64,000 bases of DNA, from positions 62,001 through 126,000 of the forward strand of contig JAFGDZ010000072.1 in the NCBI GenBank assembly GCA_016931855.1, in the 5' to 3' direction. This DNA comes from Bacteroidales bacterium (GTDB lineage Bacteria; Bacteroidota; Bacteroidia; Bacteroidales; Tenuifilaceae). This document shows positions 1-64,000 of this stretch, piece by piece (positions within the stretch are counted from its first letter, which is position 1; each line of letters opens with the position of its first letter). The position numbers and the translations under genes were made by a program. The notes beneath the pieces are model-generated. The model saw only the letters and a list, made by a program, of their open reading frames with translations, was not told the origin of the DNA and ran no database searches.

Positions 1-761
1 TGCACGAGTTTGTTCCTCACGAAGAGGCTAACCAAGAGGAAATGGCTAAGGAAATGGGCATTACCGCTGCTGAGGTTAAAGCTAAGGTTGAATCGCTACA
101 CGAGTTTAACCCAATGCTTGGTCACCGTGGTTGCCGTTTAGGTATTACCTATCCTGAAATTACTGAGATGCAGGCTCGCGCAATTATTGAGGCTGCTCTT
201 AACCTTAAGGCAAAGGGTATTAAAACCTTCCCAGAAATTATGATTCCTCTTATTGGAAACGTAACCGAACTTAAGAACCAGGAAGTTATTGTTCGTGCAA
301 CCGTTGAGAAGGTGTTTGCTGAGCGTAACGACCGTATCGACTATCTGGTTGGTACCATGATTGAGGTTCCTCGTGCAGCTATTACTGCCGATGAGGTTGC
401 TGCTGTTGCTGAGTTCTTTAGCTTTGGTACTAACGATCTAACCCAGATGACCCTTGGCTTTAGCCGCGACGACGCTGGTAAGTTCCTTCCAGAGTATATG
501 GATAGGGGAATCCTAAAGGCTGACCCATTCCAAATCCTTGATCAGAATGGTGTTGGACAGCTAGTACGCATGGGCGTTGAGAAAGGCCGCTCTACCCGTA
601 ACAACCTTAAGGTTGGTATTTGCGGTGAGCACGGTGGTGAGCCTAGCTCTGTTGAGTTCTGCCACTCTGTTGGTATGAACTACGTAAGCTGCTCTCCTTT
701 CCGTGTGCCAATTGCACGCCTTGCTGCAGCTCAAGCTGCTATTAAGGAAAGCAAAAAATAA
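1..761 (+). CDS. ppdK: Pyruvate, phosphate dikinase, C-terminal part (5' end outside window)
   Basis: This is the C-terminal PEP/pyruvate-binding TIM barrel of pyruvate phosphate dikinase, which interconverts pyruvate + ATP + Pi and PEP + AMP + PPi in the cytoplasm. The frame is open from base 3, so the nucleotide-binding and phospho-histidine domains lie upstream of the window. Visible family motifs are FSFGTNDLTQMTLGFSRDD, GICGEHGGEP and, near the end, YVSCSPFRVPIARLAAAQA, which holds the catalytic cysteine. The gene ends in TAA and is followed at once by a strong terminator, so it is the last gene of its transcript. Identification is very secure; only the length cannot be judged. Confidence 0.96.
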   Translation, partial: HEFVPHEEANQEEMAKEMGITAAEVKAKVESLHEFNPMLGHRGCRLGITYPEITEMQARAIIEAALNLKAKGIKTFPEIMIPLIGNVTELKNQEVIVRATVEKVFAERNDRIDYLVGTMIEVPRAAITADEVAAVAEFFSFGTNDLTQMTLGFSRDDAGKFLPEYMDRGILKADPFQILDQNGVGQLVRMGVEKGRSTRNNLKVGICGEHGGEPSSVEFCHSVGMNYVSCSPFRVPIARLAAAQAAIKESKK

Positions 762-779
762 ATTGCAATATTCAGAAAA

Positions 780-815
780 GAGGGTGCCCAAAAAGTAAAG
801 GGCACCCTCTTTTTA
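780..815 (+). terminator. Intrinsic terminator of ppdK
   Basis: Perfect 10-bp stem GAGGGTGCCC / GGGCACCCTC with a 10-nt loop, followed by TTTTTTA, 19 bases after the ppdK stop. The rest of the 371-base gap to speA (762-1132) holds only the candidate speA promoter; I see no small gene or RNA in it. Confidence 0.9.
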
Positions 816-1038
816 TTTGTACTCCTACCTGAGCTCGTTTTAAAATATTCAATCTAGCAGAAGATAAATTTACTTTTTAGACAGCCTCTTTTGCTTTTAT
901 ACCAACCCATTATACCAGTTTAGGGCTCCATTTTGTTAACTTATCAAAAACGACATCAGAAATACCATTGTAAGCAACAGGAATACAGTAGTTTGTGTTA
1001 ATTTTGATAAATCAATATACCTGCTTAAAAACAACGTC

Positions 1039-1064
1039 TTGTTTAGTCTATTTGCTTATCTTTG
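1039..1064 (+). promoter_or_regulatory. Candidate speA promoter, Bacteroidota type
   Basis: TATCTTTG at 1057-1064 matches the Bacteroidota -7 consensus TAnnTTTG. A TTG at 1039-1041 lies 15 bases upstream, somewhat closer than the usual -33 spacing. Transcription would begin near 1071, leaving a leader of about 60 nt before the speA ATG. Confidence 0.45.
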
Positions 1065-1132
1065 CGGCTCAATAAAACAGTGAGTTCTATTGATGTTAAC
1101 CTATGTTTAATACTTAAAACTAGCCTTCCTTA

Positions 1133-3025
1133 ATGAGAAAATGGCGTATTGAGGACTCTGCCGAACTTTACAACATAAAGGGTTGGGGAATTAACTACTT
1201 TTCAATTAACGATAAGGGTAACGTTGTAGTTAGCCCTAGAAAAGATGGTAACGAGGTTGACCTTAAAGAGTTGGTAGAGGAGCTACAGCTACATGATGTG
1301 TCTGCACCAATGCTGGTTCGCTTCCCAGATATTCTGGATAGCCGAATTGAGAAAATGTCGAGCTGCTTTAAGGTAGCCGCAGAGGAGTATAAGTATACCG
1401 GTCAGAACTTTATTATTTACCCAATCAAGGTTAACCAAATGCGACCTGTGGTTGAGGAGATAGTTGGGCACGGTAAAAAGTTTAATATTGGTCTGGAAGC
1501 TGGCTCTAAACCAGAGCTGCATGCAGTAATTGCTATCAATACCGATAACGATTCTCTTATTATCTGTAACGGGTACAAGGACGAGGCTTACGTTGAGCTA
1601 GCTCTACTGGCTCAAAAAATGGGGCGCAGAATTTTCTTGGTTATCGAGAAAATGAACGAGCTCAAGCTAATTGCAAAGGTATCTAAGCGGTTAAATATCA
1701 AGCCTAATCTGGGTATTCGGATAAAGCTATCGAGCTCAGGTAGCGGAAAATGGGAAGACTCTGGTGGCGATGTAAGTAAGTTTGGCCTTACATCAAGCGA
1801 ACTTCTTGAGGCCCTAGACTTCCTAGAGAAGAAGGATCTTAAGGATTGCCTTCGCCTGGTGCACTTCCATATTGGGAGTCAGGTAACCAAAATTCGCCGT
1901 ATTAAAATTGCGCTGCGCGAAGCATCGCAGTTCTACGTTGAGCTTCATAAGCTGGGCTTCAATATCGATTTTGTTGATATTGGAGGTGGTTTAGGCGTTG
2001 ATTACGATGGAACCCGCTCATCGAGCAGCGAGAGTAGCGTTAACTATAGCATTCAGGAGTATGTTAATGATGCTATTGCAACGGTGGTTGACGCAAGCGA
2101 TAAGAATGGAATCCCTCATCCAAACGTAATTACCGAGTCGGGACGATCATTAACTGCTCATCACTCGGTGCTTATTTTTGAGGTGAAGGAGACTGCAAGC
2201 GCACCTAAGTGGGACGAGAATGAGGAGCTAGCAGAGGATGCCCATGAGCTAGTAACAGAGCTTTACATGCTTTGGGATCAGCTAAACCAGCCGCGTATGC
2301 TTGAAACCTGGCACGATGCTCAGCAAATTCGCGAAGAGGCTCTTGATAGGTTCACCCTTGGATTACTGGATCTTAAAACCCGTGCTCAGGTTGAGCGCCT
2401 GTTTTGGTCTATTGCAAAGGATATTCACCAAATAACCAATGAGCTTAAGCACGTTCCAGAGGAGCTGCTTTCGTTGCCCAAATTGCTGTCCGATAAGTAT
2501 TTCTGTAACTTCTCGCTATTCCAGTCATTGCCAGATTCTTGGGCTATCGATCAGATTTTCCCAATTATCCCAATTCAACGGCTCGACGAGAAGCCCGATA
2601 GATCGGCTACGCTGCAAGATATTACCTGCGACTCCGATGGTAAAATAGATAACTTTATATCAACCAAGAACTTATCGTATTACCTACCTGTTCACTCCCT
2701 TAAGCCTAAGGACTCATACTACATTGGAGTATTCCTTGTAGGTGCGTACCAGGAGATTCTGGGCGATTTGCACAACCTGTTTGGCGATACCAATGCAGTT
2801 CACGTATCGGTTACAAATAAGGGGTACACAATTGATCAGATTATTGATGGGGAAACTGTTGCCGAGGTTCTTGACTATGTGCAGTACAATCCTAAAAAAC
2901 TTGTGCGTACGGTTGAAACGTGGGTAACCTCATCGGTAAAGGCTGGTGTTATTACCGCTGAAGAGGGTAAGGAGTTCTTGTCTAACTACCGTTCGGGGTT
3001 ATATGGATATACCTACCTAGAGTAG
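1133..3025 (+). CDS. speA: Biosynthetic arginine decarboxylase
   Basis: Cytoplasmic PLP-dependent fold-III decarboxylase converting arginine to agmatine, the first step of the agmatine route to putrescine and spermidine. The 630-aa length is normal for SpeA. The N-terminal alanine-racemase-like barrel carries the PLP lysine in YPIKVNQ (Lys99), followed by LVHFHIGSQ and the glycine-rich DIGGGLGVDYDG phosphate-binding motif; the C-terminal beta domain extends to the end. It starts at the first ATG and stands alone, with its own candidate promoter and terminator. No other polyamine gene is next to it. Confidence 0.96.
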   Translation: MRKWRIEDSAELYNIKGWGINYFSINDKGNVVVSPRKDGNEVDLKELVEELQLHDVSAPMLVRFPDILDSRIEKMSSCFKVAAEEYKYTGQNFIIYPIKVNQMRPVVEEIVGHGKKFNIGLEAGSKPELHAVIAINTDNDSLIICNGYKDEAYVELALLAQKMGRRIFLVIEKMNELKLIAKVSKRLNIKPNLGIRIKLSSSGSGKWEDSGGDVSKFGLTSSELLEALDFLEKKDLKDCLRLVHFHIGSQVTKIRRIKIALREASQFYVELHKLGFNIDFVDIGGGLGVDYDGTRSSSSESSVNYSIQEYVNDAIATVVDASDKNGIPHPNVITESGRSLTAHHSVLIFEVKETASAPKWDENEELAEDAHELVTELYMLWDQLNQPRMLETWHDAQQIREEALDRFTLGLLDLKTRAQVERLFWSIAKDIHQITNELKHVPEELLSLPKLLSDKYFCNFSLFQSLPDSWAIDQIFPIIPIQRLDEKPDRSATLQDITCDSDGKIDNFISTKNLSYYLPVHSLKPKDSYYIGVFLVGAYQEILGDLHNLFGDTNAVHVSVTNKGYTIDQIIDGETVAEVLDYVQYNPKKLVRTVETWVTSSVKAGVITAEEGKEFLSNYRSGLYGYTYLE

Positions 3026-3047
3026 CTTTTTGAAATAGATACTATAG

Positions 3048-3083
3048 GGAGTAGTTATGGATTACCATAGCTGCTCCTTTTTT
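3048..3083 (+). terminator. Intrinsic terminator of speA
   Basis: 13-bp stem, GGAGTAGTTATGG (3048-3060) with CCATAGCTGCTCC (3065-3077) including two G-U pairs, a 4-nt ATTA loop, and a T-run at 3078-3083. Confidence 0.85.
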
Positions 3084-3145
3084 ATTGCTTTTGGTTTTTA
3101 TGTTGATATTTATCAGCACGTTCCCGTTTAAATTTAATTGTGGGC

Positions 3146-3153
3146 TACCTTTG
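3146..3153 (+). promoter_or_regulatory. Candidate -7 element for the MATE gene
   Basis: TACCTTTG matches TAnnTTTG, 20 bases before the ATG at 3174, so the leader would be only about 13 nt. No good -33 element was found. Confidence 0.35.
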
Positions 3154-3173
3154 CCCTGCTTTAATAACTAGAA

Positions 3174-4526
3174 ATGCGTAGGTACTTTTCGGAATATTTA
3201 GGCCATTACAAGGCTACCCTCTCTCTTGGTATCCCCTTGGTACTAGGACAGGTAGGCCAAATTGTGCTAGGATTTGTTGATGGTGCCATGATTGGCCAAT
3301 ACGGAACCAATGAGCTGGCAGCAGCCTCGTTTGTTACCAATATGTTTAATTTACCCATTCTGTTTGGACTGGGTTTTTCCTATGCCTTAACTCCTCTTGT
3401 TGGGCAGCTGTATGGCCGAAAGGATCATCTTGAGGTTGGCTCGCTGCTAAAGAATAGCCTTATTGCCAATGCTGCGGTTGGGCTATTGCTTTCGGTGGCT
3501 ATGTACGTATTCCTTCAGAACTTAACTAGCATGGGTCAACCCAAAGAGCTTTACCCATTAATTACACCTTACTTCTGGACCAACCTTGCTTCGCTAATCT
3601 TTATTATGCTTTTTAATGCCTTTAAGCAGTTTGCCGATGGTATTACCGATACTAAAACATCAATGTGGATTATGCTAATTGGCAACGCGTTTAATGTGCT
3701 AGGCAACTGGGTGCTTATTTATGGAAAGCTGGGCTTACCTGAACTGGGCTTGCTTGGAGCGGGTATTGCTACCCTTACCTCGCGGGTGCTTATGGTGTTA
3801 ATTTTTATGGGTGTTTTCTTCTTTACTAAAAAGTACACCCGTTTCTTGGTTGGGTATAAAAGGAGCGGCTATAGTCGCAAGCATCATAAAACGCTAAATA
3901 AAATGGGTGTTATGGTTGGCTTGCAGATGGCTATGGAGTCGGGTATTTTTAACCTTAGCACCATTATGGTGGGGTGGCTGGGGAGCGTTGCCCTTGCAGC
4001 GCACCATGTTGCCATTACCATTCAAACGTTAGGATTTATGACTTACTATGGCATAGGTGCTGCAACTGCGGTTAGGGTTAGCAACTACTACGGGAAGGGC
4101 GATTTACAAAACGTTAAAAAAGCCGCTACAAGCGGGTTGCATATAATTTGGCTGTTAGCCTCTGTGCTAATGCTTTCCCTTTTTGTGTTTAGGTTTGATA
4201 TTGCTACGATTTTTAATAACGATCCTGAGGTAATCGCCCTAGTGGTATCCCTGCTTATTATTGGTATATCGTACCAGCTTAGCGATGGGCTTCAGGTTAA
4301 CTATGCCAATGCGTTGCGAGGCATTTCGGAGGTAAAGGCAATGGCTATTATCTCCTTTATTGGCTATTTTTTAATAGCACTGCCAGCAAGTTACTTACTA
4401 GGAATATACTGGAACCTTGGTATTAAGGGTATTTGGTTTGGGTTTCCAATAGGTTTAACTCTAGCGGGGGTTATGTTTTTCCTTTGGTTTAGGCGCTGTA
4501 CGCATATAATCCGTAAATCAAAATAG
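3174..4526 (+). CDS. MATE family efflux transporter
   Basis: A 450-aa polytopic inner-membrane protein with about 12 hydrophobic segments, of the multidrug and toxic compound extrusion (MATE) family, which exports cationic drugs or metabolites against Na+ or H+. Family signs are the N-terminal SLGIPLVLGQVGQIVLGFVD stretch with the substrate-cavity Asp, and the repeated layout of the second half starting near MGVMVGLQMAMESG. It has its own transcript: a candidate promoter just upstream and a shared bidirectional terminator downstream. The substrate cannot be read from sequence. A second, unrelated MATE gene lies at 59676-61106. Confidence 0.92.
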   Translation: MRRYFSEYLGHYKATLSLGIPLVLGQVGQIVLGFVDGAMIGQYGTNELAAASFVTNMFNLPILFGLGFSYALTPLVGQLYGRKDHLEVGSLLKNSLIANAAVGLLLSVAMYVFLQNLTSMGQPKELYPLITPYFWTNLASLIFIMLFNAFKQFADGITDTKTSMWIMLIGNAFNVLGNWVLIYGKLGLPELGLLGAGIATLTSRVLMVLIFMGVFFFTKKYTRFLVGYKRSGYSRKHHKTLNKMGVMVGLQMAMESGIFNLSTIMVGWLGSVALAAHHVAITIQTLGFMTYYGIGAATAVRVSNYYGKGDLQNVKKAATSGLHIIWLLASVLMLSLFVFRFDIATIFNNDPEVIALVVSLLIIGISYQLSDGLQVNYANALRGISEVKAMAIISFIGYFLIALPASYLLGIYWNLGIKGIWFGFPIGLTLAGVMFFLWFRRCTHIIRKSK

Positions 4527-4575
4527 GAAATGGATTGTTTTTTTTGCATGGCTGACCTAGGGTAGCATATAAAGT

Positions 4576-4597
4576 AAAAGGGGCATTTGCCCCTTTT
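4576..4597. terminator. Bidirectional terminator between convergent genes
   Basis: Perfect 9-bp stem AAAAGGGGC / GCCCCTTTT with an ATTT loop. A on one side and T on the other serve both the MATE gene (+) and the TlpA-like gene (-). Confidence 0.85.
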
Positions 4598-4600
4598 CTA

Positions 4601-6049
4601 CTAGTTCTTTTTTTCGTCGCCCTGATTTCCTTTGTTCAGCTCCTTGTCAAGAATTTCCTTCACAACATCTGGGTCAATTCGTTTTGCAATAATCTTTTTA
4701 TCCTTATTTAGGATATAAATAACTGGGGTTGAGTAAATGTCGTAATTGTTGCGGAAGTTTGAACTCATTTTAGGATCCCAAACGTTTATCCAGGTTAGCT
4801 GGTTCTTCTCTATGTACTCAAACCACTTTGGCTGGTCGCCCTGTGTGTAAACGGAGTAAACAACAAAGCCTTTGTCCTTGTAGTCGTTGTAGAGCTTTCG
4901 TAGTTCGGGTGTTACCTTTTTACAATGGCTACACGTTGGATCCCAAAAGTAAACAACGGTTATTGTGGCATTTATTTTATGTAAATCCTGTGTTTTCCCT
5001 TTATTGTCGGGCAGAACAAGGTTTGCTGCTTTAGCTCCAATTAAATTTGGTTTTAAAGCGTTAACTCGTTCCTCAATCTTGCCCATTACCTTGGTATCTA
5101 CCCACGATACCTGTCCCGATAGGTAGTACTTCTCCGCTAGGTGAACAAATACGGCATCCATTCCCATTATGTTGGATGTTTGGTACTTGTTGAACAGGAA
5201 CGATAGCACGTACTGGAACATCTCATCATTAACCTTTGACATTTCAATTACCCTGTCGGCCTCATTAGAGATGGTGTCGGGCGAGGGGATAAGCACCTTA
5301 TCGAAGTACATGTTAAGGCGTCCTTCCAGAATGGGGGTGCGAATTAACCCCGCATCAGAAAAGGTGATGCCATCAAAAAAGTGATTCCTGTTAAAATGGT
5401 ACGCTTTTGCCCACCGTACCGAGTCGGGATTTGAGTGATTAGGCGAAACGTGAAAATCGGGGGTTTCTAATGGCCTCATTGCCTTAATAATATTGGCAAG
5501 TAGCGTGTTGGAGTTATCGTTAATAATCTTATCCCAGTTGTGCTTTACCTCCCTGTCAATGGCATCAATATCGTCCTTAATGGTTTTTGCCAATCGGGTG
5601 TCATCGGCATTCTCCTTCATTTTGTCTTGCAGCGCTTTAATCTGCGTTTGCTTCTCAACCATGTAGCGTTGGTAGCTGGCAAATGCGCTATTCTCTGTGC
5701 TGTTGCTAAAGGTTAGGTTGCCAAGTAAATCGTCTTGCTTGGTGGTTAGCTCAAACTGTTGGTTCTCTTGGCTTACAAGAATCTCAAAGTAGTTCATTGA
5801 GGGGAGGATAATAAGGTATATTCCGCTTTTTAGCTTCTCGTTCCCTTCAAATAGGGCAGTGCCATTGGCGCTAATAACAGATGTATCCTGAACGTACTTT
5901 TTGTCGCCAAGGTGGTACCCAAGTAACAGCTGGCCACTTGTAAGCCCATCAATTTGAACCTTAATGCTATATTCCTGAGCAGTTGATGTTAGCTGAAATC
6001 CAACTAAAAGGAATAGGATTAAAACTAGTTTGCTAAGATTACTTTTCAT
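4601..6049 (-). CDS. TlpA-like thiol-disulfide oxidoreductase (DUF4369-type N-terminus, thioredoxin C-terminus)
   Basis: An exported thioredoxin-fold protein of the kind common in Bacteroidota envelopes. I chose the ATG at 6049 because it directly precedes a clear signal peptide (KLVLILFLLVGFQLTSTAQ); an upstream extension to 6184 is possible but implausible. From about residue 25 to 110 it resembles the DUF4369 beta domain, then comes a helical middle region, then an AhpC/TSA-thioredoxin domain with active site WDPTCSHC (Cys about 373 and 376 of 482) and the cis-proline YSTPVIYIL. It probably reduces or shuffles disulfides in the periplasm. The partner is unknown. It ends at a shared terminator and is the only gene in its unit. 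Confidence 0.85.
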   Translation of the reverse strand: MKSNLSKLVLILFLLVGFQLTSTAQEYSIKVQIDGLTSGQLLLGYHLGDKKYVQDTSVISANGTALFEGNEKLKSGIYLIILPSMNYFEILVSQENQQFELTTKQDDLLGNLTFSNSTENSAFASYQRYMVEKQTQIKALQDKMKENADDTRLAKTIKDDIDAIDREVKHNWDKIINDNSNTLLANIIKAMRPLETPDFHVSPNHSNPDSVRWAKAYHFNRNHFFDGITFSDAGLIRTPILEGRLNMYFDKVLIPSPDTISNEADRVIEMSKVNDEMFQYVLSFLFNKYQTSNIMGMDAVFVHLAEKYYLSGQVSWVDTKVMGKIEERVNALKPNLIGAKAANLVLPDNKGKTQDLHKINATITVVYFWDPTCSHCKKVTPELRKLYNDYKDKGFVVYSVYTQGDQPKWFEYIEKNQLTWINVWDPKMSSNFRNNYDIYSTPVIYILNKDKKIIAKRIDPDVVKEILDKELNKGNQGDEKKN

Positions 6050-6287
6050 TGGTTTCTTATTTATGTTCTCCCTATTTGTTGGGATAGGAAATAGGTGTGT
6101 TGCAATTATCTTTGTCTTTTCAAAAACTGTTCCAACGCAAATAGCATAAACAAACTTAGCGCTATTTAAGTTTACCAATATCACCTAAATATGCCTTTAT
6201 ATATGAAAGATGATAAATTGTTAGCGCTTTTTGTTCTTGTATCAACAAAAGTAGCATTTCTATTGTTATTTGGATAAAAAGCACGTA

Positions 6288-8306
6288 ATGGAAAATCATA
6301 ATAACCGCCTTTCGTTAGAAACTAGCCCGTACCTTTTGCAGCATTCCCATAATCCGGTTGACTGGTACCCTTGGGGTACCGAGGCTTTTGATAGAGCCAA
6401 AGCAGAGAATAAGCTTTTGCTTATAAGCGTGGGCTACAGCAGCTGCCATTGGTGCCATGTGATGGAACGGGAAACCTTTTCGAATTCTGCTATTGCCGAT
6501 GTAATGAACAAGCATTTTATAAACATTAAGGTTGATAGGGAGGAGCGTCCTGATGTGGACCAAATTTATATGAATGCGGTTCAAATCATTACCAAAAGCG
6601 GAGGCTGGCCGCTTAACTGCTTTGCCTTGCCCGATGGCAGGCCTGTTTTTGGTGGAACATACTATAAGTCTGATCAGTGGTTAAATGTGCTTGAGAGCCT
6701 TGCGGCAACATGGCAAAGCGACCCGTCAAGGGTTATTGAGGTTGCCGAGGAGCTAACGACAGGTGTAGCAACATCGGAGCTGGTAACTAGTAAGCGCGAG
6801 ATTAAACCGTTTGATCCCAATCTCCTGCACACCTATGTTGAGAAATGGAAAAAGCAGTTCGATAATCATTTTGGAGGAAGCAAGGGGGCACCCAAATTCC
6901 CAATGCCAGGCAGCTTGCTATTCTTGCTCAGGTACGGCCATCTTGCCGGCGATGAGCAGGTGTTATGCTATGTGAATAACACACTAAATAGAATGGCTAG
7001 TGGTGGTATTTACGACCATTTGGGTGGGGGCTTTTCACGTTACTCCGTTGATGAGCGTTGGCTTGTGCCTCACTTCGAAAAGATGCTTTACGATAATGCT
7101 CAGCTGGTTAGCTTGTACTCGCAAGCATATAAAAAGGAGCTAAATCCTGTTTATGAGCGTGTTGTGGCGCATACCATTGGGTTTATGCTGCGTGAGCTAA
7201 AAGCAAAATCGGGCGGTTTTTATAGCTCCCTCGATGCCGATAGCGAAGGAAAGGAGGGAGCCTATTACACTTTCACAAAGCAGCAGGTTGATGAGCTGCT
7301 GGGCAACGATTCTGAGGTGTTCTCCGTTGCTTACGGCATTTCGGCTGCAGGTACAATTAATGGTACCAATGTGCTGAATAAGTGCGCATCGAGCAGCCAA
7401 ATATCGTCTCTGTTTTCTAAGAGTAAGGAGGAGGTTGCGCAAATTATACAGCAATCGCTCACGGTGCTTTTTGCCCATAGGGGATCTAGGCCTAAGCCCA
7501 GTACCGATACCAAAATTTTAACCAGCTGGAATGCGCTAACCATAAGGGCATTTATTGATGCGCACATTGCCTTTGGCAACGAGAGCTATTTACGTGAGGC
7601 CATAGAGTGCGCTAACTTCTTGATGGAAAATTCTATTGATGAGGGTTTTAACGTTAGTAGGTCGTACTGTGCAGGTAAATCGTGCGTTAATGGCTTTTTA
7701 GACGATTACGCCTTTACCGCCGATAGCTTTTTGTACTTATACCGTGTAACCTTTGATGCTAAGTGGCTTACCTACTCTCAGAAGCTGGTGGAGCACATGG
7801 TTGAGCTGTTTTACGATTCCGCATCAGGCATGTTTTACTTCTCTCCGGCAAACGATAAGCAGCTAATAGTGCGTAAAATGGAGCTAATGGATGGCGTAAT
7901 TCCCTCATCATCGTCTGTTGCAGCACAGCTTTTGCTCGATTTGGGGCGTATGCAGAGTAACTCTGCTTATGTTGATATGGCTTCGCAAATGGTTGCCAAT
8001 ATTGCCGACCAGCTTACATACGCTGGCCCATACGTATTTAGCTGGGCCAATTGTGCAGTAAAGTTAATGTTACCAGTAGCCAACTTGCATGTATCAGAGC
8101 AGGGTGGCAATGAAGTTTACGCCCAGGTGCTTAAGCTATCGTTGTTCCCTAATCTTTATCCTAGCGCTACTACAGAGAAAAAAGTGGGTGAGCTGCAGCT
8201 CTGCACGGGTAACACGTGTGGCGAGCCATTAACTTCTGTTGATGCTGTGGTAAAGGAGCTTTGTAGGGTTTGGATAGGGGGGAATGGGAGTAAGGATGAA
8301 GGATAA
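6288..8306 (+). CDS. DUF255 thioredoxin-domain protein (YyaL/SPATA20 family)
   Basis: About 672 aa, the usual size for the YyaL family. The N-terminal thioredoxin-like domain has the family signatures NPVDWYPWG and a CHWC redox motif at about residues 53-56, then [10 protein letters not shown] and the GGWP motif. The rest is an (alpha/alpha)6 glycosidase-like toroid ([25 protein letters not shown]). The biochemical role of the family is not established. An in-frame TTG at 6270 would add six residues; I prefer the ATG at 6288 because family members start close to the [12 protein letters not shown] block. The TAA stop is followed only 35 bases later by the end of the convergent tilS gene, with no clear terminator between. 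Confidence 0.88.
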
Positions 8307-8341
8307 AGTGTTAGATAGCAGTGTGTTTAGTGTATTGTTGT

Positions 8342-9691
8342 TTAATCTCGCCTGAGGGCGAGACAAGCTGTTTCACGTTTCACTATTTTGAGAATAGTCT
8401 CTGTTGTGGGTGAAATTTTAAAGCGGTTGTCTATACGGTGCCCAACCAGCCAAACAATGTCGTTATTGGAGCAAAGAACCATGGTGTGCTCCTTCTCGTG
8501 TAGCGGGATTTTTTTATCGATTAAGTAGTCCGATACCTTTTTAAACCCATTCATGCCAAGAGGGCTAAACTTATCGCCCTTTTGCCATGGGCGTAGGGTT
8601 AGGGGAAACGATAGCTTTGCTGCATCCAGCATCGCTACCATTGGCGATTTATCAATGGTTTCGTTTGCTAAACCTTTACGCTCCAGTGTTAGCTCAATGG
8701 GGTTGGTTATGTGATGGGTTTGCTCATCAATTAAAACCTCTTCCATATTTGTACTGATAATTGGGCTAACAACCAAGAGCTTCCTATCCTTTACCAATTG
8801 GTATTGCTTAATTCTAAATACTTTTCCCGACTGAGCATCTAGGTTGTCGATTATTTGGTTTGCGATTGCGGCAGAGAAACCTAGCTGATTCAGGTCTTCG
8901 CGCAGGAAAAAATTACCAAAAGCCTCTTCATTTAGCAATGGGATAGAGTACGTTCTGGTTAGCCCAACTTCTTTTACAACCCTTTGTTTTATGCGTTGCA
9001 TCTCGGAGTCAATAATTTGCCACGCTTCTTGCAAATGCATTGTTGCATTGTAAATTGATTGTTTTGCCGTGCCGCTAATTATGCTAAGCTCGGGCAAAAC
9101 ATTATGTCTAATTCTATTGCGTGCGTACTTAACCGTTGCGTTTGTGGAGTCCTCCCTAAACCCAAAACTATTGGCATTGGCAAAGTCCTTAATATCGTTT
9201 CTGCTGGCAAAAAGGATAGGTCTAATATACTTGCCATTTACGGCTTTAATGCCTGTTAACCCTTTAAGTCCTGTACCTCGGGTTAGGTTTATGAGCACAG
9301 TTTCGGCAACATCGTCGTTGTTGTGGGCAATGGCAACCTTAGTGTAACCATGTTCCACGCAGAGATCTGTAAACCATCCATACCTTAGCTCGCGCGCAGC
9401 AACTTGAATAGATAGCTTGTTTTCCTTGGCAAAGGCGTTTGTGTTAAATACCTTTATATGTAGGGGAATACCATATTGTGCGCATTGCTGCTCAACAAAG
9501 GCTTGGTCGCCATTGGACTCCTCGCCCCGAAGTGAAAAGTTACAGTGTGCAACGCTAAAGGGAATATTTGCTAATTGGAACAGGTGAAGCATAACCATTG
9601 AGTCAATTCCACCGCTAACGGCCAACAGTAACTTATCGCTTTGCGAAAAAAGTTGGTTCTCCTTACTAAATTGCAAAAAATCACTCAGCAT
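8342..9691 (-). CDS. tilS: tRNA(Ile)-lysidine synthase
   Basis: Cytoplasmic PP-loop ATPase that converts the wobble cytidine of the AUA-reading tRNA-Ile to lysidine, which is essential for decoding AUA. The 449-aa length is typical. The ATP motif SGGIDSM lies at residues 26-32; IAHNNDDVAETVLINLTRGTGLKGL and the R-rich KYARNRIRHNVLPEL block are characteristic, and a TilS C-terminal domain (LRPWQKGDKFSPLGM) follows. Its ATG overlaps the end of pabB by 11 bases, so the two are translationally coupled in one transcript. Confidence 0.95.
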   Translation of the reverse strand: MLSDFLQFSKENQLFSQSDKLLLAVSGGIDSMVMLHLFQLANIPFSVAHCNFSLRGEESNGDQAFVEQQCAQYGIPLHIKVFNTNAFAKENKLSIQVAARELRYGWFTDLCVEHGYTKVAIAHNNDDVAETVLINLTRGTGLKGLTGIKAVNGKYIRPILFASRNDIKDFANANSFGFREDSTNATVKYARNRIRHNVLPELSIISGTAKQSIYNATMHLQEAWQIIDSEMQRIKQRVVKEVGLTRTYSIPLLNEEAFGNFFLREDLNQLGFSAAIANQIIDNLDAQSGKVFRIKQYQLVKDRKLLVVSPIISTNMEEVLIDEQTHHITNPIELTLERKGLANETIDKSPMVAMLDAAKLSFPLTLRPWQKGDKFSPLGMNGFKKVSDYLIDKKIPLHEKEHTMVLCSNNDIVWLVGHRIDNRFKISPTTETILKIVKRETACLALRRD

Positions 9692-11012
9692 GGCTAATTG
9701 TTGTATTAAGCGTTTTTAGAATTGCGCTGGCCTTTAGTAAACACTCATCGTACTCCTGAGCAGCGTTTGCCCTTGCAGTAATTGCACTCCCCACAGAGAA
9801 GGAGAGGTACTTTTTCTTCTCATTGTATAGCAAGCTGCGTATTACCACGTTAAAATCAAAATCGCCATTGGGGCTTATATAGCCAGTGGTTCCAGAGTAT
9901 AGGCCGCGCTGCGCGGCCTCGTACTCATCAATAATTTGCATGGCTCTAACTTTGGGGGCACCCGTCATGGAGCCCATAGGGAATGTTGCCCTAAGTAAGC
10001 TGGAGAAGCAGGTGTCTGGCTCTAGTGTGCAGCTAACTGTGGATATCATTTGGTGAACTTGTCGGAAAGGGTAAATGCCGCAAAGCTCATCAACGTTAAC
10101 AGTTCCTTTACTTGCAATACGCGATAAATCGTTGCGTACCAAATCAACAATCATAATGTTCTCAGCTCGTTCCTTGGGGTTTTGGCTAAGAGCCAATTGG
10201 TTTGCCGCATCTTGCTCAGGGGTTGCTCCACGGGCAATGGTTCCCTTTATGGGCTGACTAATAAGCGTATTGTGGCATTTGGCAATATACCTTTCGGGGC
10301 TTGCGCACAAAAGGAAGCGGCTATTATCCTTAAAAAAGGCCGAGTAGGGTGTTGGCGATGTGGCCAGCAGCTGCTTGTGCGTATTGTAAGGGTCAAAACC
10401 TTTTGGGTTGGTAAAAAATTCAATACAGTAGTTCATTTCATAAATATCGCCCTGCTGTATGTGGGTTTGTATTTTGCTAAAATTATCAATGTACTGCTTT
10501 TTGCTTACCCTAGCATTAAAGGAGTTGGCGAAGTTTAGCGGAGGAACAGGTTGTGGTTGCTTGCAAATATCGTCAAGTAAAGCGTTAATGGCTGCATGGG
10601 TGTTGATGTTTGCGAAGTAATGGGCTGTGAGCTCTTTGTCATCAACAGTAATTACAATTTCGGGAATAAAGAATAGTAGGGTAGGGAACTGTAGGCTATT
10701 GCTGCTTTTTGATGATAAGGCCTCAACTTCATTCTTAAGCTCGTACGATATAAGGCCAAAGAGCCAGTCGTTGGCATTATTGGCAGTAAATTCCTCCAGC
10801 TGCTGCAGGCAGTTGCAATTTGCCTCGAGTATGGCTACGGAGCCAAATCCTGCAACAACCTCGTATTTATTGTAGCTTATAGTAGTGGGATTTGCTGCTT
10901 TAATATTGTTTGATAGCAGTACCGATGCATGGCTAAATCCTTTAGCTACGCTTATTAGGTTCTGCCCAATTGTATTTGTGCTGCTTACGTTTCTTGTAAT
11001 GGATGCTCGCAT
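9681..11012 (-). CDS. pabB: Aminodeoxychorismate synthase component I (PabB)
   Basis: Chorismate-binding enzyme that makes 4-amino-4-deoxychorismate for folate synthesis in the cytoplasm. Of the two related families (PabB, TrpE), the PIKGT motif (residues 254-258) with the nucleophilic Lys256 indicates PabB; TrpE has PIAGT. Also present are MNYCIEFF, the ENIMIVDLVRNDLSRI block and TFPMGSMTGAPKVRAMQIID. The amidotransferase partner PabA and the lyase PabC are not in the window. It is the only intact gene here ending in TGA; five codons further in frame lie TAG TAA. A -7 promoter element ends only four bases before the ATG, so the message may be nearly leaderless. Confidence 0.92.
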   Translation of the reverse strand: MRASITRNVSSTNTIGQNLISVAKGFSHASVLLSNNIKAANPTTISYNKYEVVAGFGSVAILEANCNCLQQLEEFTANNANDWLFGLISYELKNEVEALSSKSSNSLQFPTLLFFIPEIVITVDDKELTAHYFANINTHAAINALLDDICKQPQPVPPLNFANSFNARVSKKQYIDNFSKIQTHIQQGDIYEMNYCIEFFTNPKGFDPYNTHKQLLATSPTPYSAFFKDNSRFLLCASPERYIAKCHNTLISQPIKGTIARGATPEQDAANQLALSQNPKERAENIMIVDLVRNDLSRIASKGTVNVDELCGIYPFRQVHQMISTVSCTLEPDTCFSSLLRATFPMGSMTGAPKVRAMQIIDEYEAAQRGLYSGTTGYISPNGDFDFNVVIRSLLYNEKKKYLSFSVGSAITARANAAQEYDECLLKASAILKTLNTTISHAE

Positions 11013-11016
11013 GGCA

Positions 11017-11024
11017 CAAAAGTA
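11017..11024 (-). promoter_or_regulatory. Candidate -7 element for pabB-tilS
   Basis: On the minus strand this reads TACTTTTG (TAnnTTTG). It ends four bases upstream of the pabB ATG, so the predicted transcription start falls at or within the start codon. No convincing -33 element was seen. Confidence 0.35.
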
Positions 11025-11060
11025 GGAAAAACGAGTGGTAGGCTCTAATGCATTGGCTCT

Positions 11061-11099
11061 AAAAAAAGGAAACGGGAAAAATTTGTTTTCCCGTTTTCC
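11061..11099 (-). terminator. Intrinsic terminator of the peroxiredoxin gene
   Basis: 11-bp stem (AAACGGGAAAA, 11070-11080, with TTTTCCCGTTT, 11086-11096). On the minus strand it is followed by a T-run, the complement of the seven A at 11061-11067. Confidence 0.8.
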
Positions 11100-11121
11100 A
11101 AAAATCCTTTATGGATGGCAG

Positions 11122-11754
11122 TTACCTTTTAGATAGATAGTCTGCTACACCTTCCTGCGATGCGCTCATGGCCTTGTCGCCCATTTTCCAGTTTGCAGGG
11201 CAAACCTCGCCGTTCTCCTCAAAGTATTGTAAGGCATCAACCATTCTAAGCGCTTCATCGATGCTACGGCCAAGCGGCATGTCGTTTACCAGCTGATGGC
11301 GTACAACGCCCTGCTTATCAATAAGGAATAGCCCGCGGTACGATTGTGGGGTGCCAGAGAACGAAACGTTCCCATTATCGTCGTACTCATAGCTTCCGGC
11401 AAGCACATCGTAGTTCTCCGATATGGTTTTGGCTAAATCGGAAACAAGAGGGTAAGTAACCCCTTTAATGCCACCATCTTTAAGGTCGGTTTGTAGCCAT
11501 TTCCAGTGAGAGAACTCCGAGTCAACAGAGCAGCCCACTATTTCGGTATTCCGTTTTTTAAACGCATCTAGCCTGTCCTGAAACGCTAATAGCTCAGTTG
11601 GGCAAACAAAGGTAAAATCGGCAGGATAAAAGAAGAATACCACATACTTTTTCCCTTTAAACTTATCGAGGCTAAATTTATCAACAATTTCGCCTCCGTT
11701 GATCACTGCTTTTGCGCTAAATTTTGGCGCGTTTTTTCCTACAAGTACAGCCAT
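11122..11754 (-). CDS. 2-Cys peroxiredoxin (AhpC/TSA family)
   Basis: Thiol peroxidase that reduces H2O2 and organic peroxides. The peroxidatic cysteine is in FTFVCPTE (about residue 51), followed by the conserved FKKRNTEIVGCSVDSEFSH region; the resolving cysteine is in GEVCPANW (about residue 185), so this is a typical 2-Cys enzyme of 210 aa. I chose the ATG at 11754 (MAVLVGKNAPKF) because the domain begins there; an upstream ATG at 11787 would add eleven polar residues. No dedicated reductase (AhpF) is adjacent. It has its own terminator and appears monocistronic. Confidence 0.93.
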   Translation of the reverse strand: MAVLVGKNAPKFSAKAVINGGEIVDKFSLDKFKGKKYVVFFFYPADFTFVCPTELLAFQDRLDAFKKRNTEIVGCSVDSEFSHWKWLQTDLKDGGIKGVTYPLVSDLAKTISENYDVLAGSYEYDDNGNVSFSGTPQSYRGLFLIDKQGVVRHQLVNDMPLGRSIDEALRMVDALQYFEENGEVCPANWKMGDKAMSASQEGVADYLSKR

Positions 11755-11922
11755 TGTAATATAATTTGATTTGCGTTTAGATACCATTCACAACTCAAAA
11801 CCTTGTAAAATGTTCAATATTATTGAAAAGTTAGTAGGTTTTGTTTTTTAATGTTGCTTTAGGTTATACTCATTGTAATGTTTACTACTATGTAATCCAT
11901 AATTTGCCGTAAGCGGTAGCGC

Positions 11923-13857
11923 TTACTCATATGGGGTGATTCTAGGAGCATGGGGACGGAAGTTTGGAAATCTGGTTCTTGATTCGCTTCCAAACCAGAA
12001 TAGTTCGGCGTTAGCACCATCGGGCAAAACGGGAAAGTAGTTAAGTCTAATTTGCAAAGTGCTAAACACCAAATTCTCGTTACGGATTCTTACCCCAAAG
12101 CCAATGGATGAGTAGGAGGGAGAATCCGATAGCACGGCGTACTTCTCGGAAATAAACCCAATATCGGTATAGGCAAAGAAAGCGAACTTAAAGCCATAAA
12201 TGTACAAAGGGCTAAAGGCAAGGGTTTCAAGGCTTATGAGCAGTCGGTTGTTCCCTGTAGGGGGAATTCCATTTAACCCTCTGGGTTCTACACTTCCATC
12301 AAGCAGTAGGTATTCCCGTTCCCCTTCTAAGCGGGCAACGCCTTTGGTGAAATCAACCTTAAAGAACTGACGAATATCAAGCTTCTGAAAATGGAATAGC
12401 CCTGTAATGTATGCGCCAGCCATTCTAAAGGTTACCTGTTCTAGCTTCCCGTTGCTGTTTATGAATGCCCCAAATCGGGACTGTCCAAATAAATAGCCAA
12501 ATTCGCCAACGTCGGCAGCAGAGAACTCTGTTCCAACGTAGTACCGATTCTTAAATTCCCCCATTTCATAACCCGCAGCAGCCGATATAAGGAAGCCAGT
12601 GGGTATATCCTCTGTTTTACCGTACGCGTAGATAAGGTTGGCTCGGTACAACTTCTGGCGGCTTACGCTAAAGCCAGCTAGGTAAGTGGTGCTATTGTGA
12701 AAATGAGGGTTGGTAAAGGAGTTAACCTTTGGCCTATCCGAGAAGTGTATTGAACTTATGCGTGCTGTTAGCGCAAACTGATTAGGCAGTTCGGGTTTGG
12801 CTGCCTGTTTGTTGTATAACGCCCATCCTGCCCACACATCGCTAATGGTTACCTTTTGCGAGCCTAATGAGTCGATACGCTTAAACGTATATGGGCTGCG
12901 ACCAGTGTGGAAGAGAATGCCACCTGCAAGCTTAGTTTTGGTTGAGTAAAAGTCCCTTTGCGCTGATACCTCGGTGGCGTTATAGCCCAATCCATGCCTA
13001 TACGATACGTTTCCCCTAAAAAAGGTGTTGTAAAGGTTTGATGATGTTAGCTCGGCTCTTTGTCCCCATGGATTAGGTACGTTGCTGGCATCGTAGTAGA
13101 GGTACGCGTTAAAACCAATGCCCATTCCTGCCAAATTCCTGTCGTACAGCTTTGCCCTTCCTTTGTCTTTGCCCGATACTGACCCGTCGAAACCAATGGA
13201 CCATACATCTTTGGTTACAACAGTAACATGAACCTCATTTGTTGGGAGGTTGGTGGTATCTAACAAAATAAAGGCATCTTCAATGAATGATAGGTTACGG
13301 ATAATTTCCTCTGTCTCCGCAAAATCAATGGGGTCAACCTTTTTGCTTCCCCTAAAGAGTAAATGGTTTCGTACTGTAAACTTTCTTGTCTCAACATGTA
13401 GCTTGTTCCCAAATCGTTCTATATAACTTGTTGGGACTTTTGATGTATCGGTTACGCTGTATCCAAATGGGTCAAACCTAACAATTTCAATATGAGTAAT
13501 GGTTTTTCCCTCGTAGGGTTTGAATCTAGCTTCAGCGTCAGTTCCTGCAATAATTTGCTGTGTTTTAGCTGGCCGTGTTGACCTAAAGAAAAGCCCATGC
13601 AGCTCCTTGGTTACAACAGATTTATTGGCGTTATCCTTTAGCTTGATGTAAAAATCCTTTGTTCTTTGCTGTGCAGAGGTGTCTGGTTTGTGGGAGTTTT
13701 CCCTTAATGCGCCAAGAGAATCTGGGGCGTTGAGCGGAGCGGAGATCTGATTCCCTTGCAGTTGTGCACAGGCAAGGGGTGTTGTGAATAATAAAAACGA
13801 TACCCCCAATAATTGGGGGTAGAAAAAATGTGTAATATTTTTTAAGCACCCAGTCAT
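11923..13857 (-). CDS. Outer-membrane beta-barrel protein with POTRA-like N-terminus
   Basis: 644 aa with a signal peptide (hydrophobic stretch ending CAQ near residue 32). Residues about 110-215 look POTRA-like: YEGKTITHIEIVRFDPFG, then VRNHLLFRGSKKVDPIDFAETEEIIRNLSFIEDAFILL and a VHVTVVTKDVWSI strand, the pattern of Omp85-family proteins. The remaining roughly 420 residues are alternating amphipathic strands typical of an outer-membrane barrel. It is too short and has too few POTRA repeats to be the essential BamA, so it is a Bacteroidota Omp85-like relative of unknown cargo. It lies 24 bases after a SiaB-like kinase gene on the same strand, suggesting one operon. Confidence 0.72.
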   Translation of the reverse strand: MTGCLKNITHFFYPQLLGVSFLLFTTPLACAQLQGNQISAPLNAPDSLGALRENSHKPDTSAQQRTKDFYIKLKDNANKSVVTKELHGLFFRSTRPAKTQQIIAGTDAEARFKPYEGKTITHIEIVRFDPFGYSVTDTSKVPTSYIERFGNKLHVETRKFTVRNHLLFRGSKKVDPIDFAETEEIIRNLSFIEDAFILLDTTNLPTNEVHVTVVTKDVWSIGFDGSVSGKDKGRAKLYDRNLAGMGIGFNAYLYYDASNVPNPWGQRAELTSSNLYNTFFRGNVSYRHGLGYNATEVSAQRDFYSTKTKLAGGILFHTGRSPYTFKRIDSLGSQKVTISDVWAGWALYNKQAAKPELPNQFALTARISSIHFSDRPKVNSFTNPHFHNSTTYLAGFSVSRQKLYRANLIYAYGKTEDIPTGFLISAAAGYEMGEFKNRYYVGTEFSAADVGEFGYLFGQSRFGAFINSNGKLEQVTFRMAGAYITGLFHFQKLDIRQFFKVDFTKGVARLEGEREYLLLDGSVEPRGLNGIPPTGNNRLLISLETLAFSPLYIYGFKFAFFAYTDIGFISEKYAVLSDSPSYSSIGFGVRIRNENLVFSTLQIRLNYFPVLPDGANAELFWFGSESRTRFPNFRPHAPRITPYE

Positions 13858-13881
13858 AGCTTGGATGCGGTATTGTAGTAG

Positions 13882-14457
13882 TTAAACGTCTTTAACGAAT
13901 TTCTTAGCATTGATTTCAACTTTAAGAATAAAGAAGTAGTTGTCTTCATCCAACGGTAGAAACTGGTAGTTTAGTATTTCTCCTGTTTTTCTTGCAATAT
14001 CTATTAGTCCTAGTCCTGCTCCTCCTTTTTCAGATAATCGGCCTTCTTTTATTTGGCGTTTATACATCTGCTTTAGCTCATCGGGAGTGGCTGCATTTAC
14101 AGTAATAAGGGCTTGCTCCAGATGATCCTTGTGCTTACTAGCTACTTTATTTGAAGTAATAACGTAGTACGTATCGTTTTTCTTGCCTATAATAAATAAT
14201 CCGTTGCCTATGTTGCGCTCCTTTATTTCGTCGGAGTGCTTATTCATGTTTTGTAGGGTTTCAACCATTACATGGTAAACCTTTCGCTGAACTGAACGCT
14301 CCTCGCTATTCTTCTCCATGTCCGATTCAGCCATCTGGGTGAACATCTTGGTAATTTCGTGGCTAAACTCTCCTAGGTAAACTAAGGAGAAGCCATTATC
14401 GATCATCTCATCGTAAATATTGGAGATTGATTTAATGAAGTTAAATGTCAAATTCAT
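13882..14457 (-). CDS. SiaB-family (DUF6272-like) histidine-kinase-fold protein
   Basis: 191 aa resembling the stand-alone ATP-binding kinase modules of the SiaB/DUF6272 group. VMVETLQNMNKHS (about residues 68-80) looks like the N-box of a GHKL ATPase and GGAGLGLIDIARKTG (about 145-160) like its G-box. There is no sensor or dimerisation domain and no signal peptide, so it should be cytoplasmic. In SiaABCD-type systems the SiaB kinase phosphorylates a small anti-sigma-antagonist-like protein; no SiaC or SiaA partner is visible in this window. The function here is therefore by family analogy only. Confidence 0.7.
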   Translation of the reverse strand: MNLTFNFIKSISNIYDEMIDNGFSLVYLGEFSHEITKMFTQMAESDMEKNSEERSVQRKVYHVMVETLQNMNKHSDEIKERNIGNGLFIIGKKNDTYYVITSNKVASKHKDHLEQALITVNAATPDELKQMYKRQIKEGRLSEKGGAGLGLIDIARKTGEILNYQFLPLDEDNYFFILKVEINAKKFVKDV

Positions 14458-14524
14458 TTTTGTGGGGTTTGCTTTGTTTTAGCCAAAACGCTTTAATGTA
14501 GCATTTTGTTTCACTTTCGTGTTT

Positions 14525-14532
14525 CAAATATA
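14525..14532 (-). promoter_or_regulatory. Candidate -7 element for the SiaB-like gene
   Basis: Minus-strand TATATTTG (TAnnTTTG) about 67 bases upstream of the ATG at 14457. No convincing -33 was found. Confidence 0.4.
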
Positions 14533-14570
14533 TTAATTCGAAAGCCGTTGCGGAATATTTCCGGTGTAAA

Positions 14571-14600
14571 AAATAAAAAAGGCCGGAATTAATCCGACCC
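14571..14600 (-). terminator. Intrinsic terminator of the M49-like peptidase gene
   Basis: 7-bp stem (GGCCGGA, 14581-14587, with TCCGACC, 14593-14599, one G-T wobble). The A-rich 14571-14580 gives a T-tract on the minus strand. Confidence 0.7.
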
Positions 14601-14626
14601 TTTTTATGGTAAGGTGTTATATGTTA

Positions 14627-16249
14627 TTACTTTACCCCAAGAACGTCTTTGCCTTGGTTAAACCGAATATCTTTAGGAATATTTGCATCGGCAACGCGGT
14701 TAAGGTCTGCTTGTAAGCCTTCGCGAACAAAACCTTTTTCGTCAAATAGCCTTTTAACCTCATCGTAGTTTCCTTCGCCCTGTAGCTTAAGAATCATGCC
14801 GCCAAGTGAGTTAACGGCTTCTTTCATCTTCTCGTAGTTGATTGTGTAGGTTCCAGTTTCTGCATTGCGGGTAAATGCACCTTGCTCCTCTAGGTAGTAG
14901 AATGTTAGCATGTTGGCTTTCCCGTGCGATGATGATGCGCCAAAACGAACGGAGCGAAAAATGCCAGCAACAAAGGTAACGTAGTTGTCCATCATGTCTT
15001 TGTTTGGTAGCTCACCCATTTCGGCAAGCTGACCAACAAGGTATAATCCTAGGATATCGGCCTTTGCCTCTTCAATGCGGCTGTACATCTCTTTTAGCGA
15101 TTCGCGTACGCTACCCTTTCCGTTGATAGTTTGCTTAATGCCAAGTCCGTGAGCAACTTCGTGGAACATGGTGTTCTCAAAGAATGCATCAAACTTAATG
15201 TGTTTTTGCTGTGCTTCATCAATAAGTATGTTGCTAATAGGCATAAGTATTTTATCAAACTTATACTTCATTGAGTTTTTAAGCTGCAGCTTGCGGCTAC
15301 CCTTCTCAACGTGAACCTTAGGATCGTTTGGAAGGTTAATGGCAATGGTTTTGCTACCAGCATTGCAGTCGCCAGCATAGAAAACGGCATCGTAAACTCC
15401 AAGGTCAGAATCAGAACCAGGAACTTCTGCTTTGTATGCAGCCTGGGTAGGAAGGCTTTCCTGTAGAGCAGGTAACAGCTCTGCAAAGCGGGTTAGTTTT
15501 TGGCTCCACTCATTGTCCTTAATAAGAATGAATGATTCAAAAGCTGCTTTGTAGTTGTAAAGGGCATCCTCGTAGTTTTCAATAGGCCCAACTACAAAGT
15601 CGATGTTGTTGGTTTTCATGTCCATCCAAGCCATGTCGCTTGCAAGGTATTCTCCACGCTGAAGCGCATCGGCTCTAAGGCTTAGGTAGTTCTTTAGGCC
15701 TTCGTCTTCGGCTAGTTCTGCTGCTTGGCGAATAAGTTCTGCTGCCTTGTCAATATGCTCCTTGTAGTACTCGTGGTAAGGAATAGAGATAAGCTTACCG
15801 TTAGAATCACGACGAACTACGGTGTAAAGGCTAGATTTTGAGTCCGACTCAAATAGGTCAAACTCCTCCTTAGTCATATCGCTAGGGTAAAGGTTTGCGC
15901 CTAGTGGTTTTTCTCCAATGCCTTCAATAAAAGGAGCGTTTCCGTTAAGGCGCTCCCAAGGGCCATAGTTAATAAGGATAAACTGGCGGGTTGCTTCATC
16001 GTTTGCTTTGGCAAGAATCTCTTCCTTGTCGCCGTAGGCCTGAAGCCAGAAAAGTTGATCCATTATTTGGGCTGCATCGAAAAGTAGAGGCAGCATTTGC
16101 TTCTCTTTTTCAGACAAGTGGCTGATGTCTGTTTTAAGATCAACCGTTACGAATTGATCTACCTTTTTCTGCATGTCGGGAGAGTTTTTTTGCTTACAGC
16201 TGGTGGTGATAACCATTGCTGTTGCAGCATAAATTAAAAACTTTTTCAT
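14627..16249 (-). CDS. M49-like (dipeptidyl-peptidase III-related) zinc peptidase lipoprotein
   Basis: 540 aa with a lipoprotein signal (MKKFLIYAATAMVITTSC), so it should be anchored in the envelope. The zinc site reads HEVAHGLG at residues 363-370, followed about 30 residues later by RIEEAKAD, corresponding to the EECRAE-like second motif of family M49. Classical dipeptidyl-peptidase III enzymes have HEXXGH with an extra residue between the histidines; here the motif is plain HEXXH, placing this protein in the divergent M49-like branch. Substrate unknown, perhaps peptides in the periplasm. The unknown gene at 16275 lies 25 bases upstream on the same strand and may share its transcript. Confidence 0.78.
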   Translation of the reverse strand: MKKFLIYAATAMVITTSCKQKNSPDMQKKVDQFVTVDLKTDISHLSEKEKQMLPLLFDAAQIMDQLFWLQAYGDKEEILAKANDEATRQFILINYGPWERLNGNAPFIEGIGEKPLGANLYPSDMTKEEFDLFESDSKSSLYTVVRRDSNGKLISIPYHEYYKEHIDKAAELIRQAAELAEDEGLKNYLSLRADALQRGEYLASDMAWMDMKTNNIDFVVGPIENYEDALYNYKAAFESFILIKDNEWSQKLTRFAELLPALQESLPTQAAYKAEVPGSDSDLGVYDAVFYAGDCNAGSKTIAINLPNDPKVHVEKGSRKLQLKNSMKYKFDKILMPISNILIDEAQQKHIKFDAFFENTMFHEVAHGLGIKQTINGKGSVRESLKEMYSRIEEAKADILGLYLVGQLAEMGELPNKDMMDNYVTFVAGIFRSVRFGASSSHGKANMLTFYYLEEQGAFTRNAETGTYTINYEKMKEAVNSLGGMILKLQGEGNYDEVKRLFDEKGFVREGLQADLNRVADANIPKDIRFNQGKDVLGVK

Positions 16250-16274
16250 TGCTAAAGATTTATTGTTTGCTAGG

Positions 16275-16976
16275 TTATTTTTCTTCTAGAACGTCATCGG
16301 AGTTAAACGTGAACCCTAAACGTTTACCCGTTTGAATCTTTGAGTTCTCAATTTTGGTGTTCATCTGAGCAACAGATGCAATTTTCACCATGTCGTATGG
16401 TGGAACCAAAAGGTCAAACTCAAGGGTGTACAGAATAGCGCTTTCAATTATTCGCTTAACCGAATCCTTGTCTATAATGGCAGTACCAAAATTATTATAA
16501 AGGAATCCCATTTGGCGCTTGCCCTCAACAAAGTAATGGTGCTCTTGGTTAATAAAAACCCTACCTACAAGGTAGCCAAGGTCATCGAGCCTATTGTATT
16601 TAAACGAGTCGGTAAGGAAGTTGTAAATATTAATAACTCCGCAGTATGAGTTGAAGTTGTTTTGCTGAACGTACGACAGCTTCCAAATGTTATGATCCCT
16701 GTCGAACTCAAAGGTATTGGAGTGCATGCTAAAGATAAGAATATCGCCAGCAACCCTTATTTCGGCTTCGAATTTGCCCCTGTCCCTGTACTCAAGCTTC
16801 ACACGTTTGTCGGTACCCTTTAGAAAAAGGTTGTACTCGTTGGCCATTTCATGTAAAACTTCTTTTATAAGGTTAAATACCTCGAAGGTATTGTCGTAAA
16901 CCTTTTGTTTTAGGGACGATTTTTCTACTAAAGTTTTTACTATTAGTTCCCGCGGATCAGATTTCGGATTGTCCAT
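16275..16976 (-). CDS. Conserved-looking protein of unknown function
   Basis: 233 aa from the ATG at 16976 (MDNPKSDPRELIVKTLVEKS); a further ATG at 17006 would add ten residues but lies upstream of the candidate promoter. No signal peptide, membrane segment or known motif was recognised. The protein is mixed alpha/beta, with an amphipathic helical N-terminus (LKQKVYDNTFEVFNLIKEVL) and a beta-rich middle. Adjacency to the peptidase lipoprotein is the only context. A TAATTTTG element just upstream suggests it begins a transcript separate from proS. Confidence 0.7.
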   Translation of the reverse strand: MDNPKSDPRELIVKTLVEKSSLKQKVYDNTFEVFNLIKEVLHEMANEYNLFLKGTDKRVKLEYRDRGKFEAEIRVAGDILIFSMHSNTFEFDRDHNIWKLSYVQQNNFNSYCGVINIYNFLTDSFKYNRLDDLGYLVGRVFINQEHHYFVEGKRQMGFLYNNFGTAIIDKDSVKRIIESAILYTLEFDLLVPPYDMVKIASVAQMNTKIENSKIQTGKRLGFTFNSDDVLEEK

Positions 16977-16993
16977 TTCTTTGTTTTTACAAG

Positions 16994-17001
16994 CAAAATT
17001 A
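16994..17001 (-). promoter_or_regulatory. Candidate -7 element for the 16275-16976 gene
   Basis: Minus-strand TAATTTTG (TAnnTTTG), 18 bases upstream of the ATG at 16976. It lies inside the T-rich tail of the proS terminator, so one transcript ends where the next begins. Confidence 0.4.
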
Positions 17002-17002
17002 A

Positions 17003-17038
17003 ACAAAAGCCCTAAGGATGCATTGCATTTCCTAGGGC
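17003..17038 (-). terminator. Intrinsic terminator of proS
   Basis: Stem GCCCTA(A)GG at 17009-17017 pairs with CCTAGGGC at 17031-17038, with an inner ATGC/GCAT pair. On the minus strand it is followed by a T-rich tract. Confidence 0.75.
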
Positions 17039-17052
17039 AATATTATTTGTTA

Positions 17053-18528
17053 TTAGTATGCAATTGCAAACAGGGCTCGTTGCTTTGATGGTTTTCCGGT
17101 TACAATACACTTGCCTTCCTCTTGTTCTCCAGCCAATGGTATGCAGCGTATGGTAGCTTTGGTTTCCTCCTTAATTTGCTCTTCGGTTTCAGCGGTTCCA
17201 TCCCAATGCGCAAGAATAAAGCCTCCTTTTGAGGTAAGCACTTGCTTAAATTCATCGTAGGTTTCAACCTTAGTGGTCATCTCCTCTCGCATTTTAAGCG
17301 CTTTTTGGAAGATATTGTCTTGAATTTCGGTAAGAAGCGTTTCAACCTTTTCGGCAACAGCGCTTTGCTCAACGTACATCTTTTCAAGGGTATCTCTACG
17401 GGCAAGTTCTACTGTGCCCTTTTCAAGATCTTTTGGCCCAATGGCAATTCTAACAGGCACTCCCTTTAGCTCATGCTCAGCAAATTTGAACCCTGGCTTT
17501 AGGTTATCCCTATCGTCGTAATGTACGCTTATGCCTTTGGCTTCAAGTTGAGCTTTAAGCTCCTTAACCTTAGCTGAGATTCTAACTAGCTCTTCGTCTC
17601 CTTTAAAAATTGGAACAAACACTACCTGAATAGGCGCAAGCTTTGGAGGGAGAACTAGCCCATTATCGTCTGAGTGAGCCATAATAAGCGCACCCATTAA
17701 ACGGGTTGATACACCCCATGAGGTAGCCCAAACATACTCTAAAGCACCCTCTTTGGATGCAAATTTAACATCGAAAGCCTTTGCAAAGTTTTGCCCAAGG
17801 AAATGGGACGTACCTGCTTGAAGCGCTTTGCCATCCTGCATTAGCGCTTCAATGCTATATGTGTCAACAGCACCAGCAAATCGCTCTGCTTCCGATTTTG
17901 TTCCAATGGTAACAGGAACCCCCATGTAGTCCTGAACAAAGGTAGAGTAAACCTGAATCATTGTTTTTGCCTCTTCAATAGCCTCCTGCTTAGTTGCATG
18001 AGCGGTATGCCCCTCTTGCCATAGGAATTCAGCCGTACGCAGAAACAGGCGGGTGCGCATTTCCCAGCGCACAACGTTTGCCCATTGGTTTAGCTTAATT
18101 GGAAGATCGCGGTACGACTGTATCCATCCGCGATAGGTATTCCATATAATGGTTTCGGATGTAGGCCTTACAATTAGCTCCTCCTCAAGTTTTGCATCCT
18201 CGTCAACAATAACACCTTTACCATTGGGGTCGTTTTTTAGTCGGTAATGGGTTACTATGGCACACTCTTTGGCAAAACCTTCAACGTGGCTAGCTTCCTT
18301 GCTAAAGAACGATTTCGGGATAAACAGCGGGAAGTAAGCATTTTGATGTCCAGTTTCTTTGAACATTTTATCAAGTTGCGCTTGCATCTTTTCCCAGATG
18401 GCATAACCATAGGGTTTAATAACCATGCAACCTCTAACAGCAGAATGCTCTGCTAATCCCGCCTTCATCACGATGTCGGTGTACCACTGAGAGTAATTTT
18501 CTTCTCTGCTTGTAATTTCCTTAGCCAT
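17053..18528 (-). CDS. proS: Prolyl-tRNA synthetase (short, archaeal/eukaryote-like type)
   Basis: Class II aminoacyl-tRNA synthetase charging tRNA-Pro in the cytoplasm. At 491 aa it is the short form without the inserted editing domain of E. coli ProRS. Class II motifs are visible: motif 2 in [33 protein letters not shown] and motif 3 in [23 protein letters not shown]. The anticodon-binding domain follows (about residue 290 on), then the C-terminal zinc-binding-type extension ending in IAY. The upstream region is only about 100 bases before the divergent gene, with no T-box-like leader. Confidence 0.96.
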
Positions 18529-18610
18529 TTGTGTTCTTGGTATGAATTTTGTTCTTAATTCGATGTAAAAACAGCAACAAAGTAACGAAATAAAACGATA
18601 ATTATAAATA

Positions 18611-18629
18611 TCCTAAAAATTAGGAGGTG
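18611..18629 (+). promoter_or_regulatory. Strong Shine-Dalgarno partly sequestered by a hairpin
   Basis: AGGAGGTG at 18622-18629 is a near-perfect Shine-Dalgarno four bases before the ATG, unlike almost all other genes here. The preceding TCCTAA (18611-18616) can pair with TTAGGA (18620-18625) across a 3-nt loop, covering half of it. Confidence 0.6.
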
Positions 18630-18633
18630 GATT

Positions 18634-19956
18634 ATGAAAACTAATATCATACTTTTTGGAGCGGCTTTAGCAGGTTTAACCTTAGCGTCATGCGCAGGAA
18701 GCCTAACTGTTAGCCGATCAACTGTAACTCCAGTTGACGACATTTACTACTCGCCAAGCAAAAGTTATGTGGTTGAGGAACGTGTTGAGAAACCTCAGCG
18801 CGAGATGACTTCCTCTGCCTTAAAAATGGCAGAATTGGAACAAAAATATCAGGATGTTTTATTGCAGGATACAACCGGTAAGGTGGATACTGTTATTTAT
18901 AAAGCAGAACCTTCAAACCCTTACGAAAGGGTGCTTTCAGACTCTTACCAAGATTCCTACGAGAGGCGATTGAGGGGAATGGAGGATCCTGCATATAGAA
19001 TGAATAGCTGGAGCGCTTACTACAGCGATGATTACTGGTATGCCTCAACCTACGATCCTGCTTTTTATAATGTTATTGTAATGGGCAATCAGGTTTGGGT
19101 TGAGCCAAATTATATAAGCTCAATGTTTATTTGGCCAAGGTCATACTTTGGATGGTCATACTACTGGGGGCGCCCATACAGCCCATTTTATACTCCATAC
19201 TGGGGGTATAACTCATACGCTTGGGGTTATGGCCATGGTTACTATGATGGATACTGGAATAACCACTACAATTACTACGATAATGCAAACTACCGCACCC
19301 GTGGTAATTATGGCACAGTGAATAGCAATGTTCCATATAGGCGTAGAACCGCTGATTCCTATATTGGAAATACTACAGGAACAACCTCTAGGACTAGATT
19401 AGGAAATGGAACTAAAACGAATACCAATACCAGAACAGAAACAACAGTGGTAACCAGAAGAAGACCTGATGGTACTACAACCCGTATTAACGAAGGTACT
19501 AGGCAAAGGCCTACCAGAGATGTTACAAACACAACAGGAACAAGAACTAGACCTTCAAGCACAGGCAATGTAAGGAGCGCTGAGCCAACTAGGTATAACC
19601 CTAATTACACCCGACCAGGAACAAGAACTCGTACCGATTATAATAGACCTTCAAGAGGAGGCTCTGGGGTTGGTACAACGCCTACACGTACAAGACCAGC
19701 GGGGGTAACACCAACAAGAACAACCGGTACGCCTCGAGTTTACAATAGGCCAGAGCGCGTTAATGTACCCACGTCAACAAGGGTAAATGGTTCAACCGAG
19801 CGTTCCCGCAGTACAAATAGTTCCTCTGGGTATAACACGGGAAATAGAAGCACAGGAACGGGGGCAACCCGCTCATCTTCAACATCAACGTCTAATACAG
19901 GATCATCAAGGTCTAACAATACGTCAACGGGTACAACTAGAACAAGAACTAGGTAA
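18634..19956 (+). CDS. Low-complexity lipoprotein, Tyr/Trp-rich then Thr/Arg/Asn/Ser-rich
   Basis: 440 aa. The N-terminus is a lipoprotein signal (LAGLTLASCAGS, Cys20). After about 95 ordinary residues comes a Tyr/Trp/Gly/Ser-rich block (about 115-225), then roughly 210 residues dominated by Thr, Arg, Asn, Ser and Gly with repeated TRTR, TGTR and RPS units and no hydrophobic core. No domain is recognised. The composition suggests an envelope-anchored, disordered, strongly basic tail that could bind polyanions or cell-wall polymers; that is inference. It precedes the FadL-like gene on the same strand with no promoter visible between them, so they may be co-transcribed. Confidence 0.8.
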   Translation: MKTNIILFGAALAGLTLASCAGSLTVSRSTVTPVDDIYYSPSKSYVVEERVEKPQREMTSSALKMAELEQKYQDVLLQDTTGKVDTVIYKAEPSNPYERVLSDSYQDSYERRLRGMEDPAYRMNSWSAYYSDDYWYASTYDPAFYNVIVMGNQVWVEPNYISSMFIWPRSYFGWSYYWGRPYSPFYTPYWGYNSYAWGYGHGYYDGYWNNHYNYYDNANYRTRGNYGTVNSNVPYRRRTADSYIGNTTGTTSRTRLGNGTKTNTNTRTETTVVTRRRPDGTTTRINEGTRQRPTRDVTNTTGTRTRPSSTGNVRSAEPTRYNPNYTRPGTRTRTDYNRPSRGGSGVGTTPTRTRPAGVTPTRTTGTPRVYNRPERVNVPTSTRVNGSTERSRSTNSSSGYNTGNRSTGTGATRSSSTSTSNTGSSRSNNTSTGTTRTRTR

Positions 19957-20004
19957 CGAAAATATGATCCACCTTTTACGTTAAGTGCTGTTGTTTGCAA
20001 TACA

Positions 20005-20035
20005 ATATTATGGGGTACGCTATACCCCATAATAT
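20005..20035 (+). terminator. Strong hairpin between lipoprotein and FadL-like genes
   Basis: Perfect 13-bp stem (arms 20005-20017 and 20023-20035, core TGGGGTA/TACCCCA) with a 5-nt loop. No real T-run follows, and only 28 bases without a TAnnTTTG element separate it from the next ATG. It is thus either a weak terminator or an intercistronic RNA hairpin. Confidence 0.55.
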
Positions 20036-20063
20036 CTTTCCAATAAACTAAATATGTTAAACA

Positions 20064-21596
20064 ATGAGAAAAATTGTTTTTATACTTCCAATATTGATAT
20101 TGAGCACTGTGCTCACTTTAGCTCAAACATCTACTGATGCCCTACGGTTCTCCGAGAGTTTTGTTAATGGTAGCGCAAGGTATATTGGTATGGGAGGCGC
20201 ATTTGGGGCGCTAGGTGGGGATTTTAGTACTCTAAGCTCTAATCCTGCTGGTTTAGGCGTTTATCGCAGCTCTGAGTTCTCAATCTCAACATCTTTTAAT
20301 AAAGGGAATTTTACCTCGGAGTACACAGGCTTTTCTACTGAGAACGATAAACGGAATCTAATGCTTGACAACCTAGGTGTTGTTTTTGCTTTTAAACCAG
20401 AGAAAGAGAAGGAGTCTGGTATTGTTGGGGTCAATTTTGGCATTGGATATAACCGAAGTGGTAATTATAACCTCGAATCGCGATTAAGTAATGGGGTTCA
20501 GTACTATTCTATTATGGATACTTGGGCTTTGCGGGCGAATGCATTAGGGCTAAATCCAATAGACTTGCAAGCGTCAACTGATTATGACCCATACAGCAAT
20601 AGTAGTATTCCTTTAGACTTAATTGCTGCTTGGAATGCATTTTTGATTGAACATGATGGGACAAGCTATTACGCTCCGTTGTACGACGGGGATGTTTTTA
20701 AACCTACCCATTTTATACAATCAGAAGGAGGAAAGCATGAGTATGATTTCTCTCTTGGCCTAAACTTCTCTCATAAGCTTTACTTTGGAATGACACTTGG
20801 CTTACAGTCTATTGATTATTCTAGATATACAGTATATACCGAGACACTTAGCGCTACTGGTGATCCTGATATGCCTTATTTGTTTGATAACCTCTCTTAC
20901 TCCGAAAACTTATCGGTTTCGGGCAACGGTTTTAATTTTAAGCTAGGTGCTATATATCGTCCAATTGAGAGTTTACGCTTAGGCTTGGCTTTTCATACGC
21001 CAACCTACTTCTCTGTTGACGAGCACTATTCGTTATCCGCTTCTTCGGAGTTTTGGGATGGCGATTTTATTACTCCTGCATCGCAAACCACTGAGACCTT
21101 TAAAAATACTTACGATTTGGAAACTCCCTTTAGAACCATTGCTAGTGCAGCAGTTGTTATAGGGGATGTTGGTCTAATTAGCTTCGATTATGAGTATTCC
21201 GATTACAGCACTATGCGCTTTAAAAATGGTGTTGGAGGTAATATGTATAATGCTGTTAATGATGAAATTAAAGGTGTTTATAGGGCTACGAACAGTTTTC
21301 GCTTGGGAGGCGAATTTAGGCTTGATAACGTGTTCTTTAGGGCAGGTGGTGCCTATTACTCTAGCCCATATAAATCGGAGTTACTCAATAAGAATGCCGA
21401 TAACCTAATTATATCGGGTGGTATAGGCTATAGGCATAAAAGCGTTTATATAGATTTTGCTTACTCACGATTAATGCACACAGAGAAATATACCTTTTTT
21501 GATATCAGAGATAATGCCGGAAACCTTGCAATAGATCCCGTAACCCAGAAATGGGCTGTTGGTAAGGCTGTTTTAACTTTGGGTATTAAGTTTTAG
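20064..21596 (+). CDS. Outer-membrane beta-barrel transport protein (OmpP1/FadL-like)
   Basis: 510 aa with a signal peptide ending LTLAQ (about residue 21). The mature N-terminus (ALRFSESFVNGSARYIGMGGAFGALGGDFSTLSSNPAGLG) is the hallmark of Bacteroidota FadL/OmpP1-like barrels: the MGGAFGALG and NPAGL motifs that form the plug hatch. The rest is repeating aromatic-edged beta strands (LGLAFHTPTYFSV), ending with the phenylalanine-terminated strand AVLTLGIKF typical of outer-membrane barrels. Likely function is passive uptake of hydrophobic compounds; the substrate is not known. Confidence 0.85.
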   Translation: MRKIVFILPILILSTVLTLAQTSTDALRFSESFVNGSARYIGMGGAFGALGGDFSTLSSNPAGLGVYRSSEFSISTSFNKGNFTSEYTGFSTENDKRNLMLDNLGVVFAFKPEKEKESGIVGVNFGIGYNRSGNYNLESRLSNGVQYYSIMDTWALRANALGLNPIDLQASTDYDPYSNSSIPLDLIAAWNAFLIEHDGTSYYAPLYDGDVFKPTHFIQSEGGKHEYDFSLGLNFSHKLYFGMTLGLQSIDYSRYTVYTETLSATGDPDMPYLFDNLSYSENLSVSGNGFNFKLGAIYRPIESLRLGLAFHTPTYFSVDEHYSLSASSEFWDGDFITPASQTTETFKNTYDLETPFRTIASAAVVIGDVGLISFDYEYSDYSTMRFKNGVGGNMYNAVNDEIKGVYRATNSFRLGGEFRLDNVFFRAGGAYYSSPYKSELLNKNADNLIISGGIGYRHKSVYIDFAYSRLMHTEKYTFFDIRDNAGNLAIDPVTQKWAVGKAVLTLGIKF

Positions 21597-21619
21597 CTAG
21601 TTAAATTGTCGTTTTTGGG

Positions 21620-21651
21620 AAGGGAGAGCTGCTTTATGGCGGTTCTCCCTT
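21620..21651. terminator. Hairpin terminator between convergent genes
   Basis: Stem AAGGGAGA (21620-21627) with TCTCCCTT (21644-21651), extended inward by wobble pairs to a 6-nt loop. It reaches the first base of the WbqC stop codon. T-rich flanks on both strands suggest it serves both genes. Confidence 0.65.
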
Positions 21652-22307
21652 TACTTTTGCGCTAATATGCTACTGCCCAAAATGCTATAACTATCGGGGC
21701 CTAAGTTCATAACTAGATCTATTATGCTTAGGTTGGCGACAAAAGGAAATCTATCGGAGAAAACTTGAAAGTAGCTTACTGCGCAGAAATTATCATCGTT
21801 ATCGTGTTTCTGTTGCTTTGGGTGGATGGAGTACCGGTAGTCGTCAATGCTGTTCGCTATAGTTGGCTCAAATTTGCTGGTAACGGTAAACCCTTTACTT
21901 ATACCTAAAATACCCATTACGGCTTTATGCGCTTTTATGTTTAAATCGAGAAGAAACCTCTCCTTTTGTTCAAATAGTGGAATTATCTCTTCTATGTAGT
22001 GCTCGTAGTATGCAGCCGTTCGATAGGCCGATTCAATGGCCTTAAAGTGAATGCGTTGCCAGTTGGTGGCATAGTCAACCAGAACATCTTGTATTGGTGT
22101 ATGATTGCCGTTGGGTCTTACTACTGGCACCGTAAGTGGCATTACACCATTGGCTGTTAGTATCTGGCAACGGTTTCTAAACGATTGCTTTTGATAGTTT
22201 TCGTGCGTTTCTATTATAATGTTACTATATCCAGCTATTTTGCTATAGTACTGAATGGAGCCAAAGTAGCTTGTGGTTAAGAGTACACTATTGGGGTGCT
22301 TGTCCAT
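21651..22307 (-). CDS. WbqC family protein
   Basis: 218 aa matching the WbqC-like family, often found with polysaccharide or signal-peptidase genes in Bacteroidota. Recognisable features are the start VLLTTSYFGSIQYYSKI, the ETHENYQKQSFRNRCQI motif, GVMPLTVPVV, and YATNWQRIHFKAIESAYRTAAYYEHYIEEIIPLF. No enzymatic activity is established for the family. There is no signal peptide. It has a candidate promoter immediately upstream and does not sit next to lepB here. Confidence 0.85.
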   Translation of the reverse strand: MDKHPNSVLLTTSYFGSIQYYSKIAGYSNIIIETHENYQKQSFRNRCQILTANGVMPLTVPVVRPNGNHTPIQDVLVDYATNWQRIHFKAIESAYRTAAYYEHYIEEIIPLFEQKERFLLDLNIKAHKAVMGILGISKGFTVTSKFEPTIANSIDDYRYSIHPKQQKHDNDDNFCAVSYFQVFSDRFPFVANLSIIDLVMNLGPDSYSILGSSILAQK

Positions 22308-22343
22308 GGGTGGGTAAACGGCTATTTGTTAATGTTACTTCTG

Positions 22344-22351
22344 CAAAAATA
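22344..22351 (-). promoter_or_regulatory. Candidate -7 element for the WbqC gene
   Basis: Minus-strand TATTTTTG (TAnnTTTG) about 37 bases upstream of the ATG, directly after the upstream gene's terminator stem. Confidence 0.4.
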
Positions 22352-22352
22352 G

Positions 22353-22383
22353 AAAACCTTACCTAGATATTAGGTAAGGTTTT
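22353..22383 (-). terminator. Intrinsic terminator of the 22407-22910 gene
   Basis: Perfect 13-bp stem AAAACCTTACCTA / TAGGTAAGGTTTT with a 5-nt loop. On the minus strand it is followed by a T-rich tract (CTATTTTTG). Confidence 0.85.
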
Positions 22384-22406
22384 GCTTAAAGAAGATGTGC
22401 CGCTTG

Positions 22407-22910
22407 TTAGTCAGCCTTTTTTAGTAGTAGCCATGCATAAATGCTGAATGCTACGGTTGTAATACCTTGAATATATAGTGGTGTTGCAACTAAATCGCCT
22501 TGTAGTAGGGTGCTTAATAGGGTAAACTTAACTAGATAGTAAAAAGCCTTGCTTAAAACAATGGAAAGAAGCATTGCTGGGAACACTCTGTTAATTAAGG
22601 TTTTGCTAATAAGATTAAAGAGCCATACGTTTAGCATTAGCTCTGCGGCTATTAACACCATCTTTGGGAAAACGGGATGAGCCGATACTGCAAAGGAGAA
22701 TAGTGGTAGTAGCAGTGCCAATACATACGCATTTCTTTTGTTGGTATGGACTAAAGCTAGTATTACCATTAGTCTCATTGGCTCTATTAAATAAAGAGGC
22801 AGGCTAATCATGTGAGATATTGTAGGAACCAAAAATATAAATGCAACAGCAAGTGCATCAAAAATATATGCCCTTATGTTCCCCTTTAAAGCAATTTGAG
22901 TAGTGTTCAT
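22407..22910 (-). CDS. Small integral membrane protein, possibly ECF-type S component
   Basis: 167 aa, very hydrophobic, with five or six predicted membrane segments (for example FDALAVAFIFLVPTISHMI, ILALVHTNKRNAYVLALLLP and VFPAMLLSIVLSKAFYYLV). The size and the conserved-looking amphipathic start resemble the substrate-binding S subunits of ECF vitamin transporters, but I cannot confirm this; no EcfT or ATPase gene is nearby. It is divergent from the DUF362 operon across a 177-base region containing a perfect 12-bp palindrome, so they could share control. Confidence 0.55.
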   Translation of the reverse strand: MNTTQIALKGNIRAYIFDALAVAFIFLVPTISHMISLPLYLIEPMRLMVILALVHTNKRNAYVLALLLPLFSFAVSAHPVFPKMVLIAAELMLNVWLFNLISKTLINRVFPAMLLSIVLSKAFYYLVKFTLLSTLLQGDLVATPLYIQGITTVAFSIYAWLLLKKAD

Positions 22911-23032
22911 TTTTTTAAGGTTTTAGTTGTGTGTAACAAATTATCAGATGTAAATTTGGCAATATAGTTTAGCTAGCCATGGGTATTTATCAATTCCTCA
23001 AATATATGAGCTGGAACTATTTTCGGTTTAGA

Positions 23033-23044
23033 GTAAACGTTTAC
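23033..23044. promoter_or_regulatory. Perfect palindrome GTAAACGTTTAC, operator-like
   Basis: A 12-bp perfect palindrome with a central CG, the form of LacI-family operators, 44 bases before the DUF362 start. It differs only in the second and eleventh positions from the palindrome at 34301-34312. Confidence 0.45.
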
Positions 23045-23087
23045 CCATTTTAACGGTCAATATTAAGTAATAAAACCCTATCCTAGT

Positions 23088-24017
23088 ATGAAACGACGCG
23101 AATTTTTAAAGAAAGGCCTAAGTGCAGGGCTTTTTACAGGGGCTTTTCTAAACATGGGAGGCCTTGATAAAATTGTTGCAGGAAATACATCTAGCGCAAA
23201 TGCGAATAAGCCAATAGACTTGGTTGCTGTTAAAGGAGGCGCTCCTGCCGCTATGTTTGATAAAGCCATTGCAGCAATGGGGGGCATGCAGAAGTTTGTA
23301 AAGAAAGGGCAGAAAGTTGTAATAAAACCAAATATTGGTTGGGATGTACCACCAGAGAATGGAGGGAATACTAACCCCGAGCTGGTGAAGAGAATTGTTG
23401 AGCAGTGTTTTGCCGCAGGAGCTGCAAGCGTTATGGTTTTTGACAATACCTGCGATGCGTGGAATCGGTGCTATGAGAACAGCGGTATTGAAAAATCAGC
23501 AAAGCAGGCTGGTGCAAAGGTTATTCCAGGTAATACAGAGAATTACTATAAGGAAGTAGATATACCAAACGGTAAGCGATTGACTAAAGCTAAGGTTCAC
23601 GAGGCAATTCTTGGTGCAGATGTTTTTATTAATGTTCCCGTACTAAAACATCATAGCTCTGCAAAAGTTACTATATCGTTAAAAAATCTGATGGGGGCAG
23701 TGTGGGATAGACGGTTCTGGCATAGGAATGATTTACACCAATGCATTGCCGATTTTGCAACGTACTGCAAGCCAACTCTAAATGTGGTTGACGCTTATAG
23801 AGTGATGACAAGGAACGGGCCAAGAGGTGTTTCGTTGGCCGATGTGGTTGAGATGCAGTCTCTTATTTTATCTACAGATATGGTTGCTGCTGATGCTGCA
23901 GCGGCAAAGATTTTTGGAGTGGAGCCTACCGATATCCCCCACATTAAAATGGCACATGAGCTAGGAGTGGGGAATATGAATTTAGGCGAATTAAATATTG
24001 AACGTATTAAAATGTAA
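23088..24017 (+). CDS. DUF362 domain protein with Tat signal
   Basis: 309 aa. The N-terminus MKRREFLKKGLSAGLFTGAFL is a twin-arginine signal, so it is exported folded. The DUF362 domain follows: VVIKPNIGWDVPPENGGNTNPELV, VFDNTCDAW, and VPVLKHHSSAKVTISLKNLMGAVWDRRFWHRNDLHQCIADF. The family's biochemistry is not established, but its members are often genomic partners of iron-sulfur proteins. It lies only six bases before the NapH/NapG-like gene, a two-gene operon, which suggests a shared periplasmic redox task. Confidence 0.85.
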   Translation: MKRREFLKKGLSAGLFTGAFLNMGGLDKIVAGNTSSANANKPIDLVAVKGGAPAAMFDKAIAAMGGMQKFVKKGQKVVIKPNIGWDVPPENGGNTNPELVKRIVEQCFAAGAASVMVFDNTCDAWNRCYENSGIEKSAKQAGAKVIPGNTENYYKEVDIPNGKRLTKAKVHEAILGADVFINVPVLKHHSSAKVTISLKNLMGAVWDRRFWHRNDLHQCIADFATYCKPTLNVVDAYRVMTRNGPRGVSLADVVEMQSLILSTDMVAADAAAAKIFGVEPTDIPHIKMAHELGVGNMNLGELNIERIKM

Positions 24018-24023
24018 TAGACC

Positions 24024-25601
24024 ATGCATTTATTAAGTATTCCAAAATGGTTTCGTCGTTTTTTTGCCTTGTGTTACTTTCTTTTAGTTGTATTTGTTTT
24101 TATTGATTTTGCAGGGAGCTTAAAGCCACATACTATTGAATGGATTTTGTTCCCCCAGTTTGTGCCATCGCTGCTTAACTTCTTTAGTGTGGGTGGAGCA
24201 TTATCCATTGGTTTTATTATAGTATTGTTACTAACGCTAGTGTTTGGAAGAGTTTACTGCTCTTTTCTATGCCCATTAGGTGTTATACAGGATCTTGTAA
24301 GTAGAATTTCGAAGTGGAAAAGGCGGTATAAGTTTACAACGTCAGTTCCGTGGGTAAGGTATTCCATTCTTGTGGTAGTGGCTGCGTTTGCTATTGGTGG
24401 TGGTGTTTTCTTGTTATACATTTTAGATCCCTATAGCCTTGCTGGGCGTACCTTTTCAAATCTTGTTCGTCCGGTTTATTTTGGGGTAAATAATTTGCTG
24501 GTAAAGGTTTTAGGCGTGTTCGATAGCTATGCCTTAGCACATGTTCCCTTTAAGGGTATGCCTTGGCAGGTTCTACTTTTATCGGCACTGCTTATTGCTC
24601 CCATAATTTTTATGGCTGTTGGAAAGGGGCGCTTGTACTGTAATTTGATATGCCCAGTGGGAACGTTTTTGGGCTTGGTATCAAAAGTATCTGTGTTTAA
24701 GGTAAGTATTGCTGCATCAACCTGCACAAGTTGCAGGAAGTGTGAAAGTGTTTGTAAGTCAGGTTGTATTGATATTAAGTCGCAAACGGTTGATGCATCA
24801 CGCTGTGTTGCTTGTTTTAACTGTTTAGATTCGTGTAGGTTTGATGCTCTTAGCTATAGTGCTATTGGCCGCAAATCTGCAGATAAACCCGTAAGCGAAA
24901 AGTCTGAAGGTGTAGTAGGTAACACTTCTCGCCGCGAGTTTTTTAAGGCTTTGGGTGGTTTTGTTGCAACATCGGCCATGCTTAGTAGTATGAGCGCACT
25001 GGGTGCTCCTACCAAGGTGAAGGAGAAAAAGGAACATCCGGTTGCTCCTCCAGGAGCAGAATCCACAAACCGATTTCTAGATATATGTACTGCCTGCCAT
25101 TTGTGTGTTTCACAATGTCCAACTCATGTTTTGCAACCATCGCTGCTACAGTACGGCGTTTTTGGTATTATGCAGCCGCACATGGATTACCACTCGGGCT
25201 TTTGCAATTTTGAATGTACTCTGTGTGGAGAGGTTTGTCCTACAGGTGCAATACTGCCGCTTATGCTGGAATCAAAAAAGAGAACTCAACTTGGTGTTGC
25301 AAAATTTATAAAGGATAACTGTATTGTACATACCGATAAAACCGATTGTGGTGCTTGTTCTGAGCATTGCCCTACAAAGGCTGTAAAAATGGTTCCTTAT
25401 GGGGAAAAGGGACTTGTAATACCCTCTGTTGATGAGACTATTTGCATTGGTTGTGGAGCGTGTGAGTATGCTTGTCCAACGGTTCCGTTCCGGGCCATTT
25501 ACATAAATGGCAATACATCGCATTTGGTGGCCGATTTGCCAAAGATACAAGAACCTGAAGAGGTAAAGGCGGGAAGCCCAAGCGACGATTTCCCTTTCTA
25601 G
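24024..25601 (+). CDS. NapH-NapG-like membrane iron-sulfur fusion protein with internal Tat motif
   Basis: 525 aa. Residues 1-230 form a NapH/NosR-like membrane part with hydrophobic segments and the two motifs GRVYCSFLCPLG (76-87) and GRLYCNLICPVG (202-213). Two 4Fe-4S cysteine clusters follow (CTSCRKCESVC, 234-244; CVACFNCLDSC, 261-271). At 301-306 comes TSRREFF and then a hydrophobic stretch, a second twin-arginine signal inside the chain. The rest (350-490) is NapG-like, with CTACHLCVSQCP, CNFECTLCGEVCP, CGACSEHCP and CIGCGACEYACP, about four more clusters. It probably passes quinol electrons to periplasmic acceptors together with the DUF362 protein. No terminal reductase is in the window. 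Confidence 0.85.
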   Translation: MHLLSIPKWFRRFFALCYFLLVVFVFIDFAGSLKPHTIEWILFPQFVPSLLNFFSVGGALSIGFIIVLLLTLVFGRVYCSFLCPLGVIQDLVSRISKWKRRYKFTTSVPWVRYSILVVVAAFAIGGGVFLLYILDPYSLAGRTFSNLVRPVYFGVNNLLVKVLGVFDSYALAHVPFKGMPWQVLLLSALLIAPIIFMAVGKGRLYCNLICPVGTFLGLVSKVSVFKVSIAASTCTSCRKCESVCKSGCIDIKSQTVDASRCVACFNCLDSCRFDALSYSAIGRKSADKPVSEKSEGVVGNTSRREFFKALGGFVATSAMLSSMSALGAPTKVKEKKEHPVAPPGAESTNRFLDICTACHLCVSQCPTHVLQPSLLQYGVFGIMQPHMDYHSGFCNFECTLCGEVCPTGAILPLMLESKKRTQLGVAKFIKDNCIVHTDKTDCGACSEHCPTKAVKMVPYGEKGLVIPSVDETICIGCGACEYACPTVPFRAIYINGNTSHLVADLPKIQEPEEVKAGSPSDDFPF

Positions 25602-25609
25602 GATAATAA

Positions 25610-25635
25610 AAACGGAGGCCAGTCGGCCTCCGTTT
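25610..25635. terminator. Bidirectional terminator
   Basis: Perfect 11-bp stem AAACGGAGGCC / GGCCTCCGTTT with a 4-nt loop between the convergent iron-sulfur and amylase genes. Confidence 0.85.
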
Positions 25636-25654
25636 CTCGTAACAAAATCCCAAT

Positions 25655-28444
25655 TTACTTAACCACCAATTTTGCCACTTTTGTTGCGGTGCCTGTTTGT
25701 ACCACGCAGAGGTACACATTGGGCACAATATTATTCGGAATTACTAACTCGGCAGTGTTTGCACCGCTATAGCCCTTAGCTGAATGTAGCGTTGCTACTT
25801 TTTGTCCCATAAGGTTAACTAGCGATACTGTGTAACTTTCTGTATTATAAAGGTTAAAGTTTAGTGTAAACGAGCTTGTAGCTGGGTTTGGCCAGATATT
25901 CATTTGCTCAATTTTATTATCGGCAATTGGTTTTATACCCACATAAACATCTCCCTTTTTGATGCGTTGGGTGGTATATAGCCTATATTCCCCAGGGTTA
26001 AGTGTAAAGGTAACTTTGGTGTTTGTTACACTTATTGAGTCCTGTGTAAAGAACTCGTACCATTTACCAGTGGCAGGGAATGTAAAATCAGCGGTTTCGG
26101 TATCAACATTAAAATTGCCAATAACTGCTGCATCCATATCCTCTCCATCCAGCTTTATCCATTTTACGGCAGCCGATAGGTATGTTGTAAAGGTTGTGGT
26201 TTCAAATACCTCATAATCGGTTTTTAGCCTAATGAGCTGTGCATAGGTGTTGTAAAGTTGCTTTCGATTATAATCGGAGTAGTAATCCCAGCGAATAGGC
26301 TTACGGCCAACTCTACCATTCTCATCAATGGAGTAATCGTAGCCAAGTTCACCAAATTGCCAAACCATTTTGGGGCCAGGAATGGTAAAAAAGAAGGTGG
26401 CTGCCAGAGCGTTGCGCTTTAGGGCAACATCTAGGTTCTTAACGTTGTGATTTGGATTCTGAGAGTTTCCATAGGTGAGGTTCTTGTACATAAGGCGCTC
26501 CTCATCGTGGCTCTCCATGTAGCCAATAAGGTGAGGCACGTTCCAACCACGTTGCTTATAGCTTACCCCAGAGAAGTTGGAATTTGTAATCCATCCCATG
26601 GTAGCTTCGTTATAGGCATGGTTCATATTGCCCCAGAGCATCATGCCGTAGCTGGCTAGTTCTGTCTCCTCGCTATTGTCGGTTAAATGTTCTAGGATAA
26701 TGTAGGTGTTGGGGTTTATGCTCCAAGCCTTATCTGCTATTCTTTTCAGATTTTTTATTCGGGCAGCATCGTAAGCCCATCCATCACTAACCTTGTTGGT
26801 AAAACCCTTGGTAAAGTCGAAACGGAAACCGTCGGCTTTATATTCTGTAAGCCAGTACTCAATTACCCTATCAAAAAGGTATTGAGTATGTGTGCTCTCC
26901 ACGTTAAAATCGTAGCCCCAGCACCAAGGTTGGTGCGGACAGGTTTGGTTAAACCAAGGGTTATCGGCAGTTGGCTGACCGTAATCGCCAGCATTAGCAT
27001 CAAAGTACATTTGTACAAAGGGCGATTGCCCAAAGGAGTGGTTAAGGACAATGTCGAGTATTACGGCAATTCCGCGCTGGTGACACTCATCTATAAAGCG
27101 TTTATAGTCGGTTGGTGTTCCGTAAGCTTTGTCGGGAGCAAAGTAAAAAGATGGGTTGTATCCCCAGGAGTCGTTACCCTCAAATTCCATAATGGGCATA
27201 AGCTCAATGGCGTTTATGCCCAGCTCTTGAAGGTAGTTTAGCGTGTCGGTGAGTGTGTTGACATATTCATCACCAAGAAAATCGCGGATATGAAGTTCGT
27301 ATATAACCAAATCGGTTTTTTTGGGCGCAGCAAAAGATTCAACCTGCCAAGTGTACTGCTCCTTGTTTGTTCTAAATACCGAGGCTATGCCCGTTGTTTT
27401 ACCATCGGGGTATGCTGGTAGATTGGGGTAGGTAGTTGTGTTTATGTATTTATCGTTCCAAGGATCGCTAATTTGCTCACAGAAAGGATCTGCTATTTTA
27501 AGCGTTCCATCAATTAGAAACTGGTATATGTAATCTATGTTGGGTTCAAGGTTTGTTAGTGTAATCCAATAGTACTGTCCACTTGGAGTTCTATTCATGT
27601 AGTAATCTTCACTAATTACCCAGTTGTTGAACGAGCCAAGCAAAAAGGCATACTGTTTTTTTGCTGCAGGGTCGCTAAGTACAATAGTAACCGAGTTGTC
27701 GTTTAATCTGTTTACGCCAGGTTTAGCACCAGCAGGCAGATCGGCAACCGGGGCATCGGGGCGAACAAAGAAATAGGTGGAATCCTTAGCAGTACTTTCG
27801 CCATCGGAAGCGATGGCTTTAACCCAGTAAGTTCCGTGGCTTAATGCTGTATATGGAACGGATACAGTAGCGTTTGATGTTGTTGCAAGTTCTTGATTGT
27901 TGAGATAAAGGGAGAGGCTTGTTGAGCCGTTGGCACTTGCCTGTATGTTGAAATTGTCGTTAAGTTCAAATATAGGGCTATCCTGGGTAGGATAGGATAT
28001 GTTTACGGTTAGCCCATCGGGGTAAACATCGTAAAAAAGATCTTCGGTTTGTTTTGTTGCATCGCTGCTTCTGAAAACGAAGCACAATTTTTTGATGGTT
28101 TTACCATCGGGTACAGCATAAAACTCTTTTATGCTAGGTTTTAGCGTTAGTGTATATGTATTGGCTCCTGTACGGGTAAGCTTGGGCTGGGTGGTGTTGT
28201 TGCCCCAGGTTCCTTTTGTGTACTGCCAAGTAGTAGTGCCCTCAACAAGGACTCCTGTGTGTGCATAAACATCACCTGTGTAGTTGGCTAGTCCGCCATT
28301 TCCTAATGTTGCATTAAAAGTAACAACAACCTCATCATCAGCTTTGGGTAGGGTAGGGGTGGTGGTGATAACTTGGGCTAGAAGTAATGGCACATTTGCA
28401 AAGAACAGTAAGCAAATGGATAGTAGTATGATCCTTTTTCCCAT
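25655..28444 (-). CDS. Secreted GH13 alpha-amylase with T9SS sorting domain
   Basis: 929 aa. A signal peptide (to about residue 23) is followed by beta-rich N-terminal modules, then an E-set/CBM48-like domain (about 245-345; YAFLLGSFNNWV) and the GH13 barrel (about 375-720). The three catalytic residues are visible: nucleophile Asp543 in GFRFDFTKG, acid/base Glu585 in ILEHL, and Asp647 in ESHDEER. The last 80 residues (IWPNPATSSFTLNFN...VAKLVVK) form a type A T9SS C-terminal domain, so the enzyme is exported by type IX secretion to the surface or medium. It is the last gene of the leftward susC-susD-susE unit and should make the first cuts in starch. Confidence 0.92.
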   Translation of the reverse strand: MGKRIILLSICLLFFANVPLLLAQVITTTPTLPKADDEVVVTFNATLGNGGLANYTGDVYAHTGVLVEGTTTWQYTKGTWGNNTTQPKLTRTGANTYTLTLKPSIKEFYAVPDGKTIKKLCFVFRSSDATKQTEDLFYDVYPDGLTVNISYPTQDSPIFELNDNFNIQASANGSTSLSLYLNNQELATTSNATVSVPYTALSHGTYWVKAIASDGESTAKDSTYFFVRPDAPVADLPAGAKPGVNRLNDNSVTIVLSDPAAKKQYAFLLGSFNNWVISEDYYMNRTPSGQYYWITLTNLEPNIDYIYQFLIDGTLKIADPFCEQISDPWNDKYINTTTYPNLPAYPDGKTTGIASVFRTNKEQYTWQVESFAAPKKTDLVIYELHIRDFLGDEYVNTLTDTLNYLQELGINAIELMPIMEFEGNDSWGYNPSFYFAPDKAYGTPTDYKRFIDECHQRGIAVILDIVLNHSFGQSPFVQMYFDANAGDYGQPTADNPWFNQTCPHQPWCWGYDFNVESTHTQYLFDRVIEYWLTEYKADGFRFDFTKGFTNKVSDGWAYDAARIKNLKRIADKAWSINPNTYIILEHLTDNSEETELASYGMMLWGNMNHAYNEATMGWITNSNFSGVSYKQRGWNVPHLIGYMESHDEERLMYKNLTYGNSQNPNHNVKNLDVALKRNALAATFFFTIPGPKMVWQFGELGYDYSIDENGRVGRKPIRWDYYSDYNRKQLYNTYAQLIRLKTDYEVFETTTFTTYLSAAVKWIKLDGEDMDAAVIGNFNVDTETADFTFPATGKWYEFFTQDSISVTNTKVTFTLNPGEYRLYTTQRIKKGDVYVGIKPIADNKIEQMNIWPNPATSSFTLNFNLYNTESYTVSLVNLMGQKVATLHSAKGYSGANTAELVIPNNIVPNVYLCVVQTGTATKVAKLVVK

Positions 28445-28464
28445 TTTAGCGACTTATGAAATAA

Positions 28465-28495
28465 ATATAGGGCATACTATACGTATGCCCTATAT
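28465..28495 (-). other. Perfect intercistronic hairpin between susE-like and amylase genes
   Basis: 13-bp perfect stem (28465-28477 with 28483-28495, core GGGCATAC/GTATGCCC), 5-nt loop. It ends 20 bases before the amylase ATG. No T-run follows on the minus strand and there is no room for a promoter, so it is better seen as an mRNA-processing, stability or partial-termination element. Confidence 0.6.
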
Positions 28496-28510
28496 CTAAA
28501 GTGTTGTTAT

Positions 28511-29674
28511 TTATTGAATTGGAGTGAACGTTAACTTACGAGCATCGGTAGCCCAGTTAAGTTCAAATTCAACAGAGTACTTTTTGGTTGCTACAACCTT
28601 AATGTTACCATCTGCATCAACAAAATTGTCTGAATCTCCAGCAAAAGTGGTTCCACCAAAGCCAAAGTTAGTAGTCCAGTCATGGTCTCTACGAACTTTG
28701 AATTCGCCATTAGCTAGAAGAGTAACTTCATCAATCTTGTAAGTGTAAACATCTCCCGATTTACTTTGGAAGGTGAAGTCAACATCATAGTTCCATTCAG
28801 CAGGAACACCCTGATCGTTGTTGAAAGCGTTACCAATTAGGCTCCAAACAAATGTAGCAGGGTCAACAGCAACAACATCTCCTGTATATGTGAAGGTAGA
28901 TGTGAAACCTTTAATGGGATCCCACTTAAGTTCAACAGTATAAATACCTTCCATGCTTAAAGGAAAGGCAATGTCGCTACCTCCAAAGGAAAGTTCGTCC
29001 ATAGAACCACCATAGTTAGTGAAAATGGTGAATTGGTTAGTTATTACTTTCCATCCTGTATTGTAACGGAACTTAAAGTTTCCTTTTCTCATTTCTACCT
29101 CAGTTTTTTCCCATGAGCCGCCATTTTGATCAAGAGAAACTACAGGCAACTCCACATCTTGCGCTAACTTAAGATTCCAGTTTGAAATAGGAATAATAAA
29201 TACGCTTTCCGAGGTTATGTCTAGAACAACATGGTAAAAACCACTGTTTTGTACAGTGAAGTTCTCGCCATCAGCTGCAATTGCTGCTGTATCTACTGTG
29301 GCTGTAATTTGGTCGTTTTCACCAGCAAGGGTAAGAGTTCCTGCTGTTTGAGGGCGAATACCATAGCTAGTTTCTTGCAAACCAGTTTTAACAACAAATT
29401 TAAAGCCTTCGCCGCCACCATTAATGTAGATGAATTTCTCATACATTCCATCTCTTGGTGTTGCAGCATAGCCTTCGCCTTCAACTAGACCCGATGACAT
29501 CATTCCCTTTAGTTCAAGTGAGGTTGATGCGGTTGAACCGCCTACAATATAAGCCCCATCTTCAACAAGGATTGGCTTTGGATCGTCGTCATCACTACAT
29601 GCAGAAAAGGTTGCAAGTGCTAATAGCGCTATACCCGCAAGGGATAGTACTCTTTTGAACGGATTTCTTTTCAT
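28511..29674 (-). CDS. SusE/SusF-like surface starch-binding lipoprotein
   Basis: 387 aa from the ATG at 29674, which directly precedes the lipoprotein signal (VLSLAGIALLALATFSAC). The residues after the cysteine, SDDDDP, match the lipoprotein export signal that sends Bacteroidota lipoproteins to the outer face of the outer membrane. The protein is a string of beta-sandwich modules in the style of SusE/SusF (repeated W-x-L and FKFRYNTGW / GEFKVRRDHDW motifs with ordered aromatics), predicted to bind maltooligosaccharides. It has no catalytic residues. It sits between SusD and the amylase genes in the same transcript. Confidence 0.85.
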   Translation of the reverse strand: MKRNPFKRVLSLAGIALLALATFSACSDDDDPKPILVEDGAYIVGGSTASTSLELKGMMSSGLVEGEGYAATPRDGMYEKFIYINGGGEGFKFVVKTGLQETSYGIRPQTAGTLTLAGENDQITATVDTAAIAADGENFTVQNSGFYHVVLDITSESVFIIPISNWNLKLAQDVELPVVSLDQNGGSWEKTEVEMRKGNFKFRYNTGWKVITNQFTIFTNYGGSMDELSFGGSDIAFPLSMEGIYTVELKWDPIKGFTSTFTYTGDVVAVDPATFVWSLIGNAFNNDQGVPAEWNYDVDFTFQSKSGDVYTYKIDEVTLLANGEFKVRRDHDWTTNFGFGGTTFAGDSDNFVDADGNIKVVATKKYSVEFELNWATDARKLTFTPIQ

Positions 29675-29718
29675 AATCATAGAATTTAAGTGTAACATTT
29701 AGGTTTAGTGTGTAAAAA

Positions 29719-31182
29719 TTATTTGGCCAAATTTGGGTTGGCATCTATTTGTGACTGAGGTATTGGGAATACTTTGCGATCTGTTGTAGATGTTTCCTTT
29801 TCCCACCAAGCATTGTTGAACTTTCCAAAGCGGATAAGGTCTTGCCTTCTATGTGCTTCCCAGTACATCTCCCTTCCTCTTTCTTCAAGAAGTTGGTCTA
29901 GCGTTACCCCTGTCCAATTTTCAAGTCCTGCTCTTTTTCTTATCATGTTAACATACAAATCACCACTTTCCCCTTGACGTATCATGGCTTCTGCCTTCAT
30001 TAAAATAACGTCGGCGTAGCGGAAAATAGGGAAATCGTTGCTTAGGTTCTCTTTTGCTCCACGTGCTATCTCAAATTTAGCTACTCGTACTCCAGACATG
30101 CGAATCTCAGCAGGAGTAAATGTTGCATCCATCACTAACTTGGGAATTCTAGGTGTAAAGACTACGGGTATCCCATTTTCTACTAAGGCTTCGCCTCCAG
30201 ATGAGTACTGCTGTCCTACAAGGAAGCCTCCTTTTCTCAAATCATTATCCGAGTAAGTGTTATAATGAGATTCAGTTACTGCAAATCCGTTCCATGGGCC
30301 AACCGACATGTCGTAAGTCTTATTGCTTAAGTAGTGCAGTGTGCGCATATGAAGGTTAAAACCTGTGTAAGAATCTTCATCGAACGGTATTGTAAAAATA
30401 TTCTCGTTGGAATTTTCATTTTTTGTAACAAAAGGAGCAAGAGGGTCGCCATCTAAACTATAGCCTAGCTTCATTACGCTATCGCACGCTATTTCTGCCT
30501 TTTCCCATTGTGCTGTTCCTGTATAAACTTCGGCATTGAGGTATAGTTTAGCCAACAGGGTATAAGCCATTCCTTTGCTTACTGCGGTTTTTGTACTACT
30601 CGAAGTAAGGGTTGGAATGTTGTCTTCTAGTTCGGTAATTAAGTTCTGGAAGATAATGGCTCTATTCTCTTTCTCTGGAAACTCTGGTGCGTCTATAAAT
30701 GTAGTTACGTAGGGTACATTGCCGTAGTTATCTATAAGAAGGTAATAGTAATAAGCCCTCATTATCTTTACTTTAGCAAGGGTTAGCGCTGTAGCAGGAT
30801 CCTCTGCATTTGGAGTTAAGCGCTCAATAAGCTGGTTTGCTTCTACAACTCCCTTATAAAATCGGCTCCACATGGAGGCAACTGCTTCAGTTGTGTTGGT
30901 CCATGTATGTGTATGAAGCATCCGCCATTTTCCTCCATCATCCCAGTCCGATAAGCGAGTTGGGCATACTACCTGATCTGCCGATAGCTCTTGGGCAAAC
31001 CACCATCCGCCCCAGTCTAGCAACTCTCTAAGAGGGCTGTAAACAGGTACGGTGAGTAATGCCCCTTGGGTTTCATTCTCTGGGTACATATCCTCGGGTA
31101 GCCTGTCGTACAATCTATCATCTAAATCGGTGCAGGAAACCATTAAGGCTAGTGCTGCAATAGATATTAATACTTTTTTCAT
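29719..31182 (-). CDS. susD: SusD/RagB family nutrient-binding lipoprotein
   Basis: 487 aa. A lipoprotein signal (ISIAALALMVSC) is followed by TDLDDRL, an acidic surface-export-type context. The TPR-rich SusD fold is shown by IKIMRAYYYYLLIDNYGNVPYVT (residues about 130-155), GMAYTLLAKLYLNAEVY, and the C-terminal FPIFRYADVILMKAEAMIRQG and GREMYWEAHRRQDLIRFGKF motifs. SusD acts as the lid of the SusC transporter and binds the incoming oligosaccharide on the cell surface. It lies 13 bases after susC, clearly co-transcribed. Confidence 0.96.
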   Translation of the reverse strand: MKKVLISIAALALMVSCTDLDDRLYDRLPEDMYPENETQGALLTVPVYSPLRELLDWGGWWFAQELSADQVVCPTRLSDWDDGGKWRMLHTHTWTNTTEAVASMWSRFYKGVVEANQLIERLTPNAEDPATALTLAKVKIMRAYYYYLLIDNYGNVPYVTTFIDAPEFPEKENRAIIFQNLITELEDNIPTLTSSSTKTAVSKGMAYTLLAKLYLNAEVYTGTAQWEKAEIACDSVMKLGYSLDGDPLAPFVTKNENSNENIFTIPFDEDSYTGFNLHMRTLHYLSNKTYDMSVGPWNGFAVTESHYNTYSDNDLRKGGFLVGQQYSSGGEALVENGIPVVFTPRIPKLVMDATFTPAEIRMSGVRVAKFEIARGAKENLSNDFPIFRYADVILMKAEAMIRQGESGDLYVNMIRKRAGLENWTGVTLDQLLEERGREMYWEAHRRQDLIRFGKFNNAWWEKETSTTDRKVFPIPQSQIDANPNLAK

Positions 31183-31195
31183 AGCTCAAATCTCC

Positions 31196-34162
31196 TTAAA
31201 ATGTTGCGTTTACACCAAAAGTGAACGTTCTAGTTTTGGGATAAACGTTGTACTGGTCAAGACCAAATGATAGTCCATCATAGGTAGTTTCGGGGTCAAG
31301 CCCAGAATAATTTGTAAGGGTTATTAGGTTGGTTGATGTAACGTACACTCTTAACTTGCTTAACCAGTTAATTTTGCTTGCATTGAAATTGTATCCAAGA
31401 GTAACGTTATCTAAACGAACAAACGTACCATCCTCTAAGTAGTAGCTGTTTACCTTAGGGAAGTCGGTTAGCCCTCTTTCCTTTTCTTTGATAATTTCCG
31501 TTAGTCCGTTTATCTGGGGTAAAATACTTGGGTTTGCAAATACCATACGGGTTACGTTTAGCACATCAAAACCAACTACAGCACGAATGGCAAAGCTGAA
31601 GTCAATATTTTTGTAAATAGTAAAGTAGTTTGACCAGCCAATTTCAAAATCAGGTAGTGCATGCCCTACAACTCTTCTCTCTGCTTTTTCAAGATCCCTT
31701 GTAACCCCTCCTGCTGCGGTGTAGAAAAGGAATTTTCCATCGGCAGAAATCCCTGCATACTCAGGCATGTAGAAAGTCCCTAACTCATAGCCCGGAGCAA
31801 CAATTTGAGTCCAGTTTTGGTCGCCAACTAGTCCACGACCCGATAGCCATCCCTCTTTTCTGGGAGTCCATAGGTAACCGTTACCTTTGTCCGATAGAGA
31901 TTCTACCGTTTGCCTATTGGTTGAGAATACCGCAGATGTTTTCCAGTTTAGGTTAGTTCTATCCAATATAAATGTTTGGATGTTAAACTCTAAGCCTCGG
32001 TTTCTGATAGTTCCTACATTGGCCCAGGTAAGCCCCTCTGCATTTGGTGGAACGGGAACAGAATATGGCGCTAGTAGATCGCTAGTTGTTTTGTCGTAGT
32101 ACTCAATAGATCCTGAGAATCTGTTGTTTAAAAAGCCGTAATCTAGTCCGATGTTTAGCTCACTATTCTCTTCCCATCGTAGGTCTGGGTTGATATTGTG
32201 GCTGCGTCCAAACTCAATAGCAGGTTCTCCTGTTTCTGGGTTAATGGTAGTACCTTTAACTATAGCGGTCATTATATCTAGGTAAGAATCAATCTCTTGG
32301 TTTCCAGCCAAGCCGTAACCAGCTCTTAGCTTTAACTGGCTAATTACTTCAATGTCGCTAAGGAAAGGTTCTGCTTTAATATTCCAGCCTATAGAAGCCG
32401 AAGGGAATAGTCCCCACTCGTTGTTTGCTCCAAATTTTGAAGAACCGTCTCTTCTAATAGTTGCAGTAACAAAGTATTTTGAGTTATAGTTGTACACCGC
32501 GCGTCCAAAGAAGGAGATAAGCCTGTTTGATCTTTTGTATGAACTTATATCTCCTGGATTAACGTCGTTTAATACGCCTAGATTATGAGACATAACATAA
32601 TCGGATAGGGGGCTTCGACCTTGAGCCGAGAATCCATCGAAGAAATCCTCTTGGAAAGAGTAACCTCCAACAAGATCTACGTTATGAACATCTTTAAATG
32701 TGTTGTTGTAGGATATGGTTGCCTCTAATACGCGCGATTCATTGTTGTCATAAAATCTTTTCCCAAAACCAGTTGAGGTACTTCCTCTTACGTCGCTTGG
32801 TTCAAAGTAGAAGTTTTCGGAGTCGTTTCGAGTGTAACCTAAGTTAATGCCCGCTTTAAGGCCTTCTACAATTTCAAAATCGGCACGAAGGTTTGCTAAA
32901 AGTCTTTTTGCGTCGCGGTGGTTCTGAATTTGCTCAATAAGGGCAACCGGGTTGTAGTAGTTAAACTCCCTTTGAATCTCATAGTATTCGCCATCTGCAG
33001 TGTAAATGGGATCCGTTGGGTTACGCTGAAATGTTTGGTAGAGTATATCGTTGTTTCCATTTCCCGAATACGATTGGTAATCGTTGCTCTCAATTGTTCC
33101 TGAGATTGTTGTTTGTAGGGTTAGTCTATTATTAATCCCTTTTTGTATCAGGTTTAGCCTACCTACAGTTCGCGCTTTTGCGGTTCCCTTAATAACGCCT
33201 TCAAAATCGGAGTGAGTACCCGTGAAACGATAGGTTGAATTATCACTTCCTCCCGATGCGGAAATGCTATGTGTTTGCGAATAGCCCGTTCTGTAAATGG
33301 CATCCTGCCAATCAGTATCACCACCGCCATCGGTTAGGTTTAGATTGTAGTCAGAAGCTAATTTCCTAAGCTGATTGGCACTCATTAAATCCAACCTGTT
33401 AGCAACATTATCAACAGATAATGCAGAGCTGTACTCAAAAATCGGTTTAGCGTTTTTTGTCCCTGTTTTAGTGGTAATAATAATTACCCCATTTGCTCCC
33501 CTTGAACCGTAAATTGCAGTTGACGATGCGTCTTTTAGAATGTTGTACGACTCAATATCTTCTGGAGAGATTGTTGTAGGGTCGGCGCCAGGTACCCCGT
33601 CTATTACATACAAAGGGTTAGTTCCAGAGTATAGACCAGCGCTACCACGGATTTTTACTGAGTACCCACTATTGGGGTCACCACCTTTTTTTGTAATAGA
33701 CACCCCAGCTGTTTTACCTTGAAGGCCTTGAATAGGGTCGGTAAGGATACCTCCGTTCAGCTCTTCCGCCTTAACGTTAGCTACAGCGCCAGTTTTGTCA
33801 CTTTTCTTCTGTACGCCGTAACCAATAACTATTACCTCATCAAGGCTTGCTGTTGCCTCGTTAAGGGTTACGTTAATTGTAGTACGTCCATTAATGGGTT
33901 GTTCTATCGTTTCGTACCCAATAAAGGAGAACACAAGAATTGCATCTTTAGGTGCTTTTAAGCTATATGCACCAGATAGGTCGGTTGTGGTTCCGTTAGT
34001 TGTACCCTTCTGTAAAATGGTAACACCAATCATGGAGGAACCATCGCGTCCATCGGTTATTGTACCCGTAATGGCAATATCCTGTCCTAATACAACCAGG
34101 CTACTTACCATAAGAAATATGATAACGGGCAGTTTCTTAAGAAGTTGAACACCGTGATTCAT
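31196..34162 (-). CDS. susC: SusC/RagA family TonB-linked outer-membrane transporter
   Basis: 988 aa, normal for SusC. In order: a signal peptide ending near residue 26, a CarboxypepD_reg-like domain (29-105: ITGTITDGRDGSSMIGVTI), a TonB-box region (LDEVIVIGYG, 108-117), the plug domain (NPLYVIDGVPG, IYGSRGANGVIIITTKTG), and the 22-strand barrel ending in RTFTFGVNATF. It imports starch oligosaccharides across the outer membrane using TonB-ExbBD energy, with SusD as lid. First gene of the leftward unit, it is divergent from the LacI-family regulator with operator-like palindromes between. No perfect TAnnTTTG was found for its own promoter. Confidence 0.96.
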   Translation of the reverse strand: MNHGVQLLKKLPVIIFLMVSSLVVLGQDIAITGTITDGRDGSSMIGVTILQKGTTNGTTTDLSGAYSLKAPKDAILVFSFIGYETIEQPINGRTTINVTLNEATASLDEVIVIGYGVQKKSDKTGAVANVKAEELNGGILTDPIQGLQGKTAGVSITKKGGDPNSGYSVKIRGSAGLYSGTNPLYVIDGVPGADPTTISPEDIESYNILKDASSTAIYGSRGANGVIIITTKTGTKNAKPIFEYSSALSVDNVANRLDLMSANQLRKLASDYNLNLTDGGGDTDWQDAIYRTGYSQTHSISASGGSDNSTYRFTGTHSDFEGVIKGTAKARTVGRLNLIQKGINNRLTLQTTISGTIESNDYQSYSGNGNNDILYQTFQRNPTDPIYTADGEYYEIQREFNYYNPVALIEQIQNHRDAKRLLANLRADFEIVEGLKAGINLGYTRNDSENFYFEPSDVRGSTSTGFGKRFYDNNESRVLEATISYNNTFKDVHNVDLVGGYSFQEDFFDGFSAQGRSPLSDYVMSHNLGVLNDVNPGDISSYKRSNRLISFFGRAVYNYNSKYFVTATIRRDGSSKFGANNEWGLFPSASIGWNIKAEPFLSDIEVISQLKLRAGYGLAGNQEIDSYLDIMTAIVKGTTINPETGEPAIEFGRSHNINPDLRWEENSELNIGLDYGFLNNRFSGSIEYYDKTTSDLLAPYSVPVPPNAEGLTWANVGTIRNRGLEFNIQTFILDRTNLNWKTSAVFSTNRQTVESLSDKGNGYLWTPRKEGWLSGRGLVGDQNWTQIVAPGYELGTFYMPEYAGISADGKFLFYTAAGGVTRDLEKAERRVVGHALPDFEIGWSNYFTIYKNIDFSFAIRAVVGFDVLNVTRMVFANPSILPQINGLTEIIKEKERGLTDFPKVNSYYLEDGTFVRLDNVTLGYNFNASKINWLSKLRVYVTSTNLITLTNYSGLDPETTYDGLSFGLDQYNVYPKTRTFTFGVNATF

Positions 34163-34300
34163 GATCTGAGAATTAGGTTTTTGTTTTTCGTTCTGTTGGC
34201 TGACTTTCCGAAAAATTTCCTGTGCACAAGTAACAAAAATTTAAAGTTGATTTAGCTTAAAATAGCTTGTTAGCGCCTAAAAATCAATGCAATCGTTCCC

Positions 34301-34312
34301 GCAAACGTTTGC
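34301..34312. promoter_or_regulatory. LacI-family operator, perfect palindrome GCAAACGTTTGC
   Basis: 12-bp perfect palindrome with a central CG in the 322-base divergent region between susC and the lacI-type gene. It overlaps the TTTG (-33) of the candidate rightward promoter. Its position and form make it the likely target of the neighbouring regulator. Confidence 0.75.
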
Positions 34313-34336
34313 AATATGGGTAGGTTAGTAAATTTG
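34308..34336 (+). promoter_or_regulatory. Candidate promoter of the LacI-family gene
   Basis: TTTG (34308-34311) and TAAATTTG (34329-34336) with a 17-base spacer, close to the Bacteroidota consensus TTTG / TAnnTTTG. The -33 lies in the operator, so the regulator may repress itself. The leader would be about 140 nt. Confidence 0.5.
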
Positions 34337-34433
34337 TGTATCCAAGTATTTTGGTCTCATAACAAGTAAGTTAGAAAAAAAGGGAATGGAAGTCAAGTTC
34401 TTTTAACAATTGCATAATAAAAAAGGCTATATT

Positions 34434-34445
34434 TAAAACGTTTGA
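34434..34445. promoter_or_regulatory. Possible second, imperfect operator
   Basis: TAAAACGTTTGA contains the palindromic core AAACGTTT and the right half CGTTTG of the operator at 34301. It lies 40 bases before the regulator ATG, inside its leader. Confidence 0.3.
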
Positions 34446-34484
34446 TTTTGATTTTAGCTCATTTCTTCGCAAACTATTTCACTT

Positions 34485-35507
34485 ATGAAGTCTGGTCAGG
34501 TTACCATAAAAGATATTGCTAAGGCACTAGGAATAAGCCCTTCAACTGTGTCGAGGGCTCTTAAAGATCATCCCGATATTAGCGTTGAAACTAAGCGGCA
34601 AGTAAACGAATTGGCAACCAAGCTGAACTACAGACCCAACGCAATTGCGCTGAGCCTCCGTAGCCAAAAGAGTAACGTAATTGGTGTTATTATTCCAGAA
34701 ATTGTACATTTCTTTTTCTCATCGGTTATTAGTGGGATAGAGGAGGTTGCCAATGCTCATGGCTATAGCGTTATGATTAGCCAGTCTAGCGAGCAGTACC
34801 AAAAGGAAATAATGGCCTGCGAAACCTTTATTAATGGTATTATAGATGGTTTGCTTGTGTCGGTTAGTAAGGAAACCGTAGATTACTCGCACCTTAAGCG
34901 CCTAGAAGAGGAGGGGATACCCATTGTGTTTTTTGACAGAATGGTTGAGGAAATTCCTGCCGATAGGGTTATTATTGACGATTTTGAGGGAGCCTACAAG
35001 GCAACAGAGCACCTTATTATACAAGGTAGGCGTAGGATTATTCACTTTGCGGGGCCGCAGAATAGGCTTATTGGCCGCCGTAGGCTAAACGGTTACCTAC
35101 AAGCAATGCGCGATAATGGTGTTGTTATTGATGAGTCGCTGGTTATTCCTTGCGATACCTTTGAGCTTGCTCTTGAGAAAACTCAGAAAATTATTGACGA
35201 TGGTGTACGCTTTGATGCCATTTTTACTGTTAACGATTTTACCGCAGCAGGTACTCTTAAGGTGCTTAAGCGTAATGGGATAAATATACCAAAAGATGTT
35301 TCTGTAGTTGGTTTTGGCGACGAAAATGTGGCCCAAATGGTTGACCCGTCACTTACTACCATTCGTCAACCTGGATATGAGATGGGTAGGCGAGCCATGG
35401 AGATGCTTATTGCACGAATAAGCCAAGCCAAACAGGATAGTTACACCCCTACAACCGAGGTGCTGAAAACAAGTTTAGTTGTTCGCGATTCATCTAAAAC
35501 GCGCTAG
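34485..35507 (+). CDS. LacI/GalR-family transcriptional regulator of the starch locus
   Basis: 340 aa. The N-terminal helix-turn-helix (VTIKDIAKALGISPSTVSRALKDHPDIS, about 6-33) and hinge helix (NYRPNAIALSLRSQKS) are classic LacI features. A periplasmic-binding-protein-like effector domain follows (IGVIIPEIVHFFFSSVISGIEE to the end). The effector is probably maltose or a related sugar, judged only by neighbours. Bacteroides sus loci use the membrane regulator SusR instead, so this cluster follows the LacI-controlled arrangement known from other Bacteroidota. A strong terminator ends its transcript. Confidence 0.93.
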   Translation: MKSGQVTIKDIAKALGISPSTVSRALKDHPDISVETKRQVNELATKLNYRPNAIALSLRSQKSNVIGVIIPEIVHFFFSSVISGIEEVANAHGYSVMISQSSEQYQKEIMACETFINGIIDGLLVSVSKETVDYSHLKRLEEEGIPIVFFDRMVEEIPADRVIIDDFEGAYKATEHLIIQGRRRIIHFAGPQNRLIGRRRLNGYLQAMRDNGVVIDESLVIPCDTFELALEKTQKIIDDGVRFDAIFTVNDFTAAGTLKVLKRNGINIPKDVSVVGFGDENVAQMVDPSLTTIRQPGYEMGRRAMEMLIARISQAKQDSYTPTTEVLKTSLVVRDSSKTR

Positions 35508-35526
35508 CTTTACCTCGAAATGCCAC

Positions 35527-35554
35527 AAATCCAGCTCTGGCTGGATTTTTTTTT
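35527..35554 (+). terminator. Intrinsic terminator of the LacI-family gene
   Basis: Stem AAATCCAGC / GCTGGATTT (9 bp, 4-nt loop) running into nine consecutive T at 35546-35554. Confidence 0.92.
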
Positions 35555-35675
35555 GCGTTTTTTTAAAATGTTAGCAGCTTTCCGAAAACGATTGAAATGC
35601 CCTTTCTTGCTTTAAATTGCTTATTGTTCAGTTTATTGACGGCAGTTAGCCCTTTTTTTGCATTGATTTTTGTTT

Positions 35676-35683
35676 TACTTTTG
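35676..35683 (+). promoter_or_regulatory. Candidate -7 element of the maltose operon
   Basis: TACTTTTG (TAnnTTTG) 56 bases before the MFS transporter ATG. A TTTG at 35657-35660 lies 15 bases upstream. Confidence 0.45.
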
Positions 35684-35738
35684 ACATTGGCTGATTTTCC
35701 CTTTCCATATATATTATCGTAAACTTATTCTCTCTATC

Positions 35739-37259
35739 ATGAGCAAAAGACCTCGTTTGAGCTTTTGGCAGATATGGAATATGAGCTTTGGATTCTTGGG
35801 AATTCAGTTTGGCTTTGCCCTCCAAAATGCCAATGTAAGTAGGATATTCGAAACCCTTGGTGCCGAAATAGACTCAATTCCAATACTCTGGATTGCTGCA
35901 CCTGTTACGGGTTTGATTATTCAGCCAATTATCGGTCATATGAGCGATAATACCTGGACCCGCTTAGGGCGAAGGAGACCTTTCTTTCTTGTTGGTGCCA
36001 TACTTGCCTCCCTTGCATTAATTTTTATGCCTAACTCCCCAACCCTTTGGGTTGCTGCGGGTATGCTTTGGATAATGGATGCATCAATAAACGTTTCCAT
36101 GGAGCCTTTCCGTGCTTTTGTAGGCGACATGTTACCATCGGAGCAGCGTACCAAAGGGTTTGCTATGCAAAGCTTCTTTATTGGTACTGGAGCGGTAATT
36201 GCCTCAGCACTACCGTATATTCTAACCGAGTGGGTAGGCATTGCAAACCAAGCTCCAGAGGGAGAAATTCCTCCTTCGGTTCAGTACTCCTTTTATATAG
36301 GTGCCATCGTTTTTATATCGGCGGTTTTGTGGACAGTGTTCTCAACCAAGGAGTACTCGCCGCAGCAGCTTAAAGCGTTTGATGATGCTGAGAAAGGAAA
36401 CACCAATGCAGAAAATTCTTCATCAAGCAATGAGGCAATTCGCCCTGCTAAGTTCTTCTTGAAAAACAGCATCGTCTGGATTGTCCTTGGTGCTGCACTT
36501 TCCTTGCTAGTATGGTACATGGACTGGGATGCAGAGCTGTACATTTTAACCGTTGGTTTATTTGTTTTTGGTGCACTTCTTCTTCTATCTGGCATTCTGA
36601 TTAAGATGGGGCTTCCCAAAAATGGCCTAACAGTTATAGCAAACGATTTATTTAGTATGCCCCGCACAATGGGGCAACTTGCCGTGGTTCAGTTTTTTAG
36701 CTGGTTTGCGCTATTTGCTATGTGGATTTACACCACTGCCGCAGTAACCAAGCATGTTTATGGCACTACCGATACCGCATCGGAGCTGTTTAACGAGGGG
36801 GCTAACTGGGTTGGGATTTGCTTTGCTGTTTATAATGGAGTCGCTGCTATTGTGGCATTCCTGCTACCCGTAATTGCAAAGTACACTAGTCGTAAAATTA
36901 CTCACTCCATATCTCTTATCGCAGGAGGCTTGGGCTTATTCTCTATTTACTTTGTAACCAACCCGCTTCATCTACTAATCTCAATGGTTGGTGTTGGCTT
37001 GGCTTGGGCCAGTATTCTTAGCATGCCCTATGCAATTCTTGCCGGTGCATTGCCCTCGAACAAAATGGGTACCTACATGGGAATTTTCAACTTCTTTATT
37101 GTAATACCCCAAATTCTTGCGGCAAGTTTACTTGGATTCTTCACCCGTGTACTATTTCAGGGAGAGGCTGTTTACTCCCTAATGCTTGGTGGGGCATCAA
37201 TGGTACTTGCAGCAATTCTAGTGTTTATTGTTCACGATAAGGACGACGTAAAGGCTTAG
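35739..37259 (+). CDS. MFS/GPH-type sugar (maltose) transporter
   Basis: 506 aa with about 12 membrane segments. The N-terminal IQFGFALQNANVSRIFETLGA and the loop DNTWTRLGRRRPFFLVGA (RxGRRRP) are signatures of the sucrose/maltose branch of the major facilitator superfamily (SLC45/GPH-like). It should carry maltose or short maltodextrins from periplasm to cytoplasm by cation symport. It is the first gene of a tight unit: pgmB follows after 12 bases and the GH65 gene after a further 83, which supports maltose as substrate. Confidence 0.88.
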   Translation: MSKRPRLSFWQIWNMSFGFLGIQFGFALQNANVSRIFETLGAEIDSIPILWIAAPVTGLIIQPIIGHMSDNTWTRLGRRRPFFLVGAILASLALIFMPNSPTLWVAAGMLWIMDASINVSMEPFRAFVGDMLPSEQRTKGFAMQSFFIGTGAVIASALPYILTEWVGIANQAPEGEIPPSVQYSFYIGAIVFISAVLWTVFSTKEYSPQQLKAFDDAEKGNTNAENSSSSNEAIRPAKFFLKNSIVWIVLGAALSLLVWYMDWDAELYILTVGLFVFGALLLLSGILIKMGLPKNGLTVIANDLFSMPRTMGQLAVVQFFSWFALFAMWIYTTAAVTKHVYGTTDTASELFNEGANWVGICFAVYNGVAAIVAFLLPVIAKYTSRKITHSISLIAGGLGLFSIYFVTNPLHLLISMVGVGLAWASILSMPYAILAGALPSNKMGTYMGIFNFFIVIPQILAASLLGFFTRVLFQGEAVYSLMLGGASMVLAAILVFIVHDKDDVKA

Positions 37260-37271
37260 CCAATCATAGCG

Positions 37272-37934
37272 ATGAAAATAAGTGCATGCATCTTTGATTT
37301 GGATGGTGTTGTTGTTGATACCGCCAAGTACCATTACCTAGCGTGGAAGCGACTGGCTGCCGAGCATGGGTTCGATTTTACCGAGCACGATAACGAGCGC
37401 CTAAAGGGTGTTAGCCGAATGGCTTCGCTCGAAATCCTTTTGGAGATAGGCCAAAAAAGTGCCTCGCCTCAGGAGAAGGAGCTGATGGCTGCTCGCAAAA
37501 ATGCGTGGTACGTGGAGTATATTGAGAAAATGGACTCTAGCGAGATTTTACCCGGAGCGAAAGAGTTTATTGAGAACTTACGCGCATCAGAAGTTAAGGT
37601 GGCTTTGGGCTCTGCTAGCAAAAATGCAAGGCTTATTCTTAATCGAATAGGACTGGTAAACCACTTCGACTCCATTGTTGATGGCACCCGCGTTGTAAAC
37701 GCAAAACCCGATCCCGAGGTATTCCTTATTGCTGCAACCGATTTGGGCATTCGTCCATCGGAGTGCGTAGTGTTTGAGGATGCCGAAGCTGGTGTTGAGG
37801 CTGCAATAAATGGCGGAATGCGGTGTGTTGGCGTTGGAAGTCCAGCTATACTTTACCGTGCAAACCTTGTTATTGATGGGTTTAAAAACCTTTCGCCTAG
37901 CGATGTTTTTGCTAGGTTAAGCAAGCAATTATAA
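37272..37934 (+). CDS. pgmB: Beta-phosphoglucomutase
   Basis: 220-aa HAD-superfamily enzyme converting beta-glucose-1-phosphate to glucose-6-phosphate. The nucleophile and acid/base aspartates are Asp9 and Asp11 in CIFDLDGVVVDT; the cap motif KGVSRMASLEILLE, the GSASKNARLIL loop and VFEDAEAGVEAA (Mg2+ site) fit beta-PGM. Maltose phosphorylase releases precisely the beta anomer, and its gene follows directly, so the assignment is strong. Confidence 0.95.
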   Translation: MKISACIFDLDGVVVDTAKYHYLAWKRLAAEHGFDFTEHDNERLKGVSRMASLEILLEIGQKSASPQEKELMAARKNAWYVEYIEKMDSSEILPGAKEFIENLRASEVKVALGSASKNARLILNRIGLVNHFDSIVDGTRVVNAKPDPEVFLIAATDLGIRPSECVVFEDAEAGVEAAINGGMRCVGVGSPAILYRANLVIDGFKNLSPSDVFARLSKQL

Positions 37935-38017
37935 AGTATTTGCTATGCATGCTGGTTAAATAGCCGTGTACATATCGTTTAAAAGCATTTTAACGTTTCA
38001 CATTTAACGTTCATAAT

Positions 38018-40333
38018 ATGAATCAGTATCTTAAGCACGATGAGTGGTGCATAATAGAGGAGGGGTTTCACCCCGAGTTTGCTCGTGCTTCAGAAAGCAT
38101 CTTTAGCCTTGGTAACGGGGCTATGGGGCAACGTGCAAATTTTGAGGAGAAGTATAGTGGCTCATCACTTCAGGGAAGTTATGTTGCTGGTGTATATTAT
38201 CCCGATAAAACAAGGGTAGGCTGGTGGAAAAACGGATATCCCGAGTATTTTGCAAAAGTCATTAACTCAACTAATTGGATTGGAATTGATGTTAAAATAG
38301 GCGACGATGAGCTGGATTTGGCTCGCTGCGAGGTTACCGACTTTCGTAGGGTGCTTAACATGAAGGAAGGCTACCTTGAGCGCTCCTTTATCTGCGAAAT
38401 GCCCTCGGGCGTTAAAGTTGCCGTTAACGCAAAGCGATTCCTTTCGTTAGCCAATTCGGAGCTGGGTGCCATCCGTTATAGCGTAAAGCTGTTAACAGCT
38501 AACGCCAAGGTAAGTCTAAAGCCATACCTAGATGCCGATGTGCATAATGAGGATTCAAACTATGGCGAGAAGTTTTGGGATGAGGAGCAGCGCCTTATAA
38601 GTCCAGAGCAGGGCATGCTTGTTAGCCGCACCCGCAAGTTAGATTTTTATGTTGGACATGCCATGCGTTTCTCTGTTTATCATAACGACGAGCGCATTTC
38701 GCCAGAACTTAAGCTACACGACAAGGAGAAGTACGTAGCATCGGCTTTTTCTGTTAACGTAAAGGCTGGCGACGAGCTGGTTCTTTACAAGTACGTTGCT
38801 GTAGTATCATCGTTAAATCACTCAAAGGATAGCTTTTCAAGCGTGTTAACAGCTCTGCTGAATACCGCAACAGAAAAGGGGTTTGATGTGATGTTGCAAG
38901 ATCAGGCTAACGCATGGAATGAGCTTTGGGAGCATAGCGACATTACCATAGAGGGCGATGTGGCCGCTCAACAGGGTATTAGGTTTAATATTTTCCAGCT
39001 AAGCCAAACATACACTGGTAAGGACGAAAGGCTAAATATTGGTCCTAAAGGTTTTACTGGCGAAAAGTATGGCGGATCAACCTACTGGGATACCGAAGCT
39101 TACTGCTTACCATTTTACATGATAACGCACGGACAAAAAGTTGCCCGCCAGCTTCTATTGTACAGGTACAAGCAGTTGGGGAAAGCCATAGAAAATGCCG
39201 AAAAACTCGGCTTTTCCAATGGTGCGGCGCTTTACCCAATGGTTACCATGAATGGAGAGGAGTGCCATAACGAGTGGGAGATAACCTTTGAGGAGATTCA
39301 CCGCAATGGCGCCATTGCTTTTGCCATATACAACTATGTGCGCTACACAAACGATTATAGCTACTTACCAAACTTTGGGTTGGAAGTGTTGATTGCCATT
39401 GCTCGTTTCTGGGCTCAACGTGTTAACTACTCTACCGATAAGGGAAAATACGTAATGCTTGGCGTTACTGGACCTAACGAGTACGAGAATAACGTTAATA
39501 ACAACTGGTACACTAACACCATCGCTTGCTGGTGTATGGAGTATGCTGCAGATGTTGCCGCACAAGTTAAAAAGTCGGATCCTGAGAAGTACGCTGCATT
39601 GGTTCAAAAGATTGGTTTTAATGAGGCAAAAGAACTTACTCTTTGGAACAATATTAGAACCAATATGTACTATCCTTTCGATGAGAAGTTAGGTGTTTAT
39701 CTTCAGCAAGAGGGGTATATGGATAAGGAACAAATTCTGGTTAAGGATTTGGATCCAGCACATCGCCCAATTAACCAGAAATGGAGCTGGGACAGGATTC
39801 TTAGATCGTGTTTCATTAAGCAAGCCGATGTGCTACAAGGGATATATTTCCTAGAGGATAGATTCAACGCAGAAACCATTAAGCGAAACTTCGATTTTTA
39901 TGAGCCTAGAACGGTTCACGAGTCTTCGTTATCGCCTTGTGTTCACTCTGTGCTTGCATCAAAAATTGGCAATAAGGCTAAAGCCTATGAGATGTACCTT
40001 CGTACTGCTCGCTTGGATTTAGACGATTACAACCGCGAGGTAAAGGAGGGGCTACACATTACTAGCATGGCTGGTACTTGGATTTCTATTGTAGAAGGAT
40101 TTGGCGGGATGCGCGTTAGAAACAACGCCCTGTACCTTAGTCCATTAATCCCCGAGCAATGGAAAGGCTACAGCTTTAAGGTTTGGTTCCGCGATAACCT
40201 TTTAAAAGTAACCGTAAGCCATTCGCAGGTAAATATCCAGAATCAGGATGGCCCTGCAATATCACTATCGGTTTACGAAAAGATGGTTACTGTGTCGGCC
40301 AATTCTACACAAGCAGTTGATATATCCGCATAA
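38018..40333 (+). CDS. GH65 maltose phosphorylase
   Basis: 771 aa, the standard length. An N-terminal beta-sandwich precedes the (alpha/alpha)6 barrel, with GGSTYWDTEAYCLPFYM and the catalytic block NEWEITFEEIHRNG (Glu425/426; the general acid lies here), and a phosphate-binding region near VHESSLSPCVHSVLA. It splits maltose with phosphate into glucose and beta-glucose-1-phosphate in the cytoplasm; there is no signal peptide. Trehalose or kojibiose phosphorylase are alternatives within GH65, but the starch-locus context and adjacent pgmB favour maltose. Confidence 0.92.
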   Translation: MNQYLKHDEWCIIEEGFHPEFARASESIFSLGNGAMGQRANFEEKYSGSSLQGSYVAGVYYPDKTRVGWWKNGYPEYFAKVINSTNWIGIDVKIGDDELDLARCEVTDFRRVLNMKEGYLERSFICEMPSGVKVAVNAKRFLSLANSELGAIRYSVKLLTANAKVSLKPYLDADVHNEDSNYGEKFWDEEQRLISPEQGMLVSRTRKLDFYVGHAMRFSVYHNDERISPELKLHDKEKYVASAFSVNVKAGDELVLYKYVAVVSSLNHSKDSFSSVLTALLNTATEKGFDVMLQDQANAWNELWEHSDITIEGDVAAQQGIRFNIFQLSQTYTGKDERLNIGPKGFTGEKYGGSTYWDTEAYCLPFYMITHGQKVARQLLLYRYKQLGKAIENAEKLGFSNGAALYPMVTMNGEECHNEWEITFEEIHRNGAIAFAIYNYVRYTNDYSYLPNFGLEVLIAIARFWAQRVNYSTDKGKYVMLGVTGPNEYENNVNNNWYTNTIACWCMEYAADVAAQVKKSDPEKYAALVQKIGFNEAKELTLWNNIRTNMYYPFDEKLGVYLQQEGYMDKEQILVKDLDPAHRPINQKWSWDRILRSCFIKQADVLQGIYFLEDRFNAETIKRNFDFYEPRTVHESSLSPCVHSVLASKIGNKAKAYEMYLRTARLDLDDYNREVKEGLHITSMAGTWISIVEGFGGMRVRNNALYLSPLIPEQWKGYSFKVWFRDNLLKVTVSHSQVNIQNQDGPAISLSVYEKMVTVSANSTQAVDISA

Positions 40334-40375
40334 TAGGTTTTGACATTTAGCGAGAGACAGAGTGCCTTTTTTTGG

Positions 40376-40383
40376 TACATTTG
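40376..40383 (+). promoter_or_regulatory. Candidate -7 element of the aldolase gene
   Basis: TACATTTG (TAnnTTTG) 37 bases before the aldolase ATG. It suggests the aldolase has its own promoter in addition to readthrough from the maltose operon. Confidence 0.45.
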
Positions 40384-40419
40384 TATTTGCTATGATATCA
40401 ATTACTAAAAATTACAATA

Positions 40420-41496
40420 ATGAGTTCAACTGCTAAAAAATTTCCTGCTGGTGTGCTAACTGGCGATCAAGTACAGGAACTATTTGCATACGCAAAAAAG
40501 GAAGGTTTTGCGCTACCTGCTGTTAACGTTACAGGTACTAATACTATTAACGCTGTTTTGGAAGCTGCTCGTGAGCTTAACTCACCAGTAATTATCCAGT
40601 TTTCTAATAGCGGAGCATCATTTGTTGCGGGCAAAAACCTTTCTAACGAAGGTCAGCGTGCAAGTATCATAGGTGCAGTATCTGGCGCAAAGCATGTGCA
40701 TATGCTAGCCGAGGCTTATGGTGTTCCTGTTGTGTTACATACCGACCATGCGGCAAAGAAGTTATTACCTTGGATTGACGGTCTTCTTGATGCTGGCGAA
40801 AAACACTTTGCAGAAACAGGCAAGCCGCTATTCAGCTCTCATATGCTAGACCTTTCGGAGGAGAGCCTTGAGGAGAACATTGCCATTAGCGCAAAGTACC
40901 TTGAGCGTATGGCTCGTATGGGCATGACCCTTGAAATTGAGCTTGGTGTAACCGGTGGCGAAGAGGATGGTGTTGATAATACCGATGTAGATAGCTCTCG
41001 CCTTTACACCCAGCCTCAAGAAGTTGCTTACGCATACGAGCAGCTAATGAAGGTTAGCCACAGGTTTACCATCGCTGCATCGTTTGGTAACGTACATGGT
41101 GTTTACAAGCCAGGCAACGTGGTGCTAAGCCCTGAGATTCTTAGGGATTCTCAAAAGTTTATTCAGGAAAAATTTGGCACTAAGGCAAACCCAGTAAACT
41201 TTGTTTTCCATGGCGGTAGCGGTTCCGAAAAGGAGAAAATTGCCGAGGCTATTAGCTATGGCGTTATCAAAATGAATATCGATACCGATATTCAGTGGGC
41301 TTTCTGGGATGGTATTCGTACCTACTACCACAACAAGCAAGGATACTTGCAAGGTCAAATTGGTAACCCAGAGGGCGAAGATTCACCAAACAAGAAGTAT
41401 TACGATCCCCGTGTTTGGCTTCGAAAAGGCGAGGAGTCAATTATTGTTCGACTAAAAGAGTCTTTTGAGGATTTAAACGCTGTGGGTAGAGGTTAG
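40420..41496 (+). CDS. fba: Class II fructose-bisphosphate aldolase
   Basis: 358-aa zinc enzyme of glycolysis/gluconeogenesis, type IIA by length and sequence. Metal and active-site motifs: VVLHTDHAAKKLLPWID (catalytic Asp and zinc His), IELGVTGGEEDGVD, FGNVHGVYKPGNV, FVFHGGSGSEKE and KMNIDTDIQWAFWDG. Its place between the maltose phosphorylase and the amylase genes is unusual for a core enzyme and would tie lower glycolysis to starch use, if co-regulated. The candidate promoter upstream leaves independent expression possible. Confidence 0.95.
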   Translation: MSSTAKKFPAGVLTGDQVQELFAYAKKEGFALPAVNVTGTNTINAVLEAARELNSPVIIQFSNSGASFVAGKNLSNEGQRASIIGAVSGAKHVHMLAEAYGVPVVLHTDHAAKKLLPWIDGLLDAGEKHFAETGKPLFSSHMLDLSEESLEENIAISAKYLERMARMGMTLEIELGVTGGEEDGVDNTDVDSSRLYTQPQEVAYAYEQLMKVSHRFTIAASFGNVHGVYKPGNVVLSPEILRDSQKFIQEKFGTKANPVNFVFHGGSGSEKEKIAEAISYGVIKMNIDTDIQWAFWDGIRTYYHNKQGYLQGQIGNPEGEDSPNKKYYDPRVWLRKGEESIIVRLKESFEDLNAVGRG

Positions 41497-41654
41497 TAAC
41501 CATCGCTTTACCCTATACTTAAGGGGCAATAAAGGGAATACTCCTGTTTGGCTGCATGTGGTTTTAGTTTAATGCGCTAAGACCTGTGCTTTTGGGCAAA
41601 TCGGGTTCCTTTTGTTGCCCCTTTCTATTTGGTAAAGCACTAATAATCCCATTT

Positions 41655-43499
41655 ATGCGAAAACTTGTTCTTTCTGTATTTCTAATACTTTCAATATCAG
41701 TAATGGCTTTGGCGCAAACCATAAGTAGAGTTGAACCGCCCATGTGGTGGGTTGGGATGCAAAATCCCCAGTTTCAACTTATGGTTTACGGTAAGGGCAT
41801 ATCATCAGCAACGGTTTCATTTGTTTATCCCGGGGTAGAGCTAGTATCGGTTGAGAAAACCGATAATCCCAACTACCTTTTTATTAATCTGCAAATATTG
41901 TCAAGTGTAGCTGCTGGCACAATGCAGTTAACCTTTACCTTTCCTAATGGGGCAAAGGTAACGCATCCCTACCAGCTGCTTCAGCGCAAGGAGGGCTCGG
42001 CACAGCGTAAGGGATTTGATGCTTCCGATGTGGTTTACCTGGTGTTTCCTGATAGGTTTGCCAACGGCGATACCTCCAACGACTACATTAAGTCAATGGG
42101 CGATAGCCTTAATCGCGAGAATCTTTATGCCCGTCATGGTGGCGATATCCAAGGAATAATCAATAACCTAGATTATATCCAACAGCTAGGTGTTACTGCA
42201 CTATGGCTTAACCCTGTTTTTGAGAATAAGCAACCTGCTGCATCATATCATGGGTATGCCATTACCGATTTTTATGCGGTTGATCCCCGTTTGGGTTCAA
42301 ATGCCCTTTATACCGATTTTATTGATAGGGCACACCAACGTGGCATAAAGGTTATAAAGGATATGATTTTTAACCATTGTGGCGATGGGCACTGGTGGGT
42401 TAAGGATTTACCCTCATCGGATTGGGTGCATGCATGGCCAGAGTTTACCCGTAGCAGCTACCGTGGTGCAGTGGTATCCGACCCCAACGCCTCGGAGTAT
42501 GATAAACGGATTATGTCCGACGGATGGTTTGATAACTCCATGCCCGATTTAAACCAGAAGAACCCTTTTCTGGCCACTTACCTAATTCAGAATAGCATTT
42601 GGTGGGTTGAGCACGCTGGACTCGATGGTATTAGAATGGATACGCACCCCTATCCTGATAAGGATTTTATGGCTAACTGGGCAAAGGCTGTAATGGCGGA
42701 GTACCCAAACTTTAATATCGTATCGGAGGTTTGGCTAAACTATCCCGCTTGGTGTGCATACTGGCAAACGGGAGCCAACAATCGCGATGGTTACGATTCT
42801 GCTGTGCCCACTGTAATGGACTTCCCGTTGATGTATGCCATGTACGAGGCTTTTTCGGAGGAATCGGGCTGGGATAAGGGGCTTATGCGGTTGTACGAGG
42901 TGCTTGCGCACGATTTTCTGTATGCTAACCCCATGAATATCCTTACATTCCCCGATAATCACGATGTAACCCGCTTTAATAGAGCCGAAGATAAATCGCT
43001 TGGGCGCTACAAACTGGCCATGGCCTTTCTGCTCACAACTCGCGGAATACCTCAGCTTTACTACGGTACCGAGATTCTAATGACTGGCGATAAGGGAGAG
43101 GGCGATGGAGTGCTTCGCCGCGATTTCCCCGGTGGATGGCCTACCGATAAGCGTAATGCTTTTACTAAGGAGGGGCGAACCAAACCTGAGGGTGAGGCAT
43201 GGGACTACATCAGCAACATACTAAACTGGCGCAAAACAGCATCGGCTATACATAATGGCAAGCTAACCCATTTTTTACCAGAGAACGACATTTACGTTTA
43301 CTTTAGGTACAACAAGGAGCAACGCGTAATGGTAATTCTTAACTCGGGGTACACTCCTCGATTACTAAAAAACGAGCGTTTTAATGAGCTGCTTGATGGC
43401 TACTCAAAGGGTAAGGATATTATTTCTGGTAAAAACATCGATTCCCTATCAAAAATCCAACTCTCTCCACGAAGTGCGATGATAATTGAGCTGGAATAA
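41655..43499 (+). CDS. Periplasmic GH13 neopullulanase/cyclomaltodextrinase (SusA-like)
   Basis: 614 aa from the ATG at 41655, which directly precedes a signal peptide (LVLSVFLILSISVMALAQ); an upstream GTG at 41586 is rejected. An N-terminal cyclomaltodextrinase-type beta domain (about 25-110: VEPPMWWVGMQNPQFQLMVYG) leads into the GH13 barrel. Catalytic residues: Asp329 in GIRMDTHPY, Glu358 in IVSEVW and Asp437 in FPDNHDVTRF. No lipobox or T9SS domain, so it should be a soluble periplasmic enzyme that degrades imported maltodextrins and pullulan-type fragments to maltose and glucose. Confidence 0.9.
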   Translation: MRKLVLSVFLILSISVMALAQTISRVEPPMWWVGMQNPQFQLMVYGKGISSATVSFVYPGVELVSVEKTDNPNYLFINLQILSSVAAGTMQLTFTFPNGAKVTHPYQLLQRKEGSAQRKGFDASDVVYLVFPDRFANGDTSNDYIKSMGDSLNRENLYARHGGDIQGIINNLDYIQQLGVTALWLNPVFENKQPAASYHGYAITDFYAVDPRLGSNALYTDFIDRAHQRGIKVIKDMIFNHCGDGHWWVKDLPSSDWVHAWPEFTRSSYRGAVVSDPNASEYDKRIMSDGWFDNSMPDLNQKNPFLATYLIQNSIWWVEHAGLDGIRMDTHPYPDKDFMANWAKAVMAEYPNFNIVSEVWLNYPAWCAYWQTGANNRDGYDSAVPTVMDFPLMYAMYEAFSEESGWDKGLMRLYEVLAHDFLYANPMNILTFPDNHDVTRFNRAEDKSLGRYKLAMAFLLTTRGIPQLYYGTEILMTGDKGEGDGVLRRDFPGGWPTDKRNAFTKEGRTKPEGEAWDYISNILNWRKTASAIHNGKLTHFLPENDIYVYFRYNKEQRVMVILNSGYTPRLLKNERFNELLDGYSKGKDIISGKNIDSLSKIQLSPRSAMIIELE

Positions 43500-43599
43500 A
43501 AGGTAGTTAGATGAAGTTGTTGTCTGTAATGCGCTCTAAATCAACTAGCGTCAATCTGTTAAATCTGTATTATTTGTGTTCTATACCAAATCCCTAACC

Positions 43600-45978
43600 A
43601 TGAAAATAAAACCAAATTTCATAATTGCATTAGCCCTGCTAGGTATGGTGGGGTGCTCGCAAGGCGAAAGTATTCCTGGTGTAAAAACCGAGTCGGATAT
43701 TGTTGGCTTAGCCTCACCTGTTCAGCTAGATGTTGATAGCGGAAAGGTTTTTCTTGCTGATTTTTTCCTGTCGCCATCGGCAATAGATTCTATCTCACTA
43801 CCTGCACATTTTGCTAAGGAACTAAGTTCCGATAAGCAAATGCTTCACCTTTCCTTTAATAACGAGGCTATTCCTGCTCTGTCGGAGATGAAAGTGTGGA
43901 TAGGTAAGAGCTGTTATTCCATTCTCCTAAAGAAGAGTGGTAAGTTGCCCGTTACAGTAACATTCGATGCTAAGGGGAAAAGCATTAAAACAGTTCAGCT
44001 TACAGGACAAGTTAACGATTGGAACCCTGCTAGAACCAATTTGGAGCTGGTAAATGGATTTTACCAAACTACTCTATGGCTAAATCCGGGCAAGTACCAC
44101 TACCAAATTGTTGTTGATGGCAAGTGGATGCTCGATCCTGCAAACACCGTTATAGAGGATAATAGCATAGGTGGTCAAAATTCGGTGCTTAAGGTTGGAT
44201 ATGAAGCTAGCGAGAAGCCATTTATATACACTTCGGCAACCAGTGGTAGCACTATCAACCTTGGTTTGCGTGGCAATATTAATGAGCTAATTGCCTTTTG
44301 GGAGAACTACCGCATTCCTCAAAGCATGATTTCAGTATCCGATTCTACCGCATCAATTGTTATCCCAGCTAATGCATTGCAGTACAACCGTTCCTCCATA
44401 CGTGTTTGGGCGTATGGTGATGGCGGTGTTGCCAACGATGTGCTTATTCCTTTGGAAAAGCGTGCTGTAGTAACATCAACCGCCCAGCTAAATAGGCACG
44501 ATTTACACACACAGGTGATGTACTTCTTAATGGTGGATAGGTTTGCAAATGGAACTACTGCAAACGATCACCCAGTAAACGATCCTGAAATTTTGCCTGA
44601 AGCAAACTATTATGGAGGCGATATTGTTGGTATTACCCAAAAGCTAAAGGATGGGTACTTCGATTCGTTGGGGATAAACACCATTTGGCTTTCGCCAATA
44701 ACCCAAAATCCGTTGGGTGCTTGGGGGCTGTATCCAAATCCTCGCACAAAGTTCTCTGGCTATCATGGCTACTGGCCTGTGTCATCATCAAAGGTCGATT
44801 TTAGATTTGGTACTAGCGATGAGCTAAAGACTCTGGTTGCCGAGGCGCATCAACGCAATATGAATGTTATTCTCGACTATGTGGCCAACCACATTCACAA
44901 GGAGCATCCGCTGTATAAGGCTCATCCCGATTGGGCTACATCTCTTTACCTGCCCGATGGTACGTTAAATACCGAGAAGTGGGACGAGCACCGCTTAACC
45001 ACTTGGTTTGATGTATTCCTTCCAACTCTCGACTTGGAGCGCCCTGAGGTGTACGAGCCCATGTCGGACTCTGCGCTTTACTGGCTAACCGAGTTTAACC
45101 TTGATGGCTTCCGCCACGATGCTACCAAGCACATTCCAGAGGTGTTTTGGCGCCGACTCACCCAAAAGATGAAGCAGCTACCCAATCGTAGAACCATTTA
45201 CCAAGTGGGCGAAACCTATGGTAGCCGTGAGCTTATTGGCAGCTACATTGGTAGTGGAATGATGGATGGCCAGTTCGACTTTAATGTTTACGATGATGCC
45301 GTTGCAACGCTGGTTCGCCCCGAGGTCTCTTTCGAAAAGCTAAATGCCTCCCTAACGGAGAGCCTAAATGCATACGGATATCATAATCTTATGGGTTACA
45401 TCTCGGGAAATCAGGATAGGGCAAGGTTTATCTCCTATGCAGGTGGCGCGCTATCGTTTAACGAGGATGCCAAGTTTGCTGGCTGGACTCGCGAAATAGG
45501 AGTGGGCAATGCTGTTGGCTACAAAAAACTGGCTATGCTAAATGCCTTTAATCTAACTATACCCGGAATTCCAACCATATACTATGGCGATGAGTACGGT
45601 TCATCAGGCGGTAATGACCCCGATAACCGAAAGATGATGAAGTTTGATAATCTGCTTCCCGACGAGGCCAAAACCCGTAACCAAGTGTCGGAACTGGTTA
45701 AGCTGCGTCGTAGTAGCATGGCGCTAAACTATGGTACATATATTCCGTTAGTAGTTGAGGGTAGTACCTTTGTGTATGCAAGGGTTTACTTTAATCAAAT
45801 AGTAATTGTGGCAATGAATAAGGGTGACGATGCAAAGAACGTCTCTGTTGAAATTCCGCTGGGATTTGCTAACGCTAATGCTAGTGCATCGTTTAGCACC
45901 CAGTTTAGCAATAGCGATGGAGAGCTAACCTTTGCGCTTTCGCCAGCTTCGTTTGAAGTGTTTGTTCTTAGTAAGTAG
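43600..45978 (+). CDS. GH13 alpha-amylase lipoprotein with CBM48-like domain
   Basis: 792 aa from the ATG at 43600, which starts a lipoprotein signal (LALLGMVGC, Cys19); a GTG at 43576 is less likely. Around residues 125-205 there is a glycogen-binding/CBM48-like module (TVTFDAKGKSIKTVQLTGQVNDW, YQIVVDGKWMLDP). The GH13 domain (about 300-720) has nucleophile Asp507 in GFRHDATKH, acid/base Glu538 in VGETYG and Asp606 in SGNQDRAR, where the usual His of NHD is Gln605. The residues after Cys19 (SQGES) lack the acidic SDDDD-type surface signal of the SusE-like protein, so its leaflet is uncertain. Confidence 0.9.
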   Translation: MKIKPNFIIALALLGMVGCSQGESIPGVKTESDIVGLASPVQLDVDSGKVFLADFFLSPSAIDSISLPAHFAKELSSDKQMLHLSFNNEAIPALSEMKVWIGKSCYSILLKKSGKLPVTVTFDAKGKSIKTVQLTGQVNDWNPARTNLELVNGFYQTTLWLNPGKYHYQIVVDGKWMLDPANTVIEDNSIGGQNSVLKVGYEASEKPFIYTSATSGSTINLGLRGNINELIAFWENYRIPQSMISVSDSTASIVIPANALQYNRSSIRVWAYGDGGVANDVLIPLEKRAVVTSTAQLNRHDLHTQVMYFLMVDRFANGTTANDHPVNDPEILPEANYYGGDIVGITQKLKDGYFDSLGINTIWLSPITQNPLGAWGLYPNPRTKFSGYHGYWPVSSSKVDFRFGTSDELKTLVAEAHQRNMNVILDYVANHIHKEHPLYKAHPDWATSLYLPDGTLNTEKWDEHRLTTWFDVFLPTLDLERPEVYEPMSDSALYWLTEFNLDGFRHDATKHIPEVFWRRLTQKMKQLPNRRTIYQVGETYGSRELIGSYIGSGMMDGQFDFNVYDDAVATLVRPEVSFEKLNASLTESLNAYGYHNLMGYISGNQDRARFISYAGGALSFNEDAKFAGWTREIGVGNAVGYKKLAMLNAFNLTIPGIPTIYYGDEYGSSGGNDPDNRKMMKFDNLLPDEAKTRNQVSELVKLRRSSMALNYGTYIPLVVEGSTFVYARVYFNQIVIVAMNKGDDAKNVSVEIPLGFANANASASFSTQFSNSDGELTFALSPASFEVFVLSK

Positions 45979-45998
45979 AAGTATATCAGTGTATAATA

Positions 45999-46029
45999 AA
46001 AAAGAGACGCATTTTTTGCGCCCCTTTTT
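45999..46029. terminator. Imperfect bidirectional terminator
   Basis: 13-position stem with two mismatches (AAAAAGAGACGCA with TGCGCCCCTTTTT), between the convergent GH13 and lepB genes. Confidence 0.55.
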
Positions 46030-46050
46030 CATTTATTAGTGTGGATTAAT

Positions 46051-47412
46051 CTACTTAATCGCTTTAAAAATTCTGCTCCATCTAATGTTTTTCGGGAACG
46101 ATTTGTCCTTGTCTAGCGATAGCCATACAAAGGAGGCTTTTCCTACCACGTGATCCTCTGGCACAAAACCCCAGAAACGGCTGTCGGCCGATTTATGACG
46201 GTTATCGCCCATCATAAAGTAGTAGTCCATTTTAAAGGTGTACGATGTTGCAACCTCTCCATTAATAAGAATGGTGCTATCCTTTACCTGTAAGTCATTC
46301 TCTTCGTATAGGTCGATAATTCGTTCGTAAATAGGAAGGTTCTTAACCGTTAAGGCAACCGTTTCTCCTTTTTTAGGAATCCAGAGAGGCCCAAAGTTAT
46401 CCTCGGTCCAGGCAAAGTTGGGGTTGTGAGGAAAAATCACCTTGGTCATCATGGTGCTGTTGGTGTTTTCCCGCTTTAGTACAGTAGTAACGTTAGGTAA
46501 ATCTTTAATCTTTCCCGCTACACCAGTGGTAAGAGGTAACTCATATATTCCCCCCGCAGGATTGTAGTTTCTATCATCCTTAGCAATTCCCAGTTTATCC
46601 AGATGAATGTTGTTTATAGGCGTACCATTGGTTTTAACAAGGTAGTTATACTGCATGTCCTCTATTAGTTCCTGCGGTTTGCCATTAACAAATAGCTGTC
46701 CGGCTCTAATTTGTAGGGTATCACCAGGAATCCCTACGCATCGCTTAATGTAATTTTCGCGTTTGTCAACAGGACGAACGGTAATGTCAAAGTTCTTCCA
46801 AACGTAATCGCGTCCCCATTCACGGGAAATTGCGTAGTAGCTCTGATCACCGTACTGTACAATTACAGTATCGCCTTCGGGGAAGTTGAAAACAACCACG
46901 TCGTTACGCTCAACGTCACCCAATCCAGCAAGTCGTTTATACGGCCATTTTACCCACTCTAAGTACGATTTCTTATTTTGGGTTAAGGGCAATGTATGGT
47001 GTGCAAAGGGGAATGAAAGCGGGGTGTTTGGCATTTTAGGGCCATAGCTAACCTTGCTAACAAAGAGGTAATCGCCCACCAGTAGGCTTTTCTCCATCGA
47101 TGAGGTGGGAATAGTGTATGCCTCAATAAAGAACATGCGAATAAGTGTAGCGGCTATTACTGCAAAAATGATAGCGTCAATCCACTCAACCATTGCACTT
47201 TTCTTCTTCTCACCGCGTTTCTTCCAAAAAGTCCAGTTCACCTTTTGGCTTATATAGTAATCAAAAACAATAGCCAAGCCTATTAGTAAAAAGTAGTTGC
47301 CAATCCAAATTACCCAAAGGGTGTAAATAAGCGCAGCAAACCCAAACTTAAAGTACGTGTTGCTTAGGATAGATTTAATCTGATTCATTGTTTTAGGCAT
47401 AATTTGTGGCAA
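46051..47412 (-). CDS. lepB: Signal peptidase I
   Basis: 453 aa, the long Bacteroidota form. Two or three N-terminal membrane segments precede the catalytic domain. The nucleophile serine is in AYTIPTSSMEKSLLVGD and the general-base lysine in ENYIKRCVGIPGDTL; the C-terminal YYFMMGDNRHKSADSRFWG is the conserved box E. It cleaves signal peptides on the periplasmic face of the inner membrane. The start could be 47412, 47400 or 47388 (three in-frame ATGs). It begins one base after the dapB stop, so the two are co-transcribed. Confidence 0.94.
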   Translation of the reverse strand: MPQIMPKTMNQIKSILSNTYFKFGFAALIYTLWVIWIGNYFLLIGLAIVFDYYISQKVNWTFWKKRGEKKKSAMVEWIDAIIFAVIAATLIRMFFIEAYTIPTSSMEKSLLVGDYLFVSKVSYGPKMPNTPLSFPFAHHTLPLTQNKKSYLEWVKWPYKRLAGLGDVERNDVVVFNFPEGDTVIVQYGDQSYYAISREWGRDYVWKNFDITVRPVDKRENYIKRCVGIPGDTLQIRAGQLFVNGKPQELIEDMQYNYLVKTNGTPINNIHLDKLGIAKDDRNYNPAGGIYELPLTTGVAGKIKDLPNVTTVLKRENTNSTMMTKVIFPHNPNFAWTEDNFGPLWIPKKGETVALTVKNLPIYERIIDLYEENDLQVKDSTILINGEVATSYTFKMDYYFMMGDNRHKSADSRFWGFVPEDHVVGKASFVWLSLDKDKSFPKNIRWSRIFKAIK

Positions 47413-47413
47413 T

Positions 47414-48151
47414 TTAACCTTTTTTGTTGATTATAGGGAAGGAGAGGAGGTTATCCATTGTTAAAAAACCTTTATTCGCGGCAGTGTATTCTGCTGCAAT
47501 AACTGCTCCTAGCGCAAAGCCTCGGCGGCTTTTTGCTTTGTGCGTGAGTATTAGCTCATCCTGTTCCGATTGGTACGTAATGGTGTGCGTACCCGGAACA
47601 TTGCCTTCTCTTATTGCCTCTATAGGAATTTTCCCTTCCTCGGTTGAGGGAAGGAGCGACCAGCCATTAAGGTGAAGGTTGTGGGACACAATTTCGGCAA
47701 GGGTAATTGCTGTTCCACTTGGGGCGTCGAGTTTTTGAGTATGATGAATTTCCTGTATCGAAGGGGTATAGCCATTACTTGTAGAGCTTAGTACTTGGGC
47801 CAGAATTTCGTTCATCTTAAAAAAAAGGTTTACGCCCAAGCTGTAGTTCGAAGCATAAAACAGGCTTCCGTCATTTTCGGCAAGGAGCTTTTTTACCTCC
47901 TCTAGTTTATCTAACCATCCTGTAGTACCGCACACAACAGGTGTATGCGCATTAATGCATGCTGTAACATTGGCAAATGCCGACTCAGGGGTGGAGAACT
48001 CTATAGCTACTTCGGCTCGGGAAAGGGCTTCGGTAGTTAGCATTTGGCTGCTATCCTTATCAACAATAAGTACAATTTCATGGTTCCGTTCGTTGGCCAC
48101 TTTTTCTATTTCGTGCCCCATTTTTCCGTAACCAATAAGCGCAATTTTCAT
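47414..48151 (-). CDS. dapB: 4-hydroxy-tetrahydrodipicolinate reductase
   Basis: 245 aa, NAD(P)H-dependent reductase of diaminopimelate/lysine synthesis. The Rossmann start MKIALIGYGKMGHEIE, the CGTTGW loop, NYSLGVNLFF, and the substrate site EIHHTQKLDAPSGTAITLAE are typical. The other lysine genes in the window, lysC-lysA at 53.6-56.1 kb, are separate. It has a candidate promoter 29 bases upstream and is co-transcribed with lepB. Confidence 0.95.
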   Translation of the reverse strand: MKIALIGYGKMGHEIEKVANERNHEIVLIVDKDSSQMLTTEALSRAEVAIEFSTPESAFANVTACINAHTPVVCGTTGWLDKLEEVKKLLAENDGSLFYASNYSLGVNLFFKMNEILAQVLSSTSNGYTPSIQEIHHTQKLDAPSGTAITLAEIVSHNLHLNGWSLLPSTEEGKIPIEAIREGNVPGTHTITYQSEQDELILTHKAKSRRGFALGAVIAAEYTAANKGFLTMDNLLSFPIINKKG

Positions 48152-48179
48152 TTGGGTGTTATTAGTAGGGTTTAGGTTG

Positions 48180-48187
48180 CAAATTTA
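48180..48187 (-). promoter_or_regulatory. Candidate -7 element for dapB-lepB
   Basis: Minus-strand TAAATTTG (TAnnTTTG), 28 bases before the dapB ATG. Confidence 0.4.
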
Positions 48188-48256
48188 TGCAAAAGATATT
48201 ACTAGAAGAGGTTTATCCTAATTTGCTAATGCTCATGTAGTGGGCTAATTTATACA

Positions 48257-48308
48257 AGCGCTCTCGGGTTGATAGAGCGTAAAGGGAACCTTTTTGTTAG
48301 AGCGCTCT
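48257..48308. repeat. Cluster of inverted repeats with AGAGCG/CGCTCT units
   Basis: Three related units: AGCGCTCT (48257-48264), AGAGCG (48274-48279) and the palindrome AGAGCGCTCT (48299-48308). The first two can form a 6-bp hairpin. They lie in the 258-base gap between dapB and rplT. Not a tRNA; function unknown. Confidence 0.4.
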
Positions 48309-48361
48309 GTATTCTGTATAAAATCAGCTTGTTATGTAAGTAATCCTGTTAAGGTTATTAT

Positions 48362-48387
48362 AAAAAAAGGGGAAGCAATGCTTCCCC
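48362..48387 (-). terminator. Intrinsic terminator of the thrS-infC-rpmI-rplT operon
   Basis: 8-bp stem GGGGAAGC / GCTTCCCC (48369-48376, 4880-87 of the same block, i.e. 48380-48387) with a 3-nt loop. Seven A at 48362-48368 give a T-run on the minus strand. Confidence 0.88.
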
Positions 48388-48409
48388 TTCTTACTATTAT
48401 ATTTCCGAA

Positions 48410-48754
48410 CTATTTTAGTGAATCAACAATTGCTTTGAAAGCTTCTGGTTGGTTCATTGCTAGGTCGGCAAGTACCTTACGGTTAATTTCAATTCCTTTC
48501 TCATGAATTTTACCCATGAACTCAGAGTATGACATACCGTACATACGTACAGCTGCGTTGATACGCTGAATCCAAAGAGCGCGAAACTCAATTTTCTTTT
48601 TCTTACGGTCGCGGTAAGCGTAGGTAAGACCTTTTTCTAGGGTGTTTTTAGCAACGGTGTAAACGTTACGGCGTGCTAAGAAGTTTCCCTTAGTTTGCTT
48701 GAGGATTTTTTTCCTTCTAGCCCTCGATGCAACTGAATTGACTGAACGTGGCAT
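48410..48754 (-). CDS. rplT: Ribosomal protein L20 (bL20)
   Basis: 114 aa, highly basic 50S subunit protein with the canonical start [19 protein letters not shown] and the conserved [20 protein letters not shown] and [13 protein letters not shown] blocks. Last gene of the thrS-infC-rpmI-rplT operon, directly before the terminator. In other bacteria L20 represses its own operon; the 98-base gap to rpmI could hold such a site, but I see no obvious structure. Confidence 0.98.
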
Positions 48755-48852
48755 TGTTTTACTTGTTTTGAATGGTTAGCGTTCCTGGTGTGGAATCTTT
48801 TTGGCTAATTCATTCAGGTTAATAACTCAAATAGTAATCAAAAAGGTTTAGC

Positions 48853-49050
48853 TTATTTTAAACCAAGCATAGTTTTTACACTATTTTCATCCCTGGTGTG
48901 AACAAGAGCTGTGTGAGTAAGATTTCTCTTACGTTTGGTCGCTTTCTTGGTTAGGATGTGGCTCTTAAAAGCATGTTTCCTTTTGATCTTCCCTGTTCCG
49001 GTTAAAGCAAAACGCTTTTTTGCTCCGGAGTTAGTTTTCACTTTAGGCAT
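48853..49050 (-). CDS. rpmI: Ribosomal protein L35 (bL35)
   Basis: 65 aa, very basic; [20 protein letters not shown] and [20 protein letters not shown] are diagnostic. It lies 30 bases after infC in the conserved infC-rpmI-rplT order. Confidence 0.98.
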
Positions 49051-49080
49051 TCTTATCTATATATTTAGAGATTGGAATTG

Positions 49081-49650
49081 CTACTTTTTCTTTACCACTT
49101 TTGGGGTTAGGAAAATAATCATTCGTTTTCCCTCAAGTTTAGGTAACTGCTCCACTTTTCCATATTCTTCAAGATCCTGAGCAAATTTAAGTAGAAGAAT
49201 TTCTCCTTGCTCCTTAAATAGAATGGATCGACCCTTAAAGAATACGTAAGCTTTAACTTTTGCACCTTCCTGTAGGAATTTCTCAGCGTGCTTTAGCTTA
49301 AAGTTATAGTCGTGTTCATCGGTTTGGGGACCAAAACGAATCTCCTTTACCACAACTTTAATGGCATTCTGGCGAATTTCCTTTTGTTTTTTCTTCTGTT
49401 GATACAGGAATTTTTGGTAGTGGATTATACGACAAACAGGGGGATCAGCCTTGTCTGAAATCATAACAAGATCAAGTTCTTGTTCTTCAGCCATTTTACG
49501 TGCTTCCTCAATAGAGAAAACCCCTGGATTCTCAACATTATCTCCTACTAGCCTAACAACGCGTGCTCTGATATACTCGTTTATCTGATGCTGTGCGGTG
49601 TTGTCCCTTCTATTAGGCACAGGACGTTTATTTAAAACCGGTGCTGCTAT
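49081..49650 (-). CDS. infC: Translation initiation factor IF-3, probable AUA start
   Basis: IF-3 binds the 30S subunit and checks start-codon choice. Core motifs [43 protein letters not shown] and [26 protein letters not shown] are clear. A GTG at 49618-49620 would give 179 aa, but the frame is open upstream, and an ATA at 49648-49650 is preceded at 8 bases by GGAGG (49659-49663), the best Shine-Dalgarno in this operon. IF-3 genes often use a rare start (AUU in E. coli) to let IF-3 repress its own translation, so I prefer ATA (189 aa, N-terminus [16 protein letters not shown]). Confidence 0.9.
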
Positions 49651-49658
49651 GTTAAAGC

Positions 49659-49663
49659 CCTCC
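49659..49663 (-). promoter_or_regulatory. Shine-Dalgarno deciding the infC start
   Basis: Minus-strand GGAGG (within AAGGAGGGC), 8 bases before the proposed ATA start and too far (38 bases) from the alternative GTG. Confidence 0.65.
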
Positions 49664-49691
49664 TTACTTTGGTTAATAACTAATTTACTAT

Positions 49692-51626
49692 TTATTGTAA
49701 CAGTTTGGTTATCTCATTGTTCACGTGCTCAACAAATTGACTTAATTCCATAATGCCTTTGTCGCCTTCGCCTTGCACTCGAACCGCAACTGAGTTTGTC
49801 TCAGCCTCTTTTTCCCCAACGATTAGTAGGAATGGGATTCTCTTTAACTCGTTGTCCCTTATCTTCTTACCTATTTTCTCGTTGCGGTCGTCAATCAGGG
49901 TGCGAATATCGGAATTATTTAGGAAATTAAAAACTTTTTTCGCGTATTCGTTATACTTTTCGCTGATTGGCAGCACAACAACTTGGTCTGGGGTTAGCCA
50001 CAGTGGGAATTTCCCGCCTGTATGCTCAATTAGCACGGCAACAAACCGCTCCATGGAGCCAAATGGCGCACGGTGAATCATAATGGGGCGGTGGCGTTTA
50101 TCGTCGTTGCCTATGTACTCTAGGTCAAAGCGCTCGGGTAGGTTGTAGTCAACCTGAATGGTTCCCAGCTGCCATTTTCTTCCAATGGCATCCTTAACCA
50201 TAAAGTCGAGTTTTGGTCCGTAGAATGCGGCCTCACCTAGTTCGGTTACGGTTTTTAGCCCTTTTTCGTTAGCGGCTTCAACAATGGCACTCTCAGCCTT
50301 AGCCCAGTTCTCGTCGCTACCAATGTACTTTTCGGTATTACTTGGGTCGCGCAGCGAAATTTGTGCTGTGTAATCAGTAAAGTTAAGGGTTTTGAAGATG
50401 TACAGAACGATGTCGATAACCTTCATGAACTCGTCCTTAAGTTGGTCGGGGCGGCAAAAAATATGCGCATCGTCCTGAGTAAAGCCACGAACACGGGTTA
50501 AGCCATGAAGCTCTCCGCTCTGCTCGTAGCGATAAACGGTTCCAAACTCAGCAAATCGCACAGGTAGATCCTTGTATGAGCGAGGTTTAAACTTGTATAT
50601 TTCGCAGTGGTGAGGGCAGTTCATGGGTTTAAGCAAGAACTCTTCGCCCTCTGCTGGGGTGTGTATTGGTTGGAATGAGTCTTTCCCGTACTTGGCGTAG
50701 TGGCCAGAGGTAACGTAAAGCTCTTTTTGGCCAATGTGTGGGGTTATAACCTGCTCGTAACCGTATTGCTTTTGTACACCTTTAAGGAACTGCTCCAGCC
50801 TTTCGCGAAGCTGTGCGCCTTTAGGTAGCCATAAGGGCAGTCCTTGTCCAACGCTTTGCGAAAAGGTGAACAGCTCAAGCTCTTTGCCAATTTTACGATG
50901 GTCGCGCTTCTTTGCCTCTTCTAGTAGCACAAGATACTCATCTAGCTGCTTCTTTTGAGGGAAGGTAATACCGTAAATGCGGGTAAGCATTTTGTTCTTC
51001 TCGTTACCACGCCAGTATGCGCCAGCAATGCTGGTTAGCTTTACCGCTTTTATGTAGCTGGTATCTGGAAGGTGTGGCCCACGACAAAGGTCGGTAAAGG
51101 TTCCCTGTGTGTAAAAGGTTATGGTACCGTCCTGTAGGTCGGTTATAAGTTCAACTTTGTATGGATCGCCCTTTTCTGTGTAGGTTTTTAGCGCTTCGGC
51201 CTTTGAAACCTCTTTGCGAACAATTTCCTGCTTCTCTCTAACAAACTCAAGCATTTTGTTTTCGATGGCAGGTAAATCGGCTTCGGTAATTGTTTGGGTT
51301 CCAAAGTCAACGTCGTAGTAAAAACCATTCTCAATGCTAGGGCCAATGCCTAGCTTAACGCCAGGATAAAGCGCCTCTAACGCTTCGGCCATAAGGTGTG
51401 CCGATGAGTGCCAGAATGCATGCTTGCCTTCCTCGTCGTCCCATTTGTGTAGCTTAATGGTTGAGTCCGTAGTTATTGGGCGTGTTAAATCGTGGGTTTC
51501 TCCGTTTACGGTTACGGATAGTACCTCTTTCGCCAAGCGATCGGAGATGCTTTTGGCGATTTCTAGCCCTGTTACCCCCTGGGGGTACTCTCGGATGTTT
51601 CCGTCTGGAAATGTAATCTTAACCAT
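49692..51626 (-). CDS. thrS: Threonyl-tRNA synthetase
   Basis: 644 aa, full-length bacterial ThrRS: a TGS domain (1-62), the editing domain with [12 protein letters not shown] and zinc-type His motifs (about 75-225), the class II core (motif 2 [25 protein letters not shown]; motif 3 [21 protein letters not shown]) and the anticodon-binding domain from about residue 545. First gene of the thrS-infC-rpmI-rplT operon. The promoter candidate at 51652 leaves a leader of only about 20 nt, so no leader-type control is likely. Confidence 0.98.
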
Positions 51627-51651
51627 TTGGGTTTATTTATAAAAACGTTTG

Positions 51652-51659
51652 CAAAATTA
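51652..51659 (-). promoter_or_regulatory. Candidate -7 element for the thrS operon
   Basis: Minus-strand TAATTTTG (TAnnTTTG), 26 bases before the thrS ATG. A minus-strand TTTG at 51684-51687 lies about 24 bases further upstream. The AAACGTTT core at 51643-51650 sits at the predicted start of transcription. Confidence 0.5.
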
Positions 51660-51864
51660 AGGAAATTACTTGAAAGATATGTGCAAAATGGGAAAAGATT
51701 AGTACCTGTTTCCAATCCTTTAGCCATTAGCTCCCAATTATTTTCTTTAGCAATAATCTTGTTTGTATCACTTATGCAAAATTTCTATTAAATCTACGTT
51801 GGTATTGTACAAATATTCCTAGTGCGTAAAGTATTATTTGGCTTGATTAGAAATAGCTACGCAA

Positions 51865-51897
51865 AAAACCTCTCGGCATAATCAACCGAGAGGTTTT
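51865..51897 (-). terminator. Intrinsic terminator of the chemoreceptor pseudogene
   Basis: Perfect 12-bp stem AAAACCTCTCGG / CCGAGAGGTTTT with a 9-nt loop, followed by T-rich sequence on the minus strand. Confidence 0.88.
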
Positions 51898-51915
51898 AAC
51901 AAAACGGGGAACCAT

Positions 51916-53439
51916 TTAGTTTAGTCGAAAATGGGATACCAATCCCTTTAGCTCGTTAGATTGATTGGCCAAGCGTTCTGCTTCCGACGAGAGGTTGCCG
52001 CTCCACTGGGCATTTTGCATTGCAACGTTGCTTAAGTGGTCTATGGCATCGCCAATTTGCTGCGTGCTGTTGCGCTGCTCTTGTATGGTGAGGTTTATTC
52101 TCCTTACTATATCAAGTGATTTTGCGATTTCGGGAACCAGTTCAACCAGTTTCTCCTGCGATGTGTTGGCCGTATCAACAGTAAGGTTCGATAGTTTTGC
52201 TATCTCGTTTGCTGCATGTGCGCTCCGTTCGGCTAGCTTTCGTACTTCGTTTGCTACAACGGCAAAGCCTTTGCCATGCTCCCCAGCGCGAGCCGCTTCT
52301 ATGGCTGCATTAAGCGCAAGGATGTTGGTTTGCCGGGCTATCTCTCCAATAACCGATATTCTCTCTATTACCTGTTTTATACTTGTAATGCTGTCTTGTG
52401 TTGTGGAAACAACATCGTTGATGCTTGATGCCAGTTTTAAGTTTATTCCCTCTGCAACGCCTGAGTTTTGGGAGTTGTTACTTATGCTTCCTGTAATATG
52501 GTCTATTGTTGATTTTACATCCTGCGTAAGGTTCGATTGCTGCGATGCGTCGGAGGAGAGCTTGTGCGATAGGTTTTTAAACTGGCCGCTACCTGTAACA
52601 AATTCGGAGCATTTACTATCTATGTGCTTAACTATGGATTTTAGCTGCTGTATCATTTCGTCCACAGCATCGGAGAGCAGTCCAAGCTCATCGTTGGTGT
52701 TGATGTTTACGGATTGGTTTAGCTCTCCTTTTGCCACATTTTGAGCAACTTGTGCAATTTTTGCGATGGATTTAGCTGGTTTCGATACCAAGTAGTATAT
52801 AAGGAATAAAGAGATTAGAAGCAGCCCTAACCCCGTTGCTATTACTTGGTTTCTATAGCGCCTTATCTCTGTAATAACGGTTCTGGCCTCAATGTCGCAG
52901 CCTAGTATTGCTATAACTTCACCTGCGCTATTCTCAATGGGAGCGTAGCTGGTAACCATTCACCCGTAGGTTTCGTCGTGTGTAATGGCGGTGTAGCCCA
53001 CTTCCTTATTTCCTATTGTGTTGCCAATTATGGGTAGGTCGTCTTCCTCAAAGTTGGCAACGCTGTTCATGGGGGAATAGTCCTCTGCTTGGGGGTCTCC
53101 GCCCTCAATGGCATAAAGAAACTCGTTGTCCGTTTTATAAAAGGTGTAAAGGTACTTCATGTTTGTTTTGTCGCGCATCTCCTTTAGCTTTTCCCTTAGT
53201 GCGTTTGCGTATGGAGAATACTCTTCTCCCGTTTTTATAACCGTTAATAGCGAGTCGCCATTAACTAGGCTTTGCGCAAACACCGCAACGGTTTTGGTGT
53301 GCTCTCCATTAAATCTCGTTCCAAAATCAACCACTTTATTATAGCTAATTATTCCTGTTGTAAACAGTATTCCAAGTACTATGGATGTGATAATTAGCGA
53401 TAGCTTTTTGCTTACCGAGATAAATCGTTTGGACTTCAT
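51916..53439 (-). pseudogene. Methyl-accepting chemotaxis protein interrupted by an in-frame TGA
   Basis: A 508-codon frame from the ATG at 53439 is broken only by TGA at 52960-52962 (codon 160). Before it: a first membrane segment (LSLIITSIVLGILFTTGII) and a Cache-like periplasmic sensor ending DETYG. After it, beginning [25 protein letters not shown]: the sensor's end, the second membrane segment ([20 protein letters not shown]), HAMP, and the signalling tip with [39 protein letters not shown]. Both halves are well kept, so the break is recent, a sequencing error, or recoded. An ATG directly follows the TGA, so a truncated receptor could restart. No chemotaxis or motility gene is adjacent. 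Confidence 0.85.
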
Positions 53440-53555
53440 ATTATTCCTTTTTTTCGATTTTGAGCGGGAACTAAAGTTACATCTTTTTAGCACAGGATTT
53501 TTTTGGAGATTTACCTTTTAGCCCCGAATATGTAGCGGTTTGTCAAAAAGCGGAA

Positions 53556-53598
53556 ATAAAGAGAAACCCCTTTGCTCTATATTTTAACAAAGGGGTTT
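53556..53598 (-). terminator. Intrinsic terminator of lysC-lysA
   Basis: 11-bp stem AAACCCCTTTG (53564-53574) with CAAAGGGGTTT (53588-53598), 13-nt loop; T-rich tract on the minus strand. Confidence 0.82.
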
Positions 53599-53610
53599 TG
53601 CGTTATTGCG

Positions 53611-54747
53611 CTATGGGTTAGCTAGGGTTAAGTTAGCCTCATCAACAAAGATGCTTTCGGTTCCATCGCGTAAGTTATACCGTGAACTCATGGACTCACC
53701 GTAGGCTCCTGCTGAGTGAATGGCAAGTATGTCGCCCTGCTTTAGCGCAGGGAGCTCTATGTTGGAAGCAAATGTGTCTGTGCTTTCGCATATTGGGCCA
53801 ACAACATCGTACAAATCAACGGCGAGGGAACGGGTGTCAACAACCTCAATCTTGTGCTTGGCTTGGTAAAGGGCGGGGCGAATAAGGTTGTTCATTCCGG
53901 CATCAACAACAGCAAACTTGCGTTCGTCGCTTTGTTTTACGTAGAGCACTTTGGTTAGCAAGTCTCCGCACTGCCCAACCAGTGAGCGCCCAGGCTCAAA
54001 GTGTATGCTGATATTCCTAGAAATCCTCAGGTTTCTGTAGAAGGCAAGGAAGTACTCAGCAAAATTTGGGATTGGGCTATCGCTTGGGTTATCGTAGTCA
54101 ATACCTAGTCCGCCTCCCAAATTTAGGTACGATATATTCAGCTGCGCATAATGCCTTACAGTGATATTGGCGTAGTGTGCAAGTTGAACGAATTTTTTGA
54201 GATCAAGTATTTGTGATCCGATATGGAAATGAAATCCAATGAATTTTACCCATTGGAGCGAGGGGAGCGTATCCACAGCCTGAATCAGTTCCCTATTGCT
54301 TAGCCCAAACTTGTTTCGGCTTGTTCCCGTGGTGATATGCTGATGCGTTCCAGCATCGAGATTGGGGTTTAGGCGCAAGGCAATGGTTGCAGTTTTTTCC
54401 AACCGGGCCGATATCCGGTTAATTAGCTGCAGCTCCTCAATGGATTCTACATGGATACAGGCAATTCCGATGCTAATGGCAAGTTCAATTTCACTTTCCG
54501 TTTTACCCACTCCCGCAAAAACAATGGACAGAGGGGCAAAGCCAGCATTTATGGCCGCTGTAATTTCGTTGCCGCTTACACAATCGGCTCCAAATCCCCT
54601 TTTCGCAATGGTTTCAAGTATAGTGCTGTTGTTATTGGCCTTTACCGCATAATGGAGTGTGTAATTGTACCTGTTGGCCTCTGTTTGTGCGGTGGCAAGG
54701 GTTTCCTCAAGTAACCTAAGGTTATATCTATAAACGGGTGTTTCCAT
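53611..54747 (-). CDS. lysA: Diaminopimelate decarboxylase
   Basis: 378 aa, PLP fold-III enzyme making lysine from meso-diaminopimelate. The PLP lysine is Lys36 in LHYAVKANNN; also FGADCVSGNEI, FIGFHFHIGSQI, LNLGGGLGIDYDNP, FEPGRSLVGQCG and the second-subunit motif GPICESTDTFA. The active site ends with GAYGESMSSRYNLR. It begins two bases after the lysC stop, so the pair is one transcript dedicated to lysine. A terminator follows. Confidence 0.96.
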   Translation of the reverse strand: METPVYRYNLRLLEETLATAQTEANRYNYTLHYAVKANNNSTILETIAKRGFGADCVSGNEITAAINAGFAPLSIVFAGVGKTESEIELAISIGIACIHVESIEELQLINRISARLEKTATIALRLNPNLDAGTHQHITTGTSRNKFGLSNRELIQAVDTLPSLQWVKFIGFHFHIGSQILDLKKFVQLAHYANITVRHYAQLNISYLNLGGGLGIDYDNPSDSPIPNFAEYFLAFYRNLRISRNISIHFEPGRSLVGQCGDLLTKVLYVKQSDERKFAVVDAGMNNLIRPALYQAKHKIEVVDTRSLAVDLYDVVGPICESTDTFASNIELPALKQGDILAIHSAGAYGESMSSRYNLRDGTESIFVDEANLTLANP

Positions 54748-54749
54748 GG

Positions 54750-56087
54750 CTAGTGTTGTTCAATTGTTATTTCGGTTGATACTACTGTTTGAAGCGCCAT
54801 TAGCGCTGCTTGCTTGTGCGTGCTGCTCACCAAAATGGAGATGTTATGCGAGCTCCCGCCGTAGGATATTAGCCCAATAGGGATATGCTTTATCGCGTTA
54901 AGCACTTGAGAGGCGATACCTGGTTTTTCGGCAACAAATTCGCCCACAATGCAGATAATGCTGTGGTTGACCGATACCTCTACGGAGGAGAACTCCCGAA
55001 GCGCATCAGTAATTTTAGGTAGATTTGATGTGTCGTCAATGGTTAGCGTAATTGCTACCTCTGATGTGGTAATTAGGTCAACCGCTGTTTTTTGCTGCGC
55101 AAAAACATCAAAAACCCGTTTTAAAAAGCCGTAAGCCATCAGCATGCGTAGCGATTTAATTCTAATGGCGGTAATTCCATCCTTCGACGCCACGGCGCGT
55201 ATCCCGTTGGCTCTGTAGCTCGATGTTATTCGAGTGCCTGGGTCGGTTGGGTTTAGGGTGTTCTTTAAAAGTACTGGTATCCCTTTTTCTCTACAGGGGT
55301 GAATGGTTGATGGGTGCAGAATCTTTGCTCCAAAGTAGGCAAGCTCTGCAGCCTCGTCAAACGATAGCTCGCGTATGGGCGATGTGCCGCTCACGTAGCG
55401 TGGGTCGTTGTTATGAAAACCGTCAATATCAGTCCAAATTTGCACCTCGTTGGCATCAATGGCGTTGCCAATTATTGCAGCGGAGTAGTCGCTGCCACCC
55501 CTTTTTAGGTTATCTACATGCCCTTTGGCGTTACGGCAAATAAAGCCTTGGGTAATAATAATGTTAATGCCCGAACAGGCATCAAGCAAGCGGTTTAGGC
55601 TCTCGGTTATGTAAAACAGGTCTGGTTCTTCGTCCTTGTCAATCCGCATAAAGCCCAGCGCTGGAATTAATGCCGAAGGAACCTGTTGCTCCTGCAAGCA
55701 GAGGTGGAACAGTGCTGTTGATGAGAGCTCGCCCAGCGCAAGAATCTCCTTTTCTATGTTTGTGGGTACGTTGGGCGCCAAAACCATGTCAATAGCCTTG
55801 TTGAACATCTTTCTTATTAACTCTTTACCCTTCATTTTAAACTCCGATGTTCTGAATAGCTCATTGCACGTTTCCTTGTGCTTTTTCTCTACCTGTTTTA
55901 GCAGCTCCACTGCTTTTGGGGTTTCCTGCATTGCAACCATTGCCGCGCTATCAACCAGCTGGTTGGTAACTCCTGCCATGGCCGATAGAACCACAATAAC
56001 GGGTTCTCTGCTCGGTACAATTTGTGTGAGCCTTTGGATTCGCTCCGCAGAACCTACTGAGGTTCCGCCAAATTTTAAAACTTTCAT
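54750..56087 (-). CDS. lysC: Aspartate kinase
   Basis: 445 aa, first enzyme of the aspartate family (Lys, Thr, Met, Ile). The kinase domain begins MKVLKFGGTSVGSAERI and includes TQGFICRNAKGHVDNLKRGGSDYSAAIIG and EVQIWTDIDGFHNNDPRYV; two ACT domains for feedback control fill residues about 300-445 (IRIKSLRMLMAYGFLKRVFDVF, ICIVGEFVAEKPGIASQVL). It is not fused to homoserine dehydrogenase or LysA. Upstream on the same strand lie a 41-codon frame and a terminator only about 25 bases before its ATG, with no promoter between, so its transcription must pass that terminator. Confidence 0.96.
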   Translation of the reverse strand: MKVLKFGGTSVGSAERIQRLTQIVPSREPVIVVLSAMAGVTNQLVDSAAMVAMQETPKAVELLKQVEKKHKETCNELFRTSEFKMKGKELIRKMFNKAIDMVLAPNVPTNIEKEILALGELSSTALFHLCLQEQQVPSALIPALGFMRIDKDEEPDLFYITESLNRLLDACSGINIIITQGFICRNAKGHVDNLKRGGSDYSAAIIGNAIDANEVQIWTDIDGFHNNDPRYVSGTSPIRELSFDEAAELAYFGAKILHPSTIHPCREKGIPVLLKNTLNPTDPGTRITSSYRANGIRAVASKDGITAIRIKSLRMLMAYGFLKRVFDVFAQQKTAVDLITTSEVAITLTIDDTSNLPKITDALREFSSVEVSVNHSIICIVGEFVAEKPGIASQVLNAIKHIPIGLISYGGSSHNISILVSSTHKQAALMALQTVVSTEITIEQH

Positions 56088-56110
56088 CTTGTTTTGAAGG
56101 GTTAGAGTAA

Positions 56111-56143
56111 AACAAAAAAGGCCTGCAGATTCTGCAGGCCTTT
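56111..56143 (-). terminator. Intrinsic terminator upstream of lysC, likely attenuator
   Basis: Perfect inverted repeat, arms 56131-56143 and 56117-56129 (AAAGGCCTGCAGA / TCTGCAGGCCTTT), then a minus-strand tract TTTTTTGTTTT. It lies 29 bases after the small frame's stop and about 24 bases before the lysC ATG. GCAGGC (56193-56198), inside the small frame, is complementary to GCCTGC of its first arm and could form a competing pairing. Confidence 0.85.
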
Positions 56144-56172
56144 ACCATTATTTAGAGTTATAAGAGTTTACA

Positions 56173-56298
56173 CTATCTTCCCATTTCTCCTAGCCTGCTT
56201 AGGTTAATACGTTTCTTTATAGACATGGACATAGCCATCTCTACGCGTTTGTACTGCTTAGAAACCTTTAACGAGCTATTTGAAATATTTGCGTTCAT
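56173..56298 (-). CDS. Small 41-aa frame upstream of lysC, candidate leader peptide
   Basis: ATG at 56298, TAG at 56173-56175. The product is basic, with the cluster MAMSMSIKK at residues 21-29 (56212-56238): five Met and five Lys in 41 residues. Met and Lys are end products of the pathway that lysC begins. It is followed by a strong terminator and then lysC on the same strand. This layout fits a leader peptide for ribosome-mediated attenuation: stalling at the Met/Lys codons would leave GCAGGC at 56193-56198 free to pair with the terminator's first arm. The competing pairing is only 6-7 bp against 12-13 in the terminator, so the mechanism is a proposal. Alternatively it is a genuine small protein; I recognise no homologue. 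Confidence 0.55.
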   Translation of the reverse strand: MNANISNSSLKVSKQYKRVEMAMSMSIKKRINLSRLGEMGR

Positions 56299-56424
56299 TT
56301 TTTCTTTTTGCTGCTGCAATATTACTGCTTTTTTCTAAAACTTGTACAGGTATTCTTATTTTATTCAACTCATTGACAAGTATTTTATTATGGCGTAAAT
56401 TGTACAAAACTGAAACCTAAGGCA

Positions 56425-57141
56425 ATGAAGATACCTAACGTAAAAACCTTAATGACCCGAGGGGTAACCATTAAGGAAGAGAAGGTTAAATCGTTAACCG
56501 CAAATGTACTTCCGCACACAATGGTTCTTGAAAACTATGAGCCTTACCCTGGTTACTACGGATATTCTCATCCACCATTCGACCCTACACCACGGTCAAT
56601 TTTTATTGTGCTTGCTAAGGATTATAATAATCTGGAGCTTGCTAGGGTTATGGTAAAAGTGGGGCGCGAACGCCTTCACGATTGCGATGGAACAATAGGT
56701 TATATTAAGGTTGATAACGATACGTACCAGTGTATTAGGATAAAGCACTTACCCTGCTTTGATGAGATTCCCGATATTCAGAATAGCTTTATAAGCAACG
56801 GAATAGAGATGTTAAAGCACAAGGAGATAGATAAGCCTGTTCTTATTACGGTGCACAAATCGTTCCTTGTTGAAGTGGTTGCTGATGGGGTTTACAAAAA
56901 TATAACTGAGGAGAATAAGTTTTACTTTGAACTAGATTCGGCTCTAACGTGGGAGCAGTTTAAGGCTGCTACCGAAGCGGTTAGGAATAATATACCAAAC
57001 AACCTGTTTGACGCCGCATTAGGGTTCTTTTGGGCGCTACAAGGCCCTGCCGATGTTGTTCGTATTTACGATACCAAGGCAAAGCTAGAGCGAGTAAATG
57101 AGATTAAACGTTTTTACGACGCAGCAATTAAGCGGTTGTAG
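56425..57141 (+). CDS. Protein of unknown function
   Basis: 238 aa, no signal peptide or membrane segment, start at the first ATG. Not recognised. It has an aromatic, proline-rich segment near the N-terminus (LENYEPYPGYYGYSHPPFDPTPRSIFIVLAKDYNNLELARVM) followed by mixed alpha/beta sequence and a basic helical C-terminus (AKLERVNEIKRFYDAAIKRL). The FIVLAKDYNN stretch looks like a buried strand followed by a helix. It is divergent from the small frame upstream of lysC and ends at its own terminator, so it is monocistronic. Confidence 0.7.
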   Translation: MKIPNVKTLMTRGVTIKEEKVKSLTANVLPHTMVLENYEPYPGYYGYSHPPFDPTPRSIFIVLAKDYNNLELARVMVKVGRERLHDCDGTIGYIKVDNDTYQCIRIKHLPCFDEIPDIQNSFISNGIEMLKHKEIDKPVLITVHKSFLVEVVADGVYKNITEENKFYFELDSALTWEQFKAATEAVRNNIPNNLFDAALGFFWALQGPADVVRIYDTKAKLERVNEIKRFYDAAIKRL

Positions 57142-57163
57142 CAATATGTGAATAAACAGGAGG

Positions 57164-57195
57164 GGCCAGACGAACAATCTGGCCTTTGTTGTTTT
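57164..57195 (+). terminator. Intrinsic terminator
   Basis: 7-bp stem GGCCAGA / TCTGGCC (57164-57170, 57178-57184), 7-nt loop, then TTTGTTGTTTT. Confidence 0.78.
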
Positions 57196-57202
57196 ACCTT
57201 TG
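57195..57202 (+). promoter_or_regulatory. Candidate -7 element for the thioesterase gene
   Basis: TACCTTTG (TAnnTTTG), 111 bases before the thioesterase ATG. Confidence 0.35.
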
Positions 57203-57313
57203 TAACCGTAAGTTTTAGAACCTACTACGGTAATTGTTGTTAAATAAGTAAGGCAAAGGGGCTTGCAATAGCAGGGAAGCCCCATAATGTAGTATAGCAG
57301 TAACCATTGGTAT

Positions 57314-57727
57314 ATGAAAAGCACAAAAAACTATCAGTACGAGTTAGATTTTCTTGTTAGGGATTATGAGTGCGATTTGCAGGGAATTGTAAATAACGCT
57401 AATTATCAGCACTACTTGGAGCATGCACGCCATCAGTTTTTACTGGAGAATGGGATTGATTTTGCCCAGCTACATGCCGATGGTATAGACTTAATTGTTA
57501 CCCGCGCCGAGATTGATTATAAGGCCTCACTGGTTAGCCGCGATAGGTTTGTGGTTAAGCTAAACCTTGAACGCGAGGGGAACCTTAGGATGGTGTTTAA
57601 CCAGGATATCTTTAGAATTCCTGATGGTAAACTGGTGCTCTCGGCACGAATGATTGGGGTTGGCATAAGAAATGGCCGCCCTGTTCGCCCCGATTCCATT
57701 GAGGGGCTTGAAAAGCTGTTGGGCTAG
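57314..57727 (+). CDS. YbgC/4HBT-type acyl-CoA thioesterase
   Basis: 137-aa hot-dog-fold protein. The start of the domain, VRDYECDLQGIVNNANYQHYLEHAR, carries the catalytic Asp21 and the N..Y..Y..AR pattern of the 4-hydroxybenzoyl-CoA thioesterase/YbgC family, followed by the long helix and the strands VKLNLEREGNLRMVFNQDIF. It hydrolyses acyl-CoA (or acyl-ACP) in the cytoplasm; chain preference cannot be told. It stands 76 bases before the DUF2007-type gene on the same strand. Confidence 0.88.
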   Translation: MKSTKNYQYELDFLVRDYECDLQGIVNNANYQHYLEHARHQFLLENGIDFAQLHADGIDLIVTRAEIDYKASLVSRDRFVVKLNLEREGNLRMVFNQDIFRIPDGKLVLSARMIGVGIRNGRPVRPDSIEGLEKLLG

Positions 57728-57803
57728 TGGACTGGTATCAAATTTTTTGCTAAATTGGTGATACGTGTGCCAATTCAGGTAAGTACTCTAATACACAATC
57801 GCG

Positions 57804-58538
57804 GTGATAGAACTTTGCTCAGCAACCTACCCATCGGAGCTTTACGTTTTAAAAGGACGGTTGGAGTCCGAAGGGGTTACCTGCTTTATCTCGAACGAGA
57901 ATGTTATCTCTGTACACCCTTTTTATTCCAACGCTGTTGGTGGGGCAAGGCTAATGGTAGTAGATAACGACTACTCCCATGCGCTTACCATTTATAATGA
58001 GTTTATATGCGGTGGTATAGACATTAACATCTCCGATGAGTTTTGTAAGGTAAAGGAAGAGCTGCGTATTCGCTCGGAGTTAAGGCAAGGTGCTAGCACA
58101 AAAGGGGAGAGGGAGAGGTTGTTATTTAGCCCCCGATACCATACGGCCCAAGAGGTGCAGGATATTGTAGCTGCAGAGCAGCATCACGAACAGAATAGGG
58201 AGAAGGAGCCGCTTACCTGGGCTAAGCTTATTTCCGGTTTAATAGAGGGTGGATTGGCACGGTACATAAGGCGTAACAGTACCGAGTTTTACTTGGAAGA
58301 TGAGCTAATATCAACAAATGAGCGCACTAGCGTAACCGAAGCGCATTCTGTTGTTTGCCCTAAGTGTGGCTCTACAAACGTAAAATTTGGCTTTTCGGTT
58401 CATCAGCGTCAGGGGGCAGGCTCCTTTGCGCTAACCTTTTTGTTTAGCATACTGTTTGCACTGCCTGCGCCATTCCCTAAGTACCGTAAGCGTTACCACT
58501 GTTTTGGTTGTGGCGAGGAGTTTAAAATAAAAAGCTAA
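57804..58538 (+). CDS. DUF2007-like domain / zinc-ribbon membrane protein
   Basis: 244 aa starting at GTG 57804. Residues 1-70 (ELCSATYPSELYVLKGRLESEGVTCFISNEN...GGARLMVVDNDYSHAL) resemble the DUF2007 putative signal-transducing fold, a small ferredoxin-like domain. A charged middle region follows, then a zinc ribbon split by a hydrophobic hairpin: CPKC at 185-188 and CFGC at 233-236 flank a membrane-like segment (about 206-222). The arrangement, a soluble N-domain with a membrane-interrupted zinc ribbon, is unusual. Function unknown. Confidence 0.7.
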   Translation: MIELCSATYPSELYVLKGRLESEGVTCFISNENVISVHPFYSNAVGGARLMVVDNDYSHALTIYNEFICGGIDINISDEFCKVKEELRIRSELRQGASTKGERERLLFSPRYHTAQEVQDIVAAEQHHEQNREKEPLTWAKLISGLIEGGLARYIRRNSTEFYLEDELISTNERTSVTEAHSVVCPKCGSTNVKFGFSVHQRQGAGSFALTFLFSILFALPAPFPKYRKRYHCFGCGEEFKIKS

Positions 58539-58581
58539 AAGAAATAGGGGGTACGTTGTAAAAGTAACCCCTATTCCTTTT
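58537..58581. terminator. Long bidirectional terminator
   Basis: 18-position stem with two mismatches (58537-58554 with 58564-58581), 9-nt loop, A-run before and T-run after. It serves the convergent DUF2007-type and ppk2 genes and overlaps the last bases of the former. Confidence 0.8.
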
Positions 58582-58593
58582 GTGGTATATGTT

Positions 58594-59478
58594 TTAGTAC
58601 AAGTCGGGTACAAAGGTTTGATCGGTTATGGGTGGCCGTACGTACGATTTGTCTTCCTTCCTTGCTGGCAGTTCAATAGGAGGAGGGGTAAGATCCTCGT
58701 AGGGAATTAGGCTTAGTAGGTGGTGAATACAGTTTAGGCGCGCCCGTTTTTTGTCGTCGGCATGCACTACGTACCAAGGGCATTGTTTGGTGTCGGTGTG
58801 GGCAAACATCTCGTCCTTGGCCTTAGAATACTCCACCCATCGGTTTCTCGACTCAACATCCATTGGGCTTAGCTTCCATCGTTTACGTGGGTCTTCTAGC
58901 CTATCGTAAAAGCGTTTCTCTTGCTCTTTGTCGCTTACAGAGAACCAGTATTTTATAATTTTCACCCCTGAGCGAATTAGCATGCGCTCAAACTCAGGGC
59001 ACGAGCGTAAAAACTCTATGTACTCCTCGTTGGAGCAAAATCCCATAACCTTTTCAACACCTGCGCGGTTATACCAACTTCTGTCAAAGAAAACCATTTC
59101 GCCAGCAGCGGGTAGGTGCGCCACGTAGCGCTGAAAGTACCACTGCGTTTTTTCCCGTTCGGTGGGTACACCCAGGGCTACTATTCTGCAAAAACGGGGG
59201 TTAAGAGTTTCTGTGATGGTTTTTATTGCTCCGCCTTTACCTGCAGCATCGCGGCCTTCAAAAATTACAACAACCTTTTCCTTTGTGAACTTGATCCACT
59301 CCTGAAGCTTAATTAGCTCCTCCTGAAGCTTGGTAAGCTCCTCTTCGTAAAAATCTTTTGATAGCTTCTCCTTTTTGTACTCAACCTCTTCGTAGTTTAG
59401 CTCAGGATAATCCTGTTCCTTTGCTTTAGAGCCATTTTTGCCCTTTTTCTCGTTGCTCTTATCCTTTTTATGCGCCAT
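58594..59478 (-). CDS. ppk2: Polyphosphate kinase 2
   Basis: 294 aa, single-domain PPK2, which uses polyphosphate to phosphorylate nucleotides (or the reverse). Walker A FEGRDAAGKGG at residues 73-83, Walker B FFDRSWYNR at 130-138, and the lid region KYWFSVSDKEQEKRFYDRLEDPRKRWKLSPMD are diagnostic. A Lys/Glu-rich N-terminus of about 50 residues precedes the kinase core. Whether it prefers nucleoside mono- or diphosphates cannot be fixed from motifs alone. It is monocistronic. Confidence 0.95.
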   Translation of the reverse strand: MAHKKDKSNEKKGKNGSKAKEQDYPELNYEEVEYKKEKLSKDFYEEELTKLQEELIKLQEWIKFTKEKVVVIFEGRDAAGKGGAIKTITETLNPRFCRIVALGVPTEREKTQWYFQRYVAHLPAAGEMVFFDRSWYNRAGVEKVMGFCSNEEYIEFLRSCPEFERMLIRSGVKIIKYWFSVSDKEQEKRFYDRLEDPRKRWKLSPMDVESRNRWVEYSKAKDEMFAHTDTKQCPWYVVHADDKKRARLNCIHHLLSLIPYEDLTPPPIELPARKEDKSYVRPPITDQTFVPDLY

Positions 59479-59647
59479 GGGAGTGTGCTTTTTGAAAGAA
59501 CAATTTACAAAAGCCTATCTGTTTTACTGTAACCTTTTGTAACTTATTTTCAGTAAAATTGGGCATTAACAGTTTAGAGTCCATCCTTTTTTAACCCTTT
59601 TTATGCCTTTCGATGTTTGGTTGGTGCTCAGTTTTTAATGGCTTTTG

Positions 59648-59655
59648 TATCTTTG
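59648..59655 (+). promoter_or_regulatory. Candidate -7 element for the second MATE gene
   Basis: TATCTTTG (TAnnTTTG), 20 bases before the proposed TTG start; TTG at 59621-59623 could be the -33. The leader would be about 13 nt. Confidence 0.45.
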
Positions 59656-59675
59656 CCGTCTTAATTTTTTGAGAC

Positions 59676-61106
59676 TTGGAACAAGCAAAGGACTTTACAC
59701 GAGGGAATATTGGTAAGCAGATTTTTAACTTGGCCTTACCAATAATGGGTACTGCGTTTATCCAAATGGCATATAACATGACCGATATGCTATGGATAGG
59801 TCGCGTAAGCAGTGGTGCAGCAGCAGCGGTAGGTGCCGCAGGTTTCTTTTTGTGGTTAGCAAACTCATTTGTATATACCACAAAAATTGGTGCCGAGGTA
59901 ACCATATCTCAAAGCCTAGGCTCGGGCGAAGGGCATATGGCTTTGCGCTATGCCCGGCATGCACTGGTTGTTGCCATAATTATGGGCGTTATTTATGGGT
60001 TGTCGATATTTACCTTTAGCCCAAACCTTGTAGCGTTTTTTCGGCTTGGCGATGAGGCCGTGAATGGCAACATGGAGATGTACCTTAGGATTATTGCTCC
60101 GGGTATGCTGTTCGCCTTTCTTAACCCCACTTACTCAGGAATGTATAACGGGAGCGGATTATCCCGAATCCCTTTTATTGCTAACGCAATTGGGTTGGTT
60201 ATAAATATTATTCTGGATCCGCTACTTATATATGGTATAGGCCCATTTCCTAGAATGGAGGTGCGTGGAGCTGCATACGCTACGCTAATTTCGCAAGGTG
60301 TAGTAACCGTAATCTTTTACCTCTACTCCAGAACATCAAAATCACCTTTCCGCGATATGCTTAAAGGGTTTGTGCCCGACAAAGCGCTGTTTGCGCGTAT
60401 TTTTAAAATTGGAGTTCCCGTTTCGGCGCAAAGCGGATTGTTTGCTCTGTTTGCCATGATTCTTGCTCGTATTGCAGGAGGATGGGGCCCGCTGGGGGTT
60501 GCAGTACAAAGCGTTGGAGCTCAAATTGAGGCCATATCGTGGATGACAGCCTCTGGATTCTCCACCGCCCTTTCCAGCTTTGTTGGGCAAAACTTTGGGG
60601 CACGTAACTTTAAACGCATCCGCTTAGGATACTATCGTACGCTGGGAATTACCATGTCCTTTGGGTTGGTTACCTCCTTGCTATTTATTGTATTTGGCGA
60701 AACAATATTTGGGTGGTTTATACCAGAACCTCAGGCAATGGTTGAGGGGGGGCTGTACCTGCGTATTTTAGGATACTCACAAGTACTAATGATTTTAGAG
60801 ATAACCACATCTGGCGCTTTTAACGGAATGGGGAAAACAATGCCTCCATCAATAACAGGAATTGTGCTAAACGGGCTACGTATTCCTATGGCTTTTGGCC
60901 TTTCGGCTATGATGGGACTTAGCGGCGTTTGGTGGAGCATTACCATATCGAGCTGGTTAAAGGGCATTGTACTATTTATTTGGTTCGCAATAATACTGCT
61001 TAAGCTTCCCATTGTTAGGGAGAGGTACTCGCTACCCCAAAGGCTATTCTTCCACATCATCCCAAACAGAACACGCCAACAGTTTTTTGATGGCTGCTGT
61101 AAGTAG
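59676..61106 (+). CDS. MATE family efflux transporter (NorM/DinF-like), TTG start
   Basis: 476 aa with about 12 membrane segments. The start MEQAKDFTRGNIGKQIFNLALPIMGTAFIQMAYNMTDMLWIG is the usual beginning of this MATE branch, so the initiator must be the TTG at 59676; the next ATG would cut into the first membrane helix. Family motifs continue with GAAGFFLWLANSF, GNGSGLSRIPF-like MYNGSGLSRIPFIANAIGL and VGQNFGARN. It exports an unknown compound using an ion gradient. It differs clearly from the MATE protein at 3174-4526. Confidence 0.9.
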   Translation: MEQAKDFTRGNIGKQIFNLALPIMGTAFIQMAYNMTDMLWIGRVSSGAAAAVGAAGFFLWLANSFVYTTKIGAEVTISQSLGSGEGHMALRYARHALVVAIIMGVIYGLSIFTFSPNLVAFFRLGDEAVNGNMEMYLRIIAPGMLFAFLNPTYSGMYNGSGLSRIPFIANAIGLVINIILDPLLIYGIGPFPRMEVRGAAYATLISQGVVTVIFYLYSRTSKSPFRDMLKGFVPDKALFARIFKIGVPVSAQSGLFALFAMILARIAGGWGPLGVAVQSVGAQIEAISWMTASGFSTALSSFVGQNFGARNFKRIRLGYYRTLGITMSFGLVTSLLFIVFGETIFGWFIPEPQAMVEGGLYLRILGYSQVLMILEITTSGAFNGMGKTMPPSITGIVLNGLRIPMAFGLSAMMGLSGVWWSITISSWLKGIVLFIWFAIILLKLPIVRERYSLPQRLFFHIIPNRTRQQFFDGCCK

Positions 61107-61122
61107 CACGCCCCTTATGTAC

Positions 61123-61181
61123 TATTTTTGCATTTACATTGGTGGCAGTATGCACTAGTAGGGCTACTAGTGCTATATTTG
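61123..61181 (+). promoter_or_regulatory. Two candidate promoters flanking an inverted repeat
   Basis: TATTTTTG (61123-61130) and TATATTTG (61174-61181) both fit TAnnTTTG. Between them a perfect inverted repeat, GCACTAGTAG / CTACTAGTGC (61152-61161, 61164-61173), abuts the second element; it has no T-run, so it looks like an operator rather than a terminator. Confidence 0.5.
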
Positions 61182-61194
61182 TACTCCAATTTGA

Positions 61195-61206
61195 ACAAAC
61201 GTTTAC
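61195..61206. promoter_or_regulatory. Operator-like ACAAACGTTTAC
   Basis: Contains the palindromic AAACGTTT core and matches 10 of 12 positions of the palindrome at 23033. It lies just downstream of the second candidate -7 element. Confidence 0.3.
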
Positions 61207-61243
61207 TATAAGCGTTTCACATAGTACATAAAACTGTTCGTAA

Positions 61244-63718
61244 ATGATTAATGTTCAGGACACTTCTAGGGTAGCCGTTGTAACTAAAGATGCCAACGTT
61301 ACCTACCAGGATCTATTTAAGCTGATTGACACATTTGCTCAGCTATACGAGGGCAAATCCTATAAAATGATTGGGATTTATGCCGAGAATAGCCTAGAAT
61401 GGATTTCTGCCTTTTTTTCTGGAATACAGAATGGTTGTATTGTAGTACCTATTGACTATTTGGCATCGCGCGACGATGTTTCATATATTCTAAACGATTG
61501 TAAACCCGATTTGCTATTCTCAACCTCGAAGCAACGCGATGATGTTGATGCCATTTTTGCAAACCTTACTCATAAGCCAGAGCTGATATTTCTTGATGAG
61601 ATTTCCCATAGCAACTCACGGGAGGTAAGCCCTTGGCAAATGCCTGCCGACGTTGAGAAAACAGCGGTTATAATTTACACATCGGGAACTACAGGAAGCC
61701 CAAAAGGGGTAATGCTATCGTTTAAAAACCTTATTGCCAATGTTAGGTCAGTATCTAAAGATGTTGAGATTTATACTCAGGATAGGCAGGTTTTAGTATT
61801 GTTACCACTGCACCATGTGTTTCCTCTTGCTGGTTCGCTAATGGCTCCTCTATACGTTGGCGGAACAATAGTTATTTCGCCATCCATGCAATCTACCGAT
61901 TTGCTTGATACGCTCAAAAAGAACCGAGTAGCCATTATGATTGGCGTGCCCCGTTTGTACGAGATGATATACAAGGGCTTAAAAGCAAAAATTGATGCAT
62001 CGGTTGTTACCCGTGCCATTTTTTCTATTGTAAAAGCTACTGGAAGTAAGAAACTTGCCCGTAAGATATTTAAACGCGTGCACGATGGTTTTGGAGGAAA
62101 CCTACTTTACCTGGTTTGCGGTGGGGCTGCGCTACCAAAGCACGTGGGGGGCTACTTTCAAACCCTTGGGTTTGATGTACTGGAAGGCTTTGGTATGACC
62201 GAGGCCGCACCAATGATAACCTTTACCCGTCCGGGGAAGGTTAAAATTGGATCCCCAGGACAGGCGCTTCCAAATCTTCAACTTGAGATTCGCGACAATG
62301 AAATTGTGGCCAAGGGCGACAATGTGATGCAGGGCTACTACAACCGCCCAGAGGAAACTGCCGAGGTGCTAAAGGATGGCTGGCTGTACACAGGCGATTT
62401 GGGCTACATCGATAGCAAAGGATACCTTTTTATTACAGGCAGGAAGAAGGAGATTATAGTGCTATCTAATGGTAAAAACATAAACCCAGTTGAACTTGAG
62501 CAAAAGCTGGAAAAGGGTTTTTCCGTTGTTAAGGAAGCTGGTGTGTTTCTCCATAACAACCTGCTACATGCGGTAATACTACCCGATTATGGAGAACTTT
62601 CAGCCCTAGATGTAAAAGACCCCGATGCATACTTTAGGGAGCAAGTAATTGCTGTGTTTAACCAAACGCAGAGCTCCTACAAGCGACTTATGAAGTTTAC
62701 CTTGGTAAGCAATGAGCTGCCACGCACTCGTTTATCAAAGCTGCAACGGTTTAAGCTAAGTGAACTTGTGGCTCCCAATGGCAAAGCAGCTAAAAAAAGC
62801 GAGGATTACCCTTCAACAGAGGAATTCCTTGCTGTAAAAAACTATTTAGAGACTCAGGTTGATATGGATATCCTTCCTAGCCATCACATTGAGTTTGACC
62901 TAGCTTTAGACTCCCTTAGTAAGCTAAGCCTAATAGATTTTATTCAGCAGAGCTTTGGCGTTACCATTGAGGACGATAAGCTGCTGCGTTTCCCAACCCT
63001 AAGCCATTTGGCCGAGTACGTAAAGGAGAAAAAGCAGTGGTTTAGACAGGAGAGCATAAACTGGGCCGAGGCCCTAAAGGAGCGCGTAGATGTTAAGCTG
63101 CCAAAAGCATGGCCTACCCAAGGTATATTTAAGAATGCGGCTAAGTACTTTTTTAAGCTATACTTTAGGTTTAAGGGCGAAGGGGTTAATAACATTCCCG
63201 ATGGGCCATGTATTATTGCGCCAAACCATCAGAGCTTTTTCGATGGGCTATTCGTTCTTACACTCCTAACGCGCAAAACAATGCGCAAAACCTACTTCTA
63301 TGCAAAGAAGAAGCATGTTAATAATGGTTTTATGCGGTTCCTTGCGGCCAAGAATAACGTTATTGTAATGGATGTAAACAAGGATCTTAAGGAATCAATA
63401 CATAAGCTTGCCGAGGCTTTACGCCGTGGTAACAACGTAATTATTTTTCCAGAAGGAACGCGTACCACAACGGGAAACCTAGGCGAGTTTAAAAAGACCT
63501 TTGCCATACTAAGCACCCAGCTTAACATCCCTGTAGTGCCAGTGGCTATAAATGGTGCATATAATGCGCTACCACAAGGCTCTAAGTTCCCTAGGCTAAA
63601 TACGCAAATAAGCGTTAGCTTTTTAACTCCTGTATATCCACAGGGGCACACAACGGATTCCCTTGCGCAAGATGTTCAGCAGCAAATTCAGCATGAGCTA
63701 TTGGGAAAGGTTAGCTAG
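61244..63718 (+). CDS. Acyl-CoA/ACP synthetase - acyl carrier protein - acyltransferase fusion
   Basis: 824 aa in three parts. Residues 1-510 form an AMP-dependent synthetase: P-loop YTSGTTGSPKG (145-155), EGFGMTEAAP, YTGDLGYIDSKGYLFITGRKKEII. About 525-600 is an acyl-carrier domain whose phosphopantetheine serine is Ser557 in DLALDSLSKLSL. About 630-815 is a PlsC-type acyltransferase with APNHQSFFDG (His662) and FPEGTRTTTG. Together this should activate a fatty acid, load it on its own carrier domain and transfer it to a lysophospholipid or glycerol phosphate, an Aas-like recycling enzyme with a built-in ACP. No signal peptide; probably on the inner face of the membrane. Confidence 0.9.
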   Translation: MINVQDTSRVAVVTKDANVTYQDLFKLIDTFAQLYEGKSYKMIGIYAENSLEWISAFFSGIQNGCIVVPIDYLASRDDVSYILNDCKPDLLFSTSKQRDDVDAIFANLTHKPELIFLDEISHSNSREVSPWQMPADVEKTAVIIYTSGTTGSPKGVMLSFKNLIANVRSVSKDVEIYTQDRQVLVLLPLHHVFPLAGSLMAPLYVGGTIVISPSMQSTDLLDTLKKNRVAIMIGVPRLYEMIYKGLKAKIDASVVTRAIFSIVKATGSKKLARKIFKRVHDGFGGNLLYLVCGGAALPKHVGGYFQTLGFDVLEGFGMTEAAPMITFTRPGKVKIGSPGQALPNLQLEIRDNEIVAKGDNVMQGYYNRPEETAEVLKDGWLYTGDLGYIDSKGYLFITGRKKEIIVLSNGKNINPVELEQKLEKGFSVVKEAGVFLHNNLLHAVILPDYGELSALDVKDPDAYFREQVIAVFNQTQSSYKRLMKFTLVSNELPRTRLSKLQRFKLSELVAPNGKAAKKSEDYPSTEEFLAVKNYLETQVDMDILPSHHIEFDLALDSLSKLSLIDFIQQSFGVTIEDDKLLRFPTLSHLAEYVKEKKQWFRQESINWAEALKERVDVKLPKAWPTQGIFKNAAKYFFKLYFRFKGEGVNNIPDGPCIIAPNHQSFFDGLFVLTLLTRKTMRKTYFYAKKKHVNNGFMRFLAAKNNVIVMDVNKDLKESIHKLAEALRRGNNVIIFPEGTRTTTGNLGEFKKTFAILSTQLNIPVVPVAINGAYNALPQGSKFPRLNTQISVSFLTPVYPQGHTTDSLAQDVQQQIQHELLGKVS

Positions 63719-63740
63719 CGTGTTCCTATACATAAAAAAG

Positions 63741-63770
63741 TGAGGCTGCCCATTTACTCTGGCAGCCTCA
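63741..63770. terminator. Bidirectional terminator
   Basis: Perfect 10-bp stem TGAGGCTGCC / GGCAGCCTCA with a 10-nt loop, A-rich before and T-rich after, between convergent genes. Confidence 0.85.
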
Positions 63771-63776
63771 TCTGTT

Positions 63777-64000
63777 TTACACAAGGCATTCCTGAATTGT
63801 TTCGAGCAGAATTTTAGGAAGAAGAGGTTTGGTTAGGTAGGCTTTAAAGCCAAGATTTAGGCACTGCTGCTTCTCATCGTGCATGGCGTAAGCCGTTTGC
63901 GCAATAATTGCCTGCTCTGGTTTCTGTAAAAGGATGGCTTGGGCTGCTTCAATCCCATTCATTATTGGCATCTTAATATCCATTAGAACAATATTGTAGC
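63777..64000 (-). CDS. Response-regulator receiver domain, C-terminal end (continues beyond window)
   Basis: The frame is open to the window edge. YNIVLMDIKMPIMNG contains the phospho-acceptor aspartate, AQTAYAMHDE the switch residue region, and AYLTKPL the conserved lysine. The chain ends a few residues after the last helix, so this is a terminal receiver domain, either a stand-alone regulator or, more often in Bacteroidota, the tail of a hybrid histidine kinase. The rest lies outside the window. Confidence 0.88.
   Translation of the reverse strand, partial: YNIVLMDIKMPIMNGIEAAQAILLQKPEQAIIAQTAYAMHDEKQQCLNLGFKAYLTKPLLPKILLETIQECLV

Follow-up and report, generated by a model that had tools for sequence, protein, structure and literature searches.

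A candidate ribosome-mediated attenuator with methionine and lysine codons upstream of the lysC-lysA operon in Bacteroidales

In the window, the 64-kb stretch of DNA analysed here, the lysC-lysA operon is preceded by a short reading frame with clustered methionine and lysine codons, which is followed by a terminator. This leader is very probably a ribosome-mediated transcription attenuator of the operon, in which a ribosome stalled by methionine or lysine starvation would permit read-through into lysC. At the sequence level, the proposal is carried by the anatomy of the leader and its conservation, by selection for Met codons, by the placement of the Lys codons relative to the antiterminator strand, and by compensatory changes in one of the competing helices.

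Anatomy of the lysC leader

All features of the leader and the operon lie on the minus strand. The lysC gene (54750-56087, ATG at 56087) encodes an aspartate kinase of 445 aa (TIGR00657, 300.2 bits, above the cut-off); its top-scoring equivalog, lysine-sensitive aspartokinase 3 (NF006570), reached 383 bits, under its cut-off of 455. Directly 3' of it lies lysA, encoding diaminopimelate decarboxylase (53611-54747; TIGR01048, 394.8 bits, above the cut-off). The leader frame, located at 56298-56173, comprises 41 codons and a stop, MNANISNSSLKVSKQYKRVEMAMSMSIKKRINLSRLGEMGR, with the Met/Lys cluster MAMSMSIKK at codons 21-29. The -7 promoter consensus of Bacteroidota is TAnnTTTG, and a probable -7 box for the leader mRNA, TAATATTG, was assigned at 56324-56317 by motif match only. 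Judged by the looser motif TAnn[AT]TTG, 15 of 18 species have a box 26-30 nt upstream of the leader start codon.

Four segments of the leader can form competing helices. Region 2, GCAGGCT (56192-56198), is the antiterminator strand and lies inside the leader frame, while region 3 (56132-56143) and region 4 (56117-56128) are the 5' and 3' arms of the terminator, followed by the T-tract TTTTTTGTTTT (56109-56119). The core of region 3 (56140-56134) pairs with region 2, GCAGGC at 56198-56193 being complementary to GCCTGC at 56139-56134. Codons 28 and 29 (56212-56217) form a Lys pair, with starts 19 and 16 nt upstream of region 2. Early in the frame, region 1 (56263-56286, tentative in the window species) can pair with region 2 if no ribosome is located between them, and folding predicts a hairpin over the Met codons between regions 1 and 2 (56244-56219), possibly a pause hairpin. 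A preliminary description of this DNA had reported the 41-codon frame with its Met/Lys cluster, the terminator and the lysC ATG, as well as the ability of GCAGGC to pair with the first arm of the terminator, and all of these were found in place; region 1, the partner of GCAGGC, and the hairpin between regions 1 and 2 had been overlooked.

The terminator stem (56143-56117) consists of 12 pairs, seven of them G-C, and a 3-nt loop. It ranks first among 16 terminator-like sites between 52000 and 60000, where shuffled sequences gave a mean of 10.0 sites (sd 3.5), so that the weak sites are close to chance. By a strict rule (stem of at least 9, at least 5 G-C, TTTTTT) the window contains six strong terminators, both strands counted. 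The other five are located 18-22 nt past the stop of a same-strand frame of at least 114 aa, and only the lysC terminator follows a short frame (with at least 4 internal Met) and precedes an operon. That it serves the upstream neighbour was ruled out, since this gene (56425-57141) is divergent. Read on the plus strand the same stem has a poor tail, ACCATTATTT, yet passes a lax terminator rule. As already stated in the preliminary description, the gap between the terminator and lysC holds no TAnnTTTG; judged by motif, a promoter is absent there in 18 of 18 species, even with the looser TAnn[AT]TTG.

The genome encodes a second aspartate kinase of 426 aa (L101, G000:C64:3311-4381), for which neither a terminator in the 400 upstream bases (by the fixed rule given below) nor, by eye, a leader was found.

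Conservation and codon selection

Of the 27 genomes in the window's family, 16 possess a close lysC at E<=1e-60; locus L020 was left out of this count as it belongs to the same genome as L005. All 16 loci, including that of Perlabentimonas gracilis (Tenuifilaceae), show a leader frame of 37-46 aa, a terminator, and GCA[A/G]G late in the frame. The frame starts 198-227 nt and the terminator ends 23-40 nt upstream of lysC. In 15 of the loci lysA follows lysC; the contig of the sixteenth ends within lysC. A covariance model places the element beside lysC at E<=1e-12 in all 16 genomes, 14 of whose sequences had been used to build it, with only L017 and L018, both near L016, standing outside. Weak matches elsewhere (E 0.004-0.085) were obtained in four of the 16 genomes. 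The other 11 family genomes (G001, G002, G004, G005, G007-G010, G012, G021, G022) lack a close lysC of this type at the E<=1e-60 threshold, and the model did not detect the element in them at E<=0.01 (one match at 0.025).

Among 295 genomes sampled from the order, 94 contained a lysC at E<=1e-120. In a second family (f80), both genomes in which lysC was found carry the element (L103 and L104, both part of the covariance model). Weak matches in the order reach up to 53 bits, in a scan with 8 candidates per genome and strict filters that weak relatives may escape. The control set consisted of the sequences upstream of 87 other lysC genes of the order (27 loci and 60 stretches), with f80 included and the window's family excluded. 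A fixed rule (hairpin of at least 7 pairs with a T-tail, ending 10-150 nt upstream of lysC) identified a terminator at 16/16 family loci versus 11/87 of the others. At nine of these 87 a short frame additionally precedes the terminator, and eight of the nine are leader-like: L103 and L104 with Met and Lys, L126, L137, L144, L146 and L168 with Lys, and L118 weakly so. The Met/Lys form of the leader was seen in two families only. The alignment upstream of lysC proposed in the preliminary description bears its expectation out, with frame, Met/Lys codons, antiterminator segment and terminator kept in 16/16 family and two f80 genomes. The same description had named, as evidence against an attenuator, homologues that keep lysC and lack the frame and terminator; within the two families both are kept throughout, while outside them such homologues do occur (terminator in 11/87 and leader in 8/87, the two f80 loci being counted in). 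Judged by these genomes, the element is lineage-specific and not general to lysC of the order, because most other lysC genes there have no terminator and leader.

Lys-rich leaders of other kinds were noticed before lysC in Marinifilum, Chryseobacterium, Myroides and Paenimyroides. The Marinifilum loci (L021-L026) have the Lys-rich leader MRFTFKYKKQNKRNKQLLFV and a terminator ending 79-91 nt before lysC. Flavobacterial lysC leaders (L081, L082, L085, L086, L088, L089, L096, L097 and L099) are likewise Lys-rich (e.g. MILSNLKKGKKQYLRRTS). In most of those printed, though not in L082 and L085, the frame end with its stop (GTCGTGA) is complementary to TCACGAC in the terminator loop and 3' arm, a different antiterminator layout. 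In five other Bacteroidales loci (L048, L053, L065, L070 and L075) a short frame ends near GGTCTG; by eye, this sequence is able to base-pair with CAGACC or CAGGCC in a terminator located just upstream of lysC.

Within the 16 family leaders, Met accounts for 80 and Lys for 98 of 651 non-start residues. Met exceeds its frequency in dinucleotide shuffles in 16/16 leaders (each p<=0.024), and Lys exceeds the shuffles at p<0.05 in 12/16. The leader of the window contains 4 internal Met compared with 0.47 expected, a number reached in 0/500 dinucleotide shuffles; it is not itself enriched in Lys (5 vs. 4.42 expected, p 0.48 in shuffles). One alignment column is Met in 16/16 family leaders, and L005 and L104 contain 7 internal Met each. 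Over 18 leaders, ATG occurs 90, 3 and 2 times in the three frames, the leader frame first, and 62, 2 and 1 times in 12 representatives, counts that are not independent as the leaders are related to each other. Between genera the leader frame is shifted against region 2, such that SRL, RRL, CRP, LQA and KQA are read over the same GCAGGC. As ATG is biased 90 to 5 towards the leader frame despite this shift, we read the bias as selection for Met residues and not for ATG-bearing hairpins alone. Cys contributes 26 of the 651 residues (leaders L007-L012 and L014-L019), partly within region 1; it may be driven by the RNA or represent a third sensed residue.

The Lys codons are distinguished by their position. 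Each of the 18 leaders has a Lys codon whose start lies 14-20 nt upstream of region 2, which is about the distance from the A-site codon to the leading edge of the ribosome. A ribosome stalled at codons 28 or 29 would thus leave region 2 just outside. The peptides are only 12-57% identical to the window leader, and a protein search with the leader peptide retrieved only itself among the 27 family genomes. As the search found no relative, conservation was read at the level of the RNA and the codons.

RNA pairing and proposed mechanism

Region 2 is GCA[A/G]G in 17 of the 18 species, and L104 has GTAGGC with a compensating partner. The segment is conserved while being read in different frames, and invariant columns are few except in regions 2-4 and at the Met/Lys codons. 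The antiterminator helix between regions 2 and 3 can form in 18/18 species, with 92.2% of the aligned cells paired. One compensatory change, from C-G to U-A, was observed in L104. The excess stability of matched over mismatched partners is weak (418 of 20,000 permutations), and the pair counts scarcely exceed those of shuffles (30/500), two species being mismatched in the core; the covariation signal is weak because the core hardly varies. The preliminary description had regarded the 6-7 bp of this pairing as its weak point. This length holds for the window species, while the pairing is longer in some relatives, reaching 13 pairs interrupted by a bulge in L015 and L016.

In the helix between regions 1 and 2 the pairing sequences differ by genus, for example CGGCTTGCT with AGCAGGCCG, TTTGGCC with GGCCAAA, and TTTCACCT with AGGTGAAA. 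Matched partners gave higher stability than mismatched partners (0/20,000 permutations; 14 of the 18 species, chosen by us), and RNAalifold finds the helix unprompted in 15 sequences, with changes on both sides in four of six pairs. Ten cells show such both-side changes, which was reached in 0/500 shuffles, and by paired cells and covariation score the register is the best of seven slides. Of the 84 aligned cells 18 are unpaired, two sequences have gaps there, two of five measures are unremarkable (37 and 234 of 500 shuffles), and L006 and L103 have only a weak helix. Region 1 of the window species forms a bulged duplex of -11.7 kcal/mol, which with ranks of 3/14 and 8/14 is not outstanding. 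Folding places a hairpin between regions 1 and 2 in every one of the 18 species. Its arms frequently contain ATG, but the 5' arm in L011 pairs without one. For the 59-nt segment of the window the predicted energy is -10.3 kcal/mol, a value without a shuffle control. From these predictions, the hairpin is possibly an RNA-polymerase pause hairpin.

Equilibrium folding was used to compare the states of the leader. If region 2 is accessible and region 4 still to be transcribed, the 2:3 helix has a probability of 0.85-1.00 in 18/18 species. Once region 4 is present this probability falls to 0.00-0.01 in 17/18, and to 0.32 in L017. Equilibrium folding ends in the terminator and was rejected as a proof of switching. 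As the terminator wins once region 4 exists, antitermination, according to the folding model, must be kinetic; in classical attenuators, too, antitermination is a matter of timing. Without a ribosome, the 1:2 helix loses to 2:3 at equilibrium in 16/18 species, so that in the model it can act only early.

From these elements the following course of events can be proposed. The mRNA would probably start 10-15 nt upstream of the leader ATG. With ample Met-tRNA and Lys-tRNA, the ribosome would pass the Met/Lys cluster and region 2 and reach the stop codon. Region 2 would then be covered by the ribosome or paired with region 1, such that regions 3 and 4 could form the terminator, leaving lysC untranscribed. 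Under Met or Lys shortage, the ribosome would stall at the Met/Lys codons, ~14-46 nt upstream of region 2, and block region 1, leaving region 2 free to pair with the nascent region 3. This 2:3 pairing would delay the terminator beyond the T-tract, and transcription would continue into lysC-lysA. Judging by the leader sequences, Lys and Met are most likely the signals, Lys because of its fixed codons near region 2 and the presence of lysA in the operon, and Met because of the selection at the codon level.

Alternative explanations and comparison with known systems

The main rival to this reading is an attenuator that senses Lys only, its ATG triplets being due to the CATG-bearing arms of the hairpin between regions 1 and 2 and not to Met sensing. 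The prediction of this hairpin in 18/18 species with ATG often in the arms would fit, as would the Lys-rich lysC leaders of Marinifilum and flavobacteria with few or no internal Met, and the fact that lysA makes lysine only. We nevertheless consider a Lys-only sensor unlikely: ATG is nearly confined to the leader frame in spite of the genus-level shift against region 2, L005 and L104 reach 7 internal Met each, and one alignment column is Met throughout the family. It appears probable, though with less confidence than attenuation as such, that the branch-point aspartate kinase of Bacteroidales is controlled by a single leader that responds to shortage of Met or Lys and so to two end products of the aspartate pathway, with Met read via elongator tRNA-Met although it is also the starting residue. 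If so, the Met sensor would have been added (or lost) within Bacteroidota, as the leaders of Marinifilum and flavobacteria are rich in Lys and have few or no internal Met.

A metabolite riboswitch or a protein-bound antiterminator, with the frame being incidental, would account for the conservation of helices 1:2 and 3:4 and of the intervening hairpin. Against it stand the in-frame retention of Met and Lys codons, the small number of invariant columns besides these codons and regions 2-4, and an Rfam search of the window and of seven relatives' loci in which no family reached its gathering score; we regard this explanation as very improbable. Even less credible is a functional small protein encoded by chance before the terminator and lysC. 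The frame is open over 37-46 codons in 18/18 species, but the low peptide identity, the lack of a relative in the protein search of the 27 family genomes, the retention of the C-terminal part as RNA in different frames and the terminator directly after the frame all speak against it.

Control of aspartate kinase by a leader RNA is known from Bacillus and E. coli, where the lysine (L-box) riboswitch regulates lysC. The element described here is alike in acting at the leader RNA of this gene and differs in that the riboswitch has a ligand-binding aptamer, of which Rfam detects none at the window lysC; the lysine aptamer family had no match in the window. Searched at E up to 10, Rfam gave low-scoring matches only; among its leader families the best were Thr_leader (24.2 bits) and Phe_leader (24.8 bits), both over the terminator and each with a cut-off of 55 bits. 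A Met-codon leader has been proposed as an attenuator before metNIQ in Streptomyces lividans, the metL leader (PMC8079986); as far as described in the parts of that report considered here, it resembles ours in its Met codons and differs in belonging to a transporter operon of another phylum, with no typical terminator and no Lys codons. In Flavobacterium psychrophilum, of the same phylum, leader-peptide attenuation, a mechanism of the same kind, has been noted before amino-acid biosynthesis operons (PMC9723704); a search of its main text for lysC, lysine or methionine gave no match. In the open-access literature (PMC) we recognised no lysC leader peptide or Met/Lys attenuator in Bacteroidota, although an earlier prediction is possible, and the articles found hold little on the control of the aspartate pathway in this phylum. 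A Met/Lys leader at the branch-point kinase would be a two-input switch open to direct testing, and an uncommon candidate for a translating ribosome that senses methionine. As Lys-rich, Met/Lys and leaderless versions exist in related groups, the gain or loss of attenuator inputs could be traced.

Ribosome-mediated attenuators of amino-acid operons are represented by trpL, hisL, thrL and ilvL of Enterobacteria, and in trp the control codons stand ~15-20 nt before region 2. The lysC leader shares with these systems a peptide rich in the regulating residues, competing 1:2, 2:3 and 3:4 helices, a control codon at ~15-20 nt before region 2, and a terminator directly before the operon. It differs from them in its host, a member of the Bacteroidota, in matching no Rfam leader family at the cut-off, in having region 2 inside the frame, and in the position of the control codons, which lie between regions 1 and 2 and not within region 1. 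The kind of mechanism is hence already known; what is unusual is the signal pair, Met and Lys.
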